A stretch of 64,000 bases of DNA from positions 62,001 through 126,000 of the forward strand of contig NZ_FNBO01000008.1 of NCBI RefSeq assembly GCF_900102375.1. The letters are read 5' to 3'. A model generated the notes under the pieces. That model was not told the DNA's origin. It saw only the letters and a list, made by a program, of their open reading frames with translations, and did not search any database. The stretch comes from Halorubrum xinjiangense. GTDB taxonomy: Archaea > Halobacteriota > Halobacteria > Halobacteriales > Haloferacaceae. The stretch's first letter is position 1; the number at the start of each line of letters is the position of its first letter. Both the position numbers and the translations under genes were made by a program. This document shows, in pieces, positions 1 to 64,000 of the stretch.

Positions 1-1859
1 GCCTCGGGGTTCTCCCACGGGAGCCCGAACTCGGCCTCCAGCCAGACGTGGGTGTCGTCGGTGCCGAACGCCGAGCGGAGGTCGTAGATGCCGTGCTCCG
101 GCGCCGCCGCCGTGAACAGGTCGGGCTCCTGCGTGACGAGGAACCCCTGCGCGATGCCGCCGTACGAGAAGCCGTGGCCGAACACGCGGTCGGGGTCGAC
201 CCAGCCGCGCTCCGCGAGCGACTCGACCCCCGCTGCGATGTCGTCGACCTCGGCGGTCCCCCACTTGCCGGTCAGCTCCGCGGTGAACTTCCGGCCGCGG
301 GAGGTGCCGCCGCGGTAGTTCGGCCGGAAGACGAGGTACCCCCGGCTCGTCAGGGCGGCGTGCCCGAAGCTGAACACCGGCTCGTCGTACGACATCGGGC
401 CGCCGTGGATCGCCACCACCAGCGGGTGGTCGCCGTCCGCGGGGTCGATCTCGGGGTCGTGATAGAGCACGCCGTCGAGCGTCCAGCCGTCGGACTCCCA
501 CTCGACGCGCTCGGCGGCCGGCATCGCGAACTCGTCGACGAGCGACTCGTTGACCTGAGTGAGTCGCCGGAAGGAGTCAGGCTCGGAAGACGCGTCGAGA
601 TCCTCACCGTCGACTGCGTAGAGGTCGCTCCCGTCTTCCGGGTCCGAGAGCACCGTCACCGCGGTCGAGCCGTCGCCGGCGACGTCGAACCCGGCCATGG
701 CGCGGTCGCGGCCCTGCGCCTCGAAGACGCGCTCTGCGGTCCCGTCGGTCTCGACGCGGACCAGCCGCGTGTGACTCTCGTCGGCGATCCGGACGTACAG
801 CGCGCCGTTGATCCACACCGGCCCCCCGCCGCGGGCGACCGTCCGGTCGAGGTCGGCGGTGAGCGAGACGGGACCGTCGTCGGCGCCCGCTCCGATCAGG
901 TACACCTCCGCCGGGGCGGGCGGGTCGTCGGGGTCGCTCGCCACCGTCGCGATCCCGTCGCCGTCGGGACGCCACGCCGGCGCGCCGTGGGAGAGGTCGC
1001 CGTCCGTGAGTCGCTCCGCGTCGCCGCCGTCGGGCGACACCGCGTAGAGGTCGCGGACGGTGGTGTCGTCGGGGCGGTCCAGTCGACAGGACGTGAACGC
1101 GATCCGGCCGCCCTCGCCCCACGCCGGGTCCATGCCGGCGAGGTCCTCGAAGGCACCGCCGCCGTACGCGTCGTCGAGCCGCCGGGGGTCGCTCTCGGGG
1201 TCGTCGAGGTCGACGACGAAGAGGTAGCGCGTCACGTCGTCGGTCCAGCCGGCGCCGTTCACCTTGTGCTGGAGCCGGGTCGTCTCGATCGGGCCGCCCT
1301 CCTCGCGCACCTGATCGAGGTACGCGGACTCCTCGTCGGTCGGGTCGCGCGACTCGATCACCAGGCGGTCGCCGTCGGGCGACCAGTCGAAGCCGGCGAC
1401 CCCCTCGTCGCGCTCCGTGATCTGCCGGGCGTCGCCGCCCAAGGCGAGGTCGAAGATCCACACCTGCGGCTTCGGCTCCTCGTCGCCGTTCCCGAGGGGT
1501 TCGTCCTCGTCCTCGTCTCCTTCATCCTCTTCGGCGTCATCGTCTTCGGGCTCCCCGTCGTCCTCCTCGTCTCGGTCCCGCCAGCCCACTCGGCGCTCGG
1601 CGTCGCGCTCGCGGGCGGCCACGAACGCGAGTCGGTCGCCGTCGGGGCCCCACGTCGGCGCGGAGGCGCCCGAAGCGCTCGTCAGGCGGTGCGGCTCGCG
1701 GGAGCCGTCGGTGGGGACGACGAACAGCGAGGAGACCGCTTCGTCGGCGGCCTGGTCGTACTCGGTCGCGGTGAAGGCGACGCGATCGCCCGTCGGGGAG
1801 ACGGCGACCTCGCCGACCTGGGTCAGGTCGTAGTAGGCGTCGAGCGGCAGTTCCGACAT
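1..1859 (-). CDS. S9 family peptidase (acylaminoacyl-peptidase-like), C-terminus cut by window edge
   Basis: Serine peptidase of the prolyl oligopeptidase (S9) family, expected to cleave short or N-blocked peptides in the cytoplasm. The first ~400 residues carry repeated TolB/propeller-like segments (for example FDWSPDGDRLVI). A hydrolase domain follows, with an HGGP oxyanion motif near residue 485 and the nucleophile motif GHGFSYGG with Ser near 565. The Asp and His of the triad lie beyond position 1. A strongly acidic linker of Glu and Asp sits near residues 95-120, as is common in halophile proteins. The ATG at 1859 begins MSELPLDAYYDLTQV, a normal S9 start. No signal peptide. It is transcribed away from the cyclase gene at 1997. 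The family is clear; the substrate is not. Confidence 0.9.
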   Translation of the reverse strand, partial: MSELPLDAYYDLTQVGEVAVSPTGDRVAFTATEYDQAADEAVSSLFVVPTDGSREPHRLTSASGASAPTWGPDGDRLAFVAARERDAERRVGWRDRDEEDDGEPEDDDAEEDEGDEDEDEPLGNGDEEPKPQVWIFDLALGGDARQITERDEGVAGFDWSPDGDRLVIESRDPTDEESAYLDQVREEGGPIETTRLQHKVNGAGWTDDVTRYLFVVDLDDPESDPRRLDDAYGGGAFEDLAGMDPAWGEGGRIAFTSCRLDRPDDTTVRDLYAVSPDGGDAERLTDGDLSHGAPAWRPDGDGIATVASDPDDPPAPAEVYLIGAGADDGPVSLTADLDRTVARGGGPVWINGALYVRIADESHTRLVRVETDGTAERVFEAQGRDRAMAGFDVAGDGSTAVTVLSDPEDGSDLYAVDGEDLDASSEPDSFRRLTQVNESLVDEFAMPAAERVEWESDGWTLDGVLYHDPEIDPADGDHPLVVAIHGGPMSYDEPVFSFGHAALTSRGYLVFRPNYRGGTSRGRKFTAELTGKWGTAEVDDIAAGVESLAERGWVDPDRVFGHGFSYGGIAQGFLVTQEPDLFTAAAPEHGIYDLRSAFGTDDTHVWLEAEFGLPWENPE

Positions 1860-1996
1860 GAACACATCCAGCCGCGGGCGCAGGAAATACGTTCGGGCCG
1901 CGGAACCTCGGCGGGCGACCCCGGCCCGACGCCCCCGCGGAGCGCGGAGCGGTCGCCAGCGACCGACTTAACCGCGCCGCGCCCCGACCGCCGGCC

Positions 1997-2689
1997 GTGT
2001 TCCGCGACTGTTCGCACCCGATCGCGACGGGGATGCCCACCTACCCGGGCGACCCCGACGTGACCCTCGCGCCCGACGCGACCCACGAGGGCGACGGCTA
2101 CGCGACGAGCGAACTCCGGACCGGCACCCACGCCGGAACCCACGTGGACGCGCCGAAGCACACGCTTCCGGACGGCGAGGCGATCGACGAGCGAGGCGTC
2201 GGGCGATTCGCGTTCGACGCTCGCCTCGTCGACGTCCGGCCGTTGGGGCCGCGAGACCCGATCGCCCCCGCTGCGCTGTCCGAGCCGAGCAATCTCGACG
2301 CCGACGTCGACCTCCTCGTCCTCCGGACGGGCTGGGAGTCGCACTGGGGGACCGACCGGTACCGCGATCACCCGTACCTGACCGCTGCGGCCGCCGAGCG
2401 CTGTCGGGCGGCGGGCGTCGGGATCGGCCTCGACACCTACGGGCCGGACCCGACGCCCGCTGTCGACGCGGAGTCGGATGAGGGCGGCGAGCCGGCGGCC
2501 TCGGACGAACGCGACGAACCGACCGGAACCCCGGCTCACGACGCGCTCTTGGGAGAGTCGCTCCCGATCGTCGAGAACCTCCGCGGGCTCGACGGGCTCC
2601 CCGAACGATTCCGGCTGTACGCCTTCCCGCTCCGGCTGCGCGGCGCCGACGGGTCTCCGGTGCGCGCGGTCGCGGAGTGGGAAGAGTAG
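1997..2689 (+). CDS. Cyclase family protein (kynurenine-formamidase-like metal hydrolase)
   Basis: Cyclase-family metal-dependent hydrolase, a family that includes bacterial kynurenine formamidase and isatin hydrolase. The signature is RTGTHAGTHVDAP at residues 41-53, with the HxGTHxDxP metal-binding motif, and there is an early GMPTYPGDPD segment typical of the N-terminus. Translation uses a GTG at 1997; an upstream TTAA at about 1968 is the likely promoter element. Residues ~150-185 form an acidic low-complexity insert rich in Asp, Glu, Ala and Pro that is not part of the usual fold. It is divergent from the S9 peptidase with no obvious operon partner. The substrate cannot be told from sequence; there is no tryptophan catabolic gene next to it. 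Confidence 0.85.
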   Translation: MFRDCSHPIATGMPTYPGDPDVTLAPDATHEGDGYATSELRTGTHAGTHVDAPKHTLPDGEAIDERGVGRFAFDARLVDVRPLGPRDPIAPAALSEPSNLDADVDLLVLRTGWESHWGTDRYRDHPYLTAAAAERCRAAGVGIGLDTYGPDPTPAVDAESDEGGEPAASDERDEPTGTPAHDALLGESLPIVENLRGLDGLPERFRLYAFPLRLRGADGSPVRAVAEWEE

Positions 2690-2793
2690 ACGGGAGACGG
2701 AGACGCGAGCCGCCGCGCACGCCGGCTCGCGGGCGCCCCAGACCAAACCCGTTTTAAGCGTCGGCGACGAACCGCGTCTCAAGGTCGATATCC

Positions 2794-3075
2794 ATGGAAA
2801 TGCCACGCCGCTTCAACACGTACTGCCCCCACTGTGACTCCCATCAGGAGCACGAGGTGGAGAAGGTTCGATCGGGTCGCGCGACCGGAATGAAACGCGA
2901 CGCTCGGCAGCGACGCCGCGCGCTCGCGACCATCGGCAACGCCGGCGGGTACTCGAAGGTGCCCGGTGGCGACAAGCCGACGAAAAAGACCCACCTGAAG
3001 TACCGCTGCGGCGACTGCGGAAAGGCCCACATGCGCGAGGGATGGCGCGCCGGCCGTCTCACGTTCCAGGAGTAA
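2794..3075 (+). CDS. rpl44e: 50S ribosomal protein L44e
   Basis: Archaeal/eukaryotic large-subunit ribosomal protein L44e, 93 residues, the normal length. It has the zinc-ribbon cysteine pairs C11/C14 (CPHC) and C72/C75 (CGDC) and a basic core around RDARQRRR. The ATG at 2794 gives [14 protein letters not shown], matching the usual haloarchaeal N-terminus; a second in-frame ATG two codons later is possible. An upstream TTTTAAG near 2752 is a likely TATA box. It begins a translation operon with S27e (start 2 bases after this stop) and aIF2-alpha. Confidence 0.97.
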
Positions 3076-3077
3076 GC

Positions 3078-3251
3078 ATGGCGGGAGACTTCCACCGCGT
3101 CGCCTGCGGCGACTGCGAGAACGAACAGGTCGTCTTCGGCAAGGCCTCCGCGACGGTGTCGTGTGCGGTCTGCGGCACGACCCTCGCGACCCCCACCGGC
3201 GGGGAGGCGGAGCTTCACGGCGAAATCGTCGAAACCGTTGAGGCGCGGTAA
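3078..3251 (+). CDS. rps27e: 30S ribosomal protein S27e
   Basis: Small-subunit ribosomal protein S27e, 57 residues, with one zinc ribbon: C10/C13 (CGDC) and C29/C32 (CAVC). The start is the ATG at 3078, two bases after the L44e stop. A longer in-frame reading from 3042 would overlap L44e and add a non-conserved N-terminus. The GEAELHGEIVETVEAR tail is typical. It is translationally linked to L44e and followed after 18 bases by aIF2-alpha, a gene order widely conserved in haloarchaea. Confidence 0.97.
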   Translation: MAGDFHRVACGDCENEQVVFGKASATVSCAVCGTTLATPTGGEAELHGEIVETVEAR

Positions 3252-3269
3252 CCGCCTCACCGCTCCGTC

Positions 3270-4070
3270 ATGAAGTACAGCGGCTGGCCCGAACCCGGCG
3301 AGCTGGTGGTCGGCGACGTCGACGAGATCGCCGACTTCGGCGTCTTCGTCGACTTGGACGAGTACGAGGACAAGCGCGGCCTCTGTCACATCAGCGAGGT
3401 CGCCTCCGGCTGGATCAAGAACGTCCGCGACCACGTCCGCGAGGGACAGACGGTCGTCGCGAAGGTGCTAGAGGTCGACGAGTCGTCGAGCCAGATCGAC
3501 CTCTCGATCAAAGACGTCAACGAGCACCAGCGCAAGGAGACGATCCAGGACTGGAAGAACTCGCAGAAGGCGGACAACTGGATGCTCATCGCGCTCGGCG
3601 AGGACGTCGACGACGACCGCTACACGGCGGTCGCCAACGCCCTCCTCGCGGAGTACGAGAGCCTCTACGACGCCTTCGAGTCCGCGGCGATCAGCGGCGA
3701 CGAGGCGCTCGACGACGTCGACGTCGACGACGACACCGCCGACGCGGTCGTCACGGCCGCCCGCGACAACGTCTCCGTCCCGTACGTCGACGTGACGGGG
3801 TACGTCGACCTCGAGTCGGCGGCCCCGGACGGCGTCGACGACGTGCGCGACGCGCTCGCCGCCGCCGAGGGGAACGGCGAGGTCCCGGACGGCGTCGAGC
3901 TCGACGTCGGCTACGTCGGCTCGCCCGAGTACCGTATCAAGGTCCGCGCGCCGGACTACAAGACCGCGGAGAGCCAACTCGAATCCGCCGCCGAGCGCGC
4001 CCGCGAGTCGATCGAGGCCGCCGGCGGCGTCGGCGAGTTCCACCGCGAGCGACGCGAAGACGACGAGTAA
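3270..4070 (+). CDS. eif2a: Translation initiation factor aIF2 subunit alpha
   Basis: Alpha subunit of archaeal initiation factor 2, which brings Met-tRNAi to the small subunit with the beta and gamma subunits. At 266 residues it is full length. Residues ~10-85 form an S1 RNA-binding domain ([18 protein letters not shown], then [17 protein letters not shown]). A helical domain rich in Glu and Asp follows, then the alpha/beta C-terminal domain ending [20 protein letters not shown], which contacts the gamma subunit. The C-terminus reads [11 protein letters not shown]. It sits in the L44e-S27e-aIF2alpha-Nop10-PAC2 translation cluster. Confidence 0.97.
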
Positions 4071-4102
4071 CTACGAGCCGCTCGACCCGCGATCCTTTTA
4101 CC

Positions 4103-4282
4103 GTGAAATCAGATATCCGCGTCTGCGCGAACTGGGAGACCGCTCACGACCGACCGGTGTACGCGCTCGGCGACCGCTGTCCGGCGTGCGACGGCCCGAC
4201 CGAGAACAGCGCGCCGGCCCCGTTCGGCCCAGAGGACCCCTACGGCGAGTACCGCCGGCGCGCGCGCCGGCGGTCGGAGTAG
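4103..4282 (+). CDS. nop10: Ribosome biogenesis protein Nop10 (H/ACA RNP)
   Basis: Nop10 is a small core protein of the H/ACA ribonucleoprotein that carries out RNA-guided pseudouridylation together with Cbf5, Gar1 and L7Ae. This 59-residue protein starts at a GTG (4103) and reads VKSDIRVCANWETAHDRPVY, then NSAPAPFGPEDPYGEYRR, which is the conserved Nop10 core. It has Cys8 and the pair C26/C29 (CPAC) rather than two full CxxC knuckles, as I recall for other haloarchaea. The TTTTA just upstream (4096-4100) is part of the spacer after aIF2-alpha. The C-terminus is very basic (RRRARRRSE). Confidence 0.93.
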   Translation: MKSDIRVCANWETAHDRPVYALGDRCPACDGPTENSAPAPFGPEDPYGEYRRRARRRSE

Positions 4283-4384
4283 CATTTGACCGGCCGACGG
4301 CGCGGCGGGCTCCCGTCTGACGCGATCGATCCCGAGCCGTCCGAATAGCCACGCTCTTGTGACCGCCGCCCGGACGGACGGGGT

Positions 4385-5137
4385 ATGGAGGACATCGAGA
4401 TAGACGAGGTCGCGACGCCGGAGCTTACGGACCCGGTGTTGATCGAGGGGCTGCCGGGCGTCGGCCACGTGGGGAAACTGGCGGCCGAACACCTGTTAGA
4501 AGAGTTCGACGGGGAGCTGGTCCGCCGGGTGTACGCCACGGAGTTCCCGCCGCAGGTGAACGTCGACGACGAGGGGGTCGCGGCGCTGACCTGTGCCGAG
4601 TTCCACGCCGTCGAGACCGACGGCGCCGACCTGCTCGTGTTGACCGGCGACCACCAGGCCGGGTCGAACGCGGGCCACTACAAGCTCACCTCGACGTTCC
4701 TCGACATCGCCGAATCGTTCGGCGCCGAGCGGGCGTTCGCGCTCGGCGGCGTCCCCACCGGCGAGCTCGTCGAGGAGTACACCGTCCTCGGCGCGGTCTC
4801 GGACGGCGACCTCACCGACGACCTCGAAGACGCCGGCGTGGAGTTCCGCGCGGACGAGCCGGCGGGGGGAATCGTCGGCGTCTCCGGCCTCGTGCTGGGG
4901 CTCGGCGGCCGCCGCGGGCTCGACGCCGCCTGCCTGATGGGTGAGACGAGCGGCTATCTCGTCGACCCGAAGAGCGCGCGCGCCGTACTGGAGGTCTTGG
5001 AGGCCGTCCTCGACCTGTCCGTCGACTACGAGAGCTTAGAGGACCGCGCCGAGGAGATGGAGGAGGTCGTCGGCAAGATCCGCGAGATGCAAGAGGGGCC
5101 GGCGGTGCCCGACGACGACCTCCGGTATATCGGTTGA
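4385..5137 (+). CDS. PAC2 family protein (proteasome assembly chaperone-like)
   Basis: 250-residue protein of the PAC2 family, related to proteasome assembly chaperone 2 and to archaeal PbaB-type chaperones. Visible family features are the N-terminal LTDPVLIEGLPGVGHVGKLAAEHL, the central LLVLTGDHQAGSNAGHYKLTSTFLDIAE, and GGVPTGELVEEYTVLGA. The C-terminal ~50 residues are helical and acidic (EDRAEEMEEVVGKIREMQEG). It lies downstream of Nop10 in a conserved translation/RNP cluster with a 102-base gap. A role in proteasome assembly is inferred from the family and was not seen here. Confidence 0.88.
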   Translation: MEDIEIDEVATPELTDPVLIEGLPGVGHVGKLAAEHLLEEFDGELVRRVYATEFPPQVNVDDEGVAALTCAEFHAVETDGADLLVLTGDHQAGSNAGHYKLTSTFLDIAESFGAERAFALGGVPTGELVEEYTVLGAVSDGDLTDDLEDAGVEFRADEPAGGIVGVSGLVLGLGGRRGLDAACLMGETSGYLVDPKSARAVLEVLEAVLDLSVDYESLEDRAEEMEEVVGKIREMQEGPAVPDDDLRYIG

Positions 5138-5265
5138 GCGCGGCCGCGACCGACCGACTCGCGACGGCTCGCACCGCTTTCGTTCGCCGCGTCCCTTCTC
5201 GCCTCGGCCGACCGGAACCCCCGCTTCCGGCAAAGATAAACCGTATCCCCGATCATCGTTCGTGT

Positions 5266-6432
5266 ATGACAGACGTACGCGTCGCCGGGGTCGGGCTCAC
5301 TCCCTTCGGCAGCCACCCGGAACGGACCGGCCGCGACCTGTTCGGCGAGGCCGCGCTGCGGGCGTTCGAGGACGCCGACGTCGACAGGGCCGACGTCGAG
5401 GAGCTGAACTACGGGAACTTCATGGGCGCGCTCGCCGAGCACCAGGGCCATCAGGCGCCGCTGATGGCCGAGGCCGCGGGGGTCCGCTGCCCGGCGACGC
5501 GCTACGAGTCGGCGTGCGCGTCGGCCGGCGTCGCGGTCCGCGAGGCGGTCCGGACGGTGGCGGCGGGCGACGCCGACGTCGTCCTCGCGGGCGGGATGGA
5601 GCGCATGACGAACCTCCCGACCGACGAGGTGACGGAGGGACTCGCCATCGCGGCCGACGACCTCTTCGAGGTGCGGGCGGGCGTGACGTTCCCGGGGGCC
5701 TACGCGCTCATGGCGAACGCGTACTTCGACGCCTACGGCGGGAGCCGCGAGGACCTCGCCCACGTCGCGTCGAAGAACCACGAAAACGCCGTGCCGAACG
5801 AGTACGCCCAATACCGAAAGGAGGTGTCCGTCGCGGAGGCGATGGACGCCCCGCCGGTCGCGGAGCCGCTCCACCTCTACGACGCCTGTCCGATAACCGA
5901 CGGCGCGAGCGCGCTCGTGCTCGTCTCCGGGGAGTACGCAGAGCGTCACGACCTCGACGCCCCGGTCGCGGTGACCGGAACCGGACAGGGCACCGACCGG
6001 ATGGCGCTCGGCGACCGCGAGCACCTCGCGCGAACGCCGGCCGCGGCCGACGCGGCCGACGCGGCCTACGCCGACGCCGGAATCGAGGCGGCCGACGTCG
6101 ACCTCGCCGAGGTCCACGACTGCTTCACCATCGCCGAGGTGCTGGCGCTGGAGTCGCTGGGCCTGTTCGAGCATGGCGAGGGGATAACGGCGGCCCGCGA
6201 GGGGGTCACGACCGCCGACGGCGACCTCCCGGTGAACCTCTCGGGCGGGCTGAAGGCGAAGGGCCACCCGGTCGGCGCGACCGGTGGCTCCCAGATCGCG
6301 GAGCTGACCCGGCTCCTCCGCGGCGACCACCCCAACAGCGACCGCGTCCCGGACGCGGCGGTCGGCGTCGCGCACAACGCGGGCGGCACGGTCGCCAGCG
6401 CGGTCGTCCACGTGCTGGAGGTGGCGGAATGA
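5266..6432 (+). CDS. Thiolase-domain protein (acetyl-CoA acyltransferase-like)
   Basis: 388-residue thiolase of the SCP-2/archaeal type. The nucleophilic cysteine is in ESACASAG (C84). The C-terminal catalytic region holds NLSGGLKAKGHPVGATGGSQ and VAHNAGGTVAS. The start is the ATG at 5266 (MTDVRVAGVGLTPFGSH), with an AAGATAAACC promoter-like stretch about 30 bases upstream; the reading frame is open further upstream but that part is not thiolase. It overlaps the DUF35 gene by four bases (ATGA). In archaea such thiolase/DUF35 pairs form complexes with HMG-CoA synthase in the mevalonate route, or act on other acyl-CoAs. No HMG-CoA synthase gene is next to this one, so the substrate is open. Confidence 0.9.
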   Translation: MTDVRVAGVGLTPFGSHPERTGRDLFGEAALRAFEDADVDRADVEELNYGNFMGALAEHQGHQAPLMAEAAGVRCPATRYESACASAGVAVREAVRTVAAGDADVVLAGGMERMTNLPTDEVTEGLAIAADDLFEVRAGVTFPGAYALMANAYFDAYGGSREDLAHVASKNHENAVPNEYAQYRKEVSVAEAMDAPPVAEPLHLYDACPITDGASALVLVSGEYAERHDLDAPVAVTGTGQGTDRMALGDREHLARTPAAADAADAAYADAGIEAADVDLAEVHDCFTIAEVLALESLGLFEHGEGITAAREGVTTADGDLPVNLSGGLKAKGHPVGATGGSQIAELTRLLRGDHPNSDRVPDAAVGVAHNAGGTVASAVVHVLEVAE

Positions 6433-6866
6433 GCGACGACGGCGCGGACCCGGCGGACGACGCGGTCCCGGCGGACCGCGACTACGCCGACTGGCTCGAC
6501 GCGCTCGCCGACGGCGACGGGTTCGCCTTGGTCTGCTCGGACGGCCACGGCTCGCTCCCGCCGCGTCGGGTGTGTCCCGAGTGCGGGGCCGCCGACCTCT
6601 CGCGGGAGCCCCTCGACGAGACGGGGACCGTCGAGACGTACAGCGTCGTCCACGTCCCGTCGCCGCGCTTCGCGGACGACGCGCCGTACGCGACGGCGGT
6701 GGTCGAGTTCGGCCCGACGCGGCTGACGGGGATCGTCCGCGACGGCGACCGCGGAAGCGACGCGACGCCCGACGTCGAAATCGGCGACTCTGTCGCGGTC
6801 GACGTGGGCGAGCGGGCCACCGACGGCGAGCGCCTCGTCGTCTTCCGGCCCGCGGGCGAGAGCTGA
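6429..6866 (+). CDS. Zn-ribbon/OB-fold protein (DUF35), thiolase partner
   Basis: 145-residue DUF35 protein: an N-terminal helix, a rubredoxin-like zinc ribbon (CPECG at 49-53, with another Cys at 36) and a C-terminal OB-fold (GTVETYSVVHVPSPRFADDAPYATAVVEF). In characterised archaeal complexes the DUF35 subunit bridges thiolase and a ketoacyl-CoA enzyme and binds CoA. The ATG overlaps the thiolase stop as ATGA, so the two are translationally coupled. The usual first CxxC knuckle is replaced by a single Cys, so zinc binding may be weakened. Confidence 0.88.
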   Translation: MSDDGADPADDAVPADRDYADWLDALADGDGFALVCSDGHGSLPPRRVCPECGAADLSREPLDETGTVETYSVVHVPSPRFADDAPYATAVVEFGPTRLTGIVRDGDRGSDATPDVEIGDSVAVDVGERATDGERLVVFRPAGES

Positions 6867-6985
6867 GCGCGGGACCCGACAAACGGGTCCGCGAGTCGAA
6901 ACGGCTCCCGGTCTTCGGACGTATCCCGGTGACGAGCATGTCAGCGCCAAAACCGTTATATCCGGGTCGTCGGTAGTCGGGACAT

Positions 6986-9787
6986 ATGTCCGACCGCATT
7001 CCGGTCCTCCTCGTCGACGACGACCCGGACCTCCGCGCGGTCACCGCCTCCTACTTAGAGCGCGAGGCCGACCGGATCGCGGTCGAGACGGCGCTCGACG
7101 CGGCCGCCGGGCTCGACGTCTTGGCGGATCGCGAGGTCGAGTGCGTCGTCTCCGACTACGAGATGCCCGGAACAGACGGGCTCGAGTTCCTCGCCACGGT
7201 CCGCGAACGCTACCCGGAGCTCCCGTTCATCCTCTTTACCGGACGGGGGAGCGAGGAGGTCGCGAGCGAGGCGATCTCCGCCGGCGTCACCGACTACCTC
7301 CAGAAGCGGGGCGGCACGGAGCGGTACGAGCGATTGGCGAACCGGATCGTCGAGGCCGTCGAGAAGCGCCGGGCTGAACGGGACGCCGAGCGAGCGATCG
7401 GCCAGTTCCGCGCGGTCGCGGAAGGGGCGTCGGACGCGATCCTGTCGATCGACACCGACAGCGTGATCCGGTTCGCAAACCCGGCCGTCGAGTCCGTGTT
7501 CGGGTACGAACCGTCGGAGCTGGAGGGGGAGCCCCTGACGACGCTGATGCCCGAACGACACCGCGAGGACCACCGCGAGGCGGTCGATCGATACCTCGCC
7601 TCCGGCGAACGCGGCGTCGACTGGTCGGACGTTCGGTTCAACGCGCTCCACCGCGACGGCCGGGAGATCCCGGTGTCCGTATCGTACGGCGAGTTCTCGG
7701 CGGACGGCGAGCGGCAGTTCGTCGGCGTGATCCGCGACGACAGTGAGCGCGACCGACACCGGGCGTTCATCGAACACGCCGGCGACGTGGTCGCGGTGCT
7801 GTCGAGCGAGTGGCGGTTCCGGTACCTGAGTCCCTCCTGTGAAAGCGTGACGGGCCACGCGCCGTCGGACCTGATCGGAGAGCGGTCGTTGGACTACGTC
7901 CACCCGCACGACCGGGAGGCGGTGAAGGCGGCGTTCGGCGACGTCCGCGCGGGCGGAGACCCGCCGACCGCCGAGTACCGGTTCGAGACGGCCGACGGGG
8001 AGTACCGCTGGCTCGAATCGGTCGGCAGCGATCGGATCGAGACCGACGGGGTCGAGGGGTACGTCGTCACCACGCGCGACGTCTCCGCGCGGAAGGAGCG
8101 CGAGCGCACGCTCGCCCGGCTCCGTGAGTGGACCCGGGAGCTCAACTACACCCGGACCACCGACGAGGCGGCCCAGCTGGCGGTCGAGGCGGTCGACGAC
8201 CTGATCGACGCCGGCCTGAGCGGTATCCACTTGCGCACCGAGGACGGAGACCGCCTCGAACCGGCCGCGCTCGGCGAGTCGGTTCCCTCGATGTTCGAGA
8301 CGCAGCCGGCGTACGACCGGGACGAGCCGCCCGGGACGCGGGCGGCGCTGGCGTGGGACGCCTTCGAGGGCGAGGAGTCGGTCGTCATCGACGAGCTGTC
8401 GTCGTACGAGTCCCTCGACGAGGCCTCGCCCGCGGAGAGCCTCGTGTTGCGCCCGATCGGCGGCCACGGGCTGTTCGTCGTCTCCGCCCCGGAACCGCAC
8501 GTCTTCAGCGACACGGACGTGCTCGTGGCCGAGATCCTCTCCGGCCACCTCGAGGCGGCGCTCGACCGCATCGAGCGGGAGAGCCGCGTCGAGCGGCTCC
8601 ACGGCGCCACCCGGACGCTCGTGCGAGCGGAGTCCCGGGAGGAGATCGCCGAGCGGGCGGTCGAGGCGGCCACCGACGTGCTGGGGTTCTCGATCGTCAC
8701 CGTCCGGGTCCACGACGAGGCGGCGGGCGGACTGGTTCCGTCGGCGGTCTCGCCGGAGGCCGAGGAGCTGCTGCCGGACCGCGAGACGTTCACGCCCGAC
8801 GGCGGGAGCCTCAACTGGGGGGCGTTCGAGGCCGGCGAGACGCGGATGTACGACGACATCCGGGCGGCGGACGCGCTCGACGCCGACACGGCGCTCCGGA
8901 GCCTCCTGATCGTCCCGATCGGCGAGTACGGGACGATCGCGATCGGCGAGACGGAGCCGGGGGTGTTCGACGGGGTCGACGAGTACCTCGCCGGGATCTT
9001 GGCGACCGCGGCCGAGACGGCGTTCCAGGCGGAGGCGCGCACCCGGCGGCTCGCCGAGCGGACCGCCGAGCTGGAGCACCAGAACGACCGCTTAGAGGAG
9101 TTCGCGGGCGTGGTGTCACACGACCTCCGGAACCCGCTCGAAGTCGCGCGCGGCCGGACCGAGCTGGCCCGAGAGGAGTGCGACAGCGAGCACCTGACGG
9201 CGGTCGAGCGCGCGCACGATCGGATGACCGCGCTGATAGACGACCTGCTCACGCTCGCCCGCGAGGGCGACCCCGTGACCGACGCCGAGCCGGTCGACCT
9301 GGGACGCGTCGTCGGCTCCTGTTGGCGGACCGTTGACACGAGGGGCGCGACGCTGCGCAACGAGGCCGAAGGGACCGTCGTGGCGGACGAGGGGCGGCTC
9401 AAACAGCTGTTAGAGAACCTGATCCGGAACAGCGTCGAGCACGGCTCGACGGGCAGCGAGGGACGGAGTCCCTCGAGCAACCAGGCTCCGCCCGGTGACA
9501 GCCGGACGGAGTCCGGCGACGCGGTCGAACACGGCGGCGGGGACGTGACGGTCACGGTCGGGACGCTCCCCGACGGCTTCTACGTGTCCGACGACGGGCC
9601 GGGGATCGACCCGGCCCGGCGGGAGGCGGTGTTCGACGCCGGCCACTCGACCTCGCAGTCGGGGACCGGGTTCGGGCTGCGGATCGTCGAGCAGGTGGCC
9701 GACGCGCACGGCTGGTCGGTGCGGGCGGTCGAGAGCGAGGCCGGCGGCGCGCGGTTCGAGGTCACGGGCGTCGAGTCCGCGAACTGA
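6986..9787 (+). CDS. Hybrid sensor histidine kinase: receiver-PAS-PAS-GAF-GAF-HisKA-HATPase
   Basis: 933-residue soluble signal-transduction kinase. A receiver domain (residues 1-125, phospho-acceptor D57 in SDYEMPG) is followed by two PAS domains (~140-255 and ~260-370), two GAF-like domains (~380-540 and ~545-690), a HisKA helix with H712 in VVSHDLRNPLEVARG, and a HATPase domain with an N-box (ENLIRNSVEHG) and G-boxes (DDGPGID, GTGFGLRIVEQ). There are no membrane segments. TATA-like GTTATATC at 6955-6962 puts the start near a leaderless ATG at 6986. The N-box is interrupted by a ~30-residue Ser/Gly/Pro-rich insert (from 9446) that repeats VEHG on both sides and contains two perfect DNA hairpins. 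No dedicated output regulator lies alongside. Confidence 0.93.
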   Translation: MSDRIPVLLVDDDPDLRAVTASYLEREADRIAVETALDAAAGLDVLADREVECVVSDYEMPGTDGLEFLATVRERYPELPFILFTGRGSEEVASEAISAGVTDYLQKRGGTERYERLANRIVEAVEKRRAERDAERAIGQFRAVAEGASDAILSIDTDSVIRFANPAVESVFGYEPSELEGEPLTTLMPERHREDHREAVDRYLASGERGVDWSDVRFNALHRDGREIPVSVSYGEFSADGERQFVGVIRDDSERDRHRAFIEHAGDVVAVLSSEWRFRYLSPSCESVTGHAPSDLIGERSLDYVHPHDREAVKAAFGDVRAGGDPPTAEYRFETADGEYRWLESVGSDRIETDGVEGYVVTTRDVSARKERERTLARLREWTRELNYTRTTDEAAQLAVEAVDDLIDAGLSGIHLRTEDGDRLEPAALGESVPSMFETQPAYDRDEPPGTRAALAWDAFEGEESVVIDELSSYESLDEASPAESLVLRPIGGHGLFVVSAPEPHVFSDTDVLVAEILSGHLEAALDRIERESRVERLHGATRTLVRAESREEIAERAVEAATDVLGFSIVTVRVHDEAAGGLVPSAVSPEAEELLPDRETFTPDGGSLNWGAFEAGETRMYDDIRAADALDADTALRSLLIVPIGEYGTIAIGETEPGVFDGVDEYLAGILATAAETAFQAEARTRRLAERTAELEHQNDRLEEFAGVVSHDLRNPLEVARGRTELAREECDSEHLTAVERAHDRMTALIDDLLTLAREGDPVTDAEPVDLGRVVGSCWRTVDTRGATLRNEAEGTVVADEGRLKQLLENLIRNSVEHGSTGSEGRSPSSNQAPPGDSRTESGDAVEHGGGDVTVTVGTLPDGFYVSDDGPGIDPARREAVFDAGHSTSQSGTGFGLRIVEQVADAHGWSVRAVESEAGGARFEVTGVESAN
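9434..9535 (+). repeat. In-frame 90-bp palindromic insertion within the kinase N-box region
   Basis: Near-identical 12-base repeats (GTCGAGCACGGC at 9434-9445 and GTCGAACACGGC at 9524-9535) are spaced exactly 90 bases apart, a multiple of three. Between them are two perfect hairpins with GGA loops: arms CGAGGGAC / GTCCCTCG at 9457-9475, and arms GCCGGAC / GTCCGGC at 9501-9517. The inserted protein segment is disordered-looking and rich in Ser, Gly, Pro and Glu. The layout resembles an insertion with target duplication that keeps the reading frame. Confidence 0.75.
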
Positions 9788-9851
9788 CGGTCTCGGGACG
9801 CGCGCGGAAAATTCGGGTGCGAACAGTCGGCCGGTTTCTCGCGAGATTCAG

Positions 9852-10619
9852 TCAGTCCCGAGTGACCAGTTCGACCTCGTGGCCGTCCTGGTCCTTCGTG
9901 AACGCGTAGTTGTGGTCACAGGAGGCGGGGTCGCGGTAGTCGGGCGCCTCGCGGGTCAAGAGCGCGTCCCACGCGTCGTCGAGGTCGTCGACGCGGACCG
10001 CGACGTGGCCCCAGGCGTCGCCCATCGTGTACTCGCGGCCGTCGTAGTTGTAGGTGAGCTCGAGCTTCATCGCCTCCTCCGGGGCGTCCTCCGGCGCCAC
10101 GAAGTAGTTCGAGAAGGTGTCGGCCTCCCAACGCCCGGGCACCTCGGTGTACTCGAACTTCCGGGTCCAGTAGCCGAGCGCCTCGTCGGCGTCCTCGACG
10201 CGGACCATCGTGTGATCGATGCTCCACTTCGCGCCGTGGTCGCGCTTGACGATCTCGATCTCGTGGCCGTCGGGGTCCTTCACGAACGCGTAGCGGTTCC
10301 CGCAGGACTCGGGGTCGCGGTAGTCCTCGACGCCCTCCTCCATCAGCTGGTCGTACGACTCCTGAAGCGCGTCCTCGGGGACGCGGACCGCGATGTGGCC
10401 CCAGGCGTCGCCCATCGTGTACTCGCGGCCGTCGTGGTTGTAGGTGAGCTCCAGGAGGGCACCGTCCTCGTGGACGTCCTCGGGCCCGAGGAAGACGTTG
10501 GTGAACGTCTCCGCCTCCCAGCGGCCCTTCTCCTCGTAGTTCAGGTGCGTCTGGTACCAGTCGAGACTCTCCTCGAGGTCCTCGACGCGGATCATCACGT
10601 GGTCGAAGGTTCCGTCCAT
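9852..10619 (-). CDS. Tandem VOC (glyoxalase/bleomycin-resistance) protein
   Basis: 255-residue protein of two similar VOC domains (roughly residues 1-125 and 130-255). Each contains a hydrophobic strand such as DHVMIRVEDLEESLDWY or DHTMVRVEDADEALGYW, then LELTYN.DGREYTMGDAWGH.AVRV and a final DPDGHEIEIV or DQDGHEVELV. These place the His and Glu metal ligands as in lactoylglutathione lyase-like enzymes. The ATG at 10619 (MDGTFDHVMIRV) is preferred to one nine codons upstream that lies in a non-conserved stretch. It is divergent from the UbiA gene. A role in methylglyoxal or other aldehyde detoxification is likely, but haloarchaea use thiols other than glutathione, so the cosubstrate is unclear. 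Confidence 0.9.
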   Translation of the reverse strand: MDGTFDHVMIRVEDLEESLDWYQTHLNYEEKGRWEAETFTNVFLGPEDVHEDGALLELTYNHDGREYTMGDAWGHIAVRVPEDALQESYDQLMEEGVEDYRDPESCGNRYAFVKDPDGHEIEIVKRDHGAKWSIDHTMVRVEDADEALGYWTRKFEYTEVPGRWEADTFSNYFVAPEDAPEEAMKLELTYNYDGREYTMGDAWGHVAVRVDDLDDAWDALLTREAPDYRDPASCDHNYAFTKDQDGHEVELVTRD

Positions 10620-10764
10620 ACCCGAGCGATCGGCCGCTCGGGTCAAAAGCGTACTGAAGCCCGAACCGACCCCGCGGCGCCGGACCGGCCGACCTAATCC
10701 CGCAAAAATTTGGGTTTTATTAACACCACGTGGGGTGGATAGATACGTCTCGATCCCCCATACC

Positions 10765-10796
10765 GGACGTTCGCCGTCGTCTGACGGCGAACGTCC
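10765..10796 (+). promoter_or_regulatory. 14-bp perfect leader hairpin directly before the UbiA start codon
   Basis: Arms GGACGTTCGCCGTC (10765-10778) and GACGGCGAACGTCC (10783-10796) are exact reverse complements around a GTCT loop. The structure ends two bases before the ATG at 10799. A TATA-like TTTTATTAA at about 10716-10723 would place transcription start near 10745, so the hairpin would be in the mRNA 5' leader, where it could block or time ribosome entry. Confidence 0.7.
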
Positions 10797-10798
10797 CT

Positions 10799-11785
10799 AT
10801 GGCAAACGAACCGACGAGGCCGTCGACGCCGGACGGCACGACAGCGAAGTATCGTTCGCACGCAACACCCCCCGAGGCGGGGAGGCTCCGACAGTTCGCC
10901 GCGTTCGTCGCGGGCGCGCCGTTCACGGCCGTCGTTGCGGCCGTCGAGGTGGCGGTCGTGACGGTGGCGCTCGGCGTGCCGCTCTCGACCGCGCCGGTCG
11001 CGGTGGGGCTCGTCGCGTTCGCGGTGTACGCCGCGGACCACGTCGCCGACGCCGCGGGCGACGCCGGCTCGACGCCGACGCGGGCCCGGGTCGCGCTCCG
11101 CTACGGCGATCAGTTGATGGCGGCGGCCGCCGTGAGCTACGGGCTGGCGGTGGCGCTCGCGGTGAGCGCCGGTCCCGCGGCGCTCGCGCTCGTCTTCGTC
11201 CCAGGCGCGGTGTGGATCGGCTACGCCACCGACTGGCTCCCGGCCGCCGGCGAGCGACTCGCGCCGCTCGGTGCCCGCGTCGGGCCGCTCGGCGAGGTCT
11301 CGCTCCCGCGGCTGAAGGACGTCTTCCTCCTCAACTCCGCGGCGGTCGCGATCGCGTGGGCGGTCGCCGCCGTCGCCGCGCCGCTCGCGTTCGCCGGCGT
11401 TCCCATCCATCCGGTCGCGACGCCGACCGTCGCCCCGCTCTTCGCGTACGTCGCCGCCCGGTCGTTCGTCGACGTCGAGGTTCCGAACGTCAGAGACGTC
11501 GCGGTCGACGCCGCACGCGGCGTGGCGACGCTCCCCGTCGCGTACGGGGTCACCGGAACGCGTCGGATCCTGTTCGGCGTCGATGCGGTCGCCGCCGGGC
11601 TGCTCACGGCTGCCGCGGCGACCGGCGCCGCGTCGACGACCGCGCTGGTCGCGCTCGCCGTCGGCCTCGCGGTCTCCGTGACTGTCACGGCGCTGGTCGA
11701 TCGGCTCGGCGACGCGGCGCTCGGCGTCGCGCCGGACTGTAGCTACCTCGTCGCCGGCGCCGTGCTCCTCATGCTCGGCTGGTGA
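10799..11785 (+). CDS. UbiA family prenyltransferase
   Basis: 328-residue integral membrane protein with about eight to nine hydrophobic segments. The two Asp-rich Mg-diphosphate motifs of UbiA enzymes are recognisable in diverged form: YAADHVADAAGD (first, DxxxD type) and VPNVRDVAVDAARG (second). UbiA proteins attach a prenyl chain to an aromatic or polar acceptor in menaquinone, heme or archaeal lipid synthesis. The first motif lacks the usual Asn-Asp start, so this is probably one of the haloarchaeal paralogs of unknown acceptor. The ATG at 10799 (MANEPTRPS) follows the leader hairpin; a GTG frame from 10730 would start before the expected transcription start. Confidence 0.85.
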   Translation: MANEPTRPSTPDGTTAKYRSHATPPEAGRLRQFAAFVAGAPFTAVVAAVEVAVVTVALGVPLSTAPVAVGLVAFAVYAADHVADAAGDAGSTPTRARVALRYGDQLMAAAAVSYGLAVALAVSAGPAALALVFVPGAVWIGYATDWLPAAGERLAPLGARVGPLGEVSLPRLKDVFLLNSAAVAIAWAVAAVAAPLAFAGVPIHPVATPTVAPLFAYVAARSFVDVEVPNVRDVAVDAARGVATLPVAYGVTGTRRILFGVDAVAAGLLTAAAATGAASTTALVALAVGLAVSVTVTALVDRLGDAALGVAPDCSYLVAGAVLLMLGW

Positions 11786-11851
11786 GGTCGCGTCCGCGGC
11801 GCCGAACGGCACAGCTGCCCGTTTTTCGATGAGATAACTCGACCCGATGAG

Positions 11852-11859
11852 TTATAAAT
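11852..11859 (+). promoter_or_regulatory. TATA box of the 7TM histidine kinase gene
   Basis: TTATAAAT at 11852-11859 lies 22-29 bases before the ATG at 11881, the spacing expected for a leaderless haloarchaeal transcript, in an AT-rich patch (11830-11880). Confidence 0.7.
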
Positions 11860-11880
11860 CTATTATCCGTAAAAAACTCT

Positions 11881-13581
11881 ATGACCGCGCTGAGTCCGCT
11901 GTCCGTCGCTCTCCTCGTCGCGGTGACGGTCGGATCGTCCGCGGCGATCCTCGCGTGGCGGGAACGCCCCGAACCCGGGGCGACGTGGCTCGCAGTGTTG
12001 CTCGCCGGGCAGGTGTGGTGGGCGACGTTCCTCGTCTTCGAACTGGAGGCGGCGACGCTGCCGGCGAAGGCGCTGTGGTACGACGTCCAGTGGGTCGGCG
12101 TCGTCGCGATCCCGGTCGGGTGGCTCTTCTTCGCGCTGGCGTACACCGGCTACGACCGCTACGTGACGCCCTTCTCCGTGGGGATCGTCTCCGTCATCCC
12201 CGCCGCCACCGTCGCGGTCGCGGCCGCGGGGGACCCGGGCAACCTCCTCGCGGTCGACCACGTCGTGCGCGAGACCGCCGTCGGGACGTTCCTCGACGTG
12301 GTCCCCGGCCCGTTGTACTACATCATCGCGGGATACACCTACCTCCTCGGCGCGGTCGGGTCGGTCCCCCTGCTCCAGCTGATCCGCGACGAGGCCCGCC
12401 CGTTCCGGGGACAGAGCGCGGCCCTGCTCGTCGGGACTGCGGCGCCGTGGGCCGGCAGCGTCGCCTACATCTCAGGCGCGATCCCGGTCCCCGGGCTCGA
12501 CCCTACCCCGCTGGTGTTCGGCGTGTCCGGGGTCGCGTACCTGCTCGCGCTCTCGCGGTTCCGGCTGCTGACGCTCGCCCCGGCCCCGCGCCGCCGCGCG
12601 CGACAGCTCGTCTTCGAACAGCTCCACGACCCGGTCTTCGTCGTCGGGACCGAGGGACTCCTCGTCGACTTAAACGAGTGCGCGGCCGAGACGTTCGGCA
12701 TCGACCGGCGCACGGCGATAGGGGAGTCCGCGGCGGCGGTCGTGCCGCGGTACGACGCGGTCAGCGACCTCGACGCCGAGGGGGACAAGCCGCGGGCGAT
12801 CCCGATCGTCGGCCGCGACGGGCAACGCCCCTACGAGGTGACGGTCAGGGACGTGGTCGACGACCACGACCGCACCACCGCCCGGGTGATAACCTTCCAC
12901 GACGTGGGGGCGTACCTCGGCCAACAGCAGCGCCTCAACGTGCTCAACCGCGTGTTCCGTCACGACGTTCGGACAGAGACGAACCTCATTAAGGGGTACG
13001 CGGAGCAGCTGCGCTCGGACCCGACCGACGAGCGCGCCCTGTCGGTCATCGAGCGGAGCGCGGGGCGAATGCTCGAACTCAGCGAGCGCACCCGGACCGC
13101 GGGAGAGCTGTTCGACCCGACGGAGGAGTCGGAGTCGGTCCGGCTCCCGCGCATCGTTGACGGGGCGGTCGCGGACGCGCGTTCGATCGACCCCGACGCG
13201 CGGATCGAGATCGGAGAAGTCCCCCGCGTCGCGGTTCCGGCCGTGTTGGAGGTCGTCTTGGAGAACCTCTGCTCGAACGCGGTCCGACACAACGACGCGG
13301 AGCCGCCGTGGGTGCGGGTCGACGCGGCCGTCGAGGGGGACTGGGTCGAGGTCACCGTCGGCGACGACGGCCCCGGAATCGACCCCGCGGAGTACGACGT
13401 GTTAGACCGCGGCAGCGAGACGCCGCTGCGCCACGGAAGCGGGATCGGCCTGTGGATCGTCAAGTGGGGCGTCGACCACCTCGGCGGCCGGATCTCGTTC
13501 GCCGAGCGCGAGCCGCGGGGGACGGTCGTGACGGTTTCCGTCCCGGTCGATCGGTCGGACGTGCCGAACGCAGGTCGATAG
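11881..13581 (+). CDS. Membrane sensor histidine kinase (7TM-PAS-HisKA-HATPase)
   Basis: 566-residue kinase. The N-terminal ~230 residues contain seven hydrophobic helices of the histidine kinase N-terminal 7TM type. A PAS-like domain follows (~240-350, starting QLHDPVFVVGTEGLLVDLNECAAETFG), then the dimerisation helix with phospho-acceptor H361 in RVFRHDVRTETNLIKGYAEQL, and a HATPase domain with ENLCSNAVRHND (N-box), VGDDGPGID and HGSGIGLWIVKWG. The FRHDVR form of the H-box is the usual haloarchaeal type. There is no adjacent response regulator. The ligand is unknown. Confidence 0.93.
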   Translation: MTALSPLSVALLVAVTVGSSAAILAWRERPEPGATWLAVLLAGQVWWATFLVFELEAATLPAKALWYDVQWVGVVAIPVGWLFFALAYTGYDRYVTPFSVGIVSVIPAATVAVAAAGDPGNLLAVDHVVRETAVGTFLDVVPGPLYYIIAGYTYLLGAVGSVPLLQLIRDEARPFRGQSAALLVGTAAPWAGSVAYISGAIPVPGLDPTPLVFGVSGVAYLLALSRFRLLTLAPAPRRRARQLVFEQLHDPVFVVGTEGLLVDLNECAAETFGIDRRTAIGESAAAVVPRYDAVSDLDAEGDKPRAIPIVGRDGQRPYEVTVRDVVDDHDRTTARVITFHDVGAYLGQQQRLNVLNRVFRHDVRTETNLIKGYAEQLRSDPTDERALSVIERSAGRMLELSERTRTAGELFDPTEESESVRLPRIVDGAVADARSIDPDARIEIGEVPRVAVPAVLEVVLENLCSNAVRHNDAEPPWVRVDAAVEGDWVEVTVGDDGPGIDPAEYDVLDRGSETPLRHGSGIGLWIVKWGVDHLGGRISFAEREPRGTVVTVSVPVDRSDVPNAGR

Positions 13582-13611
13582 GCACTTGCCTCCGGGCGGC
13601 GACCCCGGGAT

Positions 13612-14052
13612 ATGGACGCTACGGCCACGACGTATCTCCCGTACGCGCTGCTCGCGATGGGCGCGTACGCGCTCGTCTCGCCGCTGATGCGCGTCGCCAC
13701 GACCGGTCCGAACGCGATCCCGAGCGACGTCGCCGTCATCGTCTCGAACACGCTGCTCGTCGCCATGGCGGTCGGCGTGATACTCTACACCGGACAGGGG
13801 TTCACGACCCACCTCGCGTCGCCGAAGCTGGCACACGTGCTCGCCGCCGGGGTGTTCCTCGGGATCGGCATCCTCGCGCTGTACCGCTCGCTCTCTTTGG
13901 GCCCGGTGAGCGTCGTGACGCCCATCTTCGCGATGTTCCTCGTCTTCTCGTCGGTCATCGGCTTCCTGTTCCTCGGCGAGTCGTTCACCGCCCGCAAGGG
14001 GCTCGGGATCGCCTTCGCCGCCGCCGCCGTCTACCTGGTCTCCGGCGCCTGA
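13612..14052 (+). CDS. Small EamA-family membrane protein
   Basis: 146-residue hydrophobic protein with about five membrane helices, equivalent to one EamA (DMT) unit rather than the usual two-unit ten-helix transporter. The second half, GILALYRSLSLGPVSVVTPIFAMFLV followed by LFLGESFTARKGLGIAFAAAAVYLV, matches the conserved EamA core. Single-unit members work as dimers, as in the EmrE-like SMR proteins. The substrate is unknown. It begins 30 bases after the histidine kinase and could be co-transcribed with it. Confidence 0.85.
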   Translation: MDATATTYLPYALLAMGAYALVSPLMRVATTGPNAIPSDVAVIVSNTLLVAMAVGVILYTGQGFTTHLASPKLAHVLAAGVFLGIGILALYRSLSLGPVSVVTPIFAMFLVFSSVIGFLFLGESFTARKGLGIAFAAAAVYLVSGA

Positions 14053-14150
14053 CCGCGAGGCGATGCGGGGCCTGCGACCCCCGCGATCCGGAACCGCCTG
14101 CCGCGTGACGAAACCCCTTTAGCCGCCAGCGGGAAAGGAGCGCACCCGCC

Positions 14151-15686
14151 GTGTCTCGCCTTCCGATCTCCCTCCGTTCGCTGGTCTCCCGCCTCCCGAA
14201 CCCGTTCCGGGCGCTCATCCTCTACATCGGCTTCGCCCTCGCGAGGATCGGGCTGATCGACCGACACCGCGTGGTCCGCACGACCGACCTCGCGTGGCCG
14301 CGGATCGTCACGGGGATCGCCCGGATGTCGAAGAACGCGGTCGACGTCGCGATGGTCGGCGTCGCGGTCGGCACCAGCGCCGTCGCCGGCGTCGGCTTCG
14401 CCGGCCCCTACTGGGGGCTCGCGTTCGCGCTCGGCGGCGGCGTCGCCGGCGGCACCATCGCCTTGGTCTCCCAGCGGTACGGCGCGGAGGCGTTCGTCGA
14501 ACTCGGCGACGCGGTCCGGTCGAGCGTGCTCCTCGCGGTCGCGATCACGATCCCGGTCAGCGCGACGTTCTGGCTGTACGCCCCGGCCTTCATCGACGTC
14601 CTGAGCAGCAACGAGGCGGCGATCGCCTACGGCGCGGACTACCTCCGCGTGGTCGGCCTCGGCGTCCCCTTCGCCGCGCTCAACCTCGTCGGCAGCCGCG
14701 TGCTGGTCGGCTGCGACGACGCCTACACCGCGATGCAGGTCCGCGCGGGCGGCGCGATCGCGAACATCGTCCTCAGCGCGCTGTTCATCTTCGGCTTCGG
14801 CTGGGGCGTCGAGGGCGCCGCGATCGGGACCGTCCTCTCGAACGTCCTCGCGGTCGCCGGCTTCACCGTCGGCCTCGTCCGCGGCAGCGCCCCGCTCATC
14901 GGCGAGTTCCCGGTCGCGATCGACCCGACCGGCTCGTACGTCAACCCCGGAATGTTACGCGACCTCGTGGAGATCGGGGTGCCGGTCGGCGCGCGCAATC
15001 TCGTCTGGACCGCCGCGGAGTTCCCCATGCTCGCCATCCTCGACGTGTTCGGCGAGAACACCGTGGCCGCGTTCGTCATCGCCCGCCGCATCTGGGGGAT
15101 CATGAACACGCCCGGCTGGGGGTTCGGCCTCGCCTCCTCCAGCCTGGTCGGGCAGGAACTCGGCGTCGAGCGCCCCGACGAGGCCGAGGCGTACGCCCGC
15201 GACATCATCCGCTTCTCGGTGGCGACGTACGCCGTCTCCGCGGTGCTTATCGCGATATTCGCGACCGACATCGTCTCGCTTTTCGCCCAGTCGCCCGACA
15301 GCCCGGAGATCCCGATCGCCGTCAACCTCGTGTACGCGGCCTGCGCCGCCGTGATATTCCAGGGCGTCTCCGGCGGCGCGGCCGGCCCCCTTGACGCCGC
15401 CGGCGACACGAAGATCCCCTTCGCGAGCCAGTTCCTCGGCATGTTTTGCGTGTCGATCCCGCTCGCGTACGTCGGCGCGCACGACGCGACGCCGGCGATC
15501 GACCTTCCCCTCGTCGGGCTCACGGTCCCGGAGGTCGCGCTCCCCGCGATCGGGCTGTGGGGACTCTACTTCGCCTTCATGGCGGAGACGACGATCCCCG
15601 CCGCGATCAACTACCTCCGGTTCCGCTCCGGCAAGTGGAAGGCGATCAGCGAGGCGTACCGCCCCGAGGCGACCGCCGACGACTGA
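14151..15686 (+). CDS. MATE family efflux transporter
   Basis: 511-residue multidrug and toxin extrusion family antiporter with about twelve helices. Recognisable features are SKNAVDVAMVGVAVGTSAVAGVGFAGPYWG near the N-terminus and the second-half equivalents VPVGARNLVWTAAEFPMLAILDVFG and NTPGWGFGLASSSLVGQELG. It would export cationic compounds in exchange for Na+ or H+. Translation starts at a GTG (14151), preceded by a TTTAG at about 14118-14122. The extra ~45 residues before the first core helix are typical of haloarchaeal members. No regulator is adjacent. Confidence 0.92.
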   Translation: MSRLPISLRSLVSRLPNPFRALILYIGFALARIGLIDRHRVVRTTDLAWPRIVTGIARMSKNAVDVAMVGVAVGTSAVAGVGFAGPYWGLAFALGGGVAGGTIALVSQRYGAEAFVELGDAVRSSVLLAVAITIPVSATFWLYAPAFIDVLSSNEAAIAYGADYLRVVGLGVPFAALNLVGSRVLVGCDDAYTAMQVRAGGAIANIVLSALFIFGFGWGVEGAAIGTVLSNVLAVAGFTVGLVRGSAPLIGEFPVAIDPTGSYVNPGMLRDLVEIGVPVGARNLVWTAAEFPMLAILDVFGENTVAAFVIARRIWGIMNTPGWGFGLASSSLVGQELGVERPDEAEAYARDIIRFSVATYAVSAVLIAIFATDIVSLFAQSPDSPEIPIAVNLVYAACAAVIFQGVSGGAAGPLDAAGDTKIPFASQFLGMFCVSIPLAYVGAHDATPAIDLPLVGLTVPEVALPAIGLWGLYFAFMAETTIPAAINYLRFRSGKWKAISEAYRPEATADD

Positions 15687-15845
15687 GGCGGGCGCCGGAT
15701 CGGTTCGCCGCCTCGCCTCGCGAGTGGTACACGGATGCCGTCCCGGCAAAACAGTATTGTATTTAAACCACAATAAAATATGCCAGACGGAACGAAGGTT
15801 CGGACGTAGACGGAGTAGTAAAACCAGTATTGGATAATACGAGCA

Positions 15846-15853
15846 ATATTTAT
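15846..15853 (+). promoter_or_regulatory. TATA-like box AATATTTA
   Basis: This lies 26-33 bases upstream of the GTG at 15879, supporting a leaderless start there. It overlaps an in-frame ATG at 15852, which would then lie upstream of the transcript. Confidence 0.5.
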
Positions 15854-15878
15854 GCCCCAGCGACACGTACGAATCGGT

Positions 15879-16169
15879 GTGAAAGACTGCGAAAAAGGCC
15901 GTCTGTTCGGGTCGGCGCTGATACTCATCCAGGGAGTCGTGACGGCACTCTTCCCACAGGCGAGCATCCGGCTCACGAAGAAAATGATCGGAAAGAACTT
16001 CGACAACGCCTCCGGGCTCGAAGCGAAGCCGGCGTACGTCCGGCAGCTGCGCGCGATCGGCGTGGGCATGATCGCTGCGGGCGGGACGGGGCTGCTCCTC
16101 GAGGACGCGGAAGAGTCGGAGGCCGCTATCTCCGAACTCGCCGGCGCAGAGGGCGACGACGACGAGTGA
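15879..16169 (+). CDS. Conserved-looking haloarchaeal hypothetical protein, 96 aa
   Basis: Small protein not assigned to a family I know. It starts VKDCEKGRLFGSALILIQGVVTALFPQASI, with one amphipathic or membrane-associated helix of about 20 residues, then LTKKMIGKNFDNASGLEAKPAYVRQLRAIGVGMIAAGGTGLLLE, a second hydrophobic helix, and an acidic tail ending EGDDDE. The GTG start at 15879 is favoured by the TATA-like box 30 bases upstream; an ATG at 15852 would add nine residues. The two-helix pattern suggests a small membrane protein. Neighbours are a MATE transporter and an insertion-sequence remnant. Confidence 0.75.
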   Translation: MKDCEKGRLFGSALILIQGVVTALFPQASIRLTKKMIGKNFDNASGLEAKPAYVRQLRAIGVGMIAAGGTGLLLEDAEESEAAISELAGAEGDDDE

Positions 16170-16261
16170 CGGTGTCTCGGGGGTGAGCTCCCGGGAGACC
16201 GGTCGACGTACGGTTTCGAGTCGGGCTCCGCGACCTCCGACTCGCGTTACGGAGGTGCGAG

Positions 16262-16625
16262 GAGAAAGCCCCGCCGTTCACGACGGGGATGAATCCGACA
16301 CCCCTACACGAACTACGTTCGACGCACTGAACGGATGTTTTAAGAGAGTTAAAACTGTAGATAAACGCAACCGAGGCGGTCTACCCGCCCCACTAATTGG
16401 ACAATATCGGGATTCCCTCATTTCAAGCGGAAGACACCCTCTTCCGTGCCGAAATAGGGTACAGGCAATAAGAAGTACCTCCGAATCCCATGCCGGGATA
16501 GGAGTAACGGCTGGTTGGCACAGCCAGTAGCCGTCATCAAGACGGCTACAAACCGTAACCATCCCAACCCAGCGGTGCAGTGCCGTGGGAATCTTCGCCC
16601 TTCAGAGCGGAGAGGATGTCAACTC
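16262..16625 (+). mobile_element. Decayed IS200/IS605-type element with structured RNA-like end (candidate omega-RNA remnant)
   Basis: The stretch between 16170 and the IS6 element has no believable gene. At 16271-16290 there is a hairpin CCCCG...CGGGG around CCGTTCACGA, followed by ATGAATCC, a junction I recognise from ends of haloarchaeal tnpB-type elements. At the other side (16590-16622) the sequence GGAATCTTCGCCC TTCAG AGCGGAGAGGATGTCAA has the form of the right end of such elements. Between them lie stems AGCCGTC/GACGGCT (16529-16547) and GGCTG/CAGCC (16509-16525). No TnpA or TnpB reading frame remains. It is either a non-autonomous derivative or a remnant that keeps only RNA and end structures. 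Confidence 0.5.
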
Positions 16626-16713
16626 TGTGCGAATGACGAGGGAAGCGGGAGGGTCACCCCGCGCGGCGTTCGACTCCGCCTGCCGACCGATTTTTGACCC
16701 GCACGGTCGGCAA

Positions 16714-16721
16714 CCGAGAAC
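16714..16721. repeat. Left 8-bp target-site duplication of the IS6 element
   Basis: CCGAGAAC at 16714-16721 is repeated exactly at 17420-17427, directly outside the two terminal inverted repeats. Eight bases is the duplication length expected for the IS6 family. Confidence 0.9.
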
Positions 16722-17419
16722 GGCGGTGTTCAGATAAGGATTGAAAGGTGAGGCGGTACGTTTTCAAAGTGATTCATGCCCGAAAACGACCGCCTCAGCG
16801 GCTGTTTAGACGAGATAAACTTAGAGTTTGTGGAGCGAGAAGCAACACCGAAGCTGTTGATGAAGCTCAGTATTCAGCTACATTTGTCTGGATTATCGCT
16901 TTCGAATACTGTTTCGTTTCTTGAGGTATTCGGTGTTGATCGGGTTCGATCCACAGTAGATAACTGGGTTCACAAGGCTGATCTACAGCCGGAATCTGGT
17001 CGGAGTCCGAATCACGTTGCGGTCGATGAAACGGTGATTCAGCTTGACGGTGAACAATATTGGCTGTACGCTGCCGTCGATCCTGACTCAAACGATTTAC
17101 TCCATACAAAGCTTGAGCCGACAAGAACAAACGTGATCGCAGATCAGTTTTTCGCAGAGCTCCGCGAAAAGCACGATGTAGATGACGCGATCTTTCTCGT
17201 TGATGGCGCGGTTCCACTTCAGCGAGCTTGTGGCAAACATGACCTCAAGTTCAGATATAAACGACATGGAGATCGGAACAGCGTCGAACGTGTCTTTCGT
17301 GAAGTAAAACGCAGAACTACCAGTTTCTCAAACTGTTTTAGCAACGCCGAAGCAGAAACCGCTAACGAGTGGTTGAGCTCGTTCGCCTTCGCATGGAATC
17401 AGCTTATCTGAACACTACC
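16722..17419 (+). mobile_element. IS6-family insertion sequence, complete, 698 bp
   Basis: Left terminal repeat GGCGGTGTTCAGATAAGG (16722-16739) pairs with GGTAGTGTTCAGATAAGC, the complement of the right end (17402-17419), with 15 of 18 bases matching. The ends are flanked by a perfect 8-bp duplication. There is one gene, and its stop codon lies inside the right repeat. Base composition is visibly lower in G+C than the flanks. Intact ends, duplication and open reading frame argue for a recent, possibly still active, insertion. It separates the universal stress protein gene from its ancestral upstream region. Confidence 0.93.
16776..17411 (+). CDS. IS6-family DDE transposase
   Basis: 211-residue transposase, the usual length for haloarchaeal IS6 elements. 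An N-terminal helix-turn-helix-like part (LSLSNTVSFLEVFGVDRVRSTVDNWVHKAD) is followed by the RNase H-like core: VAVDETVIQLDG with D84, LVDGAV with D143, and NSVERVFREVKRRT with E171. The element moves by replicative transposition in this family. The start at 16776 (MPENDRLSGCLDEINLEF) and the stop in the right inverted repeat are both intact. Confidence 0.95.
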   Translation: MPENDRLSGCLDEINLEFVEREATPKLLMKLSIQLHLSGLSLSNTVSFLEVFGVDRVRSTVDNWVHKADLQPESGRSPNHVAVDETVIQLDGEQYWLYAAVDPDSNDLLHTKLEPTRTNVIADQFFAELREKHDVDDAIFLVDGAVPLQRACGKHDLKFRYKRHGDRNSVERVFREVKRRTTSFSNCFSNAEAETANEWLSSFAFAWNQLI

Positions 17420-17427
17420 CCGAGAAC
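17420..17427. repeat. Right 8-bp target-site duplication of the IS6 element
   Basis: CCGAGAAC, identical to 16714-16721. Joining the two flanks at this octamer rebuilds a continuous sequence leading into the universal stress protein gene. Confidence 0.9.
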
Positions 17428-17467
17428 GCCCCGCACGCTTTTGTTCGCGCCCGCAGAGGGGACGCTC

Positions 17468-17893
17468 GTGAACGACGAGCTATTCGAACGCATTCTGATA
17501 CCGATCGCGGGCCCGGACGACGCCGAGGCCACGGCGCGGGCGGTTCGGCCACATCTCGACCCGGGGACGACGCTCATCGTGACGCACGTGACGCGGGGCG
17601 AGAGCGGCGAGACGACGATCAAGACGGGCCGAGACCAGTTCGCGGGAGCGACCTACGAGAGGTTCTACGACATCCTCTACCGAGACGACCTCCGGTTCGA
17701 GTGGGTGACGCTCGAGGCGCGGGAGGTCGCGGCGGCGCTCGTCGACGCGGTCGGCATGACCGAGGCGACGCTCGTCGCCTTCACCCCCAGAGACATCGAC
17801 GATTGGAAACGGACGATCACCGGTGACCCGGGCGGCCGCCTCATCCGAGAGGCGGACGTCCCGGTGATGGTGTTCCCGGACCGGCGGGCGTGA
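17468..17893 (+). CDS. Universal stress protein (UspA) family
   Basis: 141-residue single UspA domain. It begins VNDELFERILIPIAGPDDAEATARAVRPHL (the first strand and helix of the fold) and ends GGRLIREADVPVMVFPDRRA (last strand). The ATP-binding GxxGx9GS loop of nucleotide-binding Usp proteins is replaced by TRGESGETTIK- and DPGGRLI-like segments, so ATP binding is doubtful. The GTG at 17468 is chosen because the frame upstream runs into the IS6 right end at 17419. The insertion lies 48 bases before the start, so its original promoter has probably been displaced or replaced. Confidence 0.85.
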   Translation: MNDELFERILIPIAGPDDAEATARAVRPHLDPGTTLIVTHVTRGESGETTIKTGRDQFAGATYERFYDILYRDDLRFEWVTLEAREVAAALVDAVGMTEATLVAFTPRDIDDWKRTITGDPGGRLIREADVPVMVFPDRRA

Positions 17894-17995
17894 CACGCGA
17901 CAGACGCGCAGGGACCTCGAACGGCCCCGGTGCGAGCGCGACCCCCACTGTCGCGGTGACCGCCCGTCGCCCCTTCGGCCCCGACCCCCTACCAA

Positions 17996-18637
17996 TTACC
18001 TTTTGCTCTCGGACGACTCGACGAGGTCCGCGAAGTTGGCGAGCGTGCGGGTGGCGGTGGAGTCCTCGAAGGAGCCGTCGGCCGCCTCCCAGCCGTCGTA
18101 CTCGTCGGCGATCCGCGGGGTGAATTCGGGGTGGTACTGGACCGACCAGACCGGCCGGTCGCGGTGTCGAGTGGCGAAGTACTCGTAGTAGTCCGCACGC
18201 CCGATGACCTCCATCCCGTCGCCGAGTTCCGTCACGACGTCGGAGTGAAGGACGGGCACGGTCGGTTCGACGCCGTCGAACAGCGGCTCGTCGGCGTCGA
18301 GATCGGCGTCGTAGAGCCGGAGGCGGGACGTCCCGCTGTCCGCGACCTCGCCGCCGAGGGCGGCGTTCAGAATCTGATGGCCGAAACAGACGCCGAGCGT
18401 GGGAACGCCCTCCTCGACGAGTCGGCGCGCGAAGCGCTTCTGGGCCGTGATCCACGGCTGATCGGGCTCGTCGTACACCCCGACCTCGCTTCCGCCGATA
18501 ACGACGCCATCCACGTTCTCGAGGCTCGGGTCGCCGTCCTCGTGGGGATAGTCGTACGCGCGGGCGTCGGGGAGGAAGTGGACGATCTCGTCGGCCATGT
18601 AGCCGCCGTCGACCGCGTTATTGAGTACCAGTATCAT
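17996..18637 (-). CDS. Type 1 glutamine amidotransferase
   Basis: 213-residue class-I glutamine amidotransferase domain: nucleophile C84 in LGVCFGHQI, and H169/E171 in YHPEFTP complete the triad. It releases ammonia from glutamine for a synthetase partner, as in GMP synthetase subunit A or stand-alone GATase proteins. The ATG at 18637 gives MILVLNNAVDGGYMADEIV, a normal N-terminus. It is divergent from sufS with only 40 bases between starts. No synthetase lies alongside, so the acceptor is unknown. It may be a GuaA-type paralog or a haloarchaeal GATase1-like protein. Confidence 0.88.
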   Translation of the reverse strand: MILVLNNAVDGGYMADEIVHFLPDARAYDYPHEDGDPSLENVDGVVIGGSEVGVYDEPDQPWITAQKRFARRLVEEGVPTLGVCFGHQILNAALGGEVADSGTSRLRLYDADLDADEPLFDGVEPTVPVLHSDVVTELGDGMEVIGRADYYEYFATRHRDRPVWSVQYHPEFTPRIADEYDGWEAADGSFEDSTATRTLANFADLVESSESKR

Positions 18638-18642
18638 CTGGG

Positions 18643-18651
18643 GTTTATTTA
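18643..18651 (+). promoter_or_regulatory. TATA box of the sufS-sufU gene
   Basis: GTTTATTTA is centred about 31 bases before the ATG at 18678, consistent with a leaderless transcript. It lies in the 40-base divergent spacer with the glutamine amidotransferase gene. Confidence 0.6.
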
Positions 18652-18677
18652 ACAGGAACTGGTGTCTTGGCAGTAAC

Positions 18678-20288
18678 ATGAGTTTCGATGCCGACGCGGT
18701 ACGTGCGGATTTCCCCGTGCTCGATCGACGCGTAAACGGGCATCCGCTCACCTATCTCGACAACGCCGCGACCACGCACACGCCCCAGCAGGTGTACGAC
18801 GTCTTCGAGGAGTTCTACGCGGGGTACAACGCGAACGTCCACCGGGGGATCCACGAGCTCAGCCACGAGGCCTCGCTCGCCTACGAACGGGCGCACGACC
18901 GCGTCGCCGATTTCCTCGGCGCGGACGGCCGCGAGGAGGTCGTCTTCACCAAGAACACCACCGAGAGCATCAACCTCGTCGCGTACGGTCTCGGCCGGCA
19001 CCTCGGCGAGGGCGACGAGATCGTCGCGACGGAGATGGACCACCACGCCTCGCTGGTCACCTGGCAGCAGATAGCCAAGCGCACGGGCGCGACCGTCCGC
19101 CACGTCCCCGTCACGGCCGAGGGCCACCTTGACATGGACGCCGCCCGCGACCTCGTCACCGACGACACCGCGGTCGTCTGCGCCCCTCACGTCTCGAACG
19201 TGCTCGGGACGGTCAACCCCGTCGCGGACCTCGCGGCCCTCGCACACGACCACGACGCGTACGCGGTCGTCGACGGCGCCCAGTCAGCCCCGACGCGCCC
19301 CGTCGACGTGGCGGCGATGGACGCGGACTTCTTCGCGTTCAGCGGCCACAAGCTCGCCGGTCCAACCGGCATCGGCGGACTGTACGGGAAACGGGAGATC
19401 CTCGAGGAGCTCGACCCGTTCCTGTTCGGGGGAGAGATGATCCGGAACGTCACGCTCACCGACTCGACGTGGAACGAGCTCCCCTGGAAGTTCGAGGCCG
19501 GCACGCCGCCCATCGCGGAGGGCATCGCGCTCGGCGCGGCCGTCGACTACCTCGCGGAACTGGGGATGGACGCCGTCCGCGACCACGAGAACGACCTCGC
19601 GCAGTACCTCCTCCGGGAGCTCGCCGACCGAGAGTTCGTCCAGACGTACGGCCCCGGCGTCGGCGAAGAGCGCACCGGCCTCGTCTCGTTCAACGTCGAG
19701 GGGGTCCACGGCCACGACCTCTCCAGCCTCCTCAACGACCGGGGGATCGCCATCCGCGCCGGCGACCACTGTACGCAGCCGCTCCACGACCGACTCGACG
19801 TCCCCGGCTCCGCGCGGGCGTCGTTCTACGTGTACAACACTCGCGCGGACGTCGACCGCCTCCTCGAGGTCGTCGACACCGCCCGCGACGACCTGGACGC
19901 GTACCTCGCCTCCGACAGCTACCACGACCGCATCAGCGACCACTACCACCGCCCCCGCAACTCGGGCGCGATCACCGACCCGACGTTCGTGAAGTCCTCC
20001 GAGGAGACGACCTGCGGCGACGACGGCGAGTTCCACGTCGCCGTCTCCGACGGACGCATCGAGGACATCGCCTTCGAGAGCCGGAGCTGCGCGGTCAGCC
20101 GCGCCGTCGCCAGCCTCCTCTCGGAGCACCTCGACGGAATGCCGGTCGAGGCCGTCGCCGAACTCGACGGTTGGGTCGCCCGCGAGCTCGACGGGCAGTA
20201 CCCGGACCTCCGACGCGAGTGCGTCGAGGGCCCCGAGGACGTCATCCGCGAGGCGGCCCGCGAGTACGTCGAGGAGAACAGCGCGTAG
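18678..20288 (+). CDS. sufS: SufS cysteine desulfurase fused to a SufU/IscU-type scaffold domain
   Basis: 536-residue two-domain protein for Fe-S cluster assembly. Residues 1-~410 are a group II cysteine desulfurase with the PLP lysine K225 (FSGHKLAGPTGIGG) and active-site C365 (AGDHCTQPLHDR). Residues ~415-536 are a SufU/IscU-like scaffold or sulfur acceptor: C446 (TTCGDDG), C471 (SRSCAVSRAVASLL) and C515 (RRECVEGPEDV). SufU is usually a separate protein that takes sulfur from SufS with a zinc site formed by these three Cys and an Asp. Here donor and acceptor are in one chain. The ATG at 18678 follows a TATA box. The linker SDSYHDRISDHYHRPRNSG begins the SufU part. Confidence 0.92.
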   Translation: MSFDADAVRADFPVLDRRVNGHPLTYLDNAATTHTPQQVYDVFEEFYAGYNANVHRGIHELSHEASLAYERAHDRVADFLGADGREEVVFTKNTTESINLVAYGLGRHLGEGDEIVATEMDHHASLVTWQQIAKRTGATVRHVPVTAEGHLDMDAARDLVTDDTAVVCAPHVSNVLGTVNPVADLAALAHDHDAYAVVDGAQSAPTRPVDVAAMDADFFAFSGHKLAGPTGIGGLYGKREILEELDPFLFGGEMIRNVTLTDSTWNELPWKFEAGTPPIAEGIALGAAVDYLAELGMDAVRDHENDLAQYLLRELADREFVQTYGPGVGEERTGLVSFNVEGVHGHDLSSLLNDRGIAIRAGDHCTQPLHDRLDVPGSARASFYVYNTRADVDRLLEVVDTARDDLDAYLASDSYHDRISDHYHRPRNSGAITDPTFVKSSEETTCGDDGEFHVAVSDGRIEDIAFESRSCAVSRAVASLLSEHLDGMPVEAVAELDGWVARELDGQYPDLRRECVEGPEDVIREAAREYVEENSA

Positions 20289-20415
20289 GACCGTCACCGC
20301 GTCGTCCGTCGTCCCTGCCGGACGAGAGACCCCCTCGACCGAAACGGAAGAGCGCCTCAGTGGTGCGAGCGACCCGTTCGGACCGACCGTCGATCTACCG
20401 CCCTCTCGGGCTCGG

Positions 20416-22251
20416 TCACTTCTCGTCCGCGTGCCGGACCTCGACCGCGACGCCCCGCGTCGACCCGGCCATCTCCGGGCCGGACATCGCCGCACGGCCG
20501 ACCGCGAACGCCTTCGGCCCCTCGACCACGACCTCGTCGCCGACGCGGATCTCGTCGGCGGCGTCGACAACGCCGGGCGCGAGGACGGAGCCGCGCGGGA
20601 CGAAAGAGTCGATCTCGACCCGCTTCGTCGGCGCGTCGCTCTCGACCCAGCGGCGCGCGCCGGCGAGGGTGAAAGAGAGGGTGCCGTACTGCGGGACCAT
20701 CGTCGCCAGCTGCTCGCCCGGCTCGCCCTCGCGGCCCGCGTCCGGGTCGTCGCCCCACACCTGGAGCTTGGGGTAGCGGCCGGTGGTGCGGACGTCGGCC
20801 TCGCCACCGTACGCCTCGGCTCCCTCGCCGCCCGCGCCGAGCCCGCCGAACAGGTCGTCGCCAGCGCCGTCGCCGAGCAGGTAGTCGGCGATGGCGCGGA
20901 CCGTGTTGTGCTCGCGCTCGCGCTTGCTGTAGGCGGGCTCGCCCTGAAGCGCGGCGTTCAGCTCGCCGAGCGACTCGTCGGTCGTCGGGTGGTCGACGCA
21001 GGTGTACTCGAACTCGACGTCGACCGCGGGGTCGCTCTCGACGCGCTCGCAGATTTCGCGGTAGCCGTCCGCGGGGACGTGCGCGATCACGCGGGAGTAG
21101 TCGTTGCGTCCGAGGTACCGCCGCAGAACCTCCGCGACGAATCCGATCTCGCCCTCGCTCCAGTCGCCGGTGACGACCGAGTCGTAGTGCTGGGCCGGAT
21201 ACGTCGTCTCCAGCTCTTGGGGCACCACGCCGATCGGCGAAGTCATCGAGACGGTGTGGCCGCGCCACTTTATCGCGTCGTGGAACTGGCGGTGGCTCTG
21301 GGAGTCGCTGTACGGCTTGGTGGCCGAACAGGGGACCAAGACGAGCGGCTGGTCGGTGAACCGGTTCCGGTAGCGGCTCGTGACGCGGTCGGCGAACCGC
21401 CGGATCTCGACGCGGTCGAGCGTCTCCGCCGACGCCGCCGTCACCTCCGCGTCGCGCATGAGCGGCGCCCGCTCCTCCACGTACCCCCACTGATCGTCGA
21501 ACTCGCGGAACGCGGCCGTGAGCCACCCCTCGTGGCGGGCCTGTCCCTCGACGTAGTCGCGCAGGCGGCCGCTCCGGATCCGCTCGCGGACCCGGCGCAG
21601 TTCGGCGCGGAGCGCGTTGACGTTGTGGTCGGCGCAGTCGGCGCGCGTGAACTCCTCGGTGGGCTTCGCGCAGGCCGGGCAGGCGCAGGGGAGCTCGTCG
21701 AGGTCCTCGAGGAAGTGCGCCGCGTCGGCGGTGAGGTACATCCCCTGCGTCCCCTTCGTGCGCGCGAGCGTCGCGTCGACGAGGTCGACGCCGGCGTACG
21801 CGAGCAGCGCGACGTTTCGGGGGGTCGCGACTCCCGACAGGCCGAGCGCGGCGTCCGGCGGCAGGCTTCCCTTCGCCCGAACGATCGCGTCCCGGAACGC
21901 CTCGCCGTGGCCGACGAACCCCTGCGCGTCAGAGAGGAGGTACGCGTCGGCGCCGAGGTCGCGGGCGCTCCGGCTGTCGACGACCGCCGCGGAGGGGAAG
22001 TCGGCGTCCGGGTGGTCGACCGCGAACGACTCGCGGACCTCGTCGCGCGTGCCGGCCGGGAACGACCGATGCGGCAGCACCGTCAGCGCGCTCTCGTCGC
22101 CGTCCGGCACCTCGCGGTCGCCGGCCCAGAGGCTCCCGGCGTCGTCGAGGAACGGGTCCGCGAGCGCCGGCGTCGCGACGGGGTCGGCGAGGCGGACCGC
22201 CCCGAGCCGGGCGGCGCCGTCGCGCTCGTGGACCTCGAAGTAGTCGGTCAT
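20416..22251 (-). CDS. arcS: Archaeosine synthase ArcS (TgtA2)
   Basis: 611-residue enzyme that converts preQ0 at tRNA position 15 toward archaeosine. The N-terminal part is a TGT-related barrel lacking the full transglycosylase active site, with a zinc site CACPAC...CADH. The middle has the ArcS signature LVPCSATKPYSDSQSHRQFHDAI, and the C-terminal ~80 residues form a PUA RNA-binding domain (RVEIDSFVPRGSVLAPGVVDA...GDEVVV). An acidic/Gly-rich linker lies around residues 465-500. The start MTDYFEVHERDGAARLG at 22251 is the usual one; an ATG two codons upstream is possible. It is convergent with sufS and divergent from the PPOX gene. Confidence 0.93.
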   Translation of the reverse strand: MTDYFEVHERDGAARLGAVRLADPVATPALADPFLDDAGSLWAGDREVPDGDESALTVLPHRSFPAGTRDEVRESFAVDHPDADFPSAAVVDSRSARDLGADAYLLSDAQGFVGHGEAFRDAIVRAKGSLPPDAALGLSGVATPRNVALLAYAGVDLVDATLARTKGTQGMYLTADAAHFLEDLDELPCACPACAKPTEEFTRADCADHNVNALRAELRRVRERIRSGRLRDYVEGQARHEGWLTAAFREFDDQWGYVEERAPLMRDAEVTAASAETLDRVEIRRFADRVTSRYRNRFTDQPLVLVPCSATKPYSDSQSHRQFHDAIKWRGHTVSMTSPIGVVPQELETTYPAQHYDSVVTGDWSEGEIGFVAEVLRRYLGRNDYSRVIAHVPADGYREICERVESDPAVDVEFEYTCVDHPTTDESLGELNAALQGEPAYSKREREHNTVRAIADYLLGDGAGDDLFGGLGAGGEGAEAYGGEADVRTTGRYPKLQVWGDDPDAGREGEPGEQLATMVPQYGTLSFTLAGARRWVESDAPTKRVEIDSFVPRGSVLAPGVVDAADEIRVGDEVVVEGPKAFAVGRAAMSGPEMAGSTRGVAVEVRHADEK

Positions 22252-22394
22252 ACCTCCCATCGCGCGGGGACGGTCAATTCTCTTGTGTTCCGCGGTCGGC
22301 CGGGGCGACGGTACCACCGACGGGGACGCTGCGCGGAGTGTCACCTCGACCACTCCGCCGGAACTGTTAGGCGGAACGCGGCCGAGGGATCGGT

Positions 22395-22850
22395 ATGGAT
22401 CCGACCGGCCCGTGGGACCGCGACCGCGTCGACGAGTTCCTCGCCGTTGCGCGCGTCCCGGTCCGCCTCGGCTGCCGGACGCCGAACGACCACCCGTGGA
22501 TCGTCTCGCTGTGGTTCGCGTGGGACCCCGACGCCGACGCGATCCGCTGCGCGACGAGCGCGAGCGCGGACCTCGTCGAGTTCGTCGAGCACGACGACAG
22601 CGTCTCCTTCGACGTGTCGACGAACGACCCGCCGTACAAGGGGGTCCGCGGCCGCGGCCGGGCGACGGTCGTCCCCGACGAGGACAAGCGGCTCCTGCGC
22701 TCGCTGCTCACGAAGTACCTCGGCGGGACCGACAACCCGACCGCCGAGCGGCTCCTGCGGCCCGACCGCGAGGAGGTCGAGATCCGGATCGAACCCGAGC
22801 GCCTCCACGCGTGGGACTACACGGAGCGCATGGGGCCGGCGGACGAGTGA
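22395..22850 (+). CDS. Pyridoxamine 5'-phosphate oxidase-like (FMN-binding split barrel) protein
   Basis: 151-residue protein with the PNPOx-like split-barrel fold: VARVPVRLGCRTPNDHPWIVSLWFAWDPDADAIRC forms the first strands, then DSVSFDVSTNDPPYKGVRGRGRATVV the central ones, and EIRIEPERLHAWDY the C-terminal strand. Such proteins bind FMN, F420 or heme and reduce or oxidise small substrates. The KGVRGRG segment is typical. It is preceded by the divergent arcS gene and followed by a short tandem-repeat spacer. The cofactor is not deducible. Confidence 0.85.
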   Translation: MDPTGPWDRDRVDEFLAVARVPVRLGCRTPNDHPWIVSLWFAWDPDADAIRCATSASADLVEFVEHDDSVSFDVSTNDPPYKGVRGRGRATVVPDEDKRLLRSLLTKYLGGTDNPTAERLLRPDREEVEIRIEPERLHAWDYTERMGPADE

Positions 22851-22883
22851 AGCGAACGCGGGCGGGCGGTCTCGGCGCCCTCC

Positions 22884-22955
22884 GCGCCGCTCTCCGCGAT
22901 GCTCTCCGCGTCGCCTTCCGCGCCGCTCTTCGCGATGCTCTTCGCGTTGCCCTCC
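22884..22955. repeat. 12-bp tandem repeat, six units (two 36-bp super-units)
   Basis: Units of the form GCGNNGCTCTCC start at 22884, 22896, 22908, 22920, 22932 and 22944. Units 1-3 and 4-6 correspond one to one (GCGCCG, GCGATG, GCGTYG), so a 36-bp block was duplicated after an earlier 12-bp expansion. It lies between the PPOX stop and the amidohydrolase promoter. Confidence 0.85.
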
Positions 22956-22996
22956 GGGAGGCGATCGTTTAAGCGGTCGCCGGGCAATCCAGCGGT

Positions 22997-24277
22997 ATGA
23001 GCGCTCTCGAAAGCGACGAGTACCGCGCGTTCCGCCGCGACCTCCACCGCCACCCCGAGCCGGCGTGGCGCGAGTTCTACACCACCGCCCGCATCGTCGA
23101 GGCACTCCGCGAGCGCGACCTGACGGCGCTTCACGTCGGGCCGGAGGCGTTGGCGACCGACGAGCGCCTGAACGTCCCCGACGACGAGGAGCTGGCGGAG
23201 TGGGAACAGCAGGCCCGCGAGGCCGGCGCCGACCTCGAAATCCTCGACCAGCTCTCGGGCGGCTACACCGGCTGCGTCGCGGTCGTCGAGCGCGGCGACG
23301 GCCCCGTGGTCGGCCTGCGGGTCGATATCGACGCCCTCCCGATCACGGAGTCGGAGTCCGACGACCACGTCCCGGCCGGGGAGGGGTTCCGATCCGAACA
23401 CGAGGGGTTCATGCACGCCTGCGGCCACGACGCCCACGCGACGATGGGGCTCGGCGCGCTCGACGCCGTCCTCGACTCCGACTTCGCCGGCACGCTGAAG
23501 GTGTTCTTCCAGCCGGGCGAAGAGCAGGTCGCCGGCGGGAAGCCGATGGCCGAGTCGGGGCACCTCGACGACGTCGACTACCTCTACGCGGTCCACGTCG
23601 GCTTAGATCACCCCTCGGGCGAGGTCGTCTGCGGCGTCGAGGGGTTCCTCGCGGTGCGACACTTCCTCGCGGAGTTCTCCGGCGAGCCCGCGCACGCCGG
23701 CGCGCGCCCTGAGCAGGGCCGGAACACGGTTCAGGCGATGGCGGCCGCCGTCCAGAACCTCTACGCCATCCCGCGGCACGCGGACGGCCCCACGCGGGTG
23801 AACGCCGGGCTCGTCGGCGGCGGCACCGCGACGAACATCATCCCCGAGGAGTCGCACATCGAGGGCGAACTGCGCGGGCAGACGACGGACCTCGCGGAGT
23901 ACATGTCCGAGCACGCCGACCGGGTCCTCGACTCGGCCGCCGAGATGCACGACTGCGAGGTCGACGTCTCCACGCTCGGCGAGGCGCCCAGCGCGACGAG
24001 CGACGACGCGCTCGCCGGCCTCGTCCGCGAGTCCGCGGGCGACGTGGCGGGCGTCACGAACATCGTCGACAGCGACGATCTCGGCGGCTCGGAGGACGCC
24101 ACCTACCTCATGAACCGCGTCCAAGAGCAGGGTGGGCTCGCCTGCTACCTCGGCGTCGGCACCGATCACCCCGGCGGCCACCACACGACCGATTTCGACG
24201 TCGTCGAGGACGACATCGGGATCGGCATCGACGTGATTGCCGGCGCGATCCGGCGCGTCGCCGAGACGCGGCCGTAG
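22997..24277 (+). CDS. M20 family amidohydrolase (N-acyl amino acid/aminobenzoyl-glutamate hydrolase-like)
   Basis: 426-residue zinc peptidase-like amidohydrolase. Metal ligands and catalytic residues are visible: FRRDLHRHPEPAWREF at the N-terminus, VGLRVDIDALPI, FMHACGHDAHATMGLGA, QPGEEQVAGGKPM, and the C-terminal GTDHPGGHHTTDFDVVEDD. The dimerisation lid runs from about residue 210 to 330 (AHAGARPEQGRNTVQAMAAAVQNL). It resembles AbgB and hippurate hydrolases more than true aminoacylases. The ATG is at 22997, with GTTTAAG at 22969-22975 as TATA-like box. It would hydrolyse N-acyl or amide bonds in the cytoplasm. Confidence 0.9.
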   Translation: MSALESDEYRAFRRDLHRHPEPAWREFYTTARIVEALRERDLTALHVGPEALATDERLNVPDDEELAEWEQQAREAGADLEILDQLSGGYTGCVAVVERGDGPVVGLRVDIDALPITESESDDHVPAGEGFRSEHEGFMHACGHDAHATMGLGALDAVLDSDFAGTLKVFFQPGEEQVAGGKPMAESGHLDDVDYLYAVHVGLDHPSGEVVCGVEGFLAVRHFLAEFSGEPAHAGARPEQGRNTVQAMAAAVQNLYAIPRHADGPTRVNAGLVGGGTATNIIPEESHIEGELRGQTTDLAEYMSEHADRVLDSAAEMHDCEVDVSTLGEAPSATSDDALAGLVRESAGDVAGVTNIVDSDDLGGSEDATYLMNRVQEQGGLACYLGVGTDHPGGHHTTDFDVVEDDIGIGIDVIAGAIRRVAETRP

Positions 24278-24324
24278 CGATCTGGAGCGATTTTTCGGAT
24301 TGGGTTAAAAACGTCTGCGATTGA

Positions 24325-24830
24325 TTTTATAAGCGAATGCGGTGGCGCGCGCCTCCGAGCGGCCGCCTCCGGCGGCCGCGAGGAGCGCGTGCGAGGGACG
24401 CCGCGAACGCCCGCAGGGCGTGAGCGGCGAGGCTGGGGAGGCGTGAGGTGCGGTTGCTGTGCGGGGCGGGACTCAAAGGGGCAGCCGCGAGGCGGGCGCA
24501 GGCGTTCACGAGAGCGGAGCGCTCGTGAGCCAATCAGAACGCTTCGCGTTCTGATGACGACGCAAGCACCACAGGGAGCGAGCAGCGCAAGCGAACGAGG
24601 AGCGTGGCTCGAGAGGGCAAAGCTCTCTCGTCATCGCCAGAAATCGGAGATTCTGGCTAGCTGCCAGACTCCTCCGGAGTCTGGCAACATCACAAGACGC
24701 CTTCGGCGTCTCGAACGACAGCGAGCGTGCGCCCGCCTCCCGACTGGGGCTTCGGTGATGTCGGTGTCGATCGGCCATTTATAGGTAAAAGCGTGCGGCC
24801 GAGCGGCTGGGCTTTGGAAGCGTTCGCCGC
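24325..24830 (+). repeat. Palindrome-rich structured intergenic element, copy A
   Basis: About 510 bp without a conserved reading frame, homologous in layout to 37361-37795. A TATA box (TTTATAA, 24326-24332) precedes block 1, GTGGCGCGCGCCTCCGAG (24342-24359). Block 2, GAGGCTGGGGAGGCGTGAGG (24429-24448), is identical in both copies. Block 3 holds CGAGGAGCGTGG (24596-24607) and CTCTCGTCATCGCC. Block 4, starting CGGCTGGG (24804-24829), ends with GGAAGCGTTCGCCG. Between blocks are perfect hairpins with three-base loops: ATCAGAACGC/GCGTTCTGAT with TTC; TGCCAGACTCC/GGAGTCTGGCA with TCC; AGACGCC/GGCGTCT with TTC; GCGGCCGCC/GGCGGCCGC with TCC; ACGCCC/GGGCGT with GCA. A structured RNA or palindromic mobile element is likely; I know no name for it. 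Confidence 0.75.
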
Positions 24831-25035
24831 CGATCAACGGTTAACCGCTTATAAATGAACGGCAGGAGCTTCGACAGACGGCATTGCGAAGCGGCCATCC
24901 GTAAGATGAGTTCTGACGTAGCCCTCCTCTTCGGAGATAGTAACAGCCGGTCGACTAAGAGTGCGTACTGAACTTCTGGATAGAACGAGTGAACGAACCA
25001 ATTGACAACTATAAGATGTCCACTCGGAAAATAAC

Positions 25036-25043
25036 CTCATTTA
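25036..25043 (+). promoter_or_regulatory. TATA box of the HalOD1 gene
   Basis: ATTTAATA-like sequence at about 25036-25043, some 25 bases before the ATG at 25065, in an AT-rich stretch (24990-25060). The rest of 24831-25035 holds no believable gene. Confidence 0.55.
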
Positions 25044-25064
25044 ATAGTTGTTCCATGTTGGTGT

Positions 25065-25355
25065 ATGGGAACTGAATCACCGTCGCAGCGGTATACGCCG
25101 GACGAAGACGAATCCTTGAGCGTCGCTATTATTACGGCTCTTTCGGAAGTGAAGGGACGAGATGTAACCGAAGAGGAATGTGTACTCTACAAATCCATCG
25201 ACCCTGGGGCTCTTGACAGGATGTTCCGTGAAGACGGAGATGAGAATACGATCAAGGTGGAGTTTACGACGCATGACGCGATAGTGATTTTATGGGGGAA
25301 CGGCGAGATATCTCTGGAAATCCAAGACATGGAGGCTGACCCGAGCCATGAGTGA
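25065..25355 (+). CDS. HalOD1 output domain protein
   Basis: 96-residue stand-alone HalOD1 (halobacterial output domain 1). The recognisable pattern is YTPDEDESLSVAIITALSEVKGRDVTEEECVLYKSIDPGALDRMF, then VEFTTHDAIVILWGNGEISLEI. HalOD1 is found at the C-terminus of haloarchaeal receivers and sensors and as single-domain proteins; its biochemical role is unknown to me. The gene is leaderless-looking, visibly lower in G+C than its neighbours, and stands alone downstream of element copy A. A hairpin lies about 75 bases after the stop. Atypical composition suggests transfer. Confidence 0.85.
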   Translation: MGTESPSQRYTPDEDESLSVAIITALSEVKGRDVTEEECVLYKSIDPGALDRMFREDGDENTIKVEFTTHDAIVILWGNGEISLEIQDMEADPSHE

Positions 25356-25429
25356 TTTCTGGTCACCTGTACTGAGCGATCTCGGCGTAACCTGGACTGA
25401 GCTATCTGTGACTCACTCGTACTGACCGT

Positions 25430-25450
25430 ACCGAGATGAGATATCTCGGT
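25430..25450. terminator. Hairpin between convergent HalOD1 and Rieske genes
   Basis: Arms ACCGAGAT (25430-25437) and ATCTCGGT (25443-25450) with a GAGAT loop are perfectly complementary. They lie in the 166-base spacer between two convergent genes. There is no strong T-run, so a terminator role is only suggested. Confidence 0.45.
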
Positions 25451-25521
25451 CCTGCCGATCGCAACAAAGACATCGTATAGAGACGCCCGACCGCGAACTG
25501 GCCTTCCGGATAGTACTCGAC

Positions 25522-25986
25522 TCAGAACGTCAGGTGCGAGCTCGACGACGGCCCCGCGTCGTCGTCGCCGTCGTCGTCCGGCAACCCCTCGGAGAGGTAC
25601 GCGAGGTCGTCGTCGGTGAGGAACACCGCACCGTCGCGCACCTCGATATCGATAGCGCGCAGCGTCGTCCCCGCCGCCTCGCCGTTGTCACAGGAGCCCT
25701 CGCACGTATCGAACGCCGAGCCGTGTTTCGGGCAGACGACCGAACCGTCCCGCGTCACGGCGCCCACTCCCTCGCGGTAGAGCCGCTGGTCCTCGTGGGT
25801 ACAGCGGTTGATCCACGCGCGAACGGGCTGGCCCGCATCCGATCCGTCCTCGGCTGTTCCGCCGTCCGGCTCGTCCGCGCACGGCACGAGGAACACCTCG
25901 CGGTCGGCGTCGCCCTCGCGGGCGGTGAACGCCCACGACCCCTCCTCCCGGACCGTCTCGACGGTGGTGAGCCGGTAGCCGCTCAC
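25522..25986 (-). CDS. Rieske [2Fe-2S] domain protein
   Basis: 154-residue soluble Rieske ferredoxin-like protein. Ligands are CTHEDQ (C62, H64) and CPKHGSAFD (C85, H88). No membrane helix is present, so it is not a cytochrome bc-type Rieske; it resembles the small Rieske proteins that pass electrons to oxygenases or reductases. Residues ~38-52 and the C-terminus (DDDGDDDAGPSSSSHLTF) are acidic or Ser-rich. It starts four bases downstream of the stop of the geranylgeranyl reductase gene on the same strand, so the two are probably co-transcribed and it may supply electrons to that flavoenzyme. Confidence 0.92.
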   Translation of the reverse strand: MSGYRLTTVETVREEGSWAFTAREGDADREVFLVPCADEPDGGTAEDGSDAGQPVRAWINRCTHEDQRLYREGVGAVTRDGSVVCPKHGSAFDTCEGSCDNGEAAGTTLRAIDIEVRDGAVFLTDDDLAYLSEGLPDDDGDDDAGPSSSSHLTF

Positions 25987-25990
25987 GGCC

Positions 25991-27361
25991 TCAATACTTC
26001 GCGTCGGCGCCGGTCGTCTCGTAGACGCGGTCCATGATGGCGTCGCGCTCGCGGGTCCAGTTGGCCATCGCGGCGGGGCTCGTCGGGTACTCGTCGTAGT
26101 GGCCGATCAGCTCGTCCGCCAGCGACTTCGTCTGGTAGAAGTTCCGGATCGTCCCCCAGTAGCCGAAGGACTTGATCGCGGCCTTCACCTTCAGCCCGAA
26201 GGACATCGAGGTCGACCCCTCGTATAACGCCTCCGCGAGCTTCTCGCCCGGCAGCGACGCGAGCAGGCCCATCAGGTCGTCGACGTCGACCGCGGTCGCG
26301 AGGACGTTGTACACGTCGAGGCCAGCGTAGCGCCCGCCGAAGTGGTCCATCACGCGGGTGTTGTACCGCCAGAGGTTCTCCTCGCTCACGTCGCCGTCGG
26401 AGATCGCCTTCACCGCCTGCTCGCCGGCGTACTTGCCCGCGTACGCCGCGCCAGCGATACCGCCGCCGGTCGTCGGGTTCACGTGACCGGCGGCGTCGCC
26501 GACCGCCATGTACCCCGGCGCGACCGCCGAGTCGTAGGGACGTCGCGTGGGGAGCGCGGCGCCGAGCTTGTCGCGCACCTCCGCGCCCTCGAACTCGGGG
26601 CGGTCCCGGAGGTCCTTCTTCAGCGACTCGACGAGCTGCATCGGCTCCTCGGTCATCTGGAAGCCGAGCCCGGCGTTGATCTCCGTCGCTGTCCGCGGGA
26701 AATACCAGAGGTAGCCCGCCGCGCGGTCGGTCGCTTTGAACACCAAGGCGTCGTCCCACTCGACCGGCTCCGGGACGTCGACGATCTCGCGGTACGCCGA
26801 GCAGAACTGCGAGTAGCGGACGTTCGTGTCGAAGGTGGTCCCCTCGAAGTCGGCCTTGTCCTGGAGCAGCGAGAGCGACCCGGCGCCGTCGATGACGACG
26901 TCGGTCGCGTACGTGACGGGGTCCCCGTTCCGCACCGCGTTGAGGCCTCTCACGCGGCCCGTCTCGTCTTGGACCACGTCGTTGATCACGGTGTCGTAGT
27001 GGAAGTCGACGCCCGCGTCCTCGGCGCCCGAGATGATCTGGCGGCCGTACTCCCAGCGGTCGATGACGGCGAGCTCGCCGGGGACCGGGATCTCCAGGAT
27101 CGTGTCCTCTTGGGGGATCTCGAAGCGGCCGTGGTCGACGCCGGTGTTCGTGAACGCCGGCTCCAGCCGGTCTTTCGGGATCGCCTCCGGGAAGGCGTCG
27201 GCCCCCTTCAGGGCGTCGCCGCAGGCGATGTGGCCGGCCTCTTCAGCGTCCTTTCGCTCGACGATGACGACGTCGAGCCCCTCGTTCGCGATCGTCGCGG
27301 CGGCGTAGCAGCCGGCGGTCCCGGCCCCCGCCACGACGACGTCGTACTCGTCGATATCCAT
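25991..27361 (-). CDS. Geranylgeranyl reductase family flavoprotein (digeranylgeranylglycerophospholipid reductase-like)
   Basis: 456-residue FAD-dependent reductase. The N-terminal dinucleotide-binding motif is VVVAGAGTAGCYAAATIA followed by VIVERKDAEEAGHIACGDALKG. The second FAD motif is YMAVGDAAGHVNPTTGGGIAGA. The family saturates the isoprenoid chains of archaeal membrane lipids or related quinones using reduced ferredoxin or F420. The ATG at 27361 (MDIDEYDVVVAG) is preferred to an upstream ATG at 27388 with a non-conserved leader. It is divergent from the HTH-ferredoxin gene and followed by a Rieske protein on the same strand, both plausible redox partners. Confidence 0.92.
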   Translation of the reverse strand: MDIDEYDVVVAGAGTAGCYAAATIANEGLDVVIVERKDAEEAGHIACGDALKGADAFPEAIPKDRLEPAFTNTGVDHGRFEIPQEDTILEIPVPGELAVIDRWEYGRQIISGAEDAGVDFHYDTVINDVVQDETGRVRGLNAVRNGDPVTYATDVVIDGAGSLSLLQDKADFEGTTFDTNVRYSQFCSAYREIVDVPEPVEWDDALVFKATDRAAGYLWYFPRTATEINAGLGFQMTEEPMQLVESLKKDLRDRPEFEGAEVRDKLGAALPTRRPYDSAVAPGYMAVGDAAGHVNPTTGGGIAGAAYAGKYAGEQAVKAISDGDVSEENLWRYNTRVMDHFGGRYAGLDVYNVLATAVDVDDLMGLLASLPGEKLAEALYEGSTSMSFGLKVKAAIKSFGYWGTIRNFYQTKSLADELIGHYDEYPTSPAAMANWTRERDAIMDRVYETTGADAKY

Positions 27362-27519
27362 TACCGGACCGTGTCGTGCGCCCGGCAAAACTCTTTGCTC
27401 CCGTTTCGGTCGGACTCGCGGGGACGAGATACAGCGGCGGACCGGCTCTCGACGGACGAGCCCCGGACCCTAACTGTTCAGGCTCACCGTTTAGGGGCCC
27501 GGAACAACGTGGTTCTGGT

Positions 27520-28320
27520 ATGGGTCAGCTCGACCGCGTGGACGCCGACCGGCTCCGCGCGTGGCTCGCGGAGGTTGAGTCGGCGGAGGCGACCGCGGCG
27601 CTGATGGTCGCCGTCGCGTACGACAGGGGAATCGGCACGGCGGAGCTCGCCTCGTGGTACGACCGGTCCGAGGAGTGGATCGAGGACACGGTTGCGGCTC
27701 TCGACTCGCCGCGGCTCGTCTCGACGATCGCCCGGCTCGAAGGGGTCGACGTCGAGGCGGTCGCCGGGGAATCGAACCTCGCGCCGTCGACGGTCCGCGA
27801 CTGGTTCGACGACCTCGCAGACGGGCCGGTCGCGGAGGCGGCGGACGTGGTCCGGCGGTACGCGGAGGGGTCCGTGGAGCCGGTCCGCACCGGTTCGCCC
27901 TCGACCGTCTACCACCTGGACCGGAGCGTCATCGCCGAGAGCGGCTGGTCGATCGATGACGAGGACCTCTTCGAGAAGGCGGCCGAAGCCGACCTCGGCC
28001 TGCCGGAGTACGGGCGCTTCCTGGTCGAGCCCGGCGAATCTATACTTGAGGCCGCCGAGCGCGGCGGGCGGTCGTGGCCGTACGCCTGCCGCGGCGGCGC
28101 CTGCTCGAACTGCGCCGTGGTCGTCGTCGAGGGCGACGTGGCGATGCCGGGGCAGTCGATCCTCTCCGACGAGCAGATCCGCGAGGCGAACGCCCGCCTC
28201 TCCTGCGTCGGTGTGCCGATCACCGACGAGGTCAAGATCGTCACCGGCGTCGGCGACACCGAGGACCTCGCCGACCTGCGGCTTCCGTCGCCCGCCGACG
28301 AGGCTAGCGCTTCGGACTGA
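27520..28320 (+). CDS. [2Fe-2S] ferredoxin with N-terminal helix-turn-helix-like region
   Basis: 266-residue protein. The C-terminal ~100 residues are a plant-type [2Fe-2S] ferredoxin with ligands C190, C195 and C198 (CRGGACSNC) and C229 (LSCVG). The N-terminal ~110 residues contain two segments that look like helix-turn-helix units (GIGTAELASWYDRSEEWIEDTVAALD and VDVEAVAGESNLAPSTVRDWFDDL). Ferredoxins with such an N-terminus occur in haloarchaea, but whether the region binds DNA or a protein partner is unknown to me. Divergent from geranylgeranyl reductase. The stop at 28320 abuts a 22-bp tandem repeat. Confidence 0.88.
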   Translation: MGQLDRVDADRLRAWLAEVESAEATAALMVAVAYDRGIGTAELASWYDRSEEWIEDTVAALDSPRLVSTIARLEGVDVEAVAGESNLAPSTVRDWFDDLADGPVAEAADVVRRYAEGSVEPVRTGSPSTVYHLDRSVIAESGWSIDDEDLFEKAAEADLGLPEYGRFLVEPGESILEAAERGGRSWPYACRGGACSNCAVVVVEGDVAMPGQSILSDEQIREANARLSCVGVPITDEVKIVTGVGDTEDLADLRLPSPADEASASD

Positions 28321-28438
28321 CGAAGCCAGCGACTCGGATTGTCGAAGCCGGCGACTCGGACTGTCGAAGCTGGCGGCTCGGACTGTCGAAGCTGGCGACT
28401 CGGACTGTCGAAGCTGGCGGCTCGGACTGTCGAAGCCG
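28321..28438. repeat. 22-bp tandem repeat, five units plus a partial
   Basis: Units begin CGAAGCYRGCGRCTCGG at 28321, 28343, 28365, 28387 and 28409, with a truncated sixth at 28431. The period is exactly 22 bases with 1-4 differences between units. The array starts right after the ferredoxin stop codon and ends 28 bases before the convergent ABC permease stop. No spacers, so not CRISPR. Confidence 0.92.
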
Positions 28439-28466
28439 CCACGACGGGGAGCCCGTCCGGTCGCGA

Positions 28467-29513
28467 CTACTCTTCCGTCTCGTAGTGTTCCCCGGCGGCC
28501 TCGGGGATCTGCGTCCGGCCGACCAACGCGAGGACGACGATCACGACGACGTACGGGATGGTCTGGACCAGCGTGTCCGGGACCGCGTATCCGAGCTGCT
28601 GGAGCCGGATCTGCATCGCGTCGAGGCCGGCGAACAGCGCGCCCGCCCCGAGCGTCCCGATCGGGTTGTAGTTGCCGAAAAGGTACGCGACGATGGCGAT
28701 GAACCCCTTTCCTTGAACCATCGTCTCGCCGGAGCCGACGAACTGGCCGATCGACAGCGCCAGCGCAGAGCCGCCGACTCCGGAGAGGACGCCCGAGAGC
28801 AGGACGCCGGCGTACCGCACCTTCGAGACGGAGACGCCGACCGTGTCGAGCGCCTTGGGGTTCTCGCCCGCAGCCCGGAGGTGTTTCCCGAAAGCGGTCT
28901 GGTTCAGCAGCCACCACGAGCCGACGGTCGCGAGGACCACCAGCGTCGCGGAGTACTGCCACCCGACGCTCACGCCGAGGTTGGGCGTGTTGACGCCGCC
29001 GAAGAACACGGTTGACATGAACGGCGCGAGCCCTAAGGCGATGAGCCAGACGGCCAGCCCGGCGATGATCTGGTCGGCCTTGAACTCGATGCAGACGACC
29101 GCGAACACCGCTGCGAGGAACGTCGAGGCCGCGATGCCGGCGAGGAACGCGACCACGAGCGCCGGGACGCCGAGGACGGCGTTCCCGACCCCGACGACCG
29201 ACGCGGCGTACACCGACACGAACGCCGAGATGATTAACAGTCCCTCCAGCCCGATGTTTATCACGCCCGACTTCTCGGCGAAGATGCCGCCGAGCCCGGC
29301 GAGCACGATGGGCGCCGCGAGCCGCGCCGTCGACGCCCCGGTGCTCGTCGAGAAGACGATGCGGGAGAGGTCGCCCGCGACCGACTCGGGGAACGCGACC
29401 CCGAGCACGCCGAGCAGCGCGAGCACCCCGACGGTGCCGACGACCAGCGAGCGCACGTAGCTCGACTCGCTCGCCCCCGCGAGGAGCGACGACGGCGAGA
29501 GCGGGTTACGCAT
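28467..29513 (-). CDS. BMP-type ABC transporter permease (second)
   Basis: 348-residue permease of the branched-chain-amino-acid/nucleoside (BPD_transp_2) class with about eight to ten helices. The family loop IFAEKSGVINIGLEGLLIISAFVSVYAA and the cytoplasmic helix-loop FGKHLRAAGENPKALDTVGVSVSKVRY, which contacts the ATPase, are present. It resembles YufQ/NupC-type nucleoside uptake permeases. The ATG at 29513 overlaps the end of the first permease gene by eight bases, so the two are translationally coupled. Last gene of the four-gene operon. Confidence 0.9.
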   Translation of the reverse strand: MRNPLSPSSLLAGASESSYVRSLVVGTVGVLALLGVLGVAFPESVAGDLSRIVFSTSTGASTARLAAPIVLAGLGGIFAEKSGVINIGLEGLLIISAFVSVYAASVVGVGNAVLGVPALVVAFLAGIAASTFLAAVFAVVCIEFKADQIIAGLAVWLIALGLAPFMSTVFFGGVNTPNLGVSVGWQYSATLVVLATVGSWWLLNQTAFGKHLRAAGENPKALDTVGVSVSKVRYAGVLLSGVLSGVGGSALALSIGQFVGSGETMVQGKGFIAIVAYLFGNYNPIGTLGAGALFAGLDAMQIRLQQLGYAVPDTLVQTIPYVVVIVVLALVGRTQIPEAAGEHYETEE

Positions 29514-30819
29514 CGGTCTCACCTCCGTCGCCGCCGGCGGGCTCGTCGGGTTCCGTCGACCCCGAGCCGCCCGCACCGCGCGCGCCGCCGACGCCGGTGT
29601 ACCGCCCGATCATCCGGAAGAACTCCGGCATCGCGACGAACAGGATGATGAGCCCGCGCAGCACCGCGACGAGTTCGGTCGGGACGTCGGTCCGGAAGCC
29701 GATCTCCAAGGCGCCGCCCTTCAGGACGCCGAAGAGGAACGCCGCCGGCAACACGCCGATCGGGTTGTTCCCGGCCAGAATCGAGACGGTGATCCCGTCG
29801 AAGCCGAGGTCGGGGATCGAGGCCATCCACCGCCCCTCGGACATCAGCACCCACACCGAGCCGCCGACGCCGCCGAGCGCGCCGGACAGCGTCATCGCCC
29901 GGACCGTCGTGAGCTTCGCGTTCACGCCCCCGTACTCGGCCGCTGCGGCCTGGACGCCGCTCGTCCGGAGGTCGTACCCGAGCGACGTGTGCTCGACGAA
30001 GTAGTAGAGCCCGCCGATGAAGACCACCCCGCCGAGCAGCGCGAGCAGCGCGAAGTCGCTGGACGCGGGGAACAGCCACGGCCGGAACTGCGCGTACTCG
30101 GGGACGTAGCGGGTGGCGACCACCGAGGAGCCCTCGGCGCGGAACACCTCTAACACGAGCACGTACGCGACGTTCGCGGCGACGAAGTTGAGCATGATCG
30201 TCGTGATCACCTCGTTGGCGTCGGCGTACGCCTTGAGCGCGCCGGGTATCGCGCCCCAGAGCCCGCCGCCGACCGCGCCGGCCGCGGTGCCGGCGACGAT
30301 CAGCACGACCCCGGCGACGGGGCCGGCCGGGAGGAGGGGCGCGAGCGCGAGGACCGTGAGCGCGGTCGCGAGCGCGCCGACGACCAGCTGTCCCTGCGTC
30401 CCGATATTGAACAGGCCGGCGCGGAAGGCGACGGCGACGGAGAGCCCGGTGAAGATCAAAAGTGTCGTCTCAGAGAGCGTCAGCCCGAACGAGAGGTTAA
30501 ACGGCGTCCATCCGGGGGTGAACAGCCCGGGGTCGCCGACGGCGAACGGGTAGCCGAGCGCGCCGTTGAACAGCACGAGGTACACCTCGATCGGGTCGTA
30601 ACAGAAGCCGAGTCCGGTGAGCGGCATCGTCCACGCCGCGCTCGAACACCCCGCGATCCGACCGGAGACGAGCACGAGCGCGAAGCCGACGACGATCGAA
30701 AGGAGGATCGCGGCGACGCTGATGAGGAGCCGCTCCGCGACGCTCCGGTCGACGAACGGCGCGACCACGCGGGCAAGGACGGACTGGCCCCGACTCTCCT
30801 CTGAGTCAGAATCGCTCAC
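29506..30819 (-). CDS. BMP-type ABC transporter permease (first)
   Basis: 437-residue permease, partner of the downstream permease. It has about nine membrane helices, the FRAGLFNIGTQGQLVVGALATA segment and the ATPase-contact loop LGYDLRTSGVQAAAAEYGGVNAKL. A periplasmic loop near residues 55-90 has two Cys (GCSSAAW, GFCYD) that could pair. The C-terminus is an acidic/Gly-rich tail (GGSGSTEPDEPAGGDGGETDA). It overlaps the ATPase gene by four bases and the second permease by eight. Together these form the membrane channel of a nucleoside-like uptake system. Confidence 0.9.
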   Translation of the reverse strand: MSDSDSEESRGQSVLARVVAPFVDRSVAERLLISVAAILLSIVVGFALVLVSGRIAGCSSAAWTMPLTGLGFCYDPIEVYLVLFNGALGYPFAVGDPGLFTPGWTPFNLSFGLTLSETTLLIFTGLSVAVAFRAGLFNIGTQGQLVVGALATALTVLALAPLLPAGPVAGVVLIVAGTAAGAVGGGLWGAIPGALKAYADANEVITTIMLNFVAANVAYVLVLEVFRAEGSSVVATRYVPEYAQFRPWLFPASSDFALLALLGGVVFIGGLYYFVEHTSLGYDLRTSGVQAAAAEYGGVNAKLTTVRAMTLSGALGGVGGSVWVLMSEGRWMASIPDLGFDGITVSILAGNNPIGVLPAAFLFGVLKGGALEIGFRTDVPTELVAVLRGLIILFVAMPEFFRMIGRYTGVGGARGAGGSGSTEPDEPAGGDGGETDA

Positions 30820-32462
30820 GCGTCCACCCCCTCCTCACCGCCGGTCGCTCCGTCGATCCCGTCGTTCGACGCGTCGTCCGCGCCTTCAGCGCCGTCCGCG
30901 CCGTCGACTGCGGCGTCGTGGAGGGCCGCCCCCTCGACGGAGTCGTCGTCGAGCGACTCGCCCGCCATCAGCAGGCCGATCTCCTCTTCGGTCACGGTCG
31001 CGGGGTCGACTACCCCTGTGAACTCCCCCTCATGGATCACCGCGAGGCGGTCGGAGAGCCCTTGTACCTCGTCGAGCTTCGAGGAGACCAAGAGGACCGC
31101 CTTCCCCTCGGCGCGCAGTTCGAGCAGCCGGTCGTGGAGGAACTCCGTCGAGCCGATGTCGACGCCGCGGGTCGGGTGAGTAGCGACGACGAGCTCTGGG
31201 TCGCGCTCGAACTCCCGCCCGACGATGAACTTCTGCTGGTTGCCGCCCGACAGCGACTCGGCCTCCGCCTCGGCGTCCGGCGGCCGGACGTCGTACTGCT
31301 CGATGACGGACTCGGCGTGGTCGCGCGCCGCGCCCCAGTCGAGCCGGCCGCCGCGCGCGAACGGCTCGTCGTGTTGGCTCCCGAGAATGCCGTTCTCTGT
31401 GAGGTCGTACGACATCACCAGGCCGCGCTCCTGGCGGTCTTCGGGGATGAACGCCATCCCGCGGTCGATCCGGTCCCGGCGAGTCTTCCCGACCATCGAC
31501 TCGCCGCGGTAGCGGATCTCGCCGGACGCCGTCTCGCGCAGCCCCGTGACCGCCTCGACGAGCTGGGACTGCCCGTTGCCGTCGACGCCCGCGATCCCGA
31601 GGATCTCGCCGCCCCGGAGCTCGAAGGAGAGGTCCGAGACCGCCTCGACGCCTCGGTCGTCCTCGACGCTGAGGTCGGTCACCTCAAGCACGCGCTCGCC
31701 CGCCTCCTGCGGCGAGGTCGCGGGGTCCATCAGCACCTCCCGGCCGACCATCATCTCCGCGAGCTCCTCGCGCGTCACGTCGGCCGCGGCGACGGTGCCC
31801 ACGTTGACCCCGTCGCGGAGGACGGTAATGTCGTCGGCCGCCGACAGCGCCTCACCGAGCTTGTGCGAGATGAAGATGATCGTCTTCCCCTGTTCCGTCA
31901 GCTCGTCGAAGACGCCATACAGCTCCTCGACCTCCTGCGGGGTCAACACCGCGGTCGGCTCGTCCATGATGAGCACGTCGGCGCCGCGGTACAGCGCCTT
32001 CAGTATCTCGACGCGCTGCTGTTCGCCGACCGAGATGTCCGCGATTTTCGCGTCCGGGTCCACGTCGAACCCGTAGCGCTCGCTCAGTTCGACGACGGCT
32101 TCGCGGGCCGCCTCCCTGTCGACGCGGAGTCCGCCCCAGCTCTTCGGCTCGTTGCCCAAGACGACGTTCTCCCACACCGTCATCGGGTCGACCAGCATGA
32201 AGTGCTGGTGGATCATGCCGACGCCGGCGTCGATCGCGTCCCGCGGCGAGTCGAACGACCGCGGCTCGCCGTCGAGGCGGACGGTCCCCTCGGTCGGCTG
32301 GTAGAGGCCGTACAGCACGTTCATCAGCGTGGTCTTACCGGCCCCGTTCTCGCCGAGCAGGGCGTGGACGCTCCCGCGCTCCACCGCGAGATCGACGTCG
32401 TCGTTCGCGACGACCCCGGGGAATCGCTTCGTGATGCCGTCCAAGTGGACCGCCGGGTTCAT
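30816..32462 (-). CDS. BMP-type ABC transporter ATP-binding protein (two nucleotide-binding domains)
   Basis: 548-residue tandem ATPase of the sugar/nucleoside class (YufO/MglA-like). The first domain has Walker A GENGAGKTT, signature ISVGEQQRVEILKAL and Walker B VLIMDEPTAVLTP. The second has a diverged Walker A GVDGNGQSQL, signature SLSGGNQQKFIVGRE and ATHPTRGVDIGS at Walker B, the usual degenerate pattern in this class. The last ~55 residues are an acidic Asp/Gly/Ala-rich tail not needed for the fold. It sits between the lipoprotein and permease genes in one operon. Confidence 0.93.
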   Translation of the reverse strand: MNPAVHLDGITKRFPGVVANDDVDLAVERGSVHALLGENGAGKTTLMNVLYGLYQPTEGTVRLDGEPRSFDSPRDAIDAGVGMIHQHFMLVDPMTVWENVVLGNEPKSWGGLRVDREAAREAVVELSERYGFDVDPDAKIADISVGEQQRVEILKALYRGADVLIMDEPTAVLTPQEVEELYGVFDELTEQGKTIIFISHKLGEALSAADDITVLRDGVNVGTVAAADVTREELAEMMVGREVLMDPATSPQEAGERVLEVTDLSVEDDRGVEAVSDLSFELRGGEILGIAGVDGNGQSQLVEAVTGLRETASGEIRYRGESMVGKTRRDRIDRGMAFIPEDRQERGLVMSYDLTENGILGSQHDEPFARGGRLDWGAARDHAESVIEQYDVRPPDAEAEAESLSGGNQQKFIVGREFERDPELVVATHPTRGVDIGSTEFLHDRLLELRAEGKAVLLVSSKLDEVQGLSDRLAVIHEGEFTGVVDPATVTEEEIGLLMAGESLDDDSVEGAALHDAAVDGADGAEGADDASNDGIDGATGGEEGVDA

Positions 32463-32603
32463 TCACCCGTAACTCCGCGTCGGAGCCTAAAAACGCGCGG
32501 ATTCCGAGCTAACACGCCCGGTCCTGTCTCTCGTCTGACCGGAGTGGCAGAAAATTCCGCCGGCGGGATCTCGGTCCCGAGACCGGAGTCCCCCGCGGCG
32601 CGT

Positions 32604-33686
32604 TCAGTCCGTCGTCTCCGGGACTTCGATGTTGCCGTCGATGATCTCGTCGCGCGCGTCCGCCACCGCGGTCGTGATATCTTCGGGCACTTCGTCGCCG
32701 ATCTCCTGTCCGTAGACGCACTCGACGCCGTTGGAGTCTAAGCCGAGCGCCGTGGTGCTTCCGCCCTGGTGGTCGTCGTCGATGACGTTCGAGATCGACT
32801 CGTACACCGCGGTGTCGACGCGCTTCACCATCGACGCCAGGATGACGTCGGAGAACGACTCGTTGGAGACCGACTGGTCCTGGTCGACGCCGAAGGCGAA
32901 CCGGCCCTCCTCTTCCGCGGCCTGGAAGACGCCGACGCCCGTCGCGCCCGAGGCGTGATAGATGATGTCGGCCCCGCTCTGGTACATCGACAGCGCCGCC
33001 TCCTGTCCGCCCGTCGGGTCAGCATAGCTGCCGACGTAGCTCGTGGTGACGTCGACGTCGTCCGTGGCGTAGTCGACGCCGGCCTCGAAGCCGGCCTGGA
33101 ACCGGCGGATCACCGGGCTGTCGACGCCGCCGACGAAGCCGACGGTCGTCGAGTCCGGGTCCGTCTCGCCGGCGCCCGCCGAGAACTCGGTCTCGGTCAG
33201 GCGGCCGGCGAGCACGCCCATCAGGAACGAGCCCTCGTGCTCGCGGAACAGGTAGCTCGCGACGTTCGGCTCGTCGACGACGGTGTCGACGATCATGAAG
33301 TCCTGATCGGGGTACTCGGGCGCCGTCTCGGTGAGCGCGTCGCCCTGGTTGAACCCGATGGTGGCGACCAGGTCGTACGCCGGGTCCGTCGACCCCGCGT
33401 ACTGCTGTTGGAACTGCTCGAACTCGCCGGCGCCGTCGGGCTCCGACTCGTCGTACGCGATGCCGAACTCCTCTTCGGCCTGGAAGATGCCCTGCTGGGC
33501 GGCGTCGTTGAACGAGTTGTCGCCGAGGCCGCCGTCGGAGTAGACGATGCCGACCCGCGCCGGCACGTCGCCGTCGCCCCCGTCGCCGCCGTCGCCGCTC
33601 GGGCCGCCGCTACACCCGGCGAGGCCGACGAGGCCCGCTGCGCTTGCCGCCTTGATGAACCGCCGCCGATCGAAGTCGGATGCCAT
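32604..33686 (-). CDS. BMP family solute-binding lipoprotein of an ABC importer
   Basis: 360-residue basic-membrane-protein (BMP/PnrA/Med) family binding protein. The N-terminus has a twin-arginine signal RRRFIKAASAAG and lipobox LAGC with C25, followed by a Gly/Asp-rich linker, so it is exported folded and lipid-anchored outside the cell. Motifs of the family include GDNSFNDAAQQGI near residue 55 and VGFVGGVDSPVIRRFQAGFEAGV. Family members bind purine nucleosides or related compounds. It is the first gene of the operon. The ATG at 33686 was chosen over in-frame upstream starts because it gives an intact Tat signal. Confidence 0.92.
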   Translation of the reverse strand: MASDFDRRRFIKAASAAGLVGLAGCSGGPSGDGGDGGDGDVPARVGIVYSDGGLGDNSFNDAAQQGIFQAEEEFGIAYDESEPDGAGEFEQFQQQYAGSTDPAYDLVATIGFNQGDALTETAPEYPDQDFMIVDTVVDEPNVASYLFREHEGSFLMGVLAGRLTETEFSAGAGETDPDSTTVGFVGGVDSPVIRRFQAGFEAGVDYATDDVDVTTSYVGSYADPTGGQEAALSMYQSGADIIYHASGATGVGVFQAAEEEGRFAFGVDQDQSVSNESFSDVILASMVKRVDTAVYESISNVIDDDHQGGSTTALGLDSNGVECVYGQEIGDEVPEDITTAVADARDEIIDGNIEVPETTD

Positions 33687-33874
33687 CTCACTCGTACCCC
33701 CGTCGGAACGCGGCATAAATTCGTCGTTCTCGGGGCGTCGATGTGGCACGTTCGTGAAAAGAGGCGGGCGTTTCCGGGGGAATCCTCGGTCTATTCCGGC
33801 GTTCCGATCCACGAACCCGGATTTCCCACGGTCGTTCATCGGACCGGGCACCGCGGCGGAACGGCGGCGGAACG

Positions 33875-33930
33875 GCGGCCGAACCGCCCGGGTGCCTATG
33901 CGGCGGCCGAACCGCCCAAGCGCCTACGCG
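33875..33930. repeat. 28-bp tandem duplication at the 3' end of the phosphohexomutase gene
   Basis: Two 28-base copies (33875-33902 and 33903-33930) both contain GCGGCCGAACCGCCC and differ at about three positions. The second copy includes the TAG stop of the gene at 33924, so the duplication spans the gene's end. Confidence 0.75.
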
Positions 33931-35426
33931 GCGGCGACCGCGTCCTCGACGACGCCCTCGACGTCGGCGACGAGGGCGTCGACGTCGTCGCTCTCGGCGT
34001 AGATGCGGACGTACGGCTCCGTCCCGGAGGGGCGAACGAGCGTCCACGAGGCGTCCTCGAACTCCAGCCGGACGCCGTGGTCGGTGTCGACTGCGGCCTC
34101 GGGGAACGCCTCCGGCAGCGTCGTCTCCAGGCGGTCCATCACGGGTTCCTTCGCGTTGTCGGGACAGCAGACGCTCACCTTGCGGTACGGGCGCTCGGTG
34201 ACCGGCTTCCGGAGCGCCTCGAGCCCCTCATCGGCGACGAGTCGGGCGATCACCGCCGCCGAGGTCACGCCGTCGATCCACCCGCCGAAGGCGACGTGGA
34301 TGTGCTTCCACGGCTCGGCGGCGAACACGACTCGGGTGTCGTCGCCGCCCGCTCCGTCCGCGGCCGCCGCCTCCCGCACCGCCGCGATGCCCTCGTGGAG
34401 CGCGCCGAGCCGCACGCGCTCGACGCGGCCGCCGGCGTCGCGGACGCGCTCGTCGATCCGGCCGGAGGCATTCGGCGTCGTCACGACGACGGGGTCGGCC
34501 GCGTCGCTCGTGCGGGTGTATCGCTCCGCGAGGACCGCGAGGACCGTGTCCTCGTGGACGACCTCGCCGTCCGCGTCGACGATCACGATCCGGTCGGCGT
34601 CGCCGTCGTGGCCGATGCCGAAGGCGAACCCCTCGGCCGCCCCATCTTCATCACCGCCGACCTCGGGTAGCCGGCCCGGGTTCTCGACGTCCTCGTTGGC
34701 GTCGGCGATGAACGCGCGCAGGTCGGCGAGTGTCTCCGGGGTCGGCTTGCTCCCGCGACCCGGGAAGTGGCCGTCGACGTTCCCGTTGAGCGTGACGACG
34801 TCGGCGCCGAGCTCGCGGAGGACGGTCGGCGTGGCGGGCGCGCTCATCCCGTTGCCGCAGTCGACCGCGACCCGGAGGCCGTCGAGGGGCGCGCCGAACC
34901 CCGCGGCGTACTCCCGCACGTCGTCGAGGTAGCCGCCGAGCGGGTCGGTCCTTGTCGGCTCGGTCCACTCGTCCCACGGGGCGACCGGCTCCTCGTCGGC
35001 GACGCGCGACTCGACGGCACGCTCCGCGTCGCGGTCGAACTCGGTCCCGTCGCGGAACAGCTTGATCCCGTTGTCGGTCGGCGGGTTGTGCGAGGCGGTG
35101 AGCATCACGCCGTAGCGCCCCCGCGAGGCGTGCGCGAGCACCGGCGTCGGGAGCCGCCCGGCGCGGCGCACGGCGACGCCGCCCGCGGCCAGTCCGGCCT
35201 CCATCGCGGCCGCGAGCGCCGGGCCGGTCACCCGGCCGTCGCGGGCGAGCACGACGGTCGGCTCGGGGGTCGAATCGGAGGACGATCCGGCGGTCGGTTT
35301 CTCGGCAGAGTCGTCGGTTCGGCTTCGAATCTCGGCGCCCACGGCTCGCCCGACGGCGAGCGCGAGCGCCGGCGTGACGCGGTCCTCGACGCCGCCGCGG
35401 ATCCCGGCGGTTCCGAACAGGTCCAT
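33924..35426 (-). CDS. Phosphoglucomutase/phosphomannomutase family protein
   Basis: 500-residue alpha-D-phosphohexomutase. Signatures: MDLFGTAGIRGG at the N-terminus, the phosphoserine loop MLTASHNPPTDNGIKLF, the Mg2+ loop FGIGHDGDADRIVI, sugar-binding AEPWKHIHVAFGGWIDG and phosphate-binding RPSGTEPYVRIYAES. It interconverts hexose 1- and 6-phosphates (glucose, mannose or glucosamine) for glycosylation or cell-surface polymers. The sugar loop GGWIDG rather than GExSGH is unusual and may narrow or change the substrate. The ATG at 35426 is preferred to one three codons upstream. Confidence 0.92.
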   Translation of the reverse strand: MDLFGTAGIRGGVEDRVTPALALAVGRAVGAEIRSRTDDSAEKPTAGSSSDSTPEPTVVLARDGRVTGPALAAAMEAGLAAGGVAVRRAGRLPTPVLAHASRGRYGVMLTASHNPPTDNGIKLFRDGTEFDRDAERAVESRVADEEPVAPWDEWTEPTRTDPLGGYLDDVREYAAGFGAPLDGLRVAVDCGNGMSAPATPTVLRELGADVVTLNGNVDGHFPGRGSKPTPETLADLRAFIADANEDVENPGRLPEVGGDEDGAAEGFAFGIGHDGDADRIVIVDADGEVVHEDTVLAVLAERYTRTSDAADPVVVTTPNASGRIDERVRDAGGRVERVRLGALHEGIAAVREAAAADGAGGDDTRVVFAAEPWKHIHVAFGGWIDGVTSAAVIARLVADEGLEALRKPVTERPYRKVSVCCPDNAKEPVMDRLETTLPEAFPEAAVDTDHGVRLEFEDASWTLVRPSGTEPYVRIYAESDDVDALVADVEGVVEDAVAAA

Positions 35427-35509
35427 GTCGACCACCTCGGCGCCCGGGAGTTAGTAGGCGTCGGTTGCGGGCACGGCGTTTAAGCCGGACGCGGCCGCAC
35501 CGTCGGCCG

Positions 35510-35788
35510 ATGACCGACCGCGTTCGCGCGCACGTGTTCGTCTCAGGTCGCGTTCAAGGCGTCTACTACCGGGCGAGCACCCGCGACGCCGCCCGCGAGA
35601 CGGGCGTCGACGGCTGGGTGCGGAACCTCGACGACGGCCGGGTCGAGGCCGTCTTCGAGGGCCCAGAGGGCGACGTTCGCGACATGGTGGCCTGGTGTGA
35701 GACCGGAAGCGAGGCCGCCGACGTCGACGACGTAGACGCGGAGTACGGCGAGCCGGAGGGCGAGGACGGGTTCGAGGTCAGGTGGTAG
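35510..35788 (+). CDS. acyP: Acylphosphatase
   Basis: 92-residue acylphosphatase that hydrolyses carboxyl-phosphate bonds. The catalytic loop is VSGRVQGVYYRAST, with the phosphate-binding Arg, and the second catalytic residue is Asn in GWVRNLDDGRVEAVFEGP. Length and fold pattern are normal. The tail is acidic (DVDAEYGEPEGEDGFEVRW). TTTAAGCC at 35480-35487 is a likely promoter element, about 25 bases before the ATG at 35510. It is divergent from the phosphohexomutase. Confidence 0.95.
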   Translation: MTDRVRAHVFVSGRVQGVYYRASTRDAARETGVDGWVRNLDDGRVEAVFEGPEGDVRDMVAWCETGSEAADVDDVDAEYGEPEGEDGFEVRW

Positions 35789-35832
35789 ACCGCGGTGCGG
35801 GGAGACGCAGCAGCGACGGGCCCGGATACGAC

Positions 35833-36315
35833 TCAGTCGTCGTCCGCGGCAGTCGTCGGTCCGGCGATGCCGCCGGGTCCGTCTCGAACGCCGAGTTCCT
35901 CCAGCGCGCGTAACACCACGATCGCCTCGACCACGTCGCGCTCCTCGGTGTAGGGGTCGTCGACCGCGTCAAGCGTCGCCTCGGCCTCCTGTTCGAGCCG
36001 CGATTCCAGCTCCGTCTGGTCTGTCTCGGCCTTCGTCGCGGACAGCAGCGCCTCGTGGTCCTCGCGGAGATCCAAGGAGACGTGCGCGGCGTTACATCGC
36101 GAGAGGGGATGCGTGTCCATCTCGATGGCGAGGTCGCTCACGAGGTCCCAGTCGTCGGCACAGAAGCGGAGCGTCACCGTGCCAACCACGTCACGCCACG
36201 CGATCGGCTCGCCGTTCTCCAGCAGCCTGAGCGCCCGCGGCGGCACCGCGATCCGGGTGTGGGTGTCGTCCCGGCCGCACAGGCAACAGGGGGTGTTCTT
36301 CAGTCCGGCGTACAC
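35833..36315 (-). CDS. Haloarchaeal hypothetical protein with a CCLCG motif
   Basis: Unassigned protein of about 160 residues. Near the N-terminus VYAGLKNTPCCLCGRDDTHTRIAVPPRALRLL carries a CCxC cluster, with another Cys near VTLRFCADDWDLV and one in LSRCNAAHV, suggesting a metal site. The C-terminal half is helical and acidic (ETDQTELESRLEQEAEATLDAVDDPYTEERDVVEAI). The frame remains open to 36414, but that extra part is Arg-rich and not protein-like, so I take the GTG at 36315; the start is uncertain. No functional context. Confidence 0.6.
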   Translation of the reverse strand: MYAGLKNTPCCLCGRDDTHTRIAVPPRALRLLENGEPIAWRDVVGTVTLRFCADDWDLVSDLAIEMDTHPLSRCNAAHVSLDLREDHEALLSATKAETDQTELESRLEQEAEATLDAVDDPYTEERDVVEAIVVLRALEELGVRDGPGGIAGPTTAADDD

Positions 36316-36442
36316 GGCGATCCGTACGCGCCGGAGAAGGGTGTGCGTTTCGCCGGCGGAGCGCTTTCGCCCGCGCCGGGAGCTCGGTCGACGGGTCGCG
36401 ATCGCACAAAGCACTTACACCGTCGGTGGAACGAAAGCCACG

Positions 36443-37309
36443 ATGAGCCGCCCGTCACCGGCACTCCTCGCGGCCCTCTGTTTGTTCGTCGTCGGAGTCG
36501 GTCTCGTCATCGGCGGCGCCGCGGGCGCGACGGATTCAGGCCCGGTAACGTACGTGGTGGACGAGACGGACGGCGAGGTCCATCGATACGCGGACCTCTC
36601 CGAGCCGGCACGGGACGTCGTCGACGCCGGCGCCGATGGGAGTGCCGTCGCCGTCGACGACGTCCCGTCCGAGTTCCGGTCGGGGAGATGGAACTTTGTC
36701 AGGGACGGCGACGAACTCGCGTGCTTCCTTCCGACCGACGACGCCGACTCCGGAGATGTCAGCGTCACGTTCGCCCAATGCGGGGGGTTCGCCTTCGAGT
36801 ACGAGGAACTCTCCGAGCGAGGACAGACGCTCTTCACGGCAGCGATGGAGAACCCCGACGGCTACGTCTCGTTCGCCGGAGCTCCCCCTGCGGGGCTCGG
36901 CACCGCCTCGATCAACGGGGTCGACGTAGCGGACGCCCCCGAGGAAGAAGGACGCTACTACGTGTTCGCGAACGAACGCGTCTACGAGTTCGGGATCTAC
37001 GGAGCGGGTCCGCTCGGCGGGTTCGGCGAAGTCATCTACGCTCTCATCGTGTTCGCCCTCGGTCTCGTCCTCATCGCCGGCAGCGCGTACGGCTATCGGA
37101 TCTCGGCCGTTCACGCGCCGGCGGCCGCCGCGGTCGGTGCGAGCGTGTACCTCGTACAGCCGCTCGCGGAGGCCGTCGGGCTACTCCGATGGTCGATACG
37201 GCTCGACGGGTACAGCCCGTGGGGAGTCCCGTTCGTGATCGCTCTCGCGGTGGGCGGGGTGGCGTACGTGCTCCCGGAGCTGTACGCGTTCGCGCGACGA
37301 TACCTGTGA
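36443..37309 (+). CDS. Hypothetical exported membrane protein, 288 aa
   Basis: Starts with a Sec-type signal or anchor (MSRPSPALLAALCLFVVGVGLVIGGAAGA). An extracellular domain of about 170 residues follows with two Cys that could pair (DELACFLPTD and FAQCGGFAFEYEEL) and a repeated acidic pattern. Three to four C-terminal membrane helices end in LPELYAFARRYL. I do not recognise the family. Promoter: CACTTACACC lies about 28 bases upstream. It stands immediately upstream of element copy B. Confidence 0.75.
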   Translation: MSRPSPALLAALCLFVVGVGLVIGGAAGATDSGPVTYVVDETDGEVHRYADLSEPARDVVDAGADGSAVAVDDVPSEFRSGRWNFVRDGDELACFLPTDDADSGDVSVTFAQCGGFAFEYEELSERGQTLFTAAMENPDGYVSFAGAPPAGLGTASINGVDVADAPEEEGRYYVFANERVYEFGIYGAGPLGGFGEVIYALIVFALGLVLIAGSAYGYRISAVHAPAAAAVGASVYLVQPLAEAVGLLRWSIRLDGYSPWGVPFVIALAVGGVAYVLPELYAFARRYL

Positions 37310-37360
37310 GAGTGGCGCGGCGGCACAATTCATAGACAGATTCGAGCGCCTGCGCCGCTC

Positions 37361-37795
37361 ACTTATATATCAGGCCGTGGCGCGTGCCTACGAGGCCGCC
37401 CCGCGGTCGAGCCGGGAGGGACCTCCGGCCACTTTAGAAGCCGGCGCTTCGCGCCGGCGACTGACAGGGCGAGAGCTTCGCTCTCGCTTGCAGCCGGACG
37501 TAGTCCGGCGACGAGGCTGGGGAGGCGTGAGGCTGCGGTCCCGCGAGCGACCGGAGAGAGCGAGCGAGAGGACGGAAGTCGCAGCCCACGCAGCGAACGG
37601 TGCGAGGTGCGAGCGGAGCGAACGAGCGAGGAGCGTGGTTCGAGAGAGTTTCGCACTCTCGTCATCGCCGGAAGTCGGAGACTTCCGGCTAGCAGTCAGA
37701 ATCCATGGGATTCTGATAACCTCCCGAAAATCGGAGATTTCTGGCGACACCGAGCTGCGAGTCTTCGCGGCTGGGGATTTGGAAGTGTTCGCTGT
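37361..37795 (+). repeat. Palindrome-rich structured intergenic element, copy B
   Basis: About 435 bp, second copy of the element at 24325-24830, 13 kb away and in the same orientation. A TATA box (TTATATAT, 37363-37370) precedes GTGGCGCGTGCCTACGAG (37377-37394). The shared core GAGGCTGGGGAGGCGTGAGG is at 37513-37532, CGAGGAGCGTGG at 37627-37638, CTCTCGTCATCGCC just after, and CGGCTGGGGATTTGGAAG at 37768-37785. Hairpins: GCCGGCGC/GCGCCGGC and GCGAGAGC/GCTCTCGC, both with TTC loops; GCCGGAC/GTCCGGC with GTA; CCGGAAGTC/GACTTCCGG with GGA; TCAGAATCC/GGATTCTGA with ATG. Arms differ from copy A but remain complementary. No frame is conserved between copies. Confidence 0.75.
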
Positions 37796-37863
37796 AGGCA
37801 CGGTATCGGCCCGAACGGCCGGACAGTGAACTGTGATAACTCACTTAACATTCAGTTTGGCAA

Positions 37864-37874
37864 AAATTTTAATA
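37864..37874 (+). promoter_or_regulatory. TATA region of the small zinc-finger gene
   Basis: The AT-rich string AAATTTTAATA lies 27-37 bases before the ATG at 37901, the spacing of a leaderless haloarchaeal promoter. A second AT patch, CCATATACAT, lies closer to the start. Confidence 0.6.
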
Positions 37875-37900
37875 TAGGTGCCATATACATCCCGGCTGAA

Positions 37901-38119
37901 ATGGGCCTGTTTGGTTCAAGCAGTAAGGGAAACTGTGAGCTGTGTGGCGGACAAGCAAACGCGAAGTCGAACGACGCCGCGAAGTGTAGCAACTGCGGAG
38001 CGATAGCCCATAAATCGTGTATGCGTAACCGGGGCTTGGTCAAGGAAACGGGGATAACGAATCCGTTCAGCGATGGGAAAGTCAAATGCCCCGGGTGTGG
38101 AGTCGTCGGTAAGTATTAG
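37901..38119 (+). CDS. Small C4HC3 zinc-finger protein (PHD/RING-variant spacing)
   Basis: 72-residue protein with eight metal ligands: C12-x2-C15, C29-x2-C32, H37-x2-C40, C63-x2-C66. The order and spacing (C-x2-C-x13-C-x2-C-x4-H-x2-C-x22-C-x2-C) fit the C4HC3 cross-brace of PHD and RING-variant fingers. The aromatic residue normally two before the seventh ligand in PHD is absent (DGKVKC). It could also be two separate zinc ribbons plus a CHC knuckle. The N-terminus MGLFGSSSKGNC is Gly/Ser-rich. It is leaderless-looking, low in G+C and stands alone downstream of element copy B. Function unknown. Confidence 0.8.
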   Translation: MGLFGSSSKGNCELCGGQANAKSNDAAKCSNCGAIAHKSCMRNRGLVKETGITNPFSDGKVKCPGCGVVGKY

Positions 38120-38177
38120 CACACACCGGCGCCCAACTTCTGTCAATTAGAACGAATTTACCGCTAGAACCGACCGC

Positions 38178-38600
38178 TCAGGCGTCACATTCCGCGAGCC
38201 ACTCGTGGGCCCAGTCGTCGATTTCTTCGAAGACGGGCGCGAGCGACTCGCCTTTGTCGGTCAGGCTGTAGTACGTCGCCACCGGGGAGTCCTCCTCCAG
38301 TCGCCGATCCACGAAGCCGGTCTCCTGGAGGTCGTCGAGCACGCGCGAGAGCGTCCGGGCGTTGGCGTCGGTCTCGCGTTTGAGCTCGTTGAACCGCGAC
38401 TCGCCGTTCAGCAGCTCGTGGAGGACGACGAGCCGCCACCGCGAGCCGATCTGTTCGAGCGAGTCGACGACCGGGCAGGGCGTCTCGGGCGTCGTCGCCT
38501 CTGCCGTCGCCTCCGTCGTGGCGTCAGCGCCCGAGTCCGCCGTCTCCGCTGGCTCCGCTGCCTCAGCCGTCTCCGCCGCCGAAAGGTCCTGTGATGACAT
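38178..38600 (-). CDS. HxlR family winged-helix transcriptional regulator
   Basis: 140-residue HxlR/MarR-like regulator. The N-terminal ~40 residues are a low-complexity Ala/Thr/Glu tail. The core starts CPVVDSLEQIGSRWRLVVLHELLNGESRFNEL, with the family Cys and winged helix, then TDANARTLSRVLDDLQETGFVDRR and DSPVATYYSLTDKGESL. HxlR members of the YodB/HypR type sense quinones or oxidants through the conserved Cys. It is divergent from the doxX gene; direct AGGTTAC repeats in the spacer are candidate operators. It probably controls doxX and the VOC gene. Confidence 0.92.
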   Translation of the reverse strand: MSSQDLSAAETAEAAEPAETADSGADATTEATAEATTPETPCPVVDSLEQIGSRWRLVVLHELLNGESRFNELKRETDANARTLSRVLDDLQETGFVDRRLEEDSPVATYYSLTDKGESLAPVFEEIDDWAHEWLAECDA

Positions 38601-38641
38601 CGGTGTTACCTACTAACCGTATTGTCCGGGAAGCGATAAAT

Positions 38642-38666
38642 AGGTTACGTCCGTATAGCAGGTTAC
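38642..38666. promoter_or_regulatory. Paired AGGTTAC sites in the HxlR/doxX spacer
   Basis: AGGTTAC occurs at 38642-38648 and 38660-38666, 18 bases apart, the second ending just before the ATG at 38670. A TATA-like GATAAATA (38635-38642) adjoins the first. On the other side GTTACCTACTAACC (38604-38617) faces the regulator gene. The arrangement suits an HxlR operator that would block doxX transcription. Confidence 0.5.
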
Positions 38667-38669
38667 ACG

Positions 38670-39119
38670 ATGTTAGCTGAATTCGGAACGCTACCGCTCC
38701 AGCTCGACACCCCCCTCGCGGGCGAACTCTTCCTACTCGGCCGGATCCTGTTCGGCGCGACGCTCGCGTTCATGGGGCTCAACCACTTCACCGACCTCGA
38801 GACGATGGCCGGCTACGCCGAGTTCAAGGGCCTCCCCGCGCCGCGGTTCTCGGTGTTCGCGTCCGGCGCCGTCCTCGTGCTCGGCGGCCTCGGCGTCGCG
38901 GCGGGCGCGTTCCCCGTCCTCGCGGCCGGGAGCCTCGCGTTCTTCCTCCTCGTCTCCGCCGTGACGATGCACGACTTCTGGTCGGTCGAGGACCCCGAGG
39001 AGAAGCAGAACGAGATGACGGGCTTCCTGAAGAACGTCTACGGCGCCGGCGCCGCGCTCGCGCTGCTCGCCGTCGGCGGGTCCGCGTGGCCCTACGCGGT
39101 CGGCCTCGGCCTGTTTTAA
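38670..39119 (+). CDS. DoxX family membrane protein
   Basis: 149-residue DoxX-like protein with four hydrophobic helices: FLLGRILFGATLAFMGLNHF, then PRFSVFASGAVLVLGGLGVAAGAF, LAFFLLVSAVTMHDFW, and VYGAGAALALLAVGG. DoxX/CatD proteins act with quinone- or thiol-redox systems; the bacterial catDE operon pairs a DoxX with a glyoxalase, as here. It starts close to a TATA-like box. The VOC gene follows after 76 bases on the same strand. Confidence 0.9.
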   Translation: MLAEFGTLPLQLDTPLAGELFLLGRILFGATLAFMGLNHFTDLETMAGYAEFKGLPAPRFSVFASGAVLVLGGLGVAAGAFPVLAAGSLAFFLLVSAVTMHDFWSVEDPEEKQNEMTGFLKNVYGAGAALALLAVGGSAWPYAVGLGLF

Positions 39120-39195
39120 GACGCGACCAAACTGCCCGGTTGTCCGGGGGCGCCAGTACGACTAACTACCTTCCCGACGACCGTTCACACAGACC

Positions 39196-39678
39196 ATGAC
39201 CGACGCGCCGCCGACGACCGGACTCCACCACGTCACGAACATCTGTACCGATATGGACGAGACCGTCGCGTTCTACGAGGACGTCCTCGGCTGGCACACG
39301 GTCAAGCGGACCCAGAACTACGACGACCCCGGAACGCCCCACTACTACTTCTCGCCGACGCCGGAGGGCGAGCCGGGCACCAACGTCACCTACTTCGAGT
39401 ACCCCGACTCGCAGGGGACGCCCGGCCCGGGCGCGAGCCACCACTTCGCGTTCGGCGTCGAAGACGAGGCAGCGCTCAGCGAGTGGCGGGACCACCTCAA
39501 GAGCCACGACGTTCGAGTCTCCGAGGTGAAAGACCGCACCTACTTCAAGAGCGTCTACTTCACCGACCCCGACGGGCTCGTCTTCGAGCTGGCGACGCAG
39601 GGGCCGGGGTTCACGCGCGACGAGGCCGACCCCGGAAGCGCGGTCATCGACCCGTTCGAGGAAGGCCACGAGAGCTGA
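39196..39678 (+). CDS. VOC family dioxygenase/glyoxalase-like protein
   Basis: 160-residue protein with one long VOC domain: TGLHHVTNICTDMDETVAFYEDVLGWHTVKR, then SHHFAFGVEDEAALSEWRDHL and VYFTDPDGLVFELATQGPGF. The His (HHV), His (HHFAF) and Glu (FELAT) in this order are the usual metal ligands of extradiol-type ring-cleaving or glyoxalase members. Together with doxX and HxlR it forms a module like CatE/CatD/YodB. It closely resembles the N-terminus of the broken dioxygenase at 53904. Confidence 0.92.
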   Translation: MTDAPPTTGLHHVTNICTDMDETVAFYEDVLGWHTVKRTQNYDDPGTPHYYFSPTPEGEPGTNVTYFEYPDSQGTPGPGASHHFAFGVEDEAALSEWRDHLKSHDVRVSEVKDRTYFKSVYFTDPDGLVFELATQGPGFTRDEADPGSAVIDPFEEGHES

Positions 39679-39752
39679 CCGGGCGGTGAGCGCCTCGGTC
39701 CCGAAACCGGCGGACGAAAGGCGTGCGAGGAACCGCCCGGCGGCCGACGTGG

Positions 39753-42236
39753 TCAGTCGTTCCCGTTCCCCCTCGCGCCGCTCTTGCCTCTCGCGCCGCT
39801 CTTGCCTCTCGCTCCGCCGTCGTCGTCGTCCGAGCCGTCGACGCGGGGGAACGCGCCGTCCATCGGGGGCAGCGATTCGAACGACCGGGTCGTCGTCCCA
39901 GTCTCCCCGGCGTCGACGGTCAGTTCCGTTCCGTCGGAGAACGACACCTCGGTCGGCTCGTCGCCCGCGTTGTAGGCGACGTACGTCCGCGTGCTTCCGT
40001 CCCGGAAGACGCTGTAGAGGGGCGTGTCCGCCGAAACCGTCGCGTCCGGAACGCCCACGGCGTCGAGGGTGTAAATCCAGTGTGCGGTGTGCGCGCGGGA
40101 CTCTCCGAAGTCGCCCGCCACGTAGTCGGTCTCGTACCAAGACCGCGCTTCGTCCGGGTCCGAGAGCGCGCGGAACTCCCAGAGGAAGTCCGAATACCAG
40201 CCGAGGTCGAACGTGCCGTCGCCGCCGTCGTTCTCCAGCAGCTCCGCCCAGTTCGCCGAGGCGGCGTCGCGGTTCCACCCGAGGTAAAGCGAGTGCCCGC
40301 CGATCGGGAGGTAGTTGATGGCGTGGATCGACTCCGGATCCTGGTTGAACCACGTCGCGTACTTGTAGCCGCGACCCCAGACCATCCCGGCGTAGTCGTA
40401 GGGCCACGCGTCGGGGAGTGTCTCGTCGGCGACGTCGAACCAGTACTCGAGGGCCGCGTGGACCTCGTGGGTGTAGAGGTAGATCCCGGCGTCGCGAAGC
40501 TCCTCGTCTCCCGTCAGCTCGCCCCACAGCACCAGAGCGGCGTAGGCGTTGACCGCCTCCGAGGAGGACTCCTGATTACACCCGGCGGGTAGCTCGCCGC
40601 TCCCGGACGCCCACGAGTGGCCCGCGTACGGGCTGAAGTTTCGAAAGAGCGGGTACCGGGGGTCGTCGCGGTCGGGATTCGCGTAATCGCGGACGAGGTG
40701 GTCGACGATCCCGCCGTACGCGTCCTCGCGCGCCCACTCCGGGTCGGCCCGCGCGAGCTCCGCCGCGGCCTTCACCCAGTAGCCGTAGTGGAAGTGGTGG
40801 TCGTTCAGATCGGCGTCGGCGCCGAACCCCATCGGCGTCCCGTTCAGCGTCCCCCAGACGTCGTCGTACCAGAACAGGTCGGTCCCGTCGACCTCGCCGT
40901 CGGAGCCGGCGGAGAACCACGTCTCCAGTTCCTCGCGCATCGCCTCTCGGAACCGTTCGGCGGCGGCCTCGTCGTCGACCTGTTCGGCGAGCGGCGCGAG
41001 CTGGAGGAGCCGTTCGAAGTTCTTCCCGTTCCAGTAGGTCCCGTCGCCCTGCCAGTCGCGGATGAGCGTCTCCGCCGATTCCACCGCGTCGACGTGCTCT
41101 CCCAGGTCCGGGACGTCCGTCGCGTCCGGGAGGAACGGGAGAATCCCCCGGTACGGGAGTTCGGTCGTGAATGTCGAGCCGGCGTAGACGGGCATCTCGC
41201 CGCGCGGAGAGACGTACGACCAGTCGCGCAGCTCGTCCGTGGTCCGCCTCGCCTGATGGGGGTAGAGGGCTGTCAGCGTCTCGTCGGCGCGGCCGTGCTT
41301 GGCTTCGAGTTCGAACTCGTAGTCGGTGACGACCGCCGAGCGCTCGGCGTCGTACTCCCAGGTGACCGTCGTGTCCGCGACGAACGCGTACGCGCGTCGT
41401 CGGTACGCGTTCAGGACCGACTCGCCGGCCTCGGGAAGCACCGCCACCGAGACGTATCCCTCGCCGTCGAGCCGGGACGAGACCGCGTCGCCGCCGACGC
41501 CATCCCAGGTGGCACCCGGCGGCGCGAACAGGCCGTAGTGGTGTCCCGCGACCGTCACGCCTAGGACGTGGTCCCGCTCGTGCCAGACCGAGACGTCGCC
41601 GTCGAACGCCACGTCGATGCCGCCCCCGTTTGCCTCGAAGTACACGAACGGCGACCCCTGTGCGAGGGTCGCATCGAGGCTCGCCTCGCCGTCCGTCCGC
41701 CGGTAGGTGACGGACCAGTCGCCGTAGTCGGCGACTTTGGCCGGCACGTCGCCGTCGACTTCGGGATGAGAGACGGTGAGGTCGGCGGCGATCGGGCCGG
41801 TGCTCGCCTCTGGCGACGCCGCCATCGCCGCGAAGTCGTCGGTCCGCTCGCCCCACGTGAACGGCGCGTCGCCGATTTGCCACTCGTCGGGATACGTGAT
41901 TGCGAGCCCGGACTCGGTCACGCGCGCCGCGAGCGGGTGGACCCAGAGGTTCTCGGAGAGCGGTCGCCACAGCAGCGTCGTCCACCAGTCGTTCGAGGGA
42001 TACGGGCTCGAGAGCTCGTCGACCGCGTACACCTTCCGGGGCGGTGCGCCGGCTTCCTCCGGTTTCACGCGTGCGATACTGCCCGCACCGACCTGTTCGA
42101 GGTCAGCGTCCGCCGCGCTCGCGCCGAAGCTCCCCGCGGCCGCGAGCGTGCCGCCCGCGAGCAACCCCTTGAGCCAGGTGCGTCTCCGTACGTTCGTACT
42201 CGGTCCGTCGATCGGAGTGTGTGAGTCGTCTTTCAT
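39753..42236 (-). CDS. Secreted GH81 endo-beta-1,3-glucanase
   Basis: 827-residue glycoside hydrolase of family 81 (laminarinase). The N-terminus has a Tat signal: RRRTWLKGLLAGGTLAAAGSF from residue 17. Family landmarks: SSPYPSNDWWTTLLW, PLSENLWVHPLAARVTESGLAI, FVYFEANGGG, DLNDHHFHYGYWVKAAAELA, FSPYAGHSWASGSG and QESSSEAVNAYAALVLWGE with the catalytic Glu. It should hydrolyse beta-1,3-glucans such as laminarin from algae outside the cell. A Lys/Gly/Arg-rich tail (GGARGKSGARGKSGARG) ends the protein, unusually basic for a halophile and repeated. Single gene with an AT-rich promoter upstream. Confidence 0.93.
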   Translation of the reverse strand: MKDDSHTPIDGPSTNVRRRTWLKGLLAGGTLAAAGSFGASAADADLEQVGAGSIARVKPEEAGAPPRKVYAVDELSSPYPSNDWWTTLLWRPLSENLWVHPLAARVTESGLAITYPDEWQIGDAPFTWGERTDDFAAMAASPEASTGPIAADLTVSHPEVDGDVPAKVADYGDWSVTYRRTDGEASLDATLAQGSPFVYFEANGGGIDVAFDGDVSVWHERDHVLGVTVAGHHYGLFAPPGATWDGVGGDAVSSRLDGEGYVSVAVLPEAGESVLNAYRRRAYAFVADTTVTWEYDAERSAVVTDYEFELEAKHGRADETLTALYPHQARRTTDELRDWSYVSPRGEMPVYAGSTFTTELPYRGILPFLPDATDVPDLGEHVDAVESAETLIRDWQGDGTYWNGKNFERLLQLAPLAEQVDDEAAAERFREAMREELETWFSAGSDGEVDGTDLFWYDDVWGTLNGTPMGFGADADLNDHHFHYGYWVKAAAELARADPEWAREDAYGGIVDHLVRDYANPDRDDPRYPLFRNFSPYAGHSWASGSGELPAGCNQESSSEAVNAYAALVLWGELTGDEELRDAGIYLYTHEVHAALEYWFDVADETLPDAWPYDYAGMVWGRGYKYATWFNQDPESIHAINYLPIGGHSLYLGWNRDAASANWAELLENDGGDGTFDLGWYSDFLWEFRALSDPDEARSWYETDYVAGDFGESRAHTAHWIYTLDAVGVPDATVSADTPLYSVFRDGSTRTYVAYNAGDEPTEVSFSDGTELTVDAGETGTTTRSFESLPPMDGAFPRVDGSDDDDGGARGKSGARGKSGARGNGND

Positions 42237-42289
42237 AGCTGTCGCTTGTCGTGCGTCGGCGGCCGAATACCGCGCCGCAGGGGGAACAT

Positions 42290-42372
42290 CAACTTCATTT
42301 ATTAAAAATATTGGTTAAAATAAAAATAAATTGTCTTATATCCGGTTACTAATCAATATTCTTATATGACCG
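42290..42372. promoter_or_regulatory. AT-rich promoter region upstream of the GH81 gene
   Basis: The 42237-42550 spacer has no gene I can support. At 42290-42372 it is strongly A+T-rich with several TATA-like runs (TTTATTAAAA, AAAATAAAAATAAA, CTTATATCC, CTTATATG). The GH81 start at 42236 lies about 60 bases further along the minus strand. The density of A/T tracts suggests a regulated promoter. Confidence 0.5.
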
Positions 42373-42470
42373 GCGCCGCCGCCTCACCAACGACGGTGCG
42401 ACCGGGAGGGCGAACCACCGGCGTCTCGGAAGACCAGGGCGCCGCGCTCCCGTCGCGGGGGGACCCGACA

Positions 42471-42566
42471 TCACTCCGACCCTCCCTCACTCCGACCCTC
42501 TCTCACTCTGACCTTCCCTCACTCTGACCTTCCCTCACTCTGACCTTCCCTCACTCTGACCTTCCC
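42471..42566. repeat. 16-bp tandem repeat, six units plus a partial
   Basis: Units TCACTCTGACCTTCCC begin at 42471, 42487, 42503, 42519, 42535 and 42551, with a partial at 42567. The first two have C for T at three positions. All-pyrimidine/purine bias is strong. The array overlaps the last codons of the SRPBCC gene (stop at 42551), so repeat expansion has reached the coding end. Confidence 0.92.
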
Positions 42567-43063
42567 TCACTCCCATTCGGACTGCTCTCTCCGTCCTCCA
42601 CCAGCCGTGCGAACCGGTCGAGCGCGCGACGACAGACCGGAACGTACGCGGCCGCGATCAGCGGAATCTCGATCACCGCCCGACACCGGTCCGGATCTCC
42701 TGAGTACCGCTCGACGCGGTGCCCGGTCGCGGGGACCCTGGCAACTGTCCAGTCCCACCGGAGGCGCGTCGCTGCGGTCACCCGGAACGGGATCCAGACC
42801 CCCGCGACCCGGACTCGCCCGGTCGTCCCGGCCTCGACGTACCGGTCCGCGCTCTCGACGCCGCGGACCGACGGGCTCCACTCGGGCCACCGTCGGGTGT
42901 CGCGGAGCGCCGTCGCGGTCGGCTCTGGGGGCGCGTCGACGTCGCGACCGACCGCGAGCGTCGCGCCCTCGCGGACCACCGAGTCGCCGTGGTCCCGGGC
43001 AGAGTCACCGGCCGCATCTCGGTTTCCGAACACGTCAACTCTTCCGGCGGCCACACCCCTCAT
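42551..43063 (-). CDS. SRPBCC (polyketide cyclase/START-like) domain protein
   Basis: 170-residue protein. Residues ~35-155 have the START/SRPBCC pattern: ATLAVGRDVDAPPEPTATALRDTRRWPEWSPSVRGVESADR, then GRVRVAGVWIPFRVTA and a long C-terminal helix ALDRFARLVED. The RYVEAGTTGRV turn is also typical. Such domains bind hydrophobic ligands. A TATA-like AAATATA on the minus strand (43081-43087) is about 20 bases before the ATG at 43063. The last residues come from a 16-bp tandem repeat. Confidence 0.75.
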   Translation of the reverse strand: MRGVAAGRVDVFGNRDAAGDSARDHGDSVVREGATLAVGRDVDAPPEPTATALRDTRRWPEWSPSVRGVESADRYVEAGTTGRVRVAGVWIPFRVTAATRLRWDWTVARVPATGHRVERYSGDPDRCRAVIEIPLIAAAYVPVCRRALDRFARLVEDGESSPNGSEGRSE

Positions 43064-43166
43064 CGCTGCGGTTCGCCGGGTATATTTGAATGAACGTACG
43101 GTTTCTTCCCCTTCAGACGACGGTAACTCTCGGTTCGTCCACCGATCGAACCAGTTCCCCTTCCAG

Positions 43167-43194
43167 CTGATATTAATACCTTATATGGTATCAG
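43167..43194. promoter_or_regulatory. Palindromic site over a TATA-like core
   Basis: Nested inverted repeats: CTGATA (43167-43172) with TATCAG (43189-43194), and ATACC (43176-43180) with GGTAT (43187-43191) around TTATAT. It lies between the divergent SRPBCC gene and the 39-residue protein, so a dimeric repressor could bind here. Confidence 0.45.
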
Positions 43195-43253
43195 GACTCA
43201 TTATCTCTTTCCACGAAGGGTTAATACGGGGATCCCCGCTATCGCAGGTCAAT

Positions 43254-43373
43254 ATGGCAAGCGATCGCGACACCATGAAAGACGTCTCGCACACAGCACC
43301 GAACGGCACCTCCGCGGACGCCGTCTGGGAACGAGGACGCGGACCGGTCGAGGAAGAGGAAGAAGAGGAGTAA
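43254..43373 (+). CDS. Small acidic haloarchaeal protein, 39 aa
   Basis: MASDRDTMKDVSHTAPNGTSADAVWERGRG followed by seven Glu after a PV. The MKDVSHT...PNG...AVWERG pattern is one I recall from many haloarchaeal genomes as a short conserved protein of unknown role. TTAATAC at 43221-43227, about 30 bases before the ATG, is the likely TATA box and supports a leaderless transcript. The glutamate tail would bind cations. No enzyme motif. Confidence 0.65.
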   Translation: MASDRDTMKDVSHTAPNGTSADAVWERGRGPVEEEEEEE

Positions 43374-43512
43374 CGCGGCGTTTCGATTTCTGCGTCCCGG
43401 CAAAGTCACCGACTGACACGGCTACGCGTCTCGGACTGGGAGCGGTGCCTCCCCGCTAACTGCGGGCCTCCGGCCGACACCCTCTTTGACCTAGTTTTTA
43501 TAAACACGGGTC

Positions 43513-44028
43513 ATGGTCGGAGTTCCACTTGGGGTGGCGGGGGTCTCGGCGGTGGTCGTGTTACTAGCGTTCAGCGCGTTCTTCTCGAGCTCTGAGACCG
43601 CCATCTTCTCGCTGCCGGCCGAGTGGTTCGAGCAGCAGGCCGGCACTGACGACCCACGGGGGGACGTGCTGAAGGAGCTCCACGACGACCCGCACCGACT
43701 CCTCGTGACGCTGCTCGTCGGAAACAACGTCGTCAACATCGCCATCTCGAGCATCGTCACCGTCCTGATCGCCGGGTACCTCCCCTCCGGGGCGGCGATC
43801 GTGACGACGACGCTGTGCACGAGCTTCCTTGTCCTCGTGTTCGGCGAGATCGTCCCCAAGGCGTTCGGCCTCGGGAACGCCGAGACGTGGTCGCTGCGGG
43901 TCGCGTCACCGGTCCGGCTGGTCGAGCGGGCCCTCTCGCCGCTCATCTCGCTGTTCGACGGGATCACCCGCCGGATGAACGCGTACATCAGCGGCGACGC
44001 GAACATCGAGAAGCCGTACACCGACTGA
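43513..44028 (+). CDS. DUF21-domain membrane protein (CNNM/hemolysin-like, no CBS domains)
   Basis: 171-residue protein covering only the DUF21 transmembrane domain of CNNM/CorC-type transporters. It has three to four helices and the family motifs FFSSSETAIFSL near residue 25, LLVGNNVVNIAISSI near 70 and VFGEIVPKAFG near 110. Usual members continue into CBS and CorC-C domains; this one stops after about 40 residues of linker. It may be a natural short form, or interact with a separate regulator. TTTTTATAAAC (43494-43504) is a good TATA box just before the ATG at 43513. Confidence 0.9.
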   Translation: MVGVPLGVAGVSAVVVLLAFSAFFSSSETAIFSLPAEWFEQQAGTDDPRGDVLKELHDDPHRLLVTLLVGNNVVNIAISSIVTVLIAGYLPSGAAIVTTTLCTSFLVLVFGEIVPKAFGLGNAETWSLRVASPVRLVERALSPLISLFDGITRRMNAYISGDANIEKPYTD

Positions 44029-44101
44029 CGCGGACGGGGCCGTTCTCGCGGCTGATACCCGCGGGCGTGGGTTTAACTCGGGCGCCGCCGGACCCGAGCG
44101 C

Positions 44102-45115
44102 ATGATCGAGGCCTCGGGGCTGCGGAAGACCTACGGCGACTTCGCGGCCGTCGTCGACAGCGACTTCGCCGTCGACGACGGCGAGGTGTTCGGCATCGTG
44201 GGCCCGAACGGGGCCGGGAAGACGACGACGCTCAAGGTGATCGCCGGCCTCGTCGAGCCGACCGCCGGCGAGGTGACCGTTGCCGGGTTCGACGCCTCGG
44301 ACCCCGAGATGCGCCGGCACCTCGGGTTCCTGCCGGAGGAGTCGCCGTTATACGAGGAGATGACCGCGCTCTCGTACCTCCGCTTTTTCGCCGACCTCTA
44401 CGACGTGCCCCGGGAGGTCGCCGACGAGCGGATCGGCGCCGCGCTCGACCGCCTCGAACTGGACCACCGCGAGCGCCGCCTCGGCGACGTCTCGAAGGGA
44501 ATGAAACGCAAGGTCGCCATCGCGCGCTCGCTCGTCAACGACCCGGACGTGCTGGTGTACGACGAGCCGGCCTCCGGGCTCGACCCAGTGACGACGAACT
44601 CCGTGCTGGCGTTCACCCGCGAGCTGCGCGAGACGGGCAAAACCGTCGTCTTCTCCGCGCACAACCTCTACCACGTCGAGTCCGTCTGCGACCGCGTCGT
44701 GGTGATGAACGAGGGCCGGATCGTCGCCCGCGGGAGCGTCGACGGGATCCGCGAGCGACACGGCGAGACGACGTACCGCGTCTTCACCGACACCGAGCCG
44801 ACGGCGACGCCCGCGCTCGCCGACCTCGACGCGACGACCGAGGAGGTCGGCGACCGGTACCGGACGGCCGTCCCGACCATGGACGCCGTCGCCGCGGTCC
44901 GCGAGGCCGTCGGCGAGGCCGGCGGCGAGGTCGTCGACATCCGGAGCCGCGAGCCGAGCCTCGAGGACGTGTTCCTCGACATCGTCGGGCGGCCAATGCC
45001 CGGGCGGTACACTGGCGACCTCGGCGGTGATGGAACCGACGCCGAGAGCGACCACGACGGCGACGAAGAGGAGACCAAGACGACGAAGCCGGCGACGACG
45101 GAGGCGACCGAGTGA
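44102..45115 (+). CDS. ABC-2 exporter ATP-binding protein
   Basis: 337-residue ATPase of the NatA/DrrA type. Walker A GPNGAGKTTT, Q-loop GFLPEESPLYEEM, signature VSKGMKRKVAIARSL and Walker B VLVYDEPASGLDP followed by the H-loop SAHNLYHVE. C-terminal ~110 residues include the accessory domain found in these exporters, with an acidic tail (ESDHDGDEEETKTTKPATTEATE). It overlaps the permease-PrsW gene by four bases (GTGA), so they form one operon with the second permease. Substrate unknown. Confidence 0.92.
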   Translation: MIEASGLRKTYGDFAAVVDSDFAVDDGEVFGIVGPNGAGKTTTLKVIAGLVEPTAGEVTVAGFDASDPEMRRHLGFLPEESPLYEEMTALSYLRFFADLYDVPREVADERIGAALDRLELDHRERRLGDVSKGMKRKVAIARSLVNDPDVLVYDEPASGLDPVTTNSVLAFTRELRETGKTVVFSAHNLYHVESVCDRVVVMNEGRIVARGSVDGIRERHGETTYRVFTDTEPTATPALADLDATTEEVGDRYRTAVPTMDAVAAVREAVGEAGGEVVDIRSREPSLEDVFLDIVGRPMPGRYTGDLGGDGTDAESDHDGDEEETKTTKPATTEATE

Positions 45116-47343
45116 CCGATCGGCTGCGTCGCGTCGGCAGGCGCCTCGCGGTCGGCGTCCGTCGCGTCCTCCGGGTCGCGAGGTGGGAGACCGCCCGCGC
45201 GTCCGGGGGCGTCGACCGCCGAACCCTCGCCGCCGGAATCGCGCTCCTCCTCGTCGCCGGCGGCGTCGTCGGTGTCGGCGTGGCGACGGGCGTCGCCGGC
45301 CTCGACGTCGACCGGGACGTGTACCGCGTCGGCGTCGACGCCGAGTCGCCGTACGCGGAGGCGATCGAGGAGGCGCCGTCGCTGCGCCCGGTCCCCGGCG
45401 GCACGGCATCGCTCGGCGACTCGACCGACGCTGTCGTGGTGACGGTGGTGCGACCCGGCGCCGGCGACGACGGGGCGATCGACGCCGCTGACGTCGACGA
45501 AGTCGTCGTCCGCGCGACGGACACGCGGAAGGGCGAGGCGGCGGCCGCGTCGGTCCGCGAGGCCGTCGAGGCGCGAAACGAGCGGGTGCTGCGCGCCGAG
45601 CCGAACCGGACCGCGGCGTTTCCGGTCACCGTCACCCTCCGGTACGTCGGCCGGACGACCGGGTTCGACGACGGCGCGACGCTCGGCGGCAGCGACGGCG
45701 GCTCGACGGGCGACTCGGACGGGGACGGCGGCGACGAGAGCGCCAGCGGGGGTACCGTGACTGACGCCGACGGATCCGGTAGTGGCACCGACGCGGAGGA
45801 AACTGGATCTGACGGGTCCTCTGCGACCGACTCCGAGGCCGACACCGGCAGCGATGGCTCGCCCGGAGACGATACCACGGCCGGGAGGACAGACGGGACC
45901 GACGGCGACGGAAGCACGACCGGGGGGACAGACGGGACCGACGGCGACGGAAGCACGACCGAGGGCGTCGATTCCACCGACGACGGCGCGGACGCGGACG
46001 ACGGCTTCGCCGTGCCCTCGATCGGCGGCGGCGCCTTCGGCGCGAACACCGTCGGCTCGCCCGGGTCGATCACGCCGCCGTTCCCCTTCACCTCGCTGCT
46101 CTTGGCGTTCGCCTTCCTCGTGCCGATGAACTTCCTCATCCAGGCGTACGGCTCCTCGATCCTCGACGAGCGGACGAACCGCCGGGGGGAACCCCTGCTC
46201 GTCACGCCGCTGTCGCCGGCCGAGATCGTCGCCGGCAAGACGCTACCGTACGCCGCGGCCGCCGCGGTCGTCACGAGCCTTATCGCCCTCCTCGTTGGCG
46301 GCGGGGCGCTCTCGGTGATCGCGGTGGCGCCGGTCGCGGCGACGTTCCTCGGAGCCACGTTCGTCGGCGCGATGTTCGCGCGCTCGTTCAAGGAGCTCAC
46401 CTTCGTCACGGTGGGCGTGAGCGTCCTCCTGACCACCTACGCGTTCGTCCCGGCCATCTTCACGAACGTGACGCCCGTCGCGCTCGTCTCGCCGCTGACG
46501 CTCGTCGTCTTCGACCTCCAGGGCAAAGCCGTCTCGGCTGGCGAGGTCCTCTTCTCGACGGCGCCGATGGCGGTCGGGGCCGCACTGTTGTTCGGCCTCG
46601 GCCTCGGCGTCTACCGCGAGGAGGACATGTTCTCGCAAAAGCCCGTGACGCGGAAGTTCCTCGACGCGCTCGCGGTGCGGCTGGCTCCCGTGTCGGCGGG
46701 CGGCGGACTTCTCGACCGCGACCGACTCCGCGGGCTCGGTTCCGTCGCGTTCCTCACCGCCTGTACGATCCCCTTCGTGTTCGTCGCGGAGCTTCTGGCC
46801 GTCGCGGTGCTTTTCGCGCTGCCGGTCACCGTCTCGATCCCGGTCCTGCTCGTGACCATCGCGTTCATCGAGGAGGTCGCGAAGAGCGTCGGCCTCTACG
46901 CCGGCTTCGAGCGCGGCGTCTTCGAGCGGACCGACGGCGTCGGCGTCGGGGACGCCGATGCGGGTGACGCCGACGTCGGGGACGGCGATGCGGGTGACGC
47001 CGGCGTCGGGGACGGCGACGGATCGCTCCGCGTCGCGCTCGCGGTCGGGATCGCCTCTGGGACCGGCTTCTTCCTCGCCGAGAAGGCGACCGCGGTCGTC
47101 CAGGCGGTCGGGCTCACAGACCTCTTCCTCGGCCGCGCCGCCTTCGCCGACGTGGCCGGCCTCTCCGGGCTGCCGCCGCTCGCGCTGGCGGCGCTGTTCT
47201 TCGCGCCGCTCGTCCTCCACGTGACCGCGACGACCGTCGCGAGCGTCGGCGCGAGCCGCGGGCGGACCGCCTACGCCGTGGCGCTGACCCTGGCGACGCT
47301 GGGGCACGCCGCGTACAACGTCGGGGTGGTGAGCCTTGGATAG
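45112..47343 (+). CDS. ABC-2 permease fused to a PrsW-type intramembrane protease domain
   Basis: 743-residue fusion. Residues 1-~515 are an ABC-2/NatB permease: an anchor helix near 50, a large extracellular region with a low-complexity Asp/Gly/Ser/Thr segment (~185-300, with an internal ~36-bp DNA repeat), and six helices starting SLLLAFAFLVPMNFLIQAYGSSILDERTNRR. Residues ~540-743 are PrsW/CPBP-like: IEEVAKSVGLYAG (EExxK), SGTGFFLAEKA (FxxxE type), LVLHVTATTVASV and GHAAYNVGVV. These are the metal-binding motifs of intramembrane metalloproteases. A second acidic repeat loop lies near residues 608-632. It starts at a GTG that overlaps the ATPase gene and overlaps the next permease by eight bases. 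Confidence 0.88.
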   Translation: MTDRLRRVGRRLAVGVRRVLRVARWETARASGGVDRRTLAAGIALLLVAGGVVGVGVATGVAGLDVDRDVYRVGVDAESPYAEAIEEAPSLRPVPGGTASLGDSTDAVVVTVVRPGAGDDGAIDAADVDEVVVRATDTRKGEAAAASVREAVEARNERVLRAEPNRTAAFPVTVTLRYVGRTTGFDDGATLGGSDGGSTGDSDGDGGDESASGGTVTDADGSGSGTDAEETGSDGSSATDSEADTGSDGSPGDDTTAGRTDGTDGDGSTTGGTDGTDGDGSTTEGVDSTDDGADADDGFAVPSIGGGAFGANTVGSPGSITPPFPFTSLLLAFAFLVPMNFLIQAYGSSILDERTNRRGEPLLVTPLSPAEIVAGKTLPYAAAAAVVTSLIALLVGGGALSVIAVAPVAATFLGATFVGAMFARSFKELTFVTVGVSVLLTTYAFVPAIFTNVTPVALVSPLTLVVFDLQGKAVSAGEVLFSTAPMAVGAALLFGLGLGVYREEDMFSQKPVTRKFLDALAVRLAPVSAGGGLLDRDRLRGLGSVAFLTACTIPFVFVAELLAVAVLFALPVTVSIPVLLVTIAFIEEVAKSVGLYAGFERGVFERTDGVGVGDADAGDADVGDGDAGDAGVGDGDGSLRVALAVGIASGTGFFLAEKATAVVQAVGLTDLFLGRAAFADVAGLSGLPPLALAALFFAPLVLHVTATTVASVGASRGRTAYAVALTLATLGHAAYNVGVVSLG

Positions 47344-48382
47344 CCGGCTGACGATCGCCGGGCGCGAACTTGCGGGGCTGCGCGCCGAGAAGACGATCCT
47401 GCTGGCGATCGGTATCCAGCTTTTCATCGCGATGTTCTCGTCGTTCCTCGTCGTCGGGCTCGTCTCGATGTACGACCCGGGCGCGCTCGACGGCGCGGAG
47501 ATCGAGGTCGCGGCCGCGGGCGACGCGGTCGACGACTTGGAGCGCGCCGCGGGCGACGTCCCGGGCGCCTCCGTCACGCCGTACGACGACGCGGGCGCCG
47601 CGCGGAGCGCCTTCGAGCGGAACGCGGCCGACGCGGTGGTGGTCGCGACTCGCACGGAGGACGGGCGGGTGTCGGCCGCCGTCACCGCACCCGACTCCAC
47701 CGTGGAGACGACGGTCATCGTGGTGCAGCTCCGCGAGATGTTGCGGACCTACGAGCTGAACGAGCGCGACTCCCGTGCCTCATACCTGGAGGAGTCTCCG
47801 CTCCCCCTGCCCGACCGGAGCGACACTAGCCCGTACTTCACGTTCACGTACACCGTGTTGATCCCCCTCCTCGTCTTCCTCCCGGTGTTCATCTCGGGGT
47901 CGCTGGTCGTCGACTCGATCACCGAGGAGAGAGATCAGGGGACGATGGAACTCCTCCGCGTCGCGCCCGTCACGATCGCCGAGATCGTCGACGGGAAGGC
48001 GGCGGCGGCGATCGGGATCGCCCCCGCACAGGCCCTGCTGTGGCTCCTCCTGCTCGAGGCGAACGGCACCTCGGTCGCGAACGTCGGCCCAATCTTAGCG
48101 CTGATGACCGCGCTGACGACGCTCGTCGTCGCCGTCGCGGTCGGCGTCGCGGCGGTCGCGCCCGACCGCCGGGCGGCGCAGCTGCTCTACTCGGTCGCCG
48201 TCCTCGTCCTGTTCGGTGGCGCGACGGCGATGGCCGGCGGCCCCGCGAACGCGGTGGCGCGGCTCGCCATCGACAGCGCGGATGCGACGACGGGCGTCCT
48301 CGTGGTCACGTACGCGGCCATCGCCGCGGCCGCGTACCTCGGCGTGCGGCGCGTCGTCGCCGTCGAGGGCTTCGCTCGCTGA
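47336..48382 (+). CDS. ABC-2 transporter permease
   Basis: 348-residue NatB/ABC-2 permease. An N-terminal anchor (LLAIGIQLFIAMFSSFLVVGLVS) is followed by an extracellular domain of ~130 residues and six C-terminal helices with the coupling segment SITEERDQGTMELLRVAPVTIAEIVDGK. The start is a TTG at 47336 that overlaps the upstream stop by eight bases; no ATG gives the N-terminal helix. With 44102 and 45112 it forms a three-gene exporter. Confidence 0.9.
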   Translation: MDSRLTIAGRELAGLRAEKTILLAIGIQLFIAMFSSFLVVGLVSMYDPGALDGAEIEVAAAGDAVDDLERAAGDVPGASVTPYDDAGAARSAFERNAADAVVVATRTEDGRVSAAVTAPDSTVETTVIVVQLREMLRTYELNERDSRASYLEESPLPLPDRSDTSPYFTFTYTVLIPLLVFLPVFISGSLVVDSITEERDQGTMELLRVAPVTIAEIVDGKAAAAIGIAPAQALLWLLLLEANGTSVANVGPILALMTALTTLVVAVAVGVAAVAPDRRAAQLLYSVAVLVLFGGATAMAGGPANAVARLAIDSADATTGVLVVTYAAIAAAAYLGVRRVVAVEGFAR

Positions 48383-48435
48383 GCGGGTCAGTTCCGAGAC
48401 GGGGCGGCTCCGGGCCGGTCCGGCTCTTCCGCGGC

Positions 48436-49095
48436 TCAGTCGCCGAACCGCTCGCCGACACGCTTCGCGGTCGGGAGCCGCCAGCCGCGAGCGACCGCGA
48501 CGAGCCGGAGACCGACCGTCACCGCCGCGCACGTCGCGGCCGCGACGCCCGAGGGCCCGCCGAGCGCGCCCACCAGCCAGTAGGCGACGCCGCCCAGCAC
48601 GGCGCAGCTGGCGTAGAAGTCCTCGAAGAGTATGAACGGCGCGCGGTCGAGGAGGACGTCGGCGAGCGCGCCGCCGCCAACGGCGTTGATCGTCGCGACG
48701 GCCACCACGCCAAACGCGGACACCCCCGCGTTCGTCGCGACGATGGCGCCGGTGGTGGCGAACGCGGCGAGACCGACGGCGTCGGCGACGAGCGTCACCG
48801 GGTGTTCGTCGGGGGAGGCGAGCCACGCGCTCAGCCCGACCGCGAGCGCGACGCCGAGCAGTCCGAGGAGGATCTCGACCGGCGAGCGCAGCGCGAGCGG
48901 GACGCGCGCGACGAGGAGGTCGCGGGTGACGCCGCCGGCGAACGCCATGGCCAGCCCGACGACGGCGACGCCGAAGAGGTCGAACTCCTCGCGGACCGCC
49001 TTGCTCGCGCCGACGAGGGCGAACGCGACGAGCCCCACCGTGTTCATGACGGCGAACGGGTCGCCGAAGAGGACCGCCGGAACGCCTCCCGTCAC
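48436..49095 (-). CDS. TRIC family cation channel protein (UPF0126)
   Basis: 219-residue membrane protein made of two homologous three-helix units plus one helix, the TRIC/UPF0126 fold. Motifs: MNTVGLVAFALVGASKAVREEFDLFGVAVVGLAMAFAGGVTRDLL in the first unit and ADAVGLAAFATTGAIVATNAGVSAFGVVAVATINAVGGGALADVLL in the second, with the conserved Gly kinks. Prokaryotic TRIC proteins form K+-permeable trimers. The start is the GTG at 49095 that overlaps the DUF2797 stop (GTGA), so they are coupled. Confidence 0.9.
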   Translation of the reverse strand: MTGGVPAVLFGDPFAVMNTVGLVAFALVGASKAVREEFDLFGVAVVGLAMAFAGGVTRDLLVARVPLALRSPVEILLGLLGVALAVGLSAWLASPDEHPVTLVADAVGLAAFATTGAIVATNAGVSAFGVVAVATINAVGGGALADVLLDRAPFILFEDFYASCAVLGGVAYWLVGALGGPSGVAAATCAAVTVGLRLVAVARGWRLPTAKRVGERFGD

Positions 49096-49967
49096 CCGCC
49101 GAACGCCCCGAGGCTCGACTGGAGCTCCCGTTCCGGCACCGCGTCGGTTAGCTCGTAGCCGACGAGGTCGCGCGCGTCGACCGCGTACGTCGAGCCCCCG
49201 CGGTCGAGGACCAGCACCCGACCCTTCCAGCCGCGGACGGTCCCCGCGGCCATCGTCTCGGCGACGGGGCGCTCGTCGAGGTCGAGCCCGTAGTCGAACG
49301 CGAACCGCTCGATCGGGTCGAACCGGTCGAGGAGCGCCCCCCACGCGGCCTCGTCGACCGCGCGCCCGAACCCGTCGAGCTTCGTCGGGACGCGGACGCG
49401 GTCGACGAGGTCGTCGCCGGCGGCCAGTTCTGCCTCCACCTCGCGGGCGATGCGACCGTTCGGAAAGGTTCGGATATGCGCCGCGCGGTCGGCGCCCTGC
49501 TCGCGGAGGCGGGTCCCGAGCCGCCACTCCTTCGTGACGCCGACCTTCAGCACGTCGGGCGCGAACGCGGCGAGGTACATCGCGTGCGTCTCGTGGCAGT
49601 CCATCTCGTCTTTCAGGCACGTCCCGGTACACCGGGCGCACACCCAGACGCGCGAGTGGTCGTCGCAGTACGGCGCGGTGGGGGCGTCGCAGGCGACGTG
49701 GTCGCCCTCGTGGACCGTCCCCGCGCAGCGGCGCTCGCCGAGCCCGAAGGCGAGCTCGGTGCCCGGGCTCGCGTCCACGAAGTCGACGGCCCCACCGCTC
49801 GCGACGTAGAGCCCGCCGCCGATCGGTCCGTCCGCCTCGGCGATCGGACCCCGCTCGGAGTCGCCGTCCGCGTCCGGCGAGTCGCTCGCGACGTCCGTCT
49901 CGTAGCCGACGACCTGCACGCGAGCCGATAGGCGAAGCCGACGCTTATAGGCGTCGTCGTCGGTCAC
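49092..49967 (-). CDS. DUF2797 domain protein
   Basis: 291-residue protein that I assign to DUF2797 by HAMYLAAFAPDVLKVGVTKEWRLGTRLREQGADRAAHIRTFPNGRIAREVE. A Cys/His-rich part precedes it (CAGTVHEGDHVACDAPTAPYC, then VCARCTGTCLKDEMDCHETH), which could bind one or two zinc ions. The KVGVTKEWRLGTRLREQGA segment resembles a GIY-YIG-like core by eye; that is an inference. The N-terminal insert (DVASDSPDADGDSERGP) is acidic. Coupled with the TRIC gene. Function unknown. Confidence 0.85.
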   Translation of the reverse strand: MTDDDAYKRRLRLSARVQVVGYETDVASDSPDADGDSERGPIAEADGPIGGGLYVASGGAVDFVDASPGTELAFGLGERRCAGTVHEGDHVACDAPTAPYCDDHSRVWVCARCTGTCLKDEMDCHETHAMYLAAFAPDVLKVGVTKEWRLGTRLREQGADRAAHIRTFPNGRIAREVEAELAAGDDLVDRVRVPTKLDGFGRAVDEAAWGALLDRFDPIERFAFDYGLDLDERPVAETMAAGTVRGWKGRVLVLDRGGSTYAVDARDLVGYELTDAVPERELQSSLGAFGG

Positions 49968-50038
49968 GTCCGCGGGCTTCCGAGAGACCGGAGCGCGCCC
50001 GCCGAGGAGTTTTCCCCTCGCGCGTCGCAGACGCCGCC

Positions 50039-50404
50039 ATGCTCGACGCAGCGCTCGCGGCGACCGAGACGGACGGCCGAGTGGCGCTCTCGCTGCGGAT
50101 CGAAAACGCGGGCGCGGAGTCGGTGACGCTCGACTTCCGGACCGGTCAGCGCGCGGAGTTCACCGCGTACCCGGCGGCCGAGGAAGCGCACGCTTCCGAC
50201 GGGAGAGAGGCCGACCCGGTCTGGCGATACGGCGCGGGGCAGATGTTCACGCAGGCGCTCGGCAGCGAGACGATCGCGCCCGGCGAGGCGGTCGGCTACG
50301 AGGCGACGTGGCGGGGCCCTCCGTCCGGGAGCTATCGGGTCGTCGGCGAGGTCACCGCGACGAACCGCGGCGCGCGCGCCGAGGCGGTCGTCGACGTGGG
50401 GTGA
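50039..50404 (+). CDS. BsuPI-domain protein (intracellular proteinase inhibitor-like)
   Basis: 121-residue beta-sandwich protein resembling the BsuPI inhibitor of Bacillus intracellular protease: LSLRIENAGAESVTLDFRTGQRAEFTAYPA, then VWRYGAGQMFTQALGSETIAPGEAVGYEATWRG and YRVVGEVTATNRG. No signal peptide, so it acts inside the cell. The domain is widespread and its role outside Bacillus is unproven. The gene lies between DUF2797 (divergent) and a small membrane protein. Confidence 0.85.
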   Translation: MLDAALAATETDGRVALSLRIENAGAESVTLDFRTGQRAEFTAYPAAEEAHASDGREADPVWRYGAGQMFTQALGSETIAPGEAVGYEATWRGPPSGSYRVVGEVTATNRGARAEAVVDVG

Positions 50405-50476
50405 GGCCCACGCCGGCCCGAGCCGAGCGCTCGCCCGACCGGGATTTATAAGTAAAACCGGCGTCGGCTCACGGAC

Positions 50477-50926
50477 ATGCGCACCGCAGCCCTCCCCCCG
50501 GTCGTCGCCGCGGTCGTCGCGCTCGCGGTCAGCGGCATCAGGCGGCTCTCGCCGATCCTCCTCCAGTCGTCGGTCTCGCTCCCGTCGGCCGAGACGCTCT
50601 CAGTGTACCTCGTAAGCGGCCGGTTCACGGCGTTCCTGCTGATCTACGGCCTACTGTTCGGCGTCGCGCTCCTCGCGGGACTGCGCGACGCGGACGCCTC
50701 CGCGACGTCGACCGCGCTGGCGACGGGCGCGAGCGCGACCGTCGCCTTCCTCGCCGGCTCGGTCGCCGTCCTCTGGTACCTCGGTCCAGACCGCGGGCCG
50801 ATCGTCGCCGCCGTCTTCGCGCTCGGCGCGAGCCTCGGCGTCGGGGTCCAGTTCGCGGTCGTCGCGTACGCAGGGGTCGCGCTCGGCGAGGCTCGCCGTG
50901 AGGGGCCGCGCCGGACCGCCCCCTGA
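50477..50926 (+). CDS. Hypothetical membrane protein, 149 aa
   Basis: Four hydrophobic segments: PPVVAAVVALAVSGI, FTAFLLIYGLLFGVALLAGL, TVAFLAGSVAVLWYLG and GPIVAAVFALGASLGVGVQFAVVAYAGVAL. Short polar loops and a basic tail (GEARREGPRRTAP). No family recognised. TTTATAAGTAAA at 50445-50456 is a strong TATA-like box about 25 bases before the ATG at 50477. Convergent with menD, four bases apart. Confidence 0.8.
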   Translation: MRTAALPPVVAAVVALAVSGIRRLSPILLQSSVSLPSAETLSVYLVSGRFTAFLLIYGLLFGVALLAGLRDADASATSTALATGASATVAFLAGSVAVLWYLGPDRGPIVAAVFALGASLGVGVQFAVVAYAGVALGEARREGPRRTAP

Positions 50927-50930
50927 CCGC

Positions 50931-52823
50931 TTACTCGTCTCCTGCGTTGCCGCGGACCGCGCGCTCGACGGCGGCCGCCAGTCGCTCGCGCGTGCGGTGG
51001 CTGGCCTCGGCGTCGGTCGCGACCTCGATCAGGTGCGACCCCGGGGCCTCGTGCGCCCGCGAAACGGCCTCGCCGACCTCGTCCGCGACCGCTTCCGCGC
51101 GCTCGGCCGGCGTCTCGCCGCGGTCGGCGAGCGCGTCGGGCCGCGCGTCGATCCGCGCGTACTCGAGGCCGTGGAGCTCGGCGAGGGGTTCGAACTCCAT
51201 CCCGTGCGGCGTCTTGAACGACTCGGAGAACGGCGGCTCGAACGACTCGATCGGAAGCTTGTGGAAGATCCCGCCGCCGTCGTTGTTGATCGCGACGACC
51301 GTGACGTCGACGTCGCAGCGCTCGACCGCGAGCAGCCCGTTCGAGTCGTGGTATAAAGCGAGGTCGCCGACGACGAGCGTGAGGTCGTCCGTCGTCCCGG
51401 AGCCCGCGCCGAGCGCGCTGGAGACGATCCCGTCGATGCCGGAGACGCCGCGGTTGCCGAGCGCGGTGACGTTCGCCGTCGTCGGCCCGACGAACCGGTC
51501 GAGGTCGCGGACGGGCATCGAGTTAGAGACGAAAAGCGTCGCCGGGTCGGGGAGCGCGTCCGCGACCGCGCGGAGGGCGTCGCCCTCGTGGAAGCCGCGT
51601 TCGCTCCCCGCTCCGTTCGGGACGTCGTCGCCTTCTCTCGTGTGAACCGCCTCGGCGACCCGGTCCGCCTCCTCCCACTGCGCGCGCCAGTCCGGATCGC
51701 CGCTCCCGCCCCGGGCGAGCCGCGAGAGGCGGGCGCAGAGCCGGCTCGGCTCGGCGACGACGAGGTCGGTCGCGGCGAACTCCGCCTCGCGCCAGCCCCC
51801 GGCGGGGTCGACCTGATACTGGTCGGCGCCGGTCCCGGCGAGGTACTTCCGGAGCCGCTTCGAGGTCGGCGAGGCGCCGAGCCGGAGGACGAGGTCCGGG
51901 TCGGCCCAGCCGTCTGGCCCGTCTGCTTCGCCGGCTTCCGTCCCGCCGCCCGCGAGGTCGGCCGAGAGGTACGCATCGTAGCCCCCGATCACGGGCGCGA
52001 CGCGCGTGTGTCCGCCGTACCGGAGTCCCGAAAGCGGGTCGGCCAGCACGGGGAACCCGCTTGCGTGCGCGAGCGCCGTGACGGCCTCCGGGTCGATCCC
52101 CGGCGGGTCGGCGGGGCCGGCGACGATCAGCCCGCGGTCCGCGTCGCTCAGCTTGTCGGCGAGCGCGCGCAGCTCGTCGTCGCCCGGTTCGGGCGCGCCG
52201 CCCGTCACGTCGACGTAGGGACCGTCGCGCCCGCGCTCGGCCGCCTCGGGCAGGTCCTCGGGCACGTCTCCCGGGACCGGCGTCGGCTCCAACGGCTTTT
52301 TAAACGGCACGTTGAGGTGGACCGGTCCCTTGTCGGCGCCCTCGGCGGTCGAGACGGCGCGAGCGACGGTGGTCCGCAGCGAGCGCAGCGCCCGATCGTT
52401 CGCGGCGGGCTCCGGGAGATCCTTATAAAAGCGCACGGCGTCGCCGTACAGCTTCTCTTGGTCCGTGGTCTGGTTCGCGCCCGAGTCTCGCAGCTCCGGC
52501 GGCCGGTCGGCGGTGAGCGCGAGCAGCGGGACGCGGGCCTCGCTCGCCTCCATCACGGCGGGATGGTAGTTGGCGGCGGCGGTGCCGGAGGTGCAGATCA
52601 GCGGCGTCACGCGGCCGGTCCGACGGGCCCGGCCGAGCGCGAAGTACGCGGCGGCGCGCTCGTCGAGCTGCGAGAACACGCGGAGCTCCTCGTGGCCCGC
52701 GGCGGCGACGGTCAGCGGCGTCGAGCGGCTGCCCGGCGAGGCGACGACGGCGTCGACGCCCGCGGCGACGAGCTCGTCGACGAGCGCGTTCGCCCACAGG
52801 ACGTTCCGGTTCGGCGCGGTCAT
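50931..52823 (-). CDS. menD: MenD, SEPHCHC synthase of menaquinone synthesis
   Basis: 630-residue thiamine-diphosphate enzyme that joins isochorismate and 2-oxoglutarate. N-terminal pyrimidine-binding domain: DAVVASPGSRSTPLTVAA, then FSQLDERAAAYFALGRARRTGRVTPLICTSGTAAANYHPAV. The ThDP/Mg loop lies in the C-terminal domain (LTLVVGDLALYHDSNGLL...VVAINNDGGGIFHKLPI). Linker residues ~280-300 are acidic and Gly-rich. Haloarchaea use menaquinone, so the gene fits. Other men genes are not adjacent here. GTATTTACG on the minus strand about 25 bases upstream of the ATG is the likely TATA box. Confidence 0.95.
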   Translation of the reverse strand: MTAPNRNVLWANALVDELVAAGVDAVVASPGSRSTPLTVAAAGHEELRVFSQLDERAAAYFALGRARRTGRVTPLICTSGTAAANYHPAVMEASEARVPLLALTADRPPELRDSGANQTTDQEKLYGDAVRFYKDLPEPAANDRALRSLRTTVARAVSTAEGADKGPVHLNVPFKKPLEPTPVPGDVPEDLPEAAERGRDGPYVDVTGGAPEPGDDELRALADKLSDADRGLIVAGPADPPGIDPEAVTALAHASGFPVLADPLSGLRYGGHTRVAPVIGGYDAYLSADLAGGGTEAGEADGPDGWADPDLVLRLGASPTSKRLRKYLAGTGADQYQVDPAGGWREAEFAATDLVVAEPSRLCARLSRLARGGSGDPDWRAQWEEADRVAEAVHTREGDDVPNGAGSERGFHEGDALRAVADALPDPATLFVSNSMPVRDLDRFVGPTTANVTALGNRGVSGIDGIVSSALGAGSGTTDDLTLVVGDLALYHDSNGLLAVERCDVDVTVVAINNDGGGIFHKLPIESFEPPFSESFKTPHGMEFEPLAELHGLEYARIDARPDALADRGETPAERAEAVADEVGEAVSRAHEAPGSHLIEVATDAEASHRTRERLAAAVERAVRGNAGDE

Positions 52824-52940
52824 TGCCGTCGCTTCGGGCCCCGACGTAAATACTCCGGCGAGTTCGGTCGGCGGGCGGTAGGGTGGCGGGCGGTGGGGTG
52901 GCGGGGCGGTGCCCGCCCCCGGGAGGCGTCAAGGTTGGTG

Positions 52941-53333
52941 TCACTCCGACGCCGACTCCGACTCGCGTCCGGTCACCCTCCGGATACAGGAGGACCCGAA
53001 CGGGCCGAGTTCCCCGGCGTCCAGCCGGATGAAGTGGCCCGTCGAAATCGACGTGCCGCAGCGCCGGCACTCGAACTCGCCCTCGCGGGCGACGACCTGG
53101 CTCTCGTACTCGACGTGGGTCCCGTTGCGGCGGACGCGGAGCCGCGCGCCCTCGCGGTCGATGACCCCGCGCTTCTCGGCGGCGTCGAGGATGTCGCGAG
53201 TGAGCGCCGGGCTCGTCGTGATCGTCTCGATCCGGTCGACCGCGGCGGCGAGGTCGAGCTCCTCGCGTTCGAGGTGGGCGAGCAGCTCGACGCCGAGCTC
53301 CAGCTTCTCGTCGCGGGTCGACGGCTCCGTCAC
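52941..53333 (-). CDS. Haloarchaeal hypothetical protein with a C-terminal zinc-ribbon-like motif (DUF5830-like)
   Basis: 130-residue protein. The N-terminal two thirds is helical (LELGVELLAHLEREELDLAAAVDRIETITTSPALTRDILDAAEKRGVI), consistent with a small winged-helix-type domain. The C-terminal part has CRRCGTSISTGHFIRL, then FGSSCIRRVTG, giving three Cys and a His. I recall this pattern as the haloarchaeal DUF5830 family, but cannot check it. TTAAG on the minus strand about 27 bases before the ATG at 53333 suggests leaderless expression. Confidence 0.7.
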   Translation of the reverse strand: MTEPSTRDEKLELGVELLAHLEREELDLAAAVDRIETITTSPALTRDILDAAEKRGVIDREGARLRVRRNGTHVEYESQVVAREGEFECRRCGTSISTGHFIRLDAGELGPFGSSCIRRVTGRESESASE

Positions 53334-53466
53334 GGCCGGCGAGACGGCGCGATCCCTCTTAAGTCGGCTGGATGGAGGTCAGGCTCCGGCCGGCCCCGAC
53401 CGGTAGAGCGCGAATTGGCGCCCCGCGGACCGGCAGATTCACGTCTGTCGGCCGACATCCGATTCT

Positions 53467-53832
53467 GTGTCTCGAGCCCGCGACCGGTCCCGTCGCCGCC
53501 CCGCCTACCGCCGCCGGCCGAACGAGTTCTACTGGCTGTGGATCGCGGCGACGGCGACGTACGGCGTCGGCGACATTGTCTCCACTATCGCCTTCCTCCG
53601 GTACGTCCCGACGATCGAGGAGGCGAACCCGGTCGTGCGGTTCGCCCTGGAGTCGTTCGGCCTCTCGGGGCTCGTCGCACTGAAGATCGCCGTCTACCTC
53701 GTCATGCTCTGGATCAGCGTCGAGGGCGCGCGCGAGGGCGACGGCCTGCTGTACTACTTCCCGCCGGTGCTGCTTACGGCGACCGGGACGTACCTCACCG
53801 CGAGCAACCTGCGGCTGTTGTGGATCGCCTGA
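53467..53832 (+). CDS. Hypothetical membrane protein, 121 aa
   Basis: Starts at a GTG with an Arg-rich cytoplasmic end (SRARDRSRRRPAYRRRP). Three hydrophobic segments follow: EFYWLWIAATATYGVGDIVSTIAFL, ALESFGLSGLVALKIAVYLVMLWISV and GLLYYFPPVLLTATGTYLTASN. The GVGDIVSTIAFL...EANPVVRFA pattern looks like the haloarchaeal DUF5658-type membrane proteins, an uncertain match. No motif tells its function. Confidence 0.7.
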   Translation: MSRARDRSRRRPAYRRRPNEFYWLWIAATATYGVGDIVSTIAFLRYVPTIEEANPVVRFALESFGLSGLVALKIAVYLVMLWISVEGAREGDGLLYYFPPVLLTATGTYLTASNLRLLWIA

Positions 53833-53903
53833 AACCCCGCAGACGCGGGCCGGCGATCACCCCCACCGACACCGACTTTCCCGCGCGGCGCCTCTCTGCC
53901 CGC

Positions 53904-54077
53904 ATGCTCTCTGCCACTCCCGGCCTCCACCACGTCACGGGGATCGTCGGCGACCCCGCGGCCGGCGCCGAGTTCTACGGCGGGACGCTCGGGCTCCGCC
54001 TGCTCCGCCGGACGGTGAAGGACCGCCCACAACTTCGGAGGATGGAATTGATGCGTGGTTCGACAGAAGTTCCCTGA
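53904..54077 (+). pseudogene. N-terminal fragment of a ring-cleaving dioxygenase (VOC), cut by an island
   Basis: The frame starts MLSATPGLHHVTGIVGDPAAGAEFYGGTLGLRLLRRTV, the normal start of the ~320-residue haloarchaeal ring-cleaving dioxygenase family (PcpA/MhqO-like). After about residue 39 (near 54020) the homology ends and a foreign reading of 18 residues runs to a stop at 54077. The matching C-terminus lies at 57262-57401. The middle 200-plus residues are gone, so the product would be inactive. Confidence 0.85.
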
Positions 54078-54260
54078 CGGATCTCAACCGGGCGGAGAAC
54101 ATTTGCCAGAAAATCACTCCGAGTTCCTACAAGTAGGATGCGAATAGTGTTTGTGTGCCACAGTTGTTAACACGCATTTTCGACCCAAAAGCAGGACATT
54201 CGCCACGAGAGAGCAATTCATATTACAGACGAGAAGTATTCTATCTCCGGGACGGGAGTA

Positions 54261-54277
54261 TCGCCGTTCACGGCGAG
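54261..54277. terminator. Hairpin downstream of the GT2 gene
   Basis: TCGCCGT and ACGGCGA form a 7-bp stem closed by TC, just past the end of the minus-strand GT2 gene. It shares GCCGTTCACGRCG with the IS200/605-like hairpin at 16271, so it may be an element end rather than a terminator. Confidence 0.35.
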
Positions 54278-54284
54278 AAGGAGA

Positions 54285-55193
54285 TTATGTGATGATCTCG
54301 ACCTTGAATTTGCTCCGCCATCGGTAGCGTCGGCCGCCCCAGACGAACGTGTTCCGCGAGAGTGCGTATATCATCAGCGGCACTTGGAGGATGATAGCGG
54401 GATACGATAGTAGAGCGGTCCAGCGGTAAATTCCGAAGTACGCGTACAAACCTGCGGCCAAGAGGGTCACACAGACTCCCGCATAAACCGGAGAAAGGAG
54501 ACAAAACAGTGCGAGTAGCGACGTGATGAGCCCCATCACGATGGTATCTCGGGGATTGTGTTGGTGGATGATCTGTGTGAATCGGACATGCCGTTCCAAC
54601 GTCTCACGGATTGTTCCACCGATCTCAACCTGCCGGATCCGCTTGAGTGTCGTTGTGTCCAGATACTCCGAGAGTAATTGGTCGTCACTCACGGTCCGTT
54701 GGAGATTCCGGAGAAATGACTCCCAGTCTAGGTCGTCGCGTTCAAACATAACGGCACCACCCCACGGCTTATTATTTGCGTACGTCCCGAGTGTCCCGCC
54801 AATGGCGTAAATCGGCTCAAGTAGCGTTGAGAGTACGTCGCTCCCGACGAAAAAGTAGAGTTCTGAGACAGGTCCCTTCTCGTCGTATGCCTCGTGGAAT
54901 GCTGCCAGCCAGTCAGAGGGATGGTGGAAGTCGTCGTCAGTCCAGACGATGCGGTCGTGGGTTGCTTTGTCCATTCCCGTGGCGAGCGCATTCGCTTTAC
55001 CTGAACAGCCCGTAGGTTCACCGGCTACGACGACCTGTACATTCTGTACCCCCTCGCCGTAGTCGGCAACTGGATCGGACTCGTCGTCGCAGATAATGAG
55101 TAGTTCGTCGGACGGGTCAAGTTGTGTGGCGATCTCCTCGATAACCGGGGAGTGTGTTGTCGTCGGGAGGAGAATGGTTGTTGGTGGGGTCAT
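54285..55193 (-). CDS. Membrane-bound family 2 glycosyltransferase
   Basis: 302-residue GT2 enzyme. GT-A core: TILLPTTTHSPVIEEIATQL, DELLIICDDESDP, CSGKANALATGMD, IVWTDDDFHHPSDWL (DxD-like) and the later SDDQLLSEYL. Two to three C-terminal helices (VMGLITSLLALFCLLSPVYAGVCV, LLSYPAIILQVPLMIYALSRN) anchor it in the membrane. It resembles ceramide-glucosyltransferase/HpnI-like members that glycosylate a lipid. It is 14 bases downstream of the P450 stop-to-start junction on the same strand, so the two probably form an operon and may modify the same lipid or terpenoid. Confidence 0.88.
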   Translation of the reverse strand: MTPPTTILLPTTTHSPVIEEIATQLDPSDELLIICDDESDPVADYGEGVQNVQVVVAGEPTGCSGKANALATGMDKATHDRIVWTDDDFHHPSDWLAAFHEAYDEKGPVSELYFFVGSDVLSTLLEPIYAIGGTLGTYANNKPWGGAVMFERDDLDWESFLRNLQRTVSDDQLLSEYLDTTTLKRIRQVEIGGTIRETLERHVRFTQIIHQHNPRDTIVMGLITSLLALFCLLSPVYAGVCVTLLAAGLYAYFGIYRWTALLSYPAIILQVPLMIYALSRNTFVWGGRRYRWRSKFKVEIIT

Positions 55194-55207
55194 AGTCGGT
55201 TTATTTA

Positions 55208-56530
55208 CTAATTGTGAACCCGAAGTCGCGCTTTGACTGGATGATTCGGGGCTAAGGTCGTTGATACTGCGAAATCCAAGTCTTTAGTGACGGGGTCGAA
55301 TCGGTACTGCTGTAGCAGTCGTGCGAGTACTAGTCGGGCTTCGAGTAGCGCAAACCGCCGCCCGATACACATCCGAGGACCACCACCGAACGAAAAATAC
55401 GCGTATTCTGGCGGGTCGATTTCTTTCCAGCGTGTCGGACGATACGCGGTTGGGTCACTAAACAAGTCAGGCCTGCGGTGCGTCGCCCACTGCGAACAGA
55501 CCACGAGTGCATCTGCAGGGACGTGGTATCCCTCGACGACGTCGTCTTCGGTTGCCTCTCGCATGATCAGGTGAATTGGAGGATACAACCGCATTGCCTC
55601 TCGAATAGCGCGATCAGTGCGAGGCAAGGGTTGCCCGATCGTAGGTTTGCCATCCAGCGTAGTAACCTCGTCCACGACAGCCGCTTGTTCCTCTGGATGG
55701 GTAGCCAGACAGTACAGTGTGTAGGTGAGTGCGAGTGCCGTCGTCTCGTGACCAGCCAGGAGAAACGTGACGAGGTGGTCACGGATTTCGTCGTCATCCA
55801 TATCGGCCGAGCGTAACGCCGAGAGCAGATCGCTTTCCTCAGACGGTGCCGATCGACGCTCGGCGAGGAGGTCGTCAACGAACTTATTGAGTCGTTTGAC
55901 CGCGTGACGGTATTGTATATTTCGTGGGAGCGGGACCCAGTCTGGAACGTGGAAGGGTACCCTACTGTCTGGACTAAAGCGATTTGTCACGGCACGGGCC
56001 GCCGCACGGACGGCCGTTGCGTCCTCGAAGTCGGTATCGAAGAGGACCTCACCGAGAATTGAGAGGGTGATTTCGGACGTTACGTTCACGAGATCGATCG
56101 TCTCACTGGGCTTCCAATCCGTGATGTAGCTGTCTGTGCGTTCGATCATTGACGCTGTATAGTCGGCAATTTGACTGGGATCGAACGCTGGTTGAATAGC
56201 CCTTCGGGCAGACTCCCAGTCAGTACCTTCACTCAGTAGCAACCCATCGCCGAGAAGCCCCTCTAGTTCGCGTCGTTGGAAATTGCCCTTTCGGTAATTC
56301 GAAGTATTGTCTGCGAGCACGTGACGTATTGCTGCCGGTTCGGCGAGCAAGACGCCCTCTTGACGCGGAATACGAAAGGACACGATCGGGCCGTACTCGG
56401 CGACTGTCTGCTCGACGAACCCGAGTGGGTCTCGGGCGTAGGGTAGTGTGTGGCCGAGAATGGGTGGTGCGGGTGGTTCTGGTGGTCTGGGATTATCGGT
56501 GGGTGATAGGCGACCTTGTGAACCGCTCAT
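55208..56530 (-). CDS. Cytochrome P450
   Basis: 440-residue P450, complete. I-helix oxygen-binding motif LAGHETTALAL, K-helix ExxR in AIREAMRLYPP, PERF-like YRPTRWKE, and heme-binding FSFGGGPRMCIGRRFALLEAR with axial C388. It has a Pro-rich N-terminus but no membrane anchor. It hydroxylates a lipophilic substrate with electrons from ferredoxin. Regulator-P450-glycosyltransferase context suggests carotenoid, retinal or other terpenoid decoration, an inference. Codon use is plainly less GC-rich than in the surrounding genes, a sign of transfer. Confidence 0.95.
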   Translation of the reverse strand: MSGSQGRLSPTDNPRPPEPPAPPILGHTLPYARDPLGFVEQTVAEYGPIVSFRIPRQEGVLLAEPAAIRHVLADNTSNYRKGNFQRRELEGLLGDGLLLSEGTDWESARRAIQPAFDPSQIADYTASMIERTDSYITDWKPSETIDLVNVTSEITLSILGEVLFDTDFEDATAVRAAARAVTNRFSPDSRVPFHVPDWVPLPRNIQYRHAVKRLNKFVDDLLAERRSAPSEESDLLSALRSADMDDDEIRDHLVTFLLAGHETTALALTYTLYCLATHPEEQAAVVDEVTTLDGKPTIGQPLPRTDRAIREAMRLYPPIHLIMREATEDDVVEGYHVPADALVVCSQWATHRRPDLFSDPTAYRPTRWKEIDPPEYAYFSFGGGPRMCIGRRFALLEARLVLARLLQQYRFDPVTKDLDFAVSTTLAPNHPVKARLRVHN

Positions 56531-56613
56531 ACCTACAGTAAGAACGTCATCGGCACCGAGATTTTTCCCACGTATAGATGGTTATTTAAATAAAACGAGG
56601 CGGAGCTAGGAGT

Positions 56614-57261
56614 ATGAAGCAAGTTCGAGTTCGTGTCGCCCCGCCGAGTGAGATGTTGCTTCCGATTCACCAAGCAATTTGTTCGACACCGGAGTTGGGA
56701 GATGCGCTGTTATTATCCGGAGGCCAGAATTCGAATGATCCAACGGAGCTGTTCTCAATTAGAGGCGGGCGGGAGGCCGTCCTCGGAGCTTTGACTGGGC
56801 AACCAGGGATACGGTCGGTTGATGTCCTCTCTGCTGGGGAAACAGAGACATACGTGTATGTACGAGAGGTTGATCAAGAGCGGACAATTGCAGATGTGTT
56901 CACGGCGAGAACACTCGTTGTGACACTACCGGTTCAGTTTCAAACGGACGGGAGTGTCAAATTCACCGTTCTCGGCTCCAATTCCGATCTCCATTCGGCG
57001 TTTAACTCCGCTCGTGAGCTTGCAGATGTGACTGTATTAAAGGTACGAGACGGTTGGTCCGACCAGATGGGCGACTCCCTAACAGAACGCCAGCGAACGT
57101 TACTGAAGACCGCCTATGAGGGCGGATACTACGACTATCCAAGGACTACCACCCAAAACGATATAGCAAATTCAGCCGACGTTAATAGCAGTACTGTAGC
57201 CGAACATCTCCGCAACGCTGAGGCGGTACTCGTACAACAGGCTCTAAACACAGATCTATAG
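56614..57261 (+). CDS. Bat-type helix-turn-helix regulator (HTH_10)
   Basis: 215-residue regulator. The C-terminal HTH_10 domain is LTERQRTLLKTAYEGGYYDYPRTTTQNDIANSADVNSSTVAEHLRNAE, the family named after bacterio-opsin activator. The N-terminal ~150 residues have no GAF or PAS and probably form the small sensor or dimerisation domain seen in short paralogs. It is divergent from the P450 gene, sharing an 83-base spacer with AT-rich sites (TTATTTAAATAAAA at 56582-56595), so it likely controls the P450/GT2 operon. Its stop codon is the right edge of the island. Confidence 0.9.
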   Translation: MKQVRVRVAPPSEMLLPIHQAICSTPELGDALLLSGGQNSNDPTELFSIRGGREAVLGALTGQPGIRSVDVLSAGETETYVYVREVDQERTIADVFTARTLVVTLPVQFQTDGSVKFTVLGSNSDLHSAFNSARELADVTVLKVRDGWSDQMGDSLTERQRTLLKTAYEGGYYDYPRTTTQNDIANSADVNSSTVAEHLRNAEAVLVQQALNTDL

Positions 57262-57401
57262 TGACCGGCCACGCGACGGCCCTCTCGCTCCCGCCGCGCT
57301 TCGAGGACGACCGCGAGCTGATCGAGTCGCAGCTGCCGGCGTTCGACGGGCCCGGAGAGACCGGCGGGCCCGACGGTTCGGACCCGGAGCGCCCCCGATG
57401 A
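57262..57401 (+). pseudogene. C-terminal fragment of the ring-cleaving dioxygenase
   Basis: Reads VTGHATALSLPPRFEDDREL, then IESQLPAFDGPGETGGPDGS and a stop at 57399-57401. TALSLPP.FEDDR..IESQLP is the usual end of haloarchaeal ring-cleaving dioxygenases, whose start is at 53904. It is separated from it by 3.2 kb of foreign sequence. The stop overlaps an ATG of the next remnant (ATGA), the normal coupling in an intact operon. Confidence 0.8.
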
Positions 57402-57643
57402 GCCGCCGGATCCCCGGCGTCGACGGGCCGCACGCCGAAGCGACGCTCGTCACCGGCGGCGCCCCCAGCGCGGTCCGGTCGACGTGATTCCCGGCCCCGC
57501 ACGAGGCGCCGCTGTCGGCCAACGAGCCCGCGCTGACCTCCGCGGTCGACTGCCGGATCGACCCGGGGGACGGCCACGGCCTCTCGGACGCGACGATGGA
57601 GCGGATCGGCGAGCGGATCGAGAGGCTGCTCGGCGACGACTGA
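57398..57643 (+). pseudogene. Decayed carboxylesterase/phospholipase (alpha/beta hydrolase) with internal deletion
   Basis: The N-terminal piece SRRIPGVDGPHAEATLVTGGAPSA ends at a stop (57485-57487) and never reaches the HG and GxSxG motifs. A C-terminal piece ends AVDCRIDPGDGHGLSDATMER, then IGERIERLLGDD and a stop at 57641-57643. The GHGLS His is the usual catalytic His of this family. About 150 residues are missing between them. Dioxygenase-esterase pairs (MhqO/MhqD-like) are common, so both members of the pair have been lost here. Confidence 0.7.
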
Positions 57644-57736
57644 CGCGCGCCCTCGCCTGTCGGCCCTGCTCGACCCCGCGAGTCCCGAACGTGTTCGCGC
57701 CGCTCGCCATGCGGCTGCGGCGTCGAGGGTGACGCG

Positions 57737-58279
57737 ATGTCCGAACTCGACGTCAGAGAGATACCGCCGAACGAGCGACACGACCGCATCCACGACGCGT
57801 TCGCCGACCTGGAGCCGGGCGAGTCGCTCACGATTGTCAACGATCACGACCCGAAGCCGCTCTACTACGAGCTCTCGGCCGAAGTCCCAGCCTTCGACGA
57901 CGAGGCGTACGCGGTCGAGCGCGAGGGGCCGGAGCGCTTCGTCGCCGAGCTGCCGAAGGCGGCGTCGGCGTCCGGGCCGGAGACAGTCCGGCTCGACGAC
58001 CTCGACGGCGAGCCGCACACCTCGGTGTTCCCGGGAGAGGAGCCGAAGACTGTCCGGCTCTCGTTGGCGGCAGGCGAGGTCGTCGCGGAACACGATCATC
58101 CCGACAGAACGGTTGTGTTCCACGCGCTGGAGGGCACGTTCGACGTCGCGCTCGACGGCGAGGGCTACCGCGTCGAGGCCGGCGAACTGCTCCGGTTCGA
58201 CGGCGAGCGGAGCGTGGCACCGACCGCGCGGGAGGACGCCACCGCGCTGATCGTGTTGGCCCCGCGGGACGAGGCGTAG
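57737..58279 (+). CDS. DUF2249-cupin fusion protein
   Basis: 180-residue protein. Residues ~1-70 are a DUF2249 domain (ELDVREIPPNERHDRIHDAFADLEPGESLTIVNDHDPKPLYYEL), related to SirA/TusA-like folds. Residues ~90-178 are a small cupin barrel (VRLSLAAGEVVAEHDHPDRTVVFHALEGTFDVALDGEGYRVEAGELLRFDG) with the HxH metal site EHDHPD. Such fusions occur near nitrogen-oxide and quinone-stress genes in archaea. It lies downstream of the decayed dioxygenase/esterase pair and upstream of the nos cluster. Confidence 0.9.
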   Translation: MSELDVREIPPNERHDRIHDAFADLEPGESLTIVNDHDPKPLYYELSAEVPAFDDEAYAVEREGPERFVAELPKAASASGPETVRLDDLDGEPHTSVFPGEEPKTVRLSLAAGEVVAEHDHPDRTVVFHALEGTFDVALDGEGYRVEAGELLRFDGERSVAPTAREDATALIVLAPRDEA

Positions 58280-58404
58280 CTCCCTCGGTCGTCGCGGGCC
58301 CGGCAGCGGTTCGCATCGTTCAAGCACGAACATGTTCGACGGGATTCCCGCCCGACTGGGCGACGCACGGACGTTACAACTACCACCCACCAACCACCGA
58401 CCAC

Positions 58405-58953
58405 ATGACCGACGACACCACACTCGATCGGCGGCGGTTCGTACAGGCGACGACTGCTGCGGGCGCGACCCTCCTGCTCGCCGGGTGTTCCGGCGGAGGC
58501 GGTGATGGGGGCGACGGGTCCGACGGAAGTGACGGGTCCGACGGAAGCGATGGAAGCGATGGAAGCGACGGAAGCGACGGATCGGACGGCGGCGACACCG
58601 AGTACCTCGGCGAGGAGCCGGATTACGGCGGCTGGTTCGACGGCGCGAACAACTACGAGCAGACCGTCGACGCCACCGGCCAGGACGAGGTTACGGTGGA
58701 GGTCGGCGCGGGCGACGGCCTCTCGTTCGGTCCGGCGGCCGTCGCGGTGAGCACCGGAACGACCGTCGTCTGGGAGTGGACCGGTAACGGCGGCGGGCAC
58801 AACGTCTCCGCCGAGTCGGGCGACTTCGAAAGCGAGACTGTCACAGAAGAGGGCCACACCTTCGAGTACACCTTCGAGGAGACGGGGACTCAGGAGTACG
58901 TCTGTACGCCCCACGAGGCGGTCGGCATGAAGGGCGCCGTCGTCGTTCAGTGA
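58405..58953 (+). CDS. Halocyanin-like copper lipoprotein
   Basis: 182-residue exported blue-copper protein. Tat signal RRRFVQATTAAG and lipobox LAGC (C28), then a Gly-Ser-Asp repeat linker (GGDGSDGSDGSD...), which is a 9- to 12-base tandem repeat in DNA. The plastocyanin-like domain ends the protein, with copper ligands His in GGHNV and Cys, His, Met in YVCTPHEAVGMKG. Halocyanins carry electrons at the outer membrane face. Its position just upstream of nosZ makes it the likely donor to nitrous oxide reductase. Confidence 0.93.
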   Translation: MTDDTTLDRRRFVQATTAAGATLLLAGCSGGGGDGGDGSDGSDGSDGSDGSDGSDGSDGSDGGDTEYLGEEPDYGGWFDGANNYEQTVDATGQDEVTVEVGAGDGLSFGPAAVAVSTGTTVVWEWTGNGGGHNVSAESGDFESETVTEEGHTFEYTFEETGTQEYVCTPHEAVGMKGAVVVQ

Positions 58954-58966
58954 CGGCCCGGCACGA

Positions 58967-59022
58967 CTGAACCGCGCTTCGCACAACAACGCGGCTGAAC
59001 CGCGCTTCGCACAACAACGCGA
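58967..59022. repeat. 28-bp tandem duplication between halocyanin and nosZ
   Basis: Two adjacent 28-base copies (58967-58994 and 58995-59022) begin CTGAACCGCGCTTCGC and differ only in the last base. They lie just after the halocyanin stop. The TTATTCGGTTTATTTTATGC box (59031-59050) follows, so the repeat sits just upstream of a promoter region. Confidence 0.92.
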
Positions 59023-59159
59023 CGCAACCACTTTTATTCGGTTTATTTTATGCGTACCGAACTCCCGACGCCGAGAGGAGATTCTCACGGATTCGGAACG
59101 CGGTCGGCGATCGCCGAACGTGTTCGAGCGCTTCTAACCGCGCAGCAAGCCGCTTGAGG

Positions 59160-59168
59160 GGCTATATA
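59160..59168 (+). promoter_or_regulatory. TATA box upstream of nosZ
   Basis: GGCTATATA at 59160-59168 is about 58 bases before the ATG at 59223, leaving a short leader. The ATG-like codon at 59154 lies upstream of this box and is not the start. Confidence 0.5.
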
Positions 59169-59222
59169 CGGGAGTCCGCAACGTCCGCCTGTCGCGAGGG
59201 AATCGCCGCTCGCGGATCCACT

Positions 59223-61145
59223 ATGTCGAACGACACACAGCGGTCGACGGACGCGGAAGAATCGGGCGACAAGACGACCGGCTCGACGGACGGGTTCGAC
59301 TCGATGCTCCCTGGCGTCCGTCGCCGGGACTTCATGAAGGCCGGCGCCGCGGCCGGCGGACTCAGCGGGCTGGCGGGCTGTACCAGCCTGCTGAGCGAGG
59401 ACGACGGGGTTCAGGGGACGGCCTCGGCGAGCGGGGCCGACAACTCCGTGCCGCCGGGTGAACACGACGAGTACTACGCGATCCTCTCCGGCGGGCAGGC
59501 CGGGGACGTCCGCGTCCACGGGCTCCCGTCGATGCGCGAGCTCATCCGTATCCCGGTGTTCAACCCGGACGCCTCGCGCGGCTACGGCTTCGACGACGAG
59601 AGCAAGCAGATGCTCGAAGACGCCGGCGGCTACTCGTGGGGTGACACCCACCACCCGCGGATCAGCCAGACCGACGGCGACTACGACGGGCGGTTCGCGT
59701 ACGTCAACGACAAGGCGAACGGCCGGATGGCCCGGATCGACCTGACGTACTTCGAGACGGACGCCATCGTCGACATTCCGAACCAGCAGGGGACCCACGG
59801 CGCCTGCGCGCAGCTGCCCGACACGGACCTCATCTTCGGCGTCGGCGAGTTCCGGACGCCGATCCCCAACGACGGCACCGGTGAGTTGGAGGACCCGGAC
59901 TCGTACGGCTCCGTCCTCGCCGCCATCGACCCCGAGTCGATGAACGTCGAGTGGGAGGTCCTCATCGACGGTAACATGGACAACGGTGACGGGAGCAAGG
60001 AGGGCCGGTACTTCTTCACGAGCGCCTACAACACCGAGGAGGCGGCGACGGAGTCGGGGATGACCCGCGCCGACCGCGACGACGTGAAGGCGTTCGACAT
60101 CCCCCGAATCGAAGCGGCCGTCGAGGCCGGGGAGTACGAGACAATAAACGAGGTCCCGGTCGTCGACGGGCGGAAGGACAGCCCGCTCAACCAGGGCGAC
60201 GAACCCATCGTCACCTACATCCCCACGCCGAAGAGCCCGCACGGGGTCAGCGTCACGCCGGACAACGAGTACGTGATCATCAGCGGGAAGCTCGACCCGA
60301 CCGCGTCGATCATCGAGATCGACAAGATCGACGAGGTCGACGACCCGACCGATGCCATCGTCGGCCAGCCGAAGCTCGGGCTCGGTCCGCTCCACACGGC
60401 CTACGACGGCCGCGGCCACGCGTACACGACGCTGTTCATCGACTCGCAGGTCGTCAAGTGGGACATCGAGGAGGCGGTCAACGCCGAGCCGCGCTCGGAG
60501 AGCCCGGTGATCGAGAAGATCGACGTCCACTACAACCCGGGCCACCTCATCGCCGCGGAGTCGTACACCGAGGAGCCCGCGGGCGACTGGCTCATCTCGC
60601 TGAACAAGCTCTCGAAGGACCGGTTCCTCCCGGTCGGCCCGCAACACCCCGAGAACGACCAGCTGATCTACATCGGCGACGACGAGAACGGGATGGAGCT
60701 GGTGAAAGATTCGCCGGCGCAGGCCGAGCCGCACGACGCCTCGATCTGTCACAAGTCGAAGATCGACCCGAAGGCCACCTACGACCCCGAGGACCTCGAA
60801 CTCGACTACACCGCCGAGGGCGAGGAGACGATGGAGCGGGTCGGCGACGGCCGCGTCGAGATCGAGATGTACTCGACCCGGAACCACTACGGGTTCCAGG
60901 AGATGGTCGTCCAGGAGGGCGACGAGATCGAGATGCAGGTGACGAACATCGAGACCACGAGCGACATGCTCCACTCGGTGGCGATCCCCGACCACGACGT
61001 CCACATGCGGCTCGCCCCGCAGGAGACGCGTAAGGCGACGTTCACCGCGGACGAGCCGGGCGTCTACTGGATCTACTGCGCGCACTTCTGTAGCGCGTTG
61101 CACCTAGAGATGCGCTCGCGGCTCATCGTCAAACCGGAGGAATAA
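59223..61145 (+). CDS. nosZ: Nitrous oxide reductase NosZ
   Basis: 640-residue copper enzyme reducing N2O to N2 outside the membrane. The N-terminus has a twin-arginine signal (VRRRDFMKAGAAAGG) followed by LAGC (C53), which could be a lipobox. The seven-bladed propeller contributes His to CuZ: GDTHHPRIS, QGTHGACAQ, KSPHGVSVT, LGPLHTAYD, YNPGHLIAAE and AEPHDASICH. The C-terminal cupredoxin has CuA ligands C619, C623, H627 and M630 (CAHFCSALHLEM). A Trp usually between the cysteines is replaced by His-Phe. Operon with nosB-like, nosD and nosF. Confidence 0.96.
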   Translation: MSNDTQRSTDAEESGDKTTGSTDGFDSMLPGVRRRDFMKAGAAAGGLSGLAGCTSLLSEDDGVQGTASASGADNSVPPGEHDEYYAILSGGQAGDVRVHGLPSMRELIRIPVFNPDASRGYGFDDESKQMLEDAGGYSWGDTHHPRISQTDGDYDGRFAYVNDKANGRMARIDLTYFETDAIVDIPNQQGTHGACAQLPDTDLIFGVGEFRTPIPNDGTGELEDPDSYGSVLAAIDPESMNVEWEVLIDGNMDNGDGSKEGRYFFTSAYNTEEAATESGMTRADRDDVKAFDIPRIEAAVEAGEYETINEVPVVDGRKDSPLNQGDEPIVTYIPTPKSPHGVSVTPDNEYVIISGKLDPTASIIEIDKIDEVDDPTDAIVGQPKLGLGPLHTAYDGRGHAYTTLFIDSQVVKWDIEEAVNAEPRSESPVIEKIDVHYNPGHLIAAESYTEEPAGDWLISLNKLSKDRFLPVGPQHPENDQLIYIGDDENGMELVKDSPAQAEPHDASICHKSKIDPKATYDPEDLELDYTAEGEETMERVGDGRVEIEMYSTRNHYGFQEMVVQEGDEIEMQVTNIETTSDMLHSVAIPDHDVHMRLAPQETRKATFTADEPGVYWIYCAHFCSALHLEMRSRLIVKPEE

Positions 61146-61149
61146 CGCC

Positions 61150-61902
61150 ATGAAATCGTCGCTCGCGCGGCTGACCGAGATCCGGCGCGCGCTCCCGCTG
61201 GCAGCGGCGGCGCTGCTCGTCGGCGCGCTGCTCGTCCCGATGTGGAAGATCACGCTCACGGCGCCGCAGTACCCCGGTCAGGAGCTGCTCATCGAGCTGT
61301 ACGCCTACCCGCGTCTGGGCGGCGACTTCGCCGAGGTACAGGGGCTCAACAAGTACGCGGGGTTCTACTACCCCGACCCGGTGTTCATCGACCCGAACTA
61401 CCCCGTCAGCGAGGCGGCGATCGACGTCCCCGAGTGGCTGCTCGGGCCGGTCGTGTTCGTCGGGCTCGCGCTGACGGGCGCGTTCGTCGCGTTCGCGCCG
61501 ACGGTCCGCAAGCTGAAGGCTGGGCTCACCGCCCAGCTCGTCGGGACGATCGCCGTCTTCGTCGGGATGTTCGCGTTTATCCAGTACCGGCTCTACCAGG
61601 CCGGCCACTCGCTGGACCCGGACGCGCCGCTCCGCGGCATCGAGGCGTTCACGCCGCCGCTTTTGGGCCCCTACGAGGTGGCCAACATCAGCGGCTTCGC
61701 GTGGTTCGGCCCCGGTGGGTACATGACCGTCGTCGCGGTCCTGCTGCTCGCGACGGCCTACCTCGCGCGGGACATCGAGGCGACCGTCGACGAGCTCCCG
61801 GCGCTGGCCCGCGGGCTCCCCGGCGCGGTCCGCGAGCGCGTCGCGAGCGATGAGGGCGGCGACCGGGAGCGGGACGTCGGAGGGGGTGACCATGTCCGAT
61901 GA
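61150..61902 (+). CDS. NosB-like membrane protein of the nos operon
   Basis: 250-residue membrane protein starting five bases after nosZ. Four helices (LPLAAAALLVGALLVPMWKITL, LLGPVVFVGLALTGAFVAF, LTAQLVGTIAVFVGMFAFIQY, TVVAVLLLATAYLA). The first is followed by TLTAPQYPGQELLIELYAYPRLGGDFAEVQGLNKYAGFY, which resembles the PQYP and N.LN.Y motifs of the membrane protein found next to clade II nosZ (often called NosB). Its role is unproven; it may help electron transfer or maturation. The end overlaps nosD by 11 bases. Confidence 0.8.
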   Translation: MKSSLARLTEIRRALPLAAAALLVGALLVPMWKITLTAPQYPGQELLIELYAYPRLGGDFAEVQGLNKYAGFYYPDPVFIDPNYPVSEAAIDVPEWLLGPVVFVGLALTGAFVAFAPTVRKLKAGLTAQLVGTIAVFVGMFAFIQYRLYQAGHSLDPDAPLRGIEAFTPPLLGPYEVANISGFAWFGPGGYMTVVAVLLLATAYLARDIEATVDELPALARGLPGAVRERVASDEGGDRERDVGGGDHVR

Positions 61903-63430
61903 CCGCCTCGAAGCCGGCTTCCTCGCGGCCGCCTGCGTCGTTGCGGTGATCGCGGTCGCGCTCGGCGTCGCGCTGCCGGTGGCCGGCGCGGGCGGCGCGG
62001 GCGGCGGCGGTACGGGCGGCGCCGGTGCGGGCGGCGCCGCGGACGCGAGCGGGGCGGTCGCCGGACCGAACGCCTCCGACGCTCCCGGGCTCGACGTCGC
62101 GACCGACTTCGCCGCGACCGGCGTGACCGCGCCCGACCGCGAGGGGACCGCCACCGTCGACGGCGAGTCGTTCGCGTCGGCGCAGGCGGCGGTCGACGCG
62201 GCCGACCCCGGGGAGACGGTCATCCTCGACGGGCGCTTCGACGAGCGCGTGAACGCGAGCGTCGACGACCTGCGGATCGTCGCGGACGAGGGCGGCGCCG
62301 TGATCGACGGCGGCGGCGAGGGGCGCGTGTTCACGGTTTCCGGCGAGAACGTCACCGTCTCCGGCGTCTGGGTCCGCAGCTCCGGCAGCGATCTCGGGGC
62401 CGAGGACGCCGGCGTGTTCGTCGCGGGCGACCGCGCCCGGATCGAGTCGGTCCGGATCACCGACACCGCGTACGGGATCTGGATCGACGGCGCCGACGAG
62501 GCCGCGATCGAGGACGTGCGGATCGACGGCCGGAAGGACGTCTACCCGATCACCGACCGCGGCAACGGGATCCACCTGTTCGAGACGAGCGGGACTGTCG
62601 TCCGCGACACGGAGATCACCGACGTCCGCGACGGGATCTACTTCTCGTGGGCGACGGACGTGCTCGCCGAGAACAACACGATCCGGCACGCGCGCTACGG
62701 CGTCCACTACATGTATTCGGACGACAACCGCCTCGTCGACAACGTCGCCGCCGACAACGGCGTCGGCTACGCGCTGATGGTGAGCGAGGGGCTGACCGTC
62801 CGGAACAACACCGCCCTGCGCAGCGACGACACCAGCGGGCACGGGATCTTGGCGAAGGACATCGAAGACTCGACGATTGCCGGCAACCACCTCGTCGCGA
62901 ACCGGAACGGCGTCTACCTCTACAACGCGCAGGGGAACCGCCTCGTCGACAACCTGATCTACCGCAACGAGATCGGGATCCACAGCGCCGCCGAGAGCGG
63001 GAGCGAGGTCGTCGCGGGCAACAGCTTCGTCCGCAACGGGCGCGCGGTCCGGACGGCGCGGAACTCGCTCGTCGCGTGGAACGGCACCGACCGCGGCAAC
63101 TACTGGTCGGGCGCGCAGGTGGCCGACCGCGACGGCGACGGGGTGAGCGAGATCCGCCACCGGCCGATCGGGATCGTCGAGAACCTCGTGGCCGACCACC
63201 CGCAGGCCGCGGCGTTCGCGAACAGCCCGGCGTTCGAGGCGGTGCGGCTGGCCGAGAGCTCCTTCCCGGTAATCGAGTCCCCCGGCGTCGTCGACCGGCG
63301 ACCGCTCGTCGAGCCGAATCACGACTGGCGCGCCTACGAGCCTCGCGACGCGGCGGGCGCCAGCGACGGCGGCGACGGCGGACCAGACCGCGCCGCGAAC
63401 CGAACCGCGGACACGGAGGACACACCATGA
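61892..63430 (+). CDS. nosD: NosD, right-handed beta-helix copper-site maturation protein
   Basis: 512-residue NosD needed to build the CuZ centre. An N-terminal signal or anchor (FLAAACVVAVIAVALGVALPVAGAGG) is followed by a Gly/Ala linker, then a parallel beta-helix of repeated turns (DTAYGIWIDGADEAAIEDVRI, NTIRHARYGVHYMYSDDNRLVDN, NRNGVYLYNAQGNRLVDN). The C-terminal end (WSGAQVADRDGDGVSEIRHRP) is the CASH/NosD cap. It starts at the ATG at 61892 inside the end of the previous gene. Acts outside the membrane with NosF and NosY. Confidence 0.93.
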   Translation: MSDDRLEAGFLAAACVVAVIAVALGVALPVAGAGGAGGGGTGGAGAGGAADASGAVAGPNASDAPGLDVATDFAATGVTAPDREGTATVDGESFASAQAAVDAADPGETVILDGRFDERVNASVDDLRIVADEGGAVIDGGGEGRVFTVSGENVTVSGVWVRSSGSDLGAEDAGVFVAGDRARIESVRITDTAYGIWIDGADEAAIEDVRIDGRKDVYPITDRGNGIHLFETSGTVVRDTEITDVRDGIYFSWATDVLAENNTIRHARYGVHYMYSDDNRLVDNVAADNGVGYALMVSEGLTVRNNTALRSDDTSGHGILAKDIEDSTIAGNHLVANRNGVYLYNAQGNRLVDNLIYRNEIGIHSAAESGSEVVAGNSFVRNGRAVRTARNSLVAWNGTDRGNYWSGAQVADRDGDGVSEIRHRPIGIVENLVADHPQAAAFANSPAFEAVRLAESSFPVIESPGVVDRRPLVEPNHDWRAYEPRDAAGASDGGDGGPDRAANRTADTEDTP

Positions 63431-64000
63431 GAATCGACGCGACCGACGTGCGGAAGACGTACGGAGACGTGACCGCCCTCGACGGGCTCTCGCTTACGAT
63501 CCCGAGCGGCTCGACGTTCGGGGTCATCGGCACCAACGGGGCCGGCAAGTCGACGCTGTTCCGGCTGCTCGTCGGCCACGACCGCCCCGACGCGGGGGCC
63601 GTCAGCGTCGGCGGCACCGACGTGACCGACGACGGGCGGCGGATCCGCGAGCGCGTCGGCTACCTCCCCGAGCACGTCGGGTTCCCCGACGGCCTCACCG
63701 GCCGGGAGGTCCTCGGCGTCCACCGGGCGATCCGCGGCCTCCCGAAGGACGGTCGGACCGCCGATGCGATCGACCGAGTCGGGCTGACGCCGAACGAGGC
63801 CGACCGGCGCGTCTCGGGCTACTCGAACGGCATGCAGCGCCGGCTCGGACTGGCGACGGTGCTGCTCCCGGACCCGGACGTGCTCGTCTTGGACGAGCCG
63901 ACCGCCGGGCTCGACCCCCGCGGCGTCGACGAGTTCCACGCCATCGTCGAGGAGATAACGGAGGAGACCGACGCGACGGTGGTGTTCTGCTCGCACGTGC
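63427..64000 (+). CDS. nosF: NosF ATP-binding protein (partial, cut by window edge)
   Basis: Start of an ABC ATPase overlapping the nosD stop by four bases (ATGA). Walker A GTNGAGKST, signature YSNGMQRRLGLATVLL and Walker B VLVLDEPTAGLDPRG are all present in the 191 codons visible. It should power the NosDFY transporter that supplies sulfur or another component for CuZ. The NosY permease is expected just beyond position 64000. Confidence 0.92.
   Translation, partial: MRIDATDVRKTYGDVTALDGLSLTIPSGSTFGVIGTNGAGKSTLFRLLVGHDRPDAGAVSVGGTDVTDDGRRIRERVGYLPEHVGFPDGLTGREVLGVHRAIRGLPKDGRTADAIDRVGLTPNEADRRVSGYSNGMQRRLGLATVLLPDPDVLVLDEPTAGLDPRGVDEFHAIVEEITEETDATVVFCSHV

Follow-up and report, generated by a model that had tools for sequence, protein, structure and literature searches.

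Within the window, a 64,000-nucleotide stretch of the Halorubrum xinjiangense genome, an ORF of 933 amino acids carries an insert in frame, as identified from the ORF list and Pfam. This insert consists of four triloop hairpins, one of them decayed and one sharing the codons of the N-box, that are connected by RGCA and GAC linkers. The features of the gene and its insert, together with an intergenic chain of similar hairpins in the same window, are as follows:

6986–9787, forward strand: sensor histidine kinase gene that hosts the insert (ORF list; Pfam domains REC-PAS-PAS-GAF-HisKA-HATPase_c)
9433–9451, forward strand: hairpin 1, CGTCGAGC-ACG-GCTCGACG (repeat finder, triloop scan; covaries synonymously in relatives)
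9446–9535, forward strand: in-frame 90-bp insert encoding STGSEGRSPSSNQAPPGDSRTESGDAVEHG, missing in most orthologs
9457–9475, forward strand: hairpin 2, CGAGGGAC-GGA-GTCCCTCG, perfect (repeat finder; the stem recurs in intergenic chains)
9480–9496, forward strand: hairpin 3, ACCaGGC-TCC-GCCcGGT, decayed, with one pair broken
9501–9517, forward strand: hairpin 4, GCCGGAC-GGA-GTCCGGC, perfect (sequence, repeat finder)
9524–9535, forward strand: second copy of the N-box end (VEHG; repeat finder)
37440–37509, no strand assigned: intergenic chain of three triloop hairpins with loops TTC, TTC and GTA, including copy B

The insert is drawn directly after the N-box (NSVEHG), and a placement shifted by the repeat would be equivalent. 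The flanking 12-base near-repeats detected by the repeat finder, GTCGAGCACGGC (9434–9445) and GTCGAACACGGC (9524–9535), are 92% identical and start 90 bp apart. Hairpin 1 is perfect, with the left arm formed by the native N-box codons and the right arm by the start of the insert; hairpin 3 is intact in the kinase ortholog L170 and in the intergenic locus L139. An earlier note, made from the sequence alone, had claimed a 90-bp insert with 12-base near-repeats at its flanks, in frame in a histidine kinase, and this held. Both of the perfect GGA-loop hairpins that it listed also held, as an incomplete count of the four; overlooked were the identity of the N-box codons with a hairpin arm and the one-mismatch hairpin between the perfect two. 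Finally, the second of its hairpins was said to be nearly identical to copy B, which was confirmed: copy B (37493–37509, GCCGGAC-GTA-GTCCGGC) has the same arms, with a GTA loop in place of GGA. Two other kinases of the same genome (L013 and L023) contain N-box inserts with other repeats (SERGGD and APDADAP..., respectively), and the SERGGD-type insert opens with a hairpin-B unit, as defined below.

Hairpins by themselves were rejected as evidence of an element, 7-bp triloops being common at the GC content of the window (69%): there are 27 triloop palindromes with arms of at least 7 bp in the window, compared to a mean of 15.1 and a maximum of 23 in shuffled sequences. Specific motifs are far rarer. 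The sequence GCCGGACNNNGTCCGGC occurs in only three places in the 3.26-Mb genome, one in the kinase at 6986–9787, one at copy B, and one in another kinase, at its N-box (reversed control, 0), and the longer motif GCAGYCGGRCNNNGYCCGRCGAC occurs in nine places in this genome and is matched in 45 of the 52 Halorubrum genomes (control, 0). With up to two mismatches allowed, GCAGYCGGRCNNNGYCCGRCGAC has 18 matches in the genome (reversed control, 2), of which nine lie in five kinase N-boxes and four in hairpin chains outside kinases, whereas the remaining five are probably due to chance. The similarity to the intergenic copies is far above the reversed control both in the genome and across the genus, so the refuting condition set by the earlier note, a resemblance to copy B no better than chance, does not hold.

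The recurring unit is a 45-bp module that consists of AGC, hairpin A (7+3+7 triloop), an NNGCA linker, hairpin B, and GAC. Modules occur singly or in chains, both between and within genes, and the intergenic chains have the same stems and the same spacing as the kinase module. A composite chain is common to the kinase analyzed here, its ortholog L170, and intergenic DNA of the same genome, where L139, a non-kinase chain, contains hairpins 2 and 3 in the order of the kinase insert, with different loops; this chain was detected in 28 of the 52 genus genomes (control, 0). Noncoding hits carry 3.2 triloop hairpins per 323 bp, compared to 0.15 in shuffled sequences, at least one hairpin per hit being guaranteed by the search design. 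The spacing of the hairpins near noncoding hits is mostly 22–24 bp; the most frequent values are 22 and 23 bp for the noncoding and kinase copies and 22 bp for other genes.

The 147 distinct motif hits in the fetched loci comprise 75 in noncoding DNA, 46 in kinases, and 26 in other coding sequences, as called by a GC-by-codon-position rule. Because some of these loci were fetched via kinase-directed searches, the number of hits in kinases (46) does not represent a genome-wide proportion. The 26 hits in other genes represent about 18 sites in about 16 unrelated families. According to Pfam, the hosts include 5-formyltetrahydrofolate cyclo-ligase (2 sites), DUF7095, aconitase/LeuC, DUF302, aldehyde ferredoxin oxidoreductase, SDR oxidoreductase, DEAD helicase, Hsp70/DnaK, PurD, PurA (2 sites), HemC, nitrite/sulfite reductase, and molybdopterin oxidoreductase as well as GH15 and an RNA methyltransferase, in which the element is inserted in reverse orientation (LeuC, PurD, PurA, and HemC are what we take these proteins to be from the names of the Pfam families). 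A Pfam family was found in 18 of the 20 scanned host proteins, the exceptions being L234 and L238; 6 of the 26 hits were not scanned and were assigned as orthologs of scanned proteins by local sequence. A single strand and codon phase is used in 67 of the 72 coding hits (23/26 in other genes and 44/46 in kinases). As read from the sequence, the module in DnaK has no stop codon in any of the three forward frames; that one phase is used nevertheless suggests, as a possible inference, either that the polar peptide is selected for or that Asp codons are preferred as targets.

The insertion is absent from most orthologs of the host kinase. The closest named orthologs are from Halorubrum. We retrieved 30 orthologous loci from the 52 genus genomes, and among the 28 in which the N-box could be parsed, 5 contain hairpin inserts, 1 an irregular insert, and 22 none. 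The hairpin inserts are 45 (three cases, including L167 and L179), 90, and 135 bp (L170) in length. By species, the ortholog of H. sodomense carries 135 bp and that of H. distributum 45 bp at this site, and those of H. californiense, H. trapanicum, H. coriense, H. tebenquichense, and H. ezzemoulense carry no insert. A tree of 28 of the 30 ortholog rows, from which the insert region was left out, requires at least three changes of the insert; in this tree, L167, with an insert, and L175, without one, are sister genes with full support. Kinase arrays are tandem, with periods of 45, 48, or 51 bp, and 69 of the 70 distinct units differ in length by multiples of three. One unit in L072 (G111:C1:2752748), of 46 bp, breaks the multiple-of-three pattern. 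Separately, L042 (G006:C9) contains several near-identical 45-bp units with one unread base and a frame shift, likely an assembly problem typical of such repeats.

Filled and exactly empty sites were found outside kinases as well. DnaK was matched in 49 of the 52 genomes, and only one (G004) encodes a longer form, with exactly 45 bp more than relatives with 95–97% protein identity: the filled site reads ...GAGATC[45 bp]GGCGAC..., and the relatives have ...GAGATCGGCGAC... (1 filled and 20 empty sites among 21 parsed loci of 30). The filled case rests on a single genome, with an estimated contamination of about 6%. DUF7095 was matched in 51 of the 52 genomes, and of 30 loci, 11 are filled, with 13–29 additional codons and differing stems, and 19 are empty. 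The DUF7095 tree requires eight changes, at least six of them forced by supported branches, which could mean either that this site has gained inserts repeatedly or that gains were often followed by exact loss. The module is preceded by ATC and followed by GGCGAC in DnaK and mostly has GAC on both sides in DUF7095; no constant target duplication was found at the flanks of these two genes. In several DUF7095 loci (L320, L322, L327, L330, L333, and L336), TAG was reported in the matched frame, with or without an insert.

Across the class, the hairpin-B motif was detected in 118 of the 242 sampled genomes, representing 40 of the 74 genera. VEHG-hairpin-VEHG arrays are present in 32 of the 52 genus genomes and, class-wide, in 72 of 194 genomes (29 of 65 genera). 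The reversed-pattern controls yielded no matches in any of these searches.

The stems covary. In 43 distinct 45-bp units that were picked without reference to stem B, this stem is paired at 92%, compared to 74% in shuffled data (largest shuffle, 80%); 15 of the 43 stems are imperfect, and there are 10 distinct perfect ones. Synonymous third codon positions of the 70 distinct units in kinases pair in 84% (Val/Ser) and 89% (Glu/Gly) of the cases, against shuffled means of 49% and 54%, respectively, with the N-box codons GTG and GAA accompanied by TCC and GGT. These shuffles ignore sequence kinship; because the stems and codon combinations vary, several independent changes are likely nevertheless. 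Hairpins are also shared within genomes: of 455 pairs from the same genome, 98 (21.5%) have identical B hairpins, versus 6.6% of pairs from different genomes (maximum of label shuffles, 12.9%). Same-genome sharing between kinase and noncoding copies (8/84) is reached by 1 in 1000 shuffles and rests on three genomes; that between other coding and noncoding copies is weaker (8/91; reached by 38 in 1000 shuffles).

GNA or TNC loops were observed in 158 of the 217 hairpins near noncoding hits (12.5% expected for random loops), 33 of 55 near other coding hits, and 43 of 152 near kinase hits, where 61 of the 152 have the ACG or ATG loop that the His codon imposes on hairpin A. A strict loop rule was rejected; GNA/TNC holds best outside genes. 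Loops on the same stem are often reverse complements of each other (GAA/TTC, GGA/TCC). GNA triloops are unusually stable in DNA. Because GNA and TNC loops both occur, we infer that the structure that matters is likely that of DNA rather than RNA.

In the AlphaFold model of the kinase (244 amino acids modelled, with 20 kinase sequences), the mean pLDDT is 70.7, and residues 131–160, exactly the 30 inserted ones, fall below 50, between the N-box helix (113–128) and a strand (166–172); another low stretch, at 195–207, is unrelated to the insert. From this prediction, we infer that the kinase likely tolerates the insert as a disordered surface loop. The proposal of the earlier note that a disordered loop is added at the ATP-binding N-box is thus supported by this model. 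Its broader claim that short palindromic units have spread between genes and into coding DNA is supported as well, the recurring unit being the 45-bp module and the host genes many and unrelated. Its refuting condition that all orthologs contain the segment does not hold: most lack it, and those of the genus carry 0, 45, 90, or 135 bp.

Thus, the kinase insert very likely belongs to a palindromic element that is dispersed in haloarchaea and enters both coding and noncoding DNA. We show here that this element is dispersed and sits in frame in unrelated genes, that exactly empty sites exist, that it has been gained or lost recurrently, that its stems covary, and that hairpins are shared within one genome; that the element is largely selfish or neutral, and that the structure (arms and triloop) rather than the exact stem sequence is copied or maintained, are inferences. 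The reading frame survives insertion because 45 bp make 15 codons and the frame in use yields a peptide that is polar and probably unstructured (such as SEAQSASGSRTQSGD). Hairpin A of the histidine kinases coincides with the N-box codons (VEHGST), so that each insertion or tandem duplication would recreate an intact N-box and extend the adjoining surface loop. A bolder reading, which we lean slightly against, is that of a mobile element defined by structure, in which the hairpin form (7-bp arms, fixed linkers, and a triloop that is of the GNA type on one strand) is copied or maintained while the bases of the stem change freely and simultaneously in the two arms, and which has been repeatedly written into haloarchaeal housekeeping genes, adopting host codons as one arm at the kinase N-box. 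In this computational survey, no mobilizing enzyme was found and no insertion was caught in real time.

Among the rival explanations, template switching at short inverted repeats (quasi-palindrome correction) survives best: stems would be kept or remade by this process, and the palindromes would be mutational products rather than a mobile element. It would account for the coupled change of both arms, and reverse-complementary loops on the same stem are expected from loop inversion. However, it covers the upkeep of the arms only and leaves unexplained how 45 bp with conserved linkers reached new sites in unrelated genes; as a full account, it falls somewhat short of probable, but might operate alongside the mobile element. 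Less plausible is that an IS200/IS605-type Y1 transposase (RAYT-like) moves the hairpins in trans, as it does REP elements. Hairpins with short conserved flanks fit single-strand DNA recognition, and Y1_Tnp is present in 41 of the 52 genus genomes. However, the Y1 count does not correlate with that of the element (52 genomes; Spearman 0.10, p 0.48), the 11 Y1-free genomes average 4.8 elements versus 5.1, and the motif is absent from all 30 scanned Y1 loci and their flanks, which makes this explanation unlikely. Replication slippage at the N-box would produce tandem expansion only, with the hairpins a by-product of GC-rich codon choice. The tandem kinase arrays with their multiple-of-three unit lengths and the preferred codons GTC GAG CAC GGC TCG, palindromic on their own, are compatible with this explanation, but it is contradicted, and very unlikely, because two-hairpin modules with other A stems are inserted in DnaK, PurA, LeuC, and other genes without an N-box; the module is also intergenic, and GTG and GAA codons pair with TCC and GGT. 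Slippage possibly still accounts for changes of unit number within kinases. Selection of the hairpins as RNA (terminators, stability, or translation control) could be favored by the many intergenic copies (75 of 147) but is very unlikely given that the two loop orientations form different structures in RNA, that coding copies lie deep within genes, and that no Rfam family matched the window at the gathering threshold.

With the dispersed element as the preferred reading, the closest known counterparts are the Rickettsia palindromic elements (RPEs; Ogata et al. 2000), which are 105–146 bp long, with long stem-loops and terminal inverted repeats, and are found between genes and in frame within unrelated conserved protein genes (PMC2229807). 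The haloarchaeal element shares this distribution but differs in having a 45-bp module of two 17-bp triloop hairpins, with covarying stems and often chained, and an archaeal host range that spans the class. Because size, structure, and taxon differ, we treat it as analogous to RPEs, without relatedness having been shown, rather than as one of them. The protein-coding repeats reported from Methanocaldococcus jannaschii (Suyama et al. 2005, cited in PMC2229807 and PMC2996958) are likewise archaeal palindromes with coding potential within protein genes, but from a distant lineage. The CGTC- and GTAG-tagged REPs (PMC3733652) are also small hairpin repeats, some of them intragenic. In most of the 43 units, the linkers at hairpin B are GACAGC or GACGCC (reverse, GCTGTC or GGCGTC), so that hairpin B on the reverse strand is preceded by TGTC or CGTC, resembling the CGTC tag, which Asp/Ser/Ala codons would explain as well. 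However, CGTC REPs have stems of 8–9 bp and loops of 4–5, compared to 7 (some longer) and 3 here, and the haloarchaeal element has a TGC tail instead of CCA adjoining the stem, and alternating A and B hairpins. The GTAG tag was not found in the linkers of the 43 units, nor was the association with RAYT genes, a feature of GTAG REPs, found in the 30 Y1 loci or in the counts. PATEs and small mobile repeats of Haloquadratum (PMC3119063) are similarly haloarchaeal, transposase-free, and palindromic, without target duplication. PATEs, however, are tied to IS605-type ends, whereas no Y1 link was found for the present element (only Y1_Tnp loci, not TnpB-only elements, were scanned), and no in-frame coding insertions are described in the relevant sections of PMC3119063. 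The hallmark of MITEs, terminal inverted repeats with target-site duplication, is not met, as DnaK and DUF7095 show no constant duplication.

In-frame palindromic 'selfish' DNA has been reported in Rickettsia and Wolbachia and in one methanogen (cited in PMC2996958); in the open-access literature that we searched, this haloarchaeal element is not described. An archaeal counterpart that spans the class, is present or absent at given sites in close relatives, and has culturable hosts (Halorubrum, Haloferax) would make the movement of such elements and the tolerance of enzymes to 15 extra residues testable. The element would also explain the repeats that adjoin the N-box of haloarchaeal sensor kinases and cautions against reading these as functional domains.

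Two further observations concern related repeats. In L068–L097 and the class-wide array matches, kinases of other haloarchaeal families contain a 48-bp N-box unit with a different second hairpin, which has a variable stem of 5–6 bp, a fairly constant 10-nt loop, and a peptide like SPRSQARED; this unit is possibly a sister element. In the window, the intergenic regions 24420–24720 and 37500–37720 both contain GAGGCTGGGGAGGCGTGAGG and long hairpin chains. Because a GAGGCTGGGGAGGCGTGAGG-like sequence (reverse complement) adjoins many intergenic copies in the genome G003, there seems to be a larger composite repeat, several hundred bases in length.

Follow-up and report, generated by a model that had tools for sequence, protein, structure and literature searches.

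The intergenic stretch at 24325-24862 of the analysed window, which covers 64,000 nucleotides of a 3.26-Mb Halorubrum draft assembly, is best explained, with middling confidence, as one copy (copy A) of a non-autonomous, fold-dependent interspersed repeat of haloarchaea. It lies behind an M20-type peptidase ORF (22997-24277, named from its sequence) on the same strand. The original prediction that the stretch is a structured non-coding repeat outside every described family was borne out: the core 17-mer GGCTGGGGAGGCGTGAG occurred 155 times in its own genome with up to one mismatch and the reversed control pattern not once, and the families of Rfam 15 gave no match in the whole window at the gathering threshold and a chance-level best match in the element (E 1.6) at a loose one. 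No description of the element was found in the literature on haloarchaeal repeats, REPs, MITEs and non-coding RNAs, and the exact core strings were absent from 5.39 million open-access papers, subscription journals lying outside the scope of the search. Kinship with 7SL RNA was considered, GCGGTGGCGCGTGCC and GAGGCTGGGGAGG seeming to resemble the eukaryotic molecule, and was dropped, Rfam giving no SRP match.

Anatomy of the family and of copies A and B

Reading of about 30 copies gave the order, from 5' to 3', of TGCGGTGGCG, hairpin P2, GAGGGA, hairpin P3, the invariant GAGGCTGGGGAGGCGTGAGG, a short G-rich spacer and GGGACTCAAAGGGGC, after which come the long helix P1, tipped by a rod, then GGGGCTTTGGAGG and the 57-bp tail units. 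The 5' module consists of P2, P3 and GGCTGGGGAGG, and the 3' module of a closing helix, a near-invariant, unpaired GGG/GGG internal loop between this helix and P1, P1 itself and the rod, with the tandem tail following in Halorubrum. In the rod, facing GA/GA steps alternate with short helices, so that the GAGCGAGCGAAGCGAGCGA-type low-complexity stretches inside the element are explained as rods of G-A steps. The closing helix covaries, being CAAAG/CTTTG in Halorubrum, GAAAG/CTTTC in most others and GGAAG/CTTCC in some.

In copy A, all features of which are given on the + strand, homology begins abruptly at TGCGGTGGCG (24338-24347), where the information content of 104 copies rises from about 0.2 to 1.6-2 bits. 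P2 (24345-24392) has outer arms GCGCGCGC/GCGCGTGC with one G-U pair, a tandem G-A step and an inner GCGGCCGCC-TCC-GGCGGCCGC hairpin; P3 (24398-24429), with loop GCA, was represented by 104 different left arms. The invariant block GAGGCTGGGGAGGCGTGAGGTGCGG (24429-24453), identified by the 17-mer, is followed by the block GGGGCGGGACTCAAAGGGGC (24463-24482), which in the fold alignments A1 and A2 described below contributes CTCAAAG as the 5' side of the closing helix, together with the first half of the G-only internal loop. The fold alignment places the 5' strand of P1 at 24482-24500 and its 3' strand, the GGGG half of the internal loop and the closing-helix strand CTTCGG at 24728-24755. The apical rod of P1, with short helices alternating with G-A steps, occupies 24562-24607 and was matched at 24558-24611 by R1, a covariance model of the 3' module with 123 positions that was used with a match cut-off of E<=1e-4.

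The five perfect inverted repeats with three-base loops that had been predicted are present at 24359-24379 (TCC), 24407-24421 (GCA), 24533-24555 (TTC, arms 10), 24662-24686 (TCC, arms 11) and 24695-24711 (TTC, arms 7), besides near-perfect palindromes at 24507-24527, 24610-24630 and 24637-24656, and both the folding of copy A (z = -5.2) and the loop lengths of its relatives showed that they are not due to chance. Their proposed role as the defining feature was not upheld, and neither was the reading of the terminal block as the element end, since CGGCTGGG (24804) is one unit of the 57-bp-period tail (24745-24862). The tail units open with (GG)CTGGG(G)CTTYGG, each is followed by a TATA-like site, and unit 2 starts at 24804. 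Of about 154 adjacent unit pairs, 127 were spaced by 57 bp, and the tail motif GCGGCTGGGGCTTTGGAGG occurred 261 times in the own genome with up to two mismatches. In locus L046 of the own assembly, a run of N (~1680-1750) falls within the tail array, and tail lengths in draft genomes are therefore probably underestimated.

The blocks of copy A recur as foreseen, at 37363-37795 on the + strand (copy B), with GGCTGGGGAGGCGTGAG at both 24431 and 37515 where shuffles expect 0. Copy B, which is chimeric or degenerate, contains the head, the invariant block, the apical rod, triloop hairpins and the tail and lacks GGGACTCAAAGGGGC. At 37534-37600, a second inserted module (of the form TCCCGCGAGCGACCG..GCAGCCCGCGCAGCGAACG..GCAGGAACGTCTTCCG in the longer copies) replaces or interrupts the spacer before GGGACTCAAAGGGGC; it is also present in L218, L224, L048 and L054.

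The conserved fold and its strand

Alignment A1 comprised 35 sequences aligned by sequence alone, with a consensus fold from RNAalifold, and alignment A2 comprised 57 matches from several families that were aligned to the model and hence biased towards it. The A1 fold contained 33 pairs, with 96.4% of cells paired against 81.1% after shuffling, double changes at 25 of the 33 pairs and a covariation score of 0.427 against 0.154 (reached in 0 of 500 shuffles); paired cells fell to 31-45% when the structure was slid along the alignment. For A2, which shares the bias of its model, the corresponding values were 95.6% against 70.3%, 31 of 33 pairs, and 0.550 against 0.149. A single standard copy folded with z = -8.2, and hairpin arms paired better within their own copy than when swapped between copies, with -25.8 against -14.4 kcal/mol for P3 and -36.3 against -28.7 kcal/mol for P2.

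Thermodynamics alone gives no strand choice, since stable folding was likewise obtained for the complementary strand of copy A (z = -6.3), as any palindrome requires. The ratio of G-U to A-C, which would be equal if there were no strand-specific selection, was 35:12 in A1 and 50:14 in A2 (p 7e-6 for the latter, p-values of the fold statistics being indicative only because related sequences are not independent events), and the + strand is therefore the folded one. These alignments show that one strand folds and that its fold is under selection. Of the structured RNA, mobile element or combination of both that had been proposed, the structured RNA or another folded single strand is supported by the strand-specific covarying fold; the wobble pattern is compatible with RNA and with single-stranded DNA, three-base loops are more typical of DNA hairpins, and the folded molecule would be one or the other.

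A second layer of hairpins lies upon this core. Among perfect hairpins with arms of at least 8 in 210 Halorubrum copies, the loop was exactly 3 nt in 239 of 308, compared with 3 of 83 in the flanks, and many of these triloop hairpins are palindromes that standard copies do not contain and that were inserted where P1, P2 or P3 ends in its tip. In copy A, such insertions are the near-perfect palindrome 1 (24507-24527), palindrome 2 with loop TTC (24533-24555) and four more within 24610-24711 (24610-24630, 24637-24656, 24662-24686 and 24695-24711). Each loop triplet is about as common as its reverse complement (GAA 38/TTC 33, GGA 27/TCC 22), and the inserted palindromes therefore favour neither strand, in contrast to the core. 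Core-less sequences dispersed in other genera are matched by the pair at 24501-24559 as well. The triloop hairpins are therefore largely a secondary population carried by the core; the palindromes look like an independent dispersed family, and template-switching events probably shape the inserted ones. In L060, L061, L063 and L066, from other haloarchaeal families, the triloop palindrome pair CAGAACGC..GCGTTCTG plus ACGAGAGC..GCTCTCG occurs without the core (~1450-1560), and in L061 the pair is nested in a CCCCGCC..GGCGGGG hairpin, maybe a transposon end.

The reverse-complement pairing of the loop triplets is also what would be expected if no selection acted at all, template switching perfecting the palindromes and covariation arising as a by-product. 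This is very improbable, since it leaves unexplained the excess of G-U over A-C, the conservation of both the G-A steps and the unpaired G loop, and the fold common to several families, and for the core it is largely refuted. Exactly three-base loops with free sequence, together with the regular 57-bp tail and the head-to-head pairs of other genera, could instead point to a chromosome element acting at the DNA level, as a nucleoid, replication or recombination site in the form of a hairpin or bound duplex. Such a role is quite unlikely, as the strand-specific wobble pattern is not expected under duplex recognition and sites are lost without obvious consequence.

The main rival to the interspersed repeat is a host-functional family of structured non-coding RNA, whose copies would be transcribed and whose folded RNA would act, for example, by binding protein via the G loop and G-A rod. 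Strand-specific covariation across several families, conserved unpaired G residues and class-wide retention speak for it, and the depth of covariation and the unpaired G residues fit a ribonucleoprotein just as well. The TATA-like sites count for it as well: 126 of 280 Halorubrum copies had a TTATAA in the 30 nt preceding them, compared with a background of 0.32 per kb. The predicted TATA box before the first block does exist as the TATA-like TTTTATAAG at 24325-24333 (+ strand), outside the element, and its role as the element's own promoter was rejected. The distance to the element is variable and mostly 11-21 nt, and a start site at the sharp 5' boundary would need a larger spacing; moreover, the TATA is missing from about half of the copies and was not seen upstream of the few 5' modules read in other families. 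The upstream site may reflect a target preference or a co-inherited flank.

Distribution, gene context and site turnover

A search with copy A by blastn yielded many matches in all 22 other genomes of the genus, with H. tebenquichense, trapanicum, distributum, sodomense, lipolyticum, kocurii and coriense among the named hosts, and weaker matches in other families. Of 212 haloarchaeal genomes, 161 had an R1 match, representing 57 of 68 genera; the class-wide copy numbers per genome are lower bounds because at most 16 candidates were scored in each, and a deeper search of ten genomes gave 4 to 92 matches each. The blocks are not confined to the window. Plasmid records of Halorussus, Halobaculum, Haloarcula, Natrinema and others carry the element, with no annotated feature under the matches, whereas phage records contained none and IMG/VR viral contigs none for the one exact pattern tried. 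In genera other than Halorubrum, it is common for the 3' module to occur singly or as two head-to-head units separated by about 30 nt, and the full 5' module was found in L376, L380 and L390. Head-to-head pairs in L378, L387, L389, L394 and L399 lie near 1200-1620, and the spacer of about 30 nt in such 3'-only pairs has a recurring GGCTGRCCAACCGG-like centre.

Gene context was assigned for 196 copies with a simple heuristic gene caller based on acidic composition and third-position GC. Convergent genes flanked 58 copies, tandem genes 115 and divergent genes 23, a pattern that has been called parasitic for BOX elements (PMC3049150). One or both neighbouring genes ended at 173 of the 196 copies, which would suit a terminator or stabiliser at mRNA 3' ends. 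That function is unlikely, since copies between tandem genes lie equally in either orientation (54 with the genes, 61 against) although the selected fold is on one strand only, and the blocks read contain no U-tract. For the interspersed repeat, by comparison, the absence of an orientation preference counts in favour, and gene-end position, lack of orientation preference and variable copy number together fit an old, BOX-like non-autonomous element.

Comparison of orthologous loci, made on stretches around copies and on the corresponding sites of relatives, revealed presence and absence between species, with empty and relic sites. Ten other Halorubrum species carry the element at the site of copy A or immediately beside it, one of them as a deletion form; one species has an inverted element, and others have none or a relic. 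When 30 own copies were mapped to two syntenic relatives, the element was present at about 25 sites in G043 and about 11 of 29 in G039, the remaining G039 sites being short intervals and relics. In the G039 loci L181, L182 and L120, heads, tails or single hairpins are left and many copies have apparently been lost, so that this genome offers a naturally depleted line in which function could be tested. Derivatives with a hairpin deleted between direct repeats were found in L220 and L125; the L220 copy (G043) lacks the whole P1 hairpin and is joined at flanking GGGGC direct repeats, GGGACTCAAAGGGGCTGGGGCTTTGG.

Same-site copies of the own genome (G000) and G043 were no closer in their 5' part than random copies (0.77 against 0.76) and only slightly closer in their 3' part, with flanks 93% identical. 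The 5' flank is conserved right up to the first base of the element and the interior differs, as would be expected if copies exchange sequence or hairpins turn over very fast. L039 and L054 were considered as private recent insertions and rejected, both sites being common to other species, and there is therefore no proven recent insertion. Neither a target-site duplication nor a fresh insertion was seen, the empty sites being too diverged or replaced for a duplication to be read. For the mobile-element part of the original prediction, empty and relic sites stand in support, recent mobility was not seen, and site sharing, loss and turnover dominate.

For a host-functional RNA, the 51 of 212 genomes without an R1 match, the many sites lost in G039 and the widely varying copy number (88 or 92 against 4-7) are unfavourable. 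It is possible, though we hold it tentatively, that an unrecognised RNA family spans the class at tens to more than 100 copies per genome and serves the host, selection maintaining it as sequence is reshuffled from copy to copy.

Relation to known repeats and proposed propagation

BOX elements of Streptococcus pneumoniae (Croucher et al. 2011) are modular, high-copy, intergenic and convergent-enriched, with a predicted folded RNA and an internal module of variable number; their convergent-gene context has been argued to mean parasitism, and an old proliferation with low present mobility was described (PMC3049150). The haloarchaeal element shares all these behaviours and is likened by behaviour, not by boxA/boxB/boxC sequence. 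BOX hardly occurs beyond pneumococcus and S. mitis, apart from relatives in S. suis (PMC3049150), whereas the haloarchaeal element spans an archaeal class with deep covariation. With REP/BIMEs, which are associated with RAYT (TnpA-REP), it has in common foldback units that are extragenic and strand-specific and frequently form inverted pairs; an opposite-strand neighbour lay within about 350 bp at 12 of 28 non-Halorubrum loci (L372-L399). Its units measure about 120-400 bp, whereas REP units measure 20-40. A RAYT/Y1 transposase as partner was rejected: the Y1 family PF01797 is absent from G161 and G172, which carry 88 and 40 matches, and 1 of 15 Y1 loci had an element match.

Like MITEs, the element is non-autonomous, dispersed, strongly folded and present or absent between relatives; in contrast to them, it is GC-rich, its sharp 5' end has no matching inverted 3' end, so that no terminal inverted repeats delimit the unit, and no target duplication was found. 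Rickettsia palindromic elements and mitochondrial GC clusters are small palindromes tolerated at the tips of structured RNA, and the inserted triloop palindromes behave like them but differ in being haloarchaeal and in having loops of exactly three bases. Among these systems, pneumococcal BOX elements and REP/BIMEs are closest in behaviour. The element is a new family of a known kind, the structured interspersed repeat, and is unusual in its class-wide range, covariation depth and content exchange at fixed sites.

The interspersed repeat would thus work like BOX or BIMEs without belonging to either. Its copies lie outside genes, mostly beside 3' ends, are kept long at their sites and are lost by deletion, and their sequence changes as though copies recombined with one another; short triloop palindromes accumulate at helix tips, where they leave the fold undisturbed. 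The fold may be kept because the element's own propagation needs it, a trans factor presumably recognising the folded strand, whether RNA or single-stranded DNA, via the invariant G loop and the G-A rod. Spread would be old and slow, and ectopic conversion among copies would then shuffle modules in often polyploid cells. Copy number with class-wide spread, covariation in both alignments, the strand bias, the unpaired G loop, empty and relic sites, deletion derivatives and same-site copies no closer than paralogs favour this explanation. Against it stand the missing target-site duplication or fresh insertion, the negative search for a partner gene, the viral contigs negative for the exact pattern, retention over most of the class for so long, which is unusual for a plain parasite, and the intactness of nearly all sampled pairs, where a fold serving spread alone should decay in old copies.

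If copies average 300-500 bp, the element makes up about 1.5-2.5% of its own genome. A large share of haloarchaeal genomes that has escaped annotation thus appears to consist of this element, whose covariation signal is very clear and for the annotation of which a covariance model is ready. It offers a natural case of inherited sites whose contents are exchanged among copies. Either a highly successful parasite of the genome or a structured RNA new to science could be at work, and the element makes it testable whether archaea possess their own class of fold-dependent elements or an abundant structured RNA.

Follow-up and report, generated by a model that had tools for sequence, protein, structure and literature searches.

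Dispersed hairpin repeats of the REPIN and REP-RAYT kind depend on a mover that acts in trans. As far as the published descriptions that we draw on go, these repeats (PMC3116915) are among the closest known systems to the one presented here, but REPs are given as 20-40 bp (PMC3733652), whereas our repeat, some 300 nt long, folds into several helices. The BOX elements of Streptococcus pneumoniae are described as modular, stem-loop forming and present in many intergenic copies, with an over-representation between convergent genes (PMC3049150). PATEs and small mobile repeats of haloarchaea are described as short, non-coding, palindromic and of many copies, and a 489-bp PATE of Halorubrum lacusprofundi and its virus HRTV-DL1 is reported as transcribed (PMC3119063, PMC10544981).

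The window that we analysed is a stretch of 64,000 nucleotides, part of one of the 25 contigs of the 3.26 Mb genome of Halorubrum xinjiangense. It holds two sequences, A and B, which we take, with a probability of about 0.6, to be members of a dispersed, non-autonomous, structured haloarchaeal repeat family of a BOX-like or PATE-like kind. Like BOX as it is described (PMC3049150), the repeat has modular stem-loops, leans towards convergent gaps and has internal modules that are absent or multiplied: the order H-C-M-T is kept, further modules are optional and T occurs 1 to 5 times. The likeness is one of architecture, and in contrast to BOX the repeat is archaeal, covaries extensively and has swapped hairpins. 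With PATEs, compared by description and not by sequence, the Halorubrum form of the repeat (about 300-430 nt, too short for a transposase) shares being short, non-coding, palindromic and without terminal inverted repeats, but no phage match was found when a compact copy was searched. A MITE was considered and rejected, as the Halorubrum copies do not have terminal inverted repeats and no parent transposon was seen; so was an IS200/IS605 omega-RNA, as there is no overlap with a tnpB end, no recurrent flanking protein family and no Rfam match in the window.

With the structured RNAs of Rfam the repeat shares a covariation-supported fold, but no family reached its gathering score in the window. 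A weak, chance-like match of a CRISPR repeat (CRISPR-DR20, RF01333) over the element, 28.1 bits against a cut-off of 42, was rejected, there being no array. For the element in other genera Rfam gave no match either, the hits being tRNAs, a ribosomal leader and weak ones. Text searches of the literature, with partial open coverage, found no paper on the repeat.

Anatomy of the copies

Copy A is made up of the following parts.
24320-24860, + strand: copy A of the repeat; it has all four motifs, H, C, M and T, plus optional modules of two kinds
24327-24332, + strand: TTATAA box at the 5' edge of copy A
24429-24448, + strand: C motif
24470-24484, + strand: M motif
24610-24686, + strand: block hairpins 1-3, the counterpart of 37641-37716 in copy B
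24742-24755, + strand: T motif

Copy B is arranged as follows.
37361-37795, + strand: copy B of the repeat, degraded; motif M is missing, as is helix P3 in its 5' half
37374-37388, + strand: H motif, the 5' arm of helix P1 (GCCGTGGCGCGTGCC)
37420-37512, + strand: optional hairpin modules between P1 and the core
37513-37532, + strand: C motif, exact GAGGCTGGGGAGGCGTGAGG
37641-37661, + strand: block hairpin 1, with one A.A mismatch
37668-37688, + strand: block hairpin 2, CCGGAAGTC/GACTTCCGG, the first pair of the sequence-only reading
37696-37716, + strand: block hairpin 3, TCAGAATCC/GGATTCTGA, its second pair
37724-37744, + strand: block hairpin 4, whose arms look chimeric and pair imperfectly (partly by reading the sequence)
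37769-37782, + strand: T motif GGCTGGGGATTTGG, altered from GGCTGGGGCTTTGG

Copy A comes after a gene whose end is near 24278, and copy B is flanked by a gene ending near 37309 on one side and by a small ORF at 37903 on the other. This ORF (37903-38119) lies between copy B and an HxlR-like gene; its CxxC pairs, judged by eye, suggest a zinc ribbon, and its A/T-rich surroundings suggest an arrival.

The two copies share a 3' hairpin block. The sequence CTCTCGTCATCGCC is found at 24625 and 37656 and nowhere else in the window, against 0.12 occurrences expected from shuffles. Block hairpin 2 reads CCAGAAATC GGA GATTCTGG in copy A (24637-24656) and CCGGAAGTC GGA GACTTCCGG in copy B (37668-37688), so that the letters on which the sequence-only reading was built, CCAGAA/TTCTGG in A where B has CCGGAA/TTCCGG, are as it gave them. 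It was also right that the next hairpins, 24662-24686 in A and 37696-37716 in B, correspond in position and are unlike in sequence. Its wider statement, that the arms differ and yet stay complementary, holds for the block shared by A and B except that the second hairpin of A is one base short, and within copy B the first hairpin has one mismatch and the fourth pairs two unlike arms. The shared block was found in 19 distinct copies among the sequences examined, and its first hairpin comes in three arm sets (CGAGAGAGC, CGAGACGCC and CGAAACGGC) with perfect pairing in 16 of the 19.

Either strand of 37374-37780, taken as RNA, folds better than shuffled sequence (z -5.93 on the + strand, -4.96 on the - strand). 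A covariance model scan of the window found copy A alone, in two pieces that scored weakly (35 and 21.6 bits), with one further match at chance level (E 0.81), and did not find copy B. Copy B is a worn, degraded member of the family.

The order of the motifs in the copies is fixed, H, C, M, T, and the optional hairpin modules stand at fixed positions in the copies. In the stretches examined they are almost confined to the copies, few lying outside, and we rejected the idea that they are free-standing repeats. T occurs 1 to 5 times in tandem per copy with a unit of usually 57 bases; L023, L147 and C1:345682 are examples of such arrays. The unit length is divisible by three for 113 of the 115 distinct units, and 27 of 29 clusters of length variants likewise differ by multiples of three. 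No reading frame of the T units is free of stops; 64 of 82 units are open in frame 0 and as many in frame 1, against 58.5 and 59.8 in column shuffles. Coding had been declared excluded from the shifted frame between the copies; for the main body we reject coding as unlikely because the C-M and M-T1 spacings are not multiples of three.

In 93 of 203 copies GGTGGCGCG is preceded within 50 nt by a TTATAA, mostly at -13 to -24; in 2 of 203 the box stands at -100 to -50. The usual haloarchaeal promoter spacing exceeds these 13-24 nt, and we did not adopt the box as a promoter, as it is too close if the RNA includes P1. TTTATAA also terminates many T units.

Copy number and spread

With copy B as the query, 60 places (itself included) were found in its own genome, mostly partial and about 70-100% alike, and the 20-base core with at most 3 mismatches was found at 170 places there, against 3 for a control pattern. 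With at most 2 mismatches in 59 genomes, the core was present in all 35 Halorubrum genomes (own included) at 14 to 181 places, and at any place in 4 of the 24 genomes outside the genus. Many Halorubrum genomes carry 100 to 170 copies each. To our knowledge, a structured RNA-like element seldom reaches such copy numbers in prokaryotes. With at most 1 mismatch, 63 of 392 genomes of the order had a match, in 13 of 95 genera. In a separate genome scan with the core motif, the named ones among the matches listed are mostly Halorubrum.

The 3' half reaches further. A model of M-P3-T, built on 37 of the 55 sequences that passed a length filter and a GAGC filter (the latter favours the usual P3 orientation), found 71 of 117 genomes of the order in 33 of 48 genera, with hits per genome counted up to a ceiling of 30. 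In a scan of 100 genomes of the phylum it hit 13, none of them among the 85 that fall outside the order. Its E-values are rough. At a likewise rough E of 1e-6, ten distant genomes gave 4 to 77 hits each. In several distant genomes the M-P3-T units form inverted, diverging pairs around a short palindrome or, in one genus, around a C-like block. Such pairs make up loci L367-L376 (G058, G076, G120, G115). Copy B had no match among plasmids and a compact copy had 16 weak records there; the exact 20-mer was not found in viral contigs.

Folding, covariation and strand

From 103 compact copies that passed spacing filters, 102 were left after thinning and 82 were aligned, the other 20 being dropped for list length irrespective of their pairing, so the alignment represents compact copies only. 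RNAalifold on these 82 gave 53 pairs, 30 of them with double changes. The structure that we used has 44 pairs, 39 from RNAalifold and a 5-pair helix closing M on T that was added by reading the alignment. In the 82 compact copies, which share ancestry, 97.3% of its cells are paired against a shuffled mean of 83.5%, and versions of the structure slid along the alignment are 25-42% paired. Changes on both sides were seen in 31 of the 44 pairs and in 463 cells, where the shuffled means are 19.7 and 136.7, and none of 500 shuffles equalled this. Covariation above shuffles over many sequences is what a structured RNA is expected to show. The claim that folding is conserved while sequence drifts is thus strongly supported, and a search of more copies, which could have refuted it by finding no covariation, found the opposite.

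The closing helix has arms about 120 nt apart, and its variable pair is A-U in 58 copies, G-C in 21 and unpaired in 3 of the 82. In distant genera the same helix is GAAAG/CUUUC (17) or GGAAG/CUUCC (7), paired in 24 of 24. At the apex of P3, covarying two-pair steps alternate with tandem GA/GA mismatches, of which one is conserved in 78 of 82 copies and the other in 70 of 74. With 44 or more pairs, mostly covarying, with over 100 occurrences per genome in many Halorubrum and with no Rfam entry, the fold makes the copies a natural library. It offers paired helices by the hundred, along with tandem G.A steps and swapped cassettes, and could serve work on RNA folding at high salt, on archaeal ectopic gene conversion and on the spread of structured repeats.

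Over the 39 pairs, G.T outnumbers A.C by 138 to 20; leaving out one pair that is mostly U.G the numbers are 82 and 20, and counted per pair 19 and 7. This excess suggests a fold maintained on a single strand, most likely in RNA and less likely in single-stranded DNA, which too would favour G.T over A.C. P2 has the usual orientation in 104 copies and is flipped in 6, with 157 carrying neither marker, and P3 is usual in 190 and flipped in 7. The triloops of hairpins in and around the copies, on the other hand, occur in both senses, 175 against 114. Hairpins can thus invert at the DNA level while the core is kept in one sense. In L156, L175 and L269 the entire P3 apex appears inverted.

Genomic context and exchange between copies

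Neighbouring genes were called with a home-made gene caller, and gaps of at least 60 bp served as background. By this measure 23 of 67 copies lie in convergent, 32 in tandem and 12 in divergent gaps, and the 896 background gaps divide into 113, 544 and 239, so convergent gaps are enriched for copies (23 of 67 against 113 of 896). A partner among the neighbouring genes was sought and not found: the 254 flanking proteins hold no widely recurring family, the largest having 4 members.

In 30 Halorubrum genomes, locus A carries a copy in the same orientation in 14, none in 12, fragments in 2 and a copy in the opposite orientation in 1, with 1 too short to judge; at locus B the numbers are 19 in the same orientation, 8 with none and 3 with fragments. 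Other sites hold a copy in one species and are empty in another, and neither a target duplication nor sharp ends could be made out at them. Near-identical copies at two sites of the own genome were not seen, and a search for recent insertion by copy identity found none.

For one copy in a different genome, the best copies at other sites are 88% alike within that genome and 90% in another, while copies at its own site in two other species are 80-81% alike; the spans compared differ, and those of the same-site copies take in some flank. Hairpin types at P1, P2 and P3 are associated no more than in shuffles (n 24 to 72). Hairpins swap sequence wholesale while remaining paired, and this independent assortment, together with a likeness that can be higher between sites than at one site, points to gene conversion that swaps entire hairpins among the copies. 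The double changes would then largely be whole-hairpin swaps, and each need not be a separate selected event. The difference between A and B, which had been called a compensatory change, is from this angle one in which pairing is kept more by replacement of a whole cassette than by stepwise compensation.

Discussion

On the reading of A and B as members of a BOX-like or PATE-like family, a compact member of about 300 nt consists of H with helix P1, hairpin P2, a G-rich core C, motif M, the long helix P3 and motif T. The CAAAG of M pairs with the CUUUG of T and so closes the fold, kept on one strand and most likely as RNA to judge from G.T over A.C, with T then occurring 1 to 5 times in tandem. 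Copies lie between genes and either persist at one site across species or are lost. Entire hairpins would be traded between copies at different sites, probably through ectopic gene conversion that acts at the conserved motifs. Such an exchange moves both arms together and would explain the pair-preserving changes between A and B; the sequence-only reading is, taken as a whole, partly supported. It is our working guess, by analogy with PATE-like or BOX-like elements, that a mover acts in trans.

An element useful to the host, for instance a 3'-UTR element or an insulator or processing signal between convergent genes, selected at its sites, is in our view unlikely, but it has the same site and orientation in many species, the enrichment in convergent gaps and the strong one-strand structure in its favour. 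Against this, a gene of the same direction precedes only 35 of the 67 copies, which does not favour read-through, and copies are often missing at sites, neighbouring genes are not shared and copy B has decayed. We are a little more doubtful about a single-stranded DNA element of the REP/RAYT or IS200/IS605 (HUH) kind, whose hairpins would be recognised by a transposase in trans. Perfect DNA palindromes, flipping loops and the divergent inverted pairs of other genera would suit it, as would the description of PATEs as haloarchaeal relatives of IS605 (PMC3119063), but a 44-pair fold with a GGG/GGG internal loop far exceeds the hairpins of REPs, and there is no transposase family among the neighbours.

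More speculative, and rather improbable, is an archaeal SINE-like element, in which the folded RNA would be the copying agent. The element would be copied in trans by way of RNA, and gene conversion would afterwards homogenise it across the haloarchaea; the idea comes from the one-strand fold, the structured 5' body, the tandem 3' tail in steps of three and the absence of DNA ends. That no selection acts on folding, and that template switching and gene conversion alone keep the palindromes perfect, agrees with flipping loops and mosaic modules but is very improbable and already disfavoured by the kept orientation of P2 and P3 (104 against 6 and 190 against 7), by G.T far above A.C, by the invariant unpaired motifs with tandem GA in 78 of 82 and 70 of 74 copies, and by the compensatory closing helix with its arms about 120 nt apart.

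Elsewhere in the window, a 16-base tandem repeat of the GACCTTCCCTCACTCT type runs in seven copies in register at 42446-42589, and the stretch 54000-57000 has a G+C of about 0.54-0.56 against about 0.70 around it and is possibly acquired DNA.
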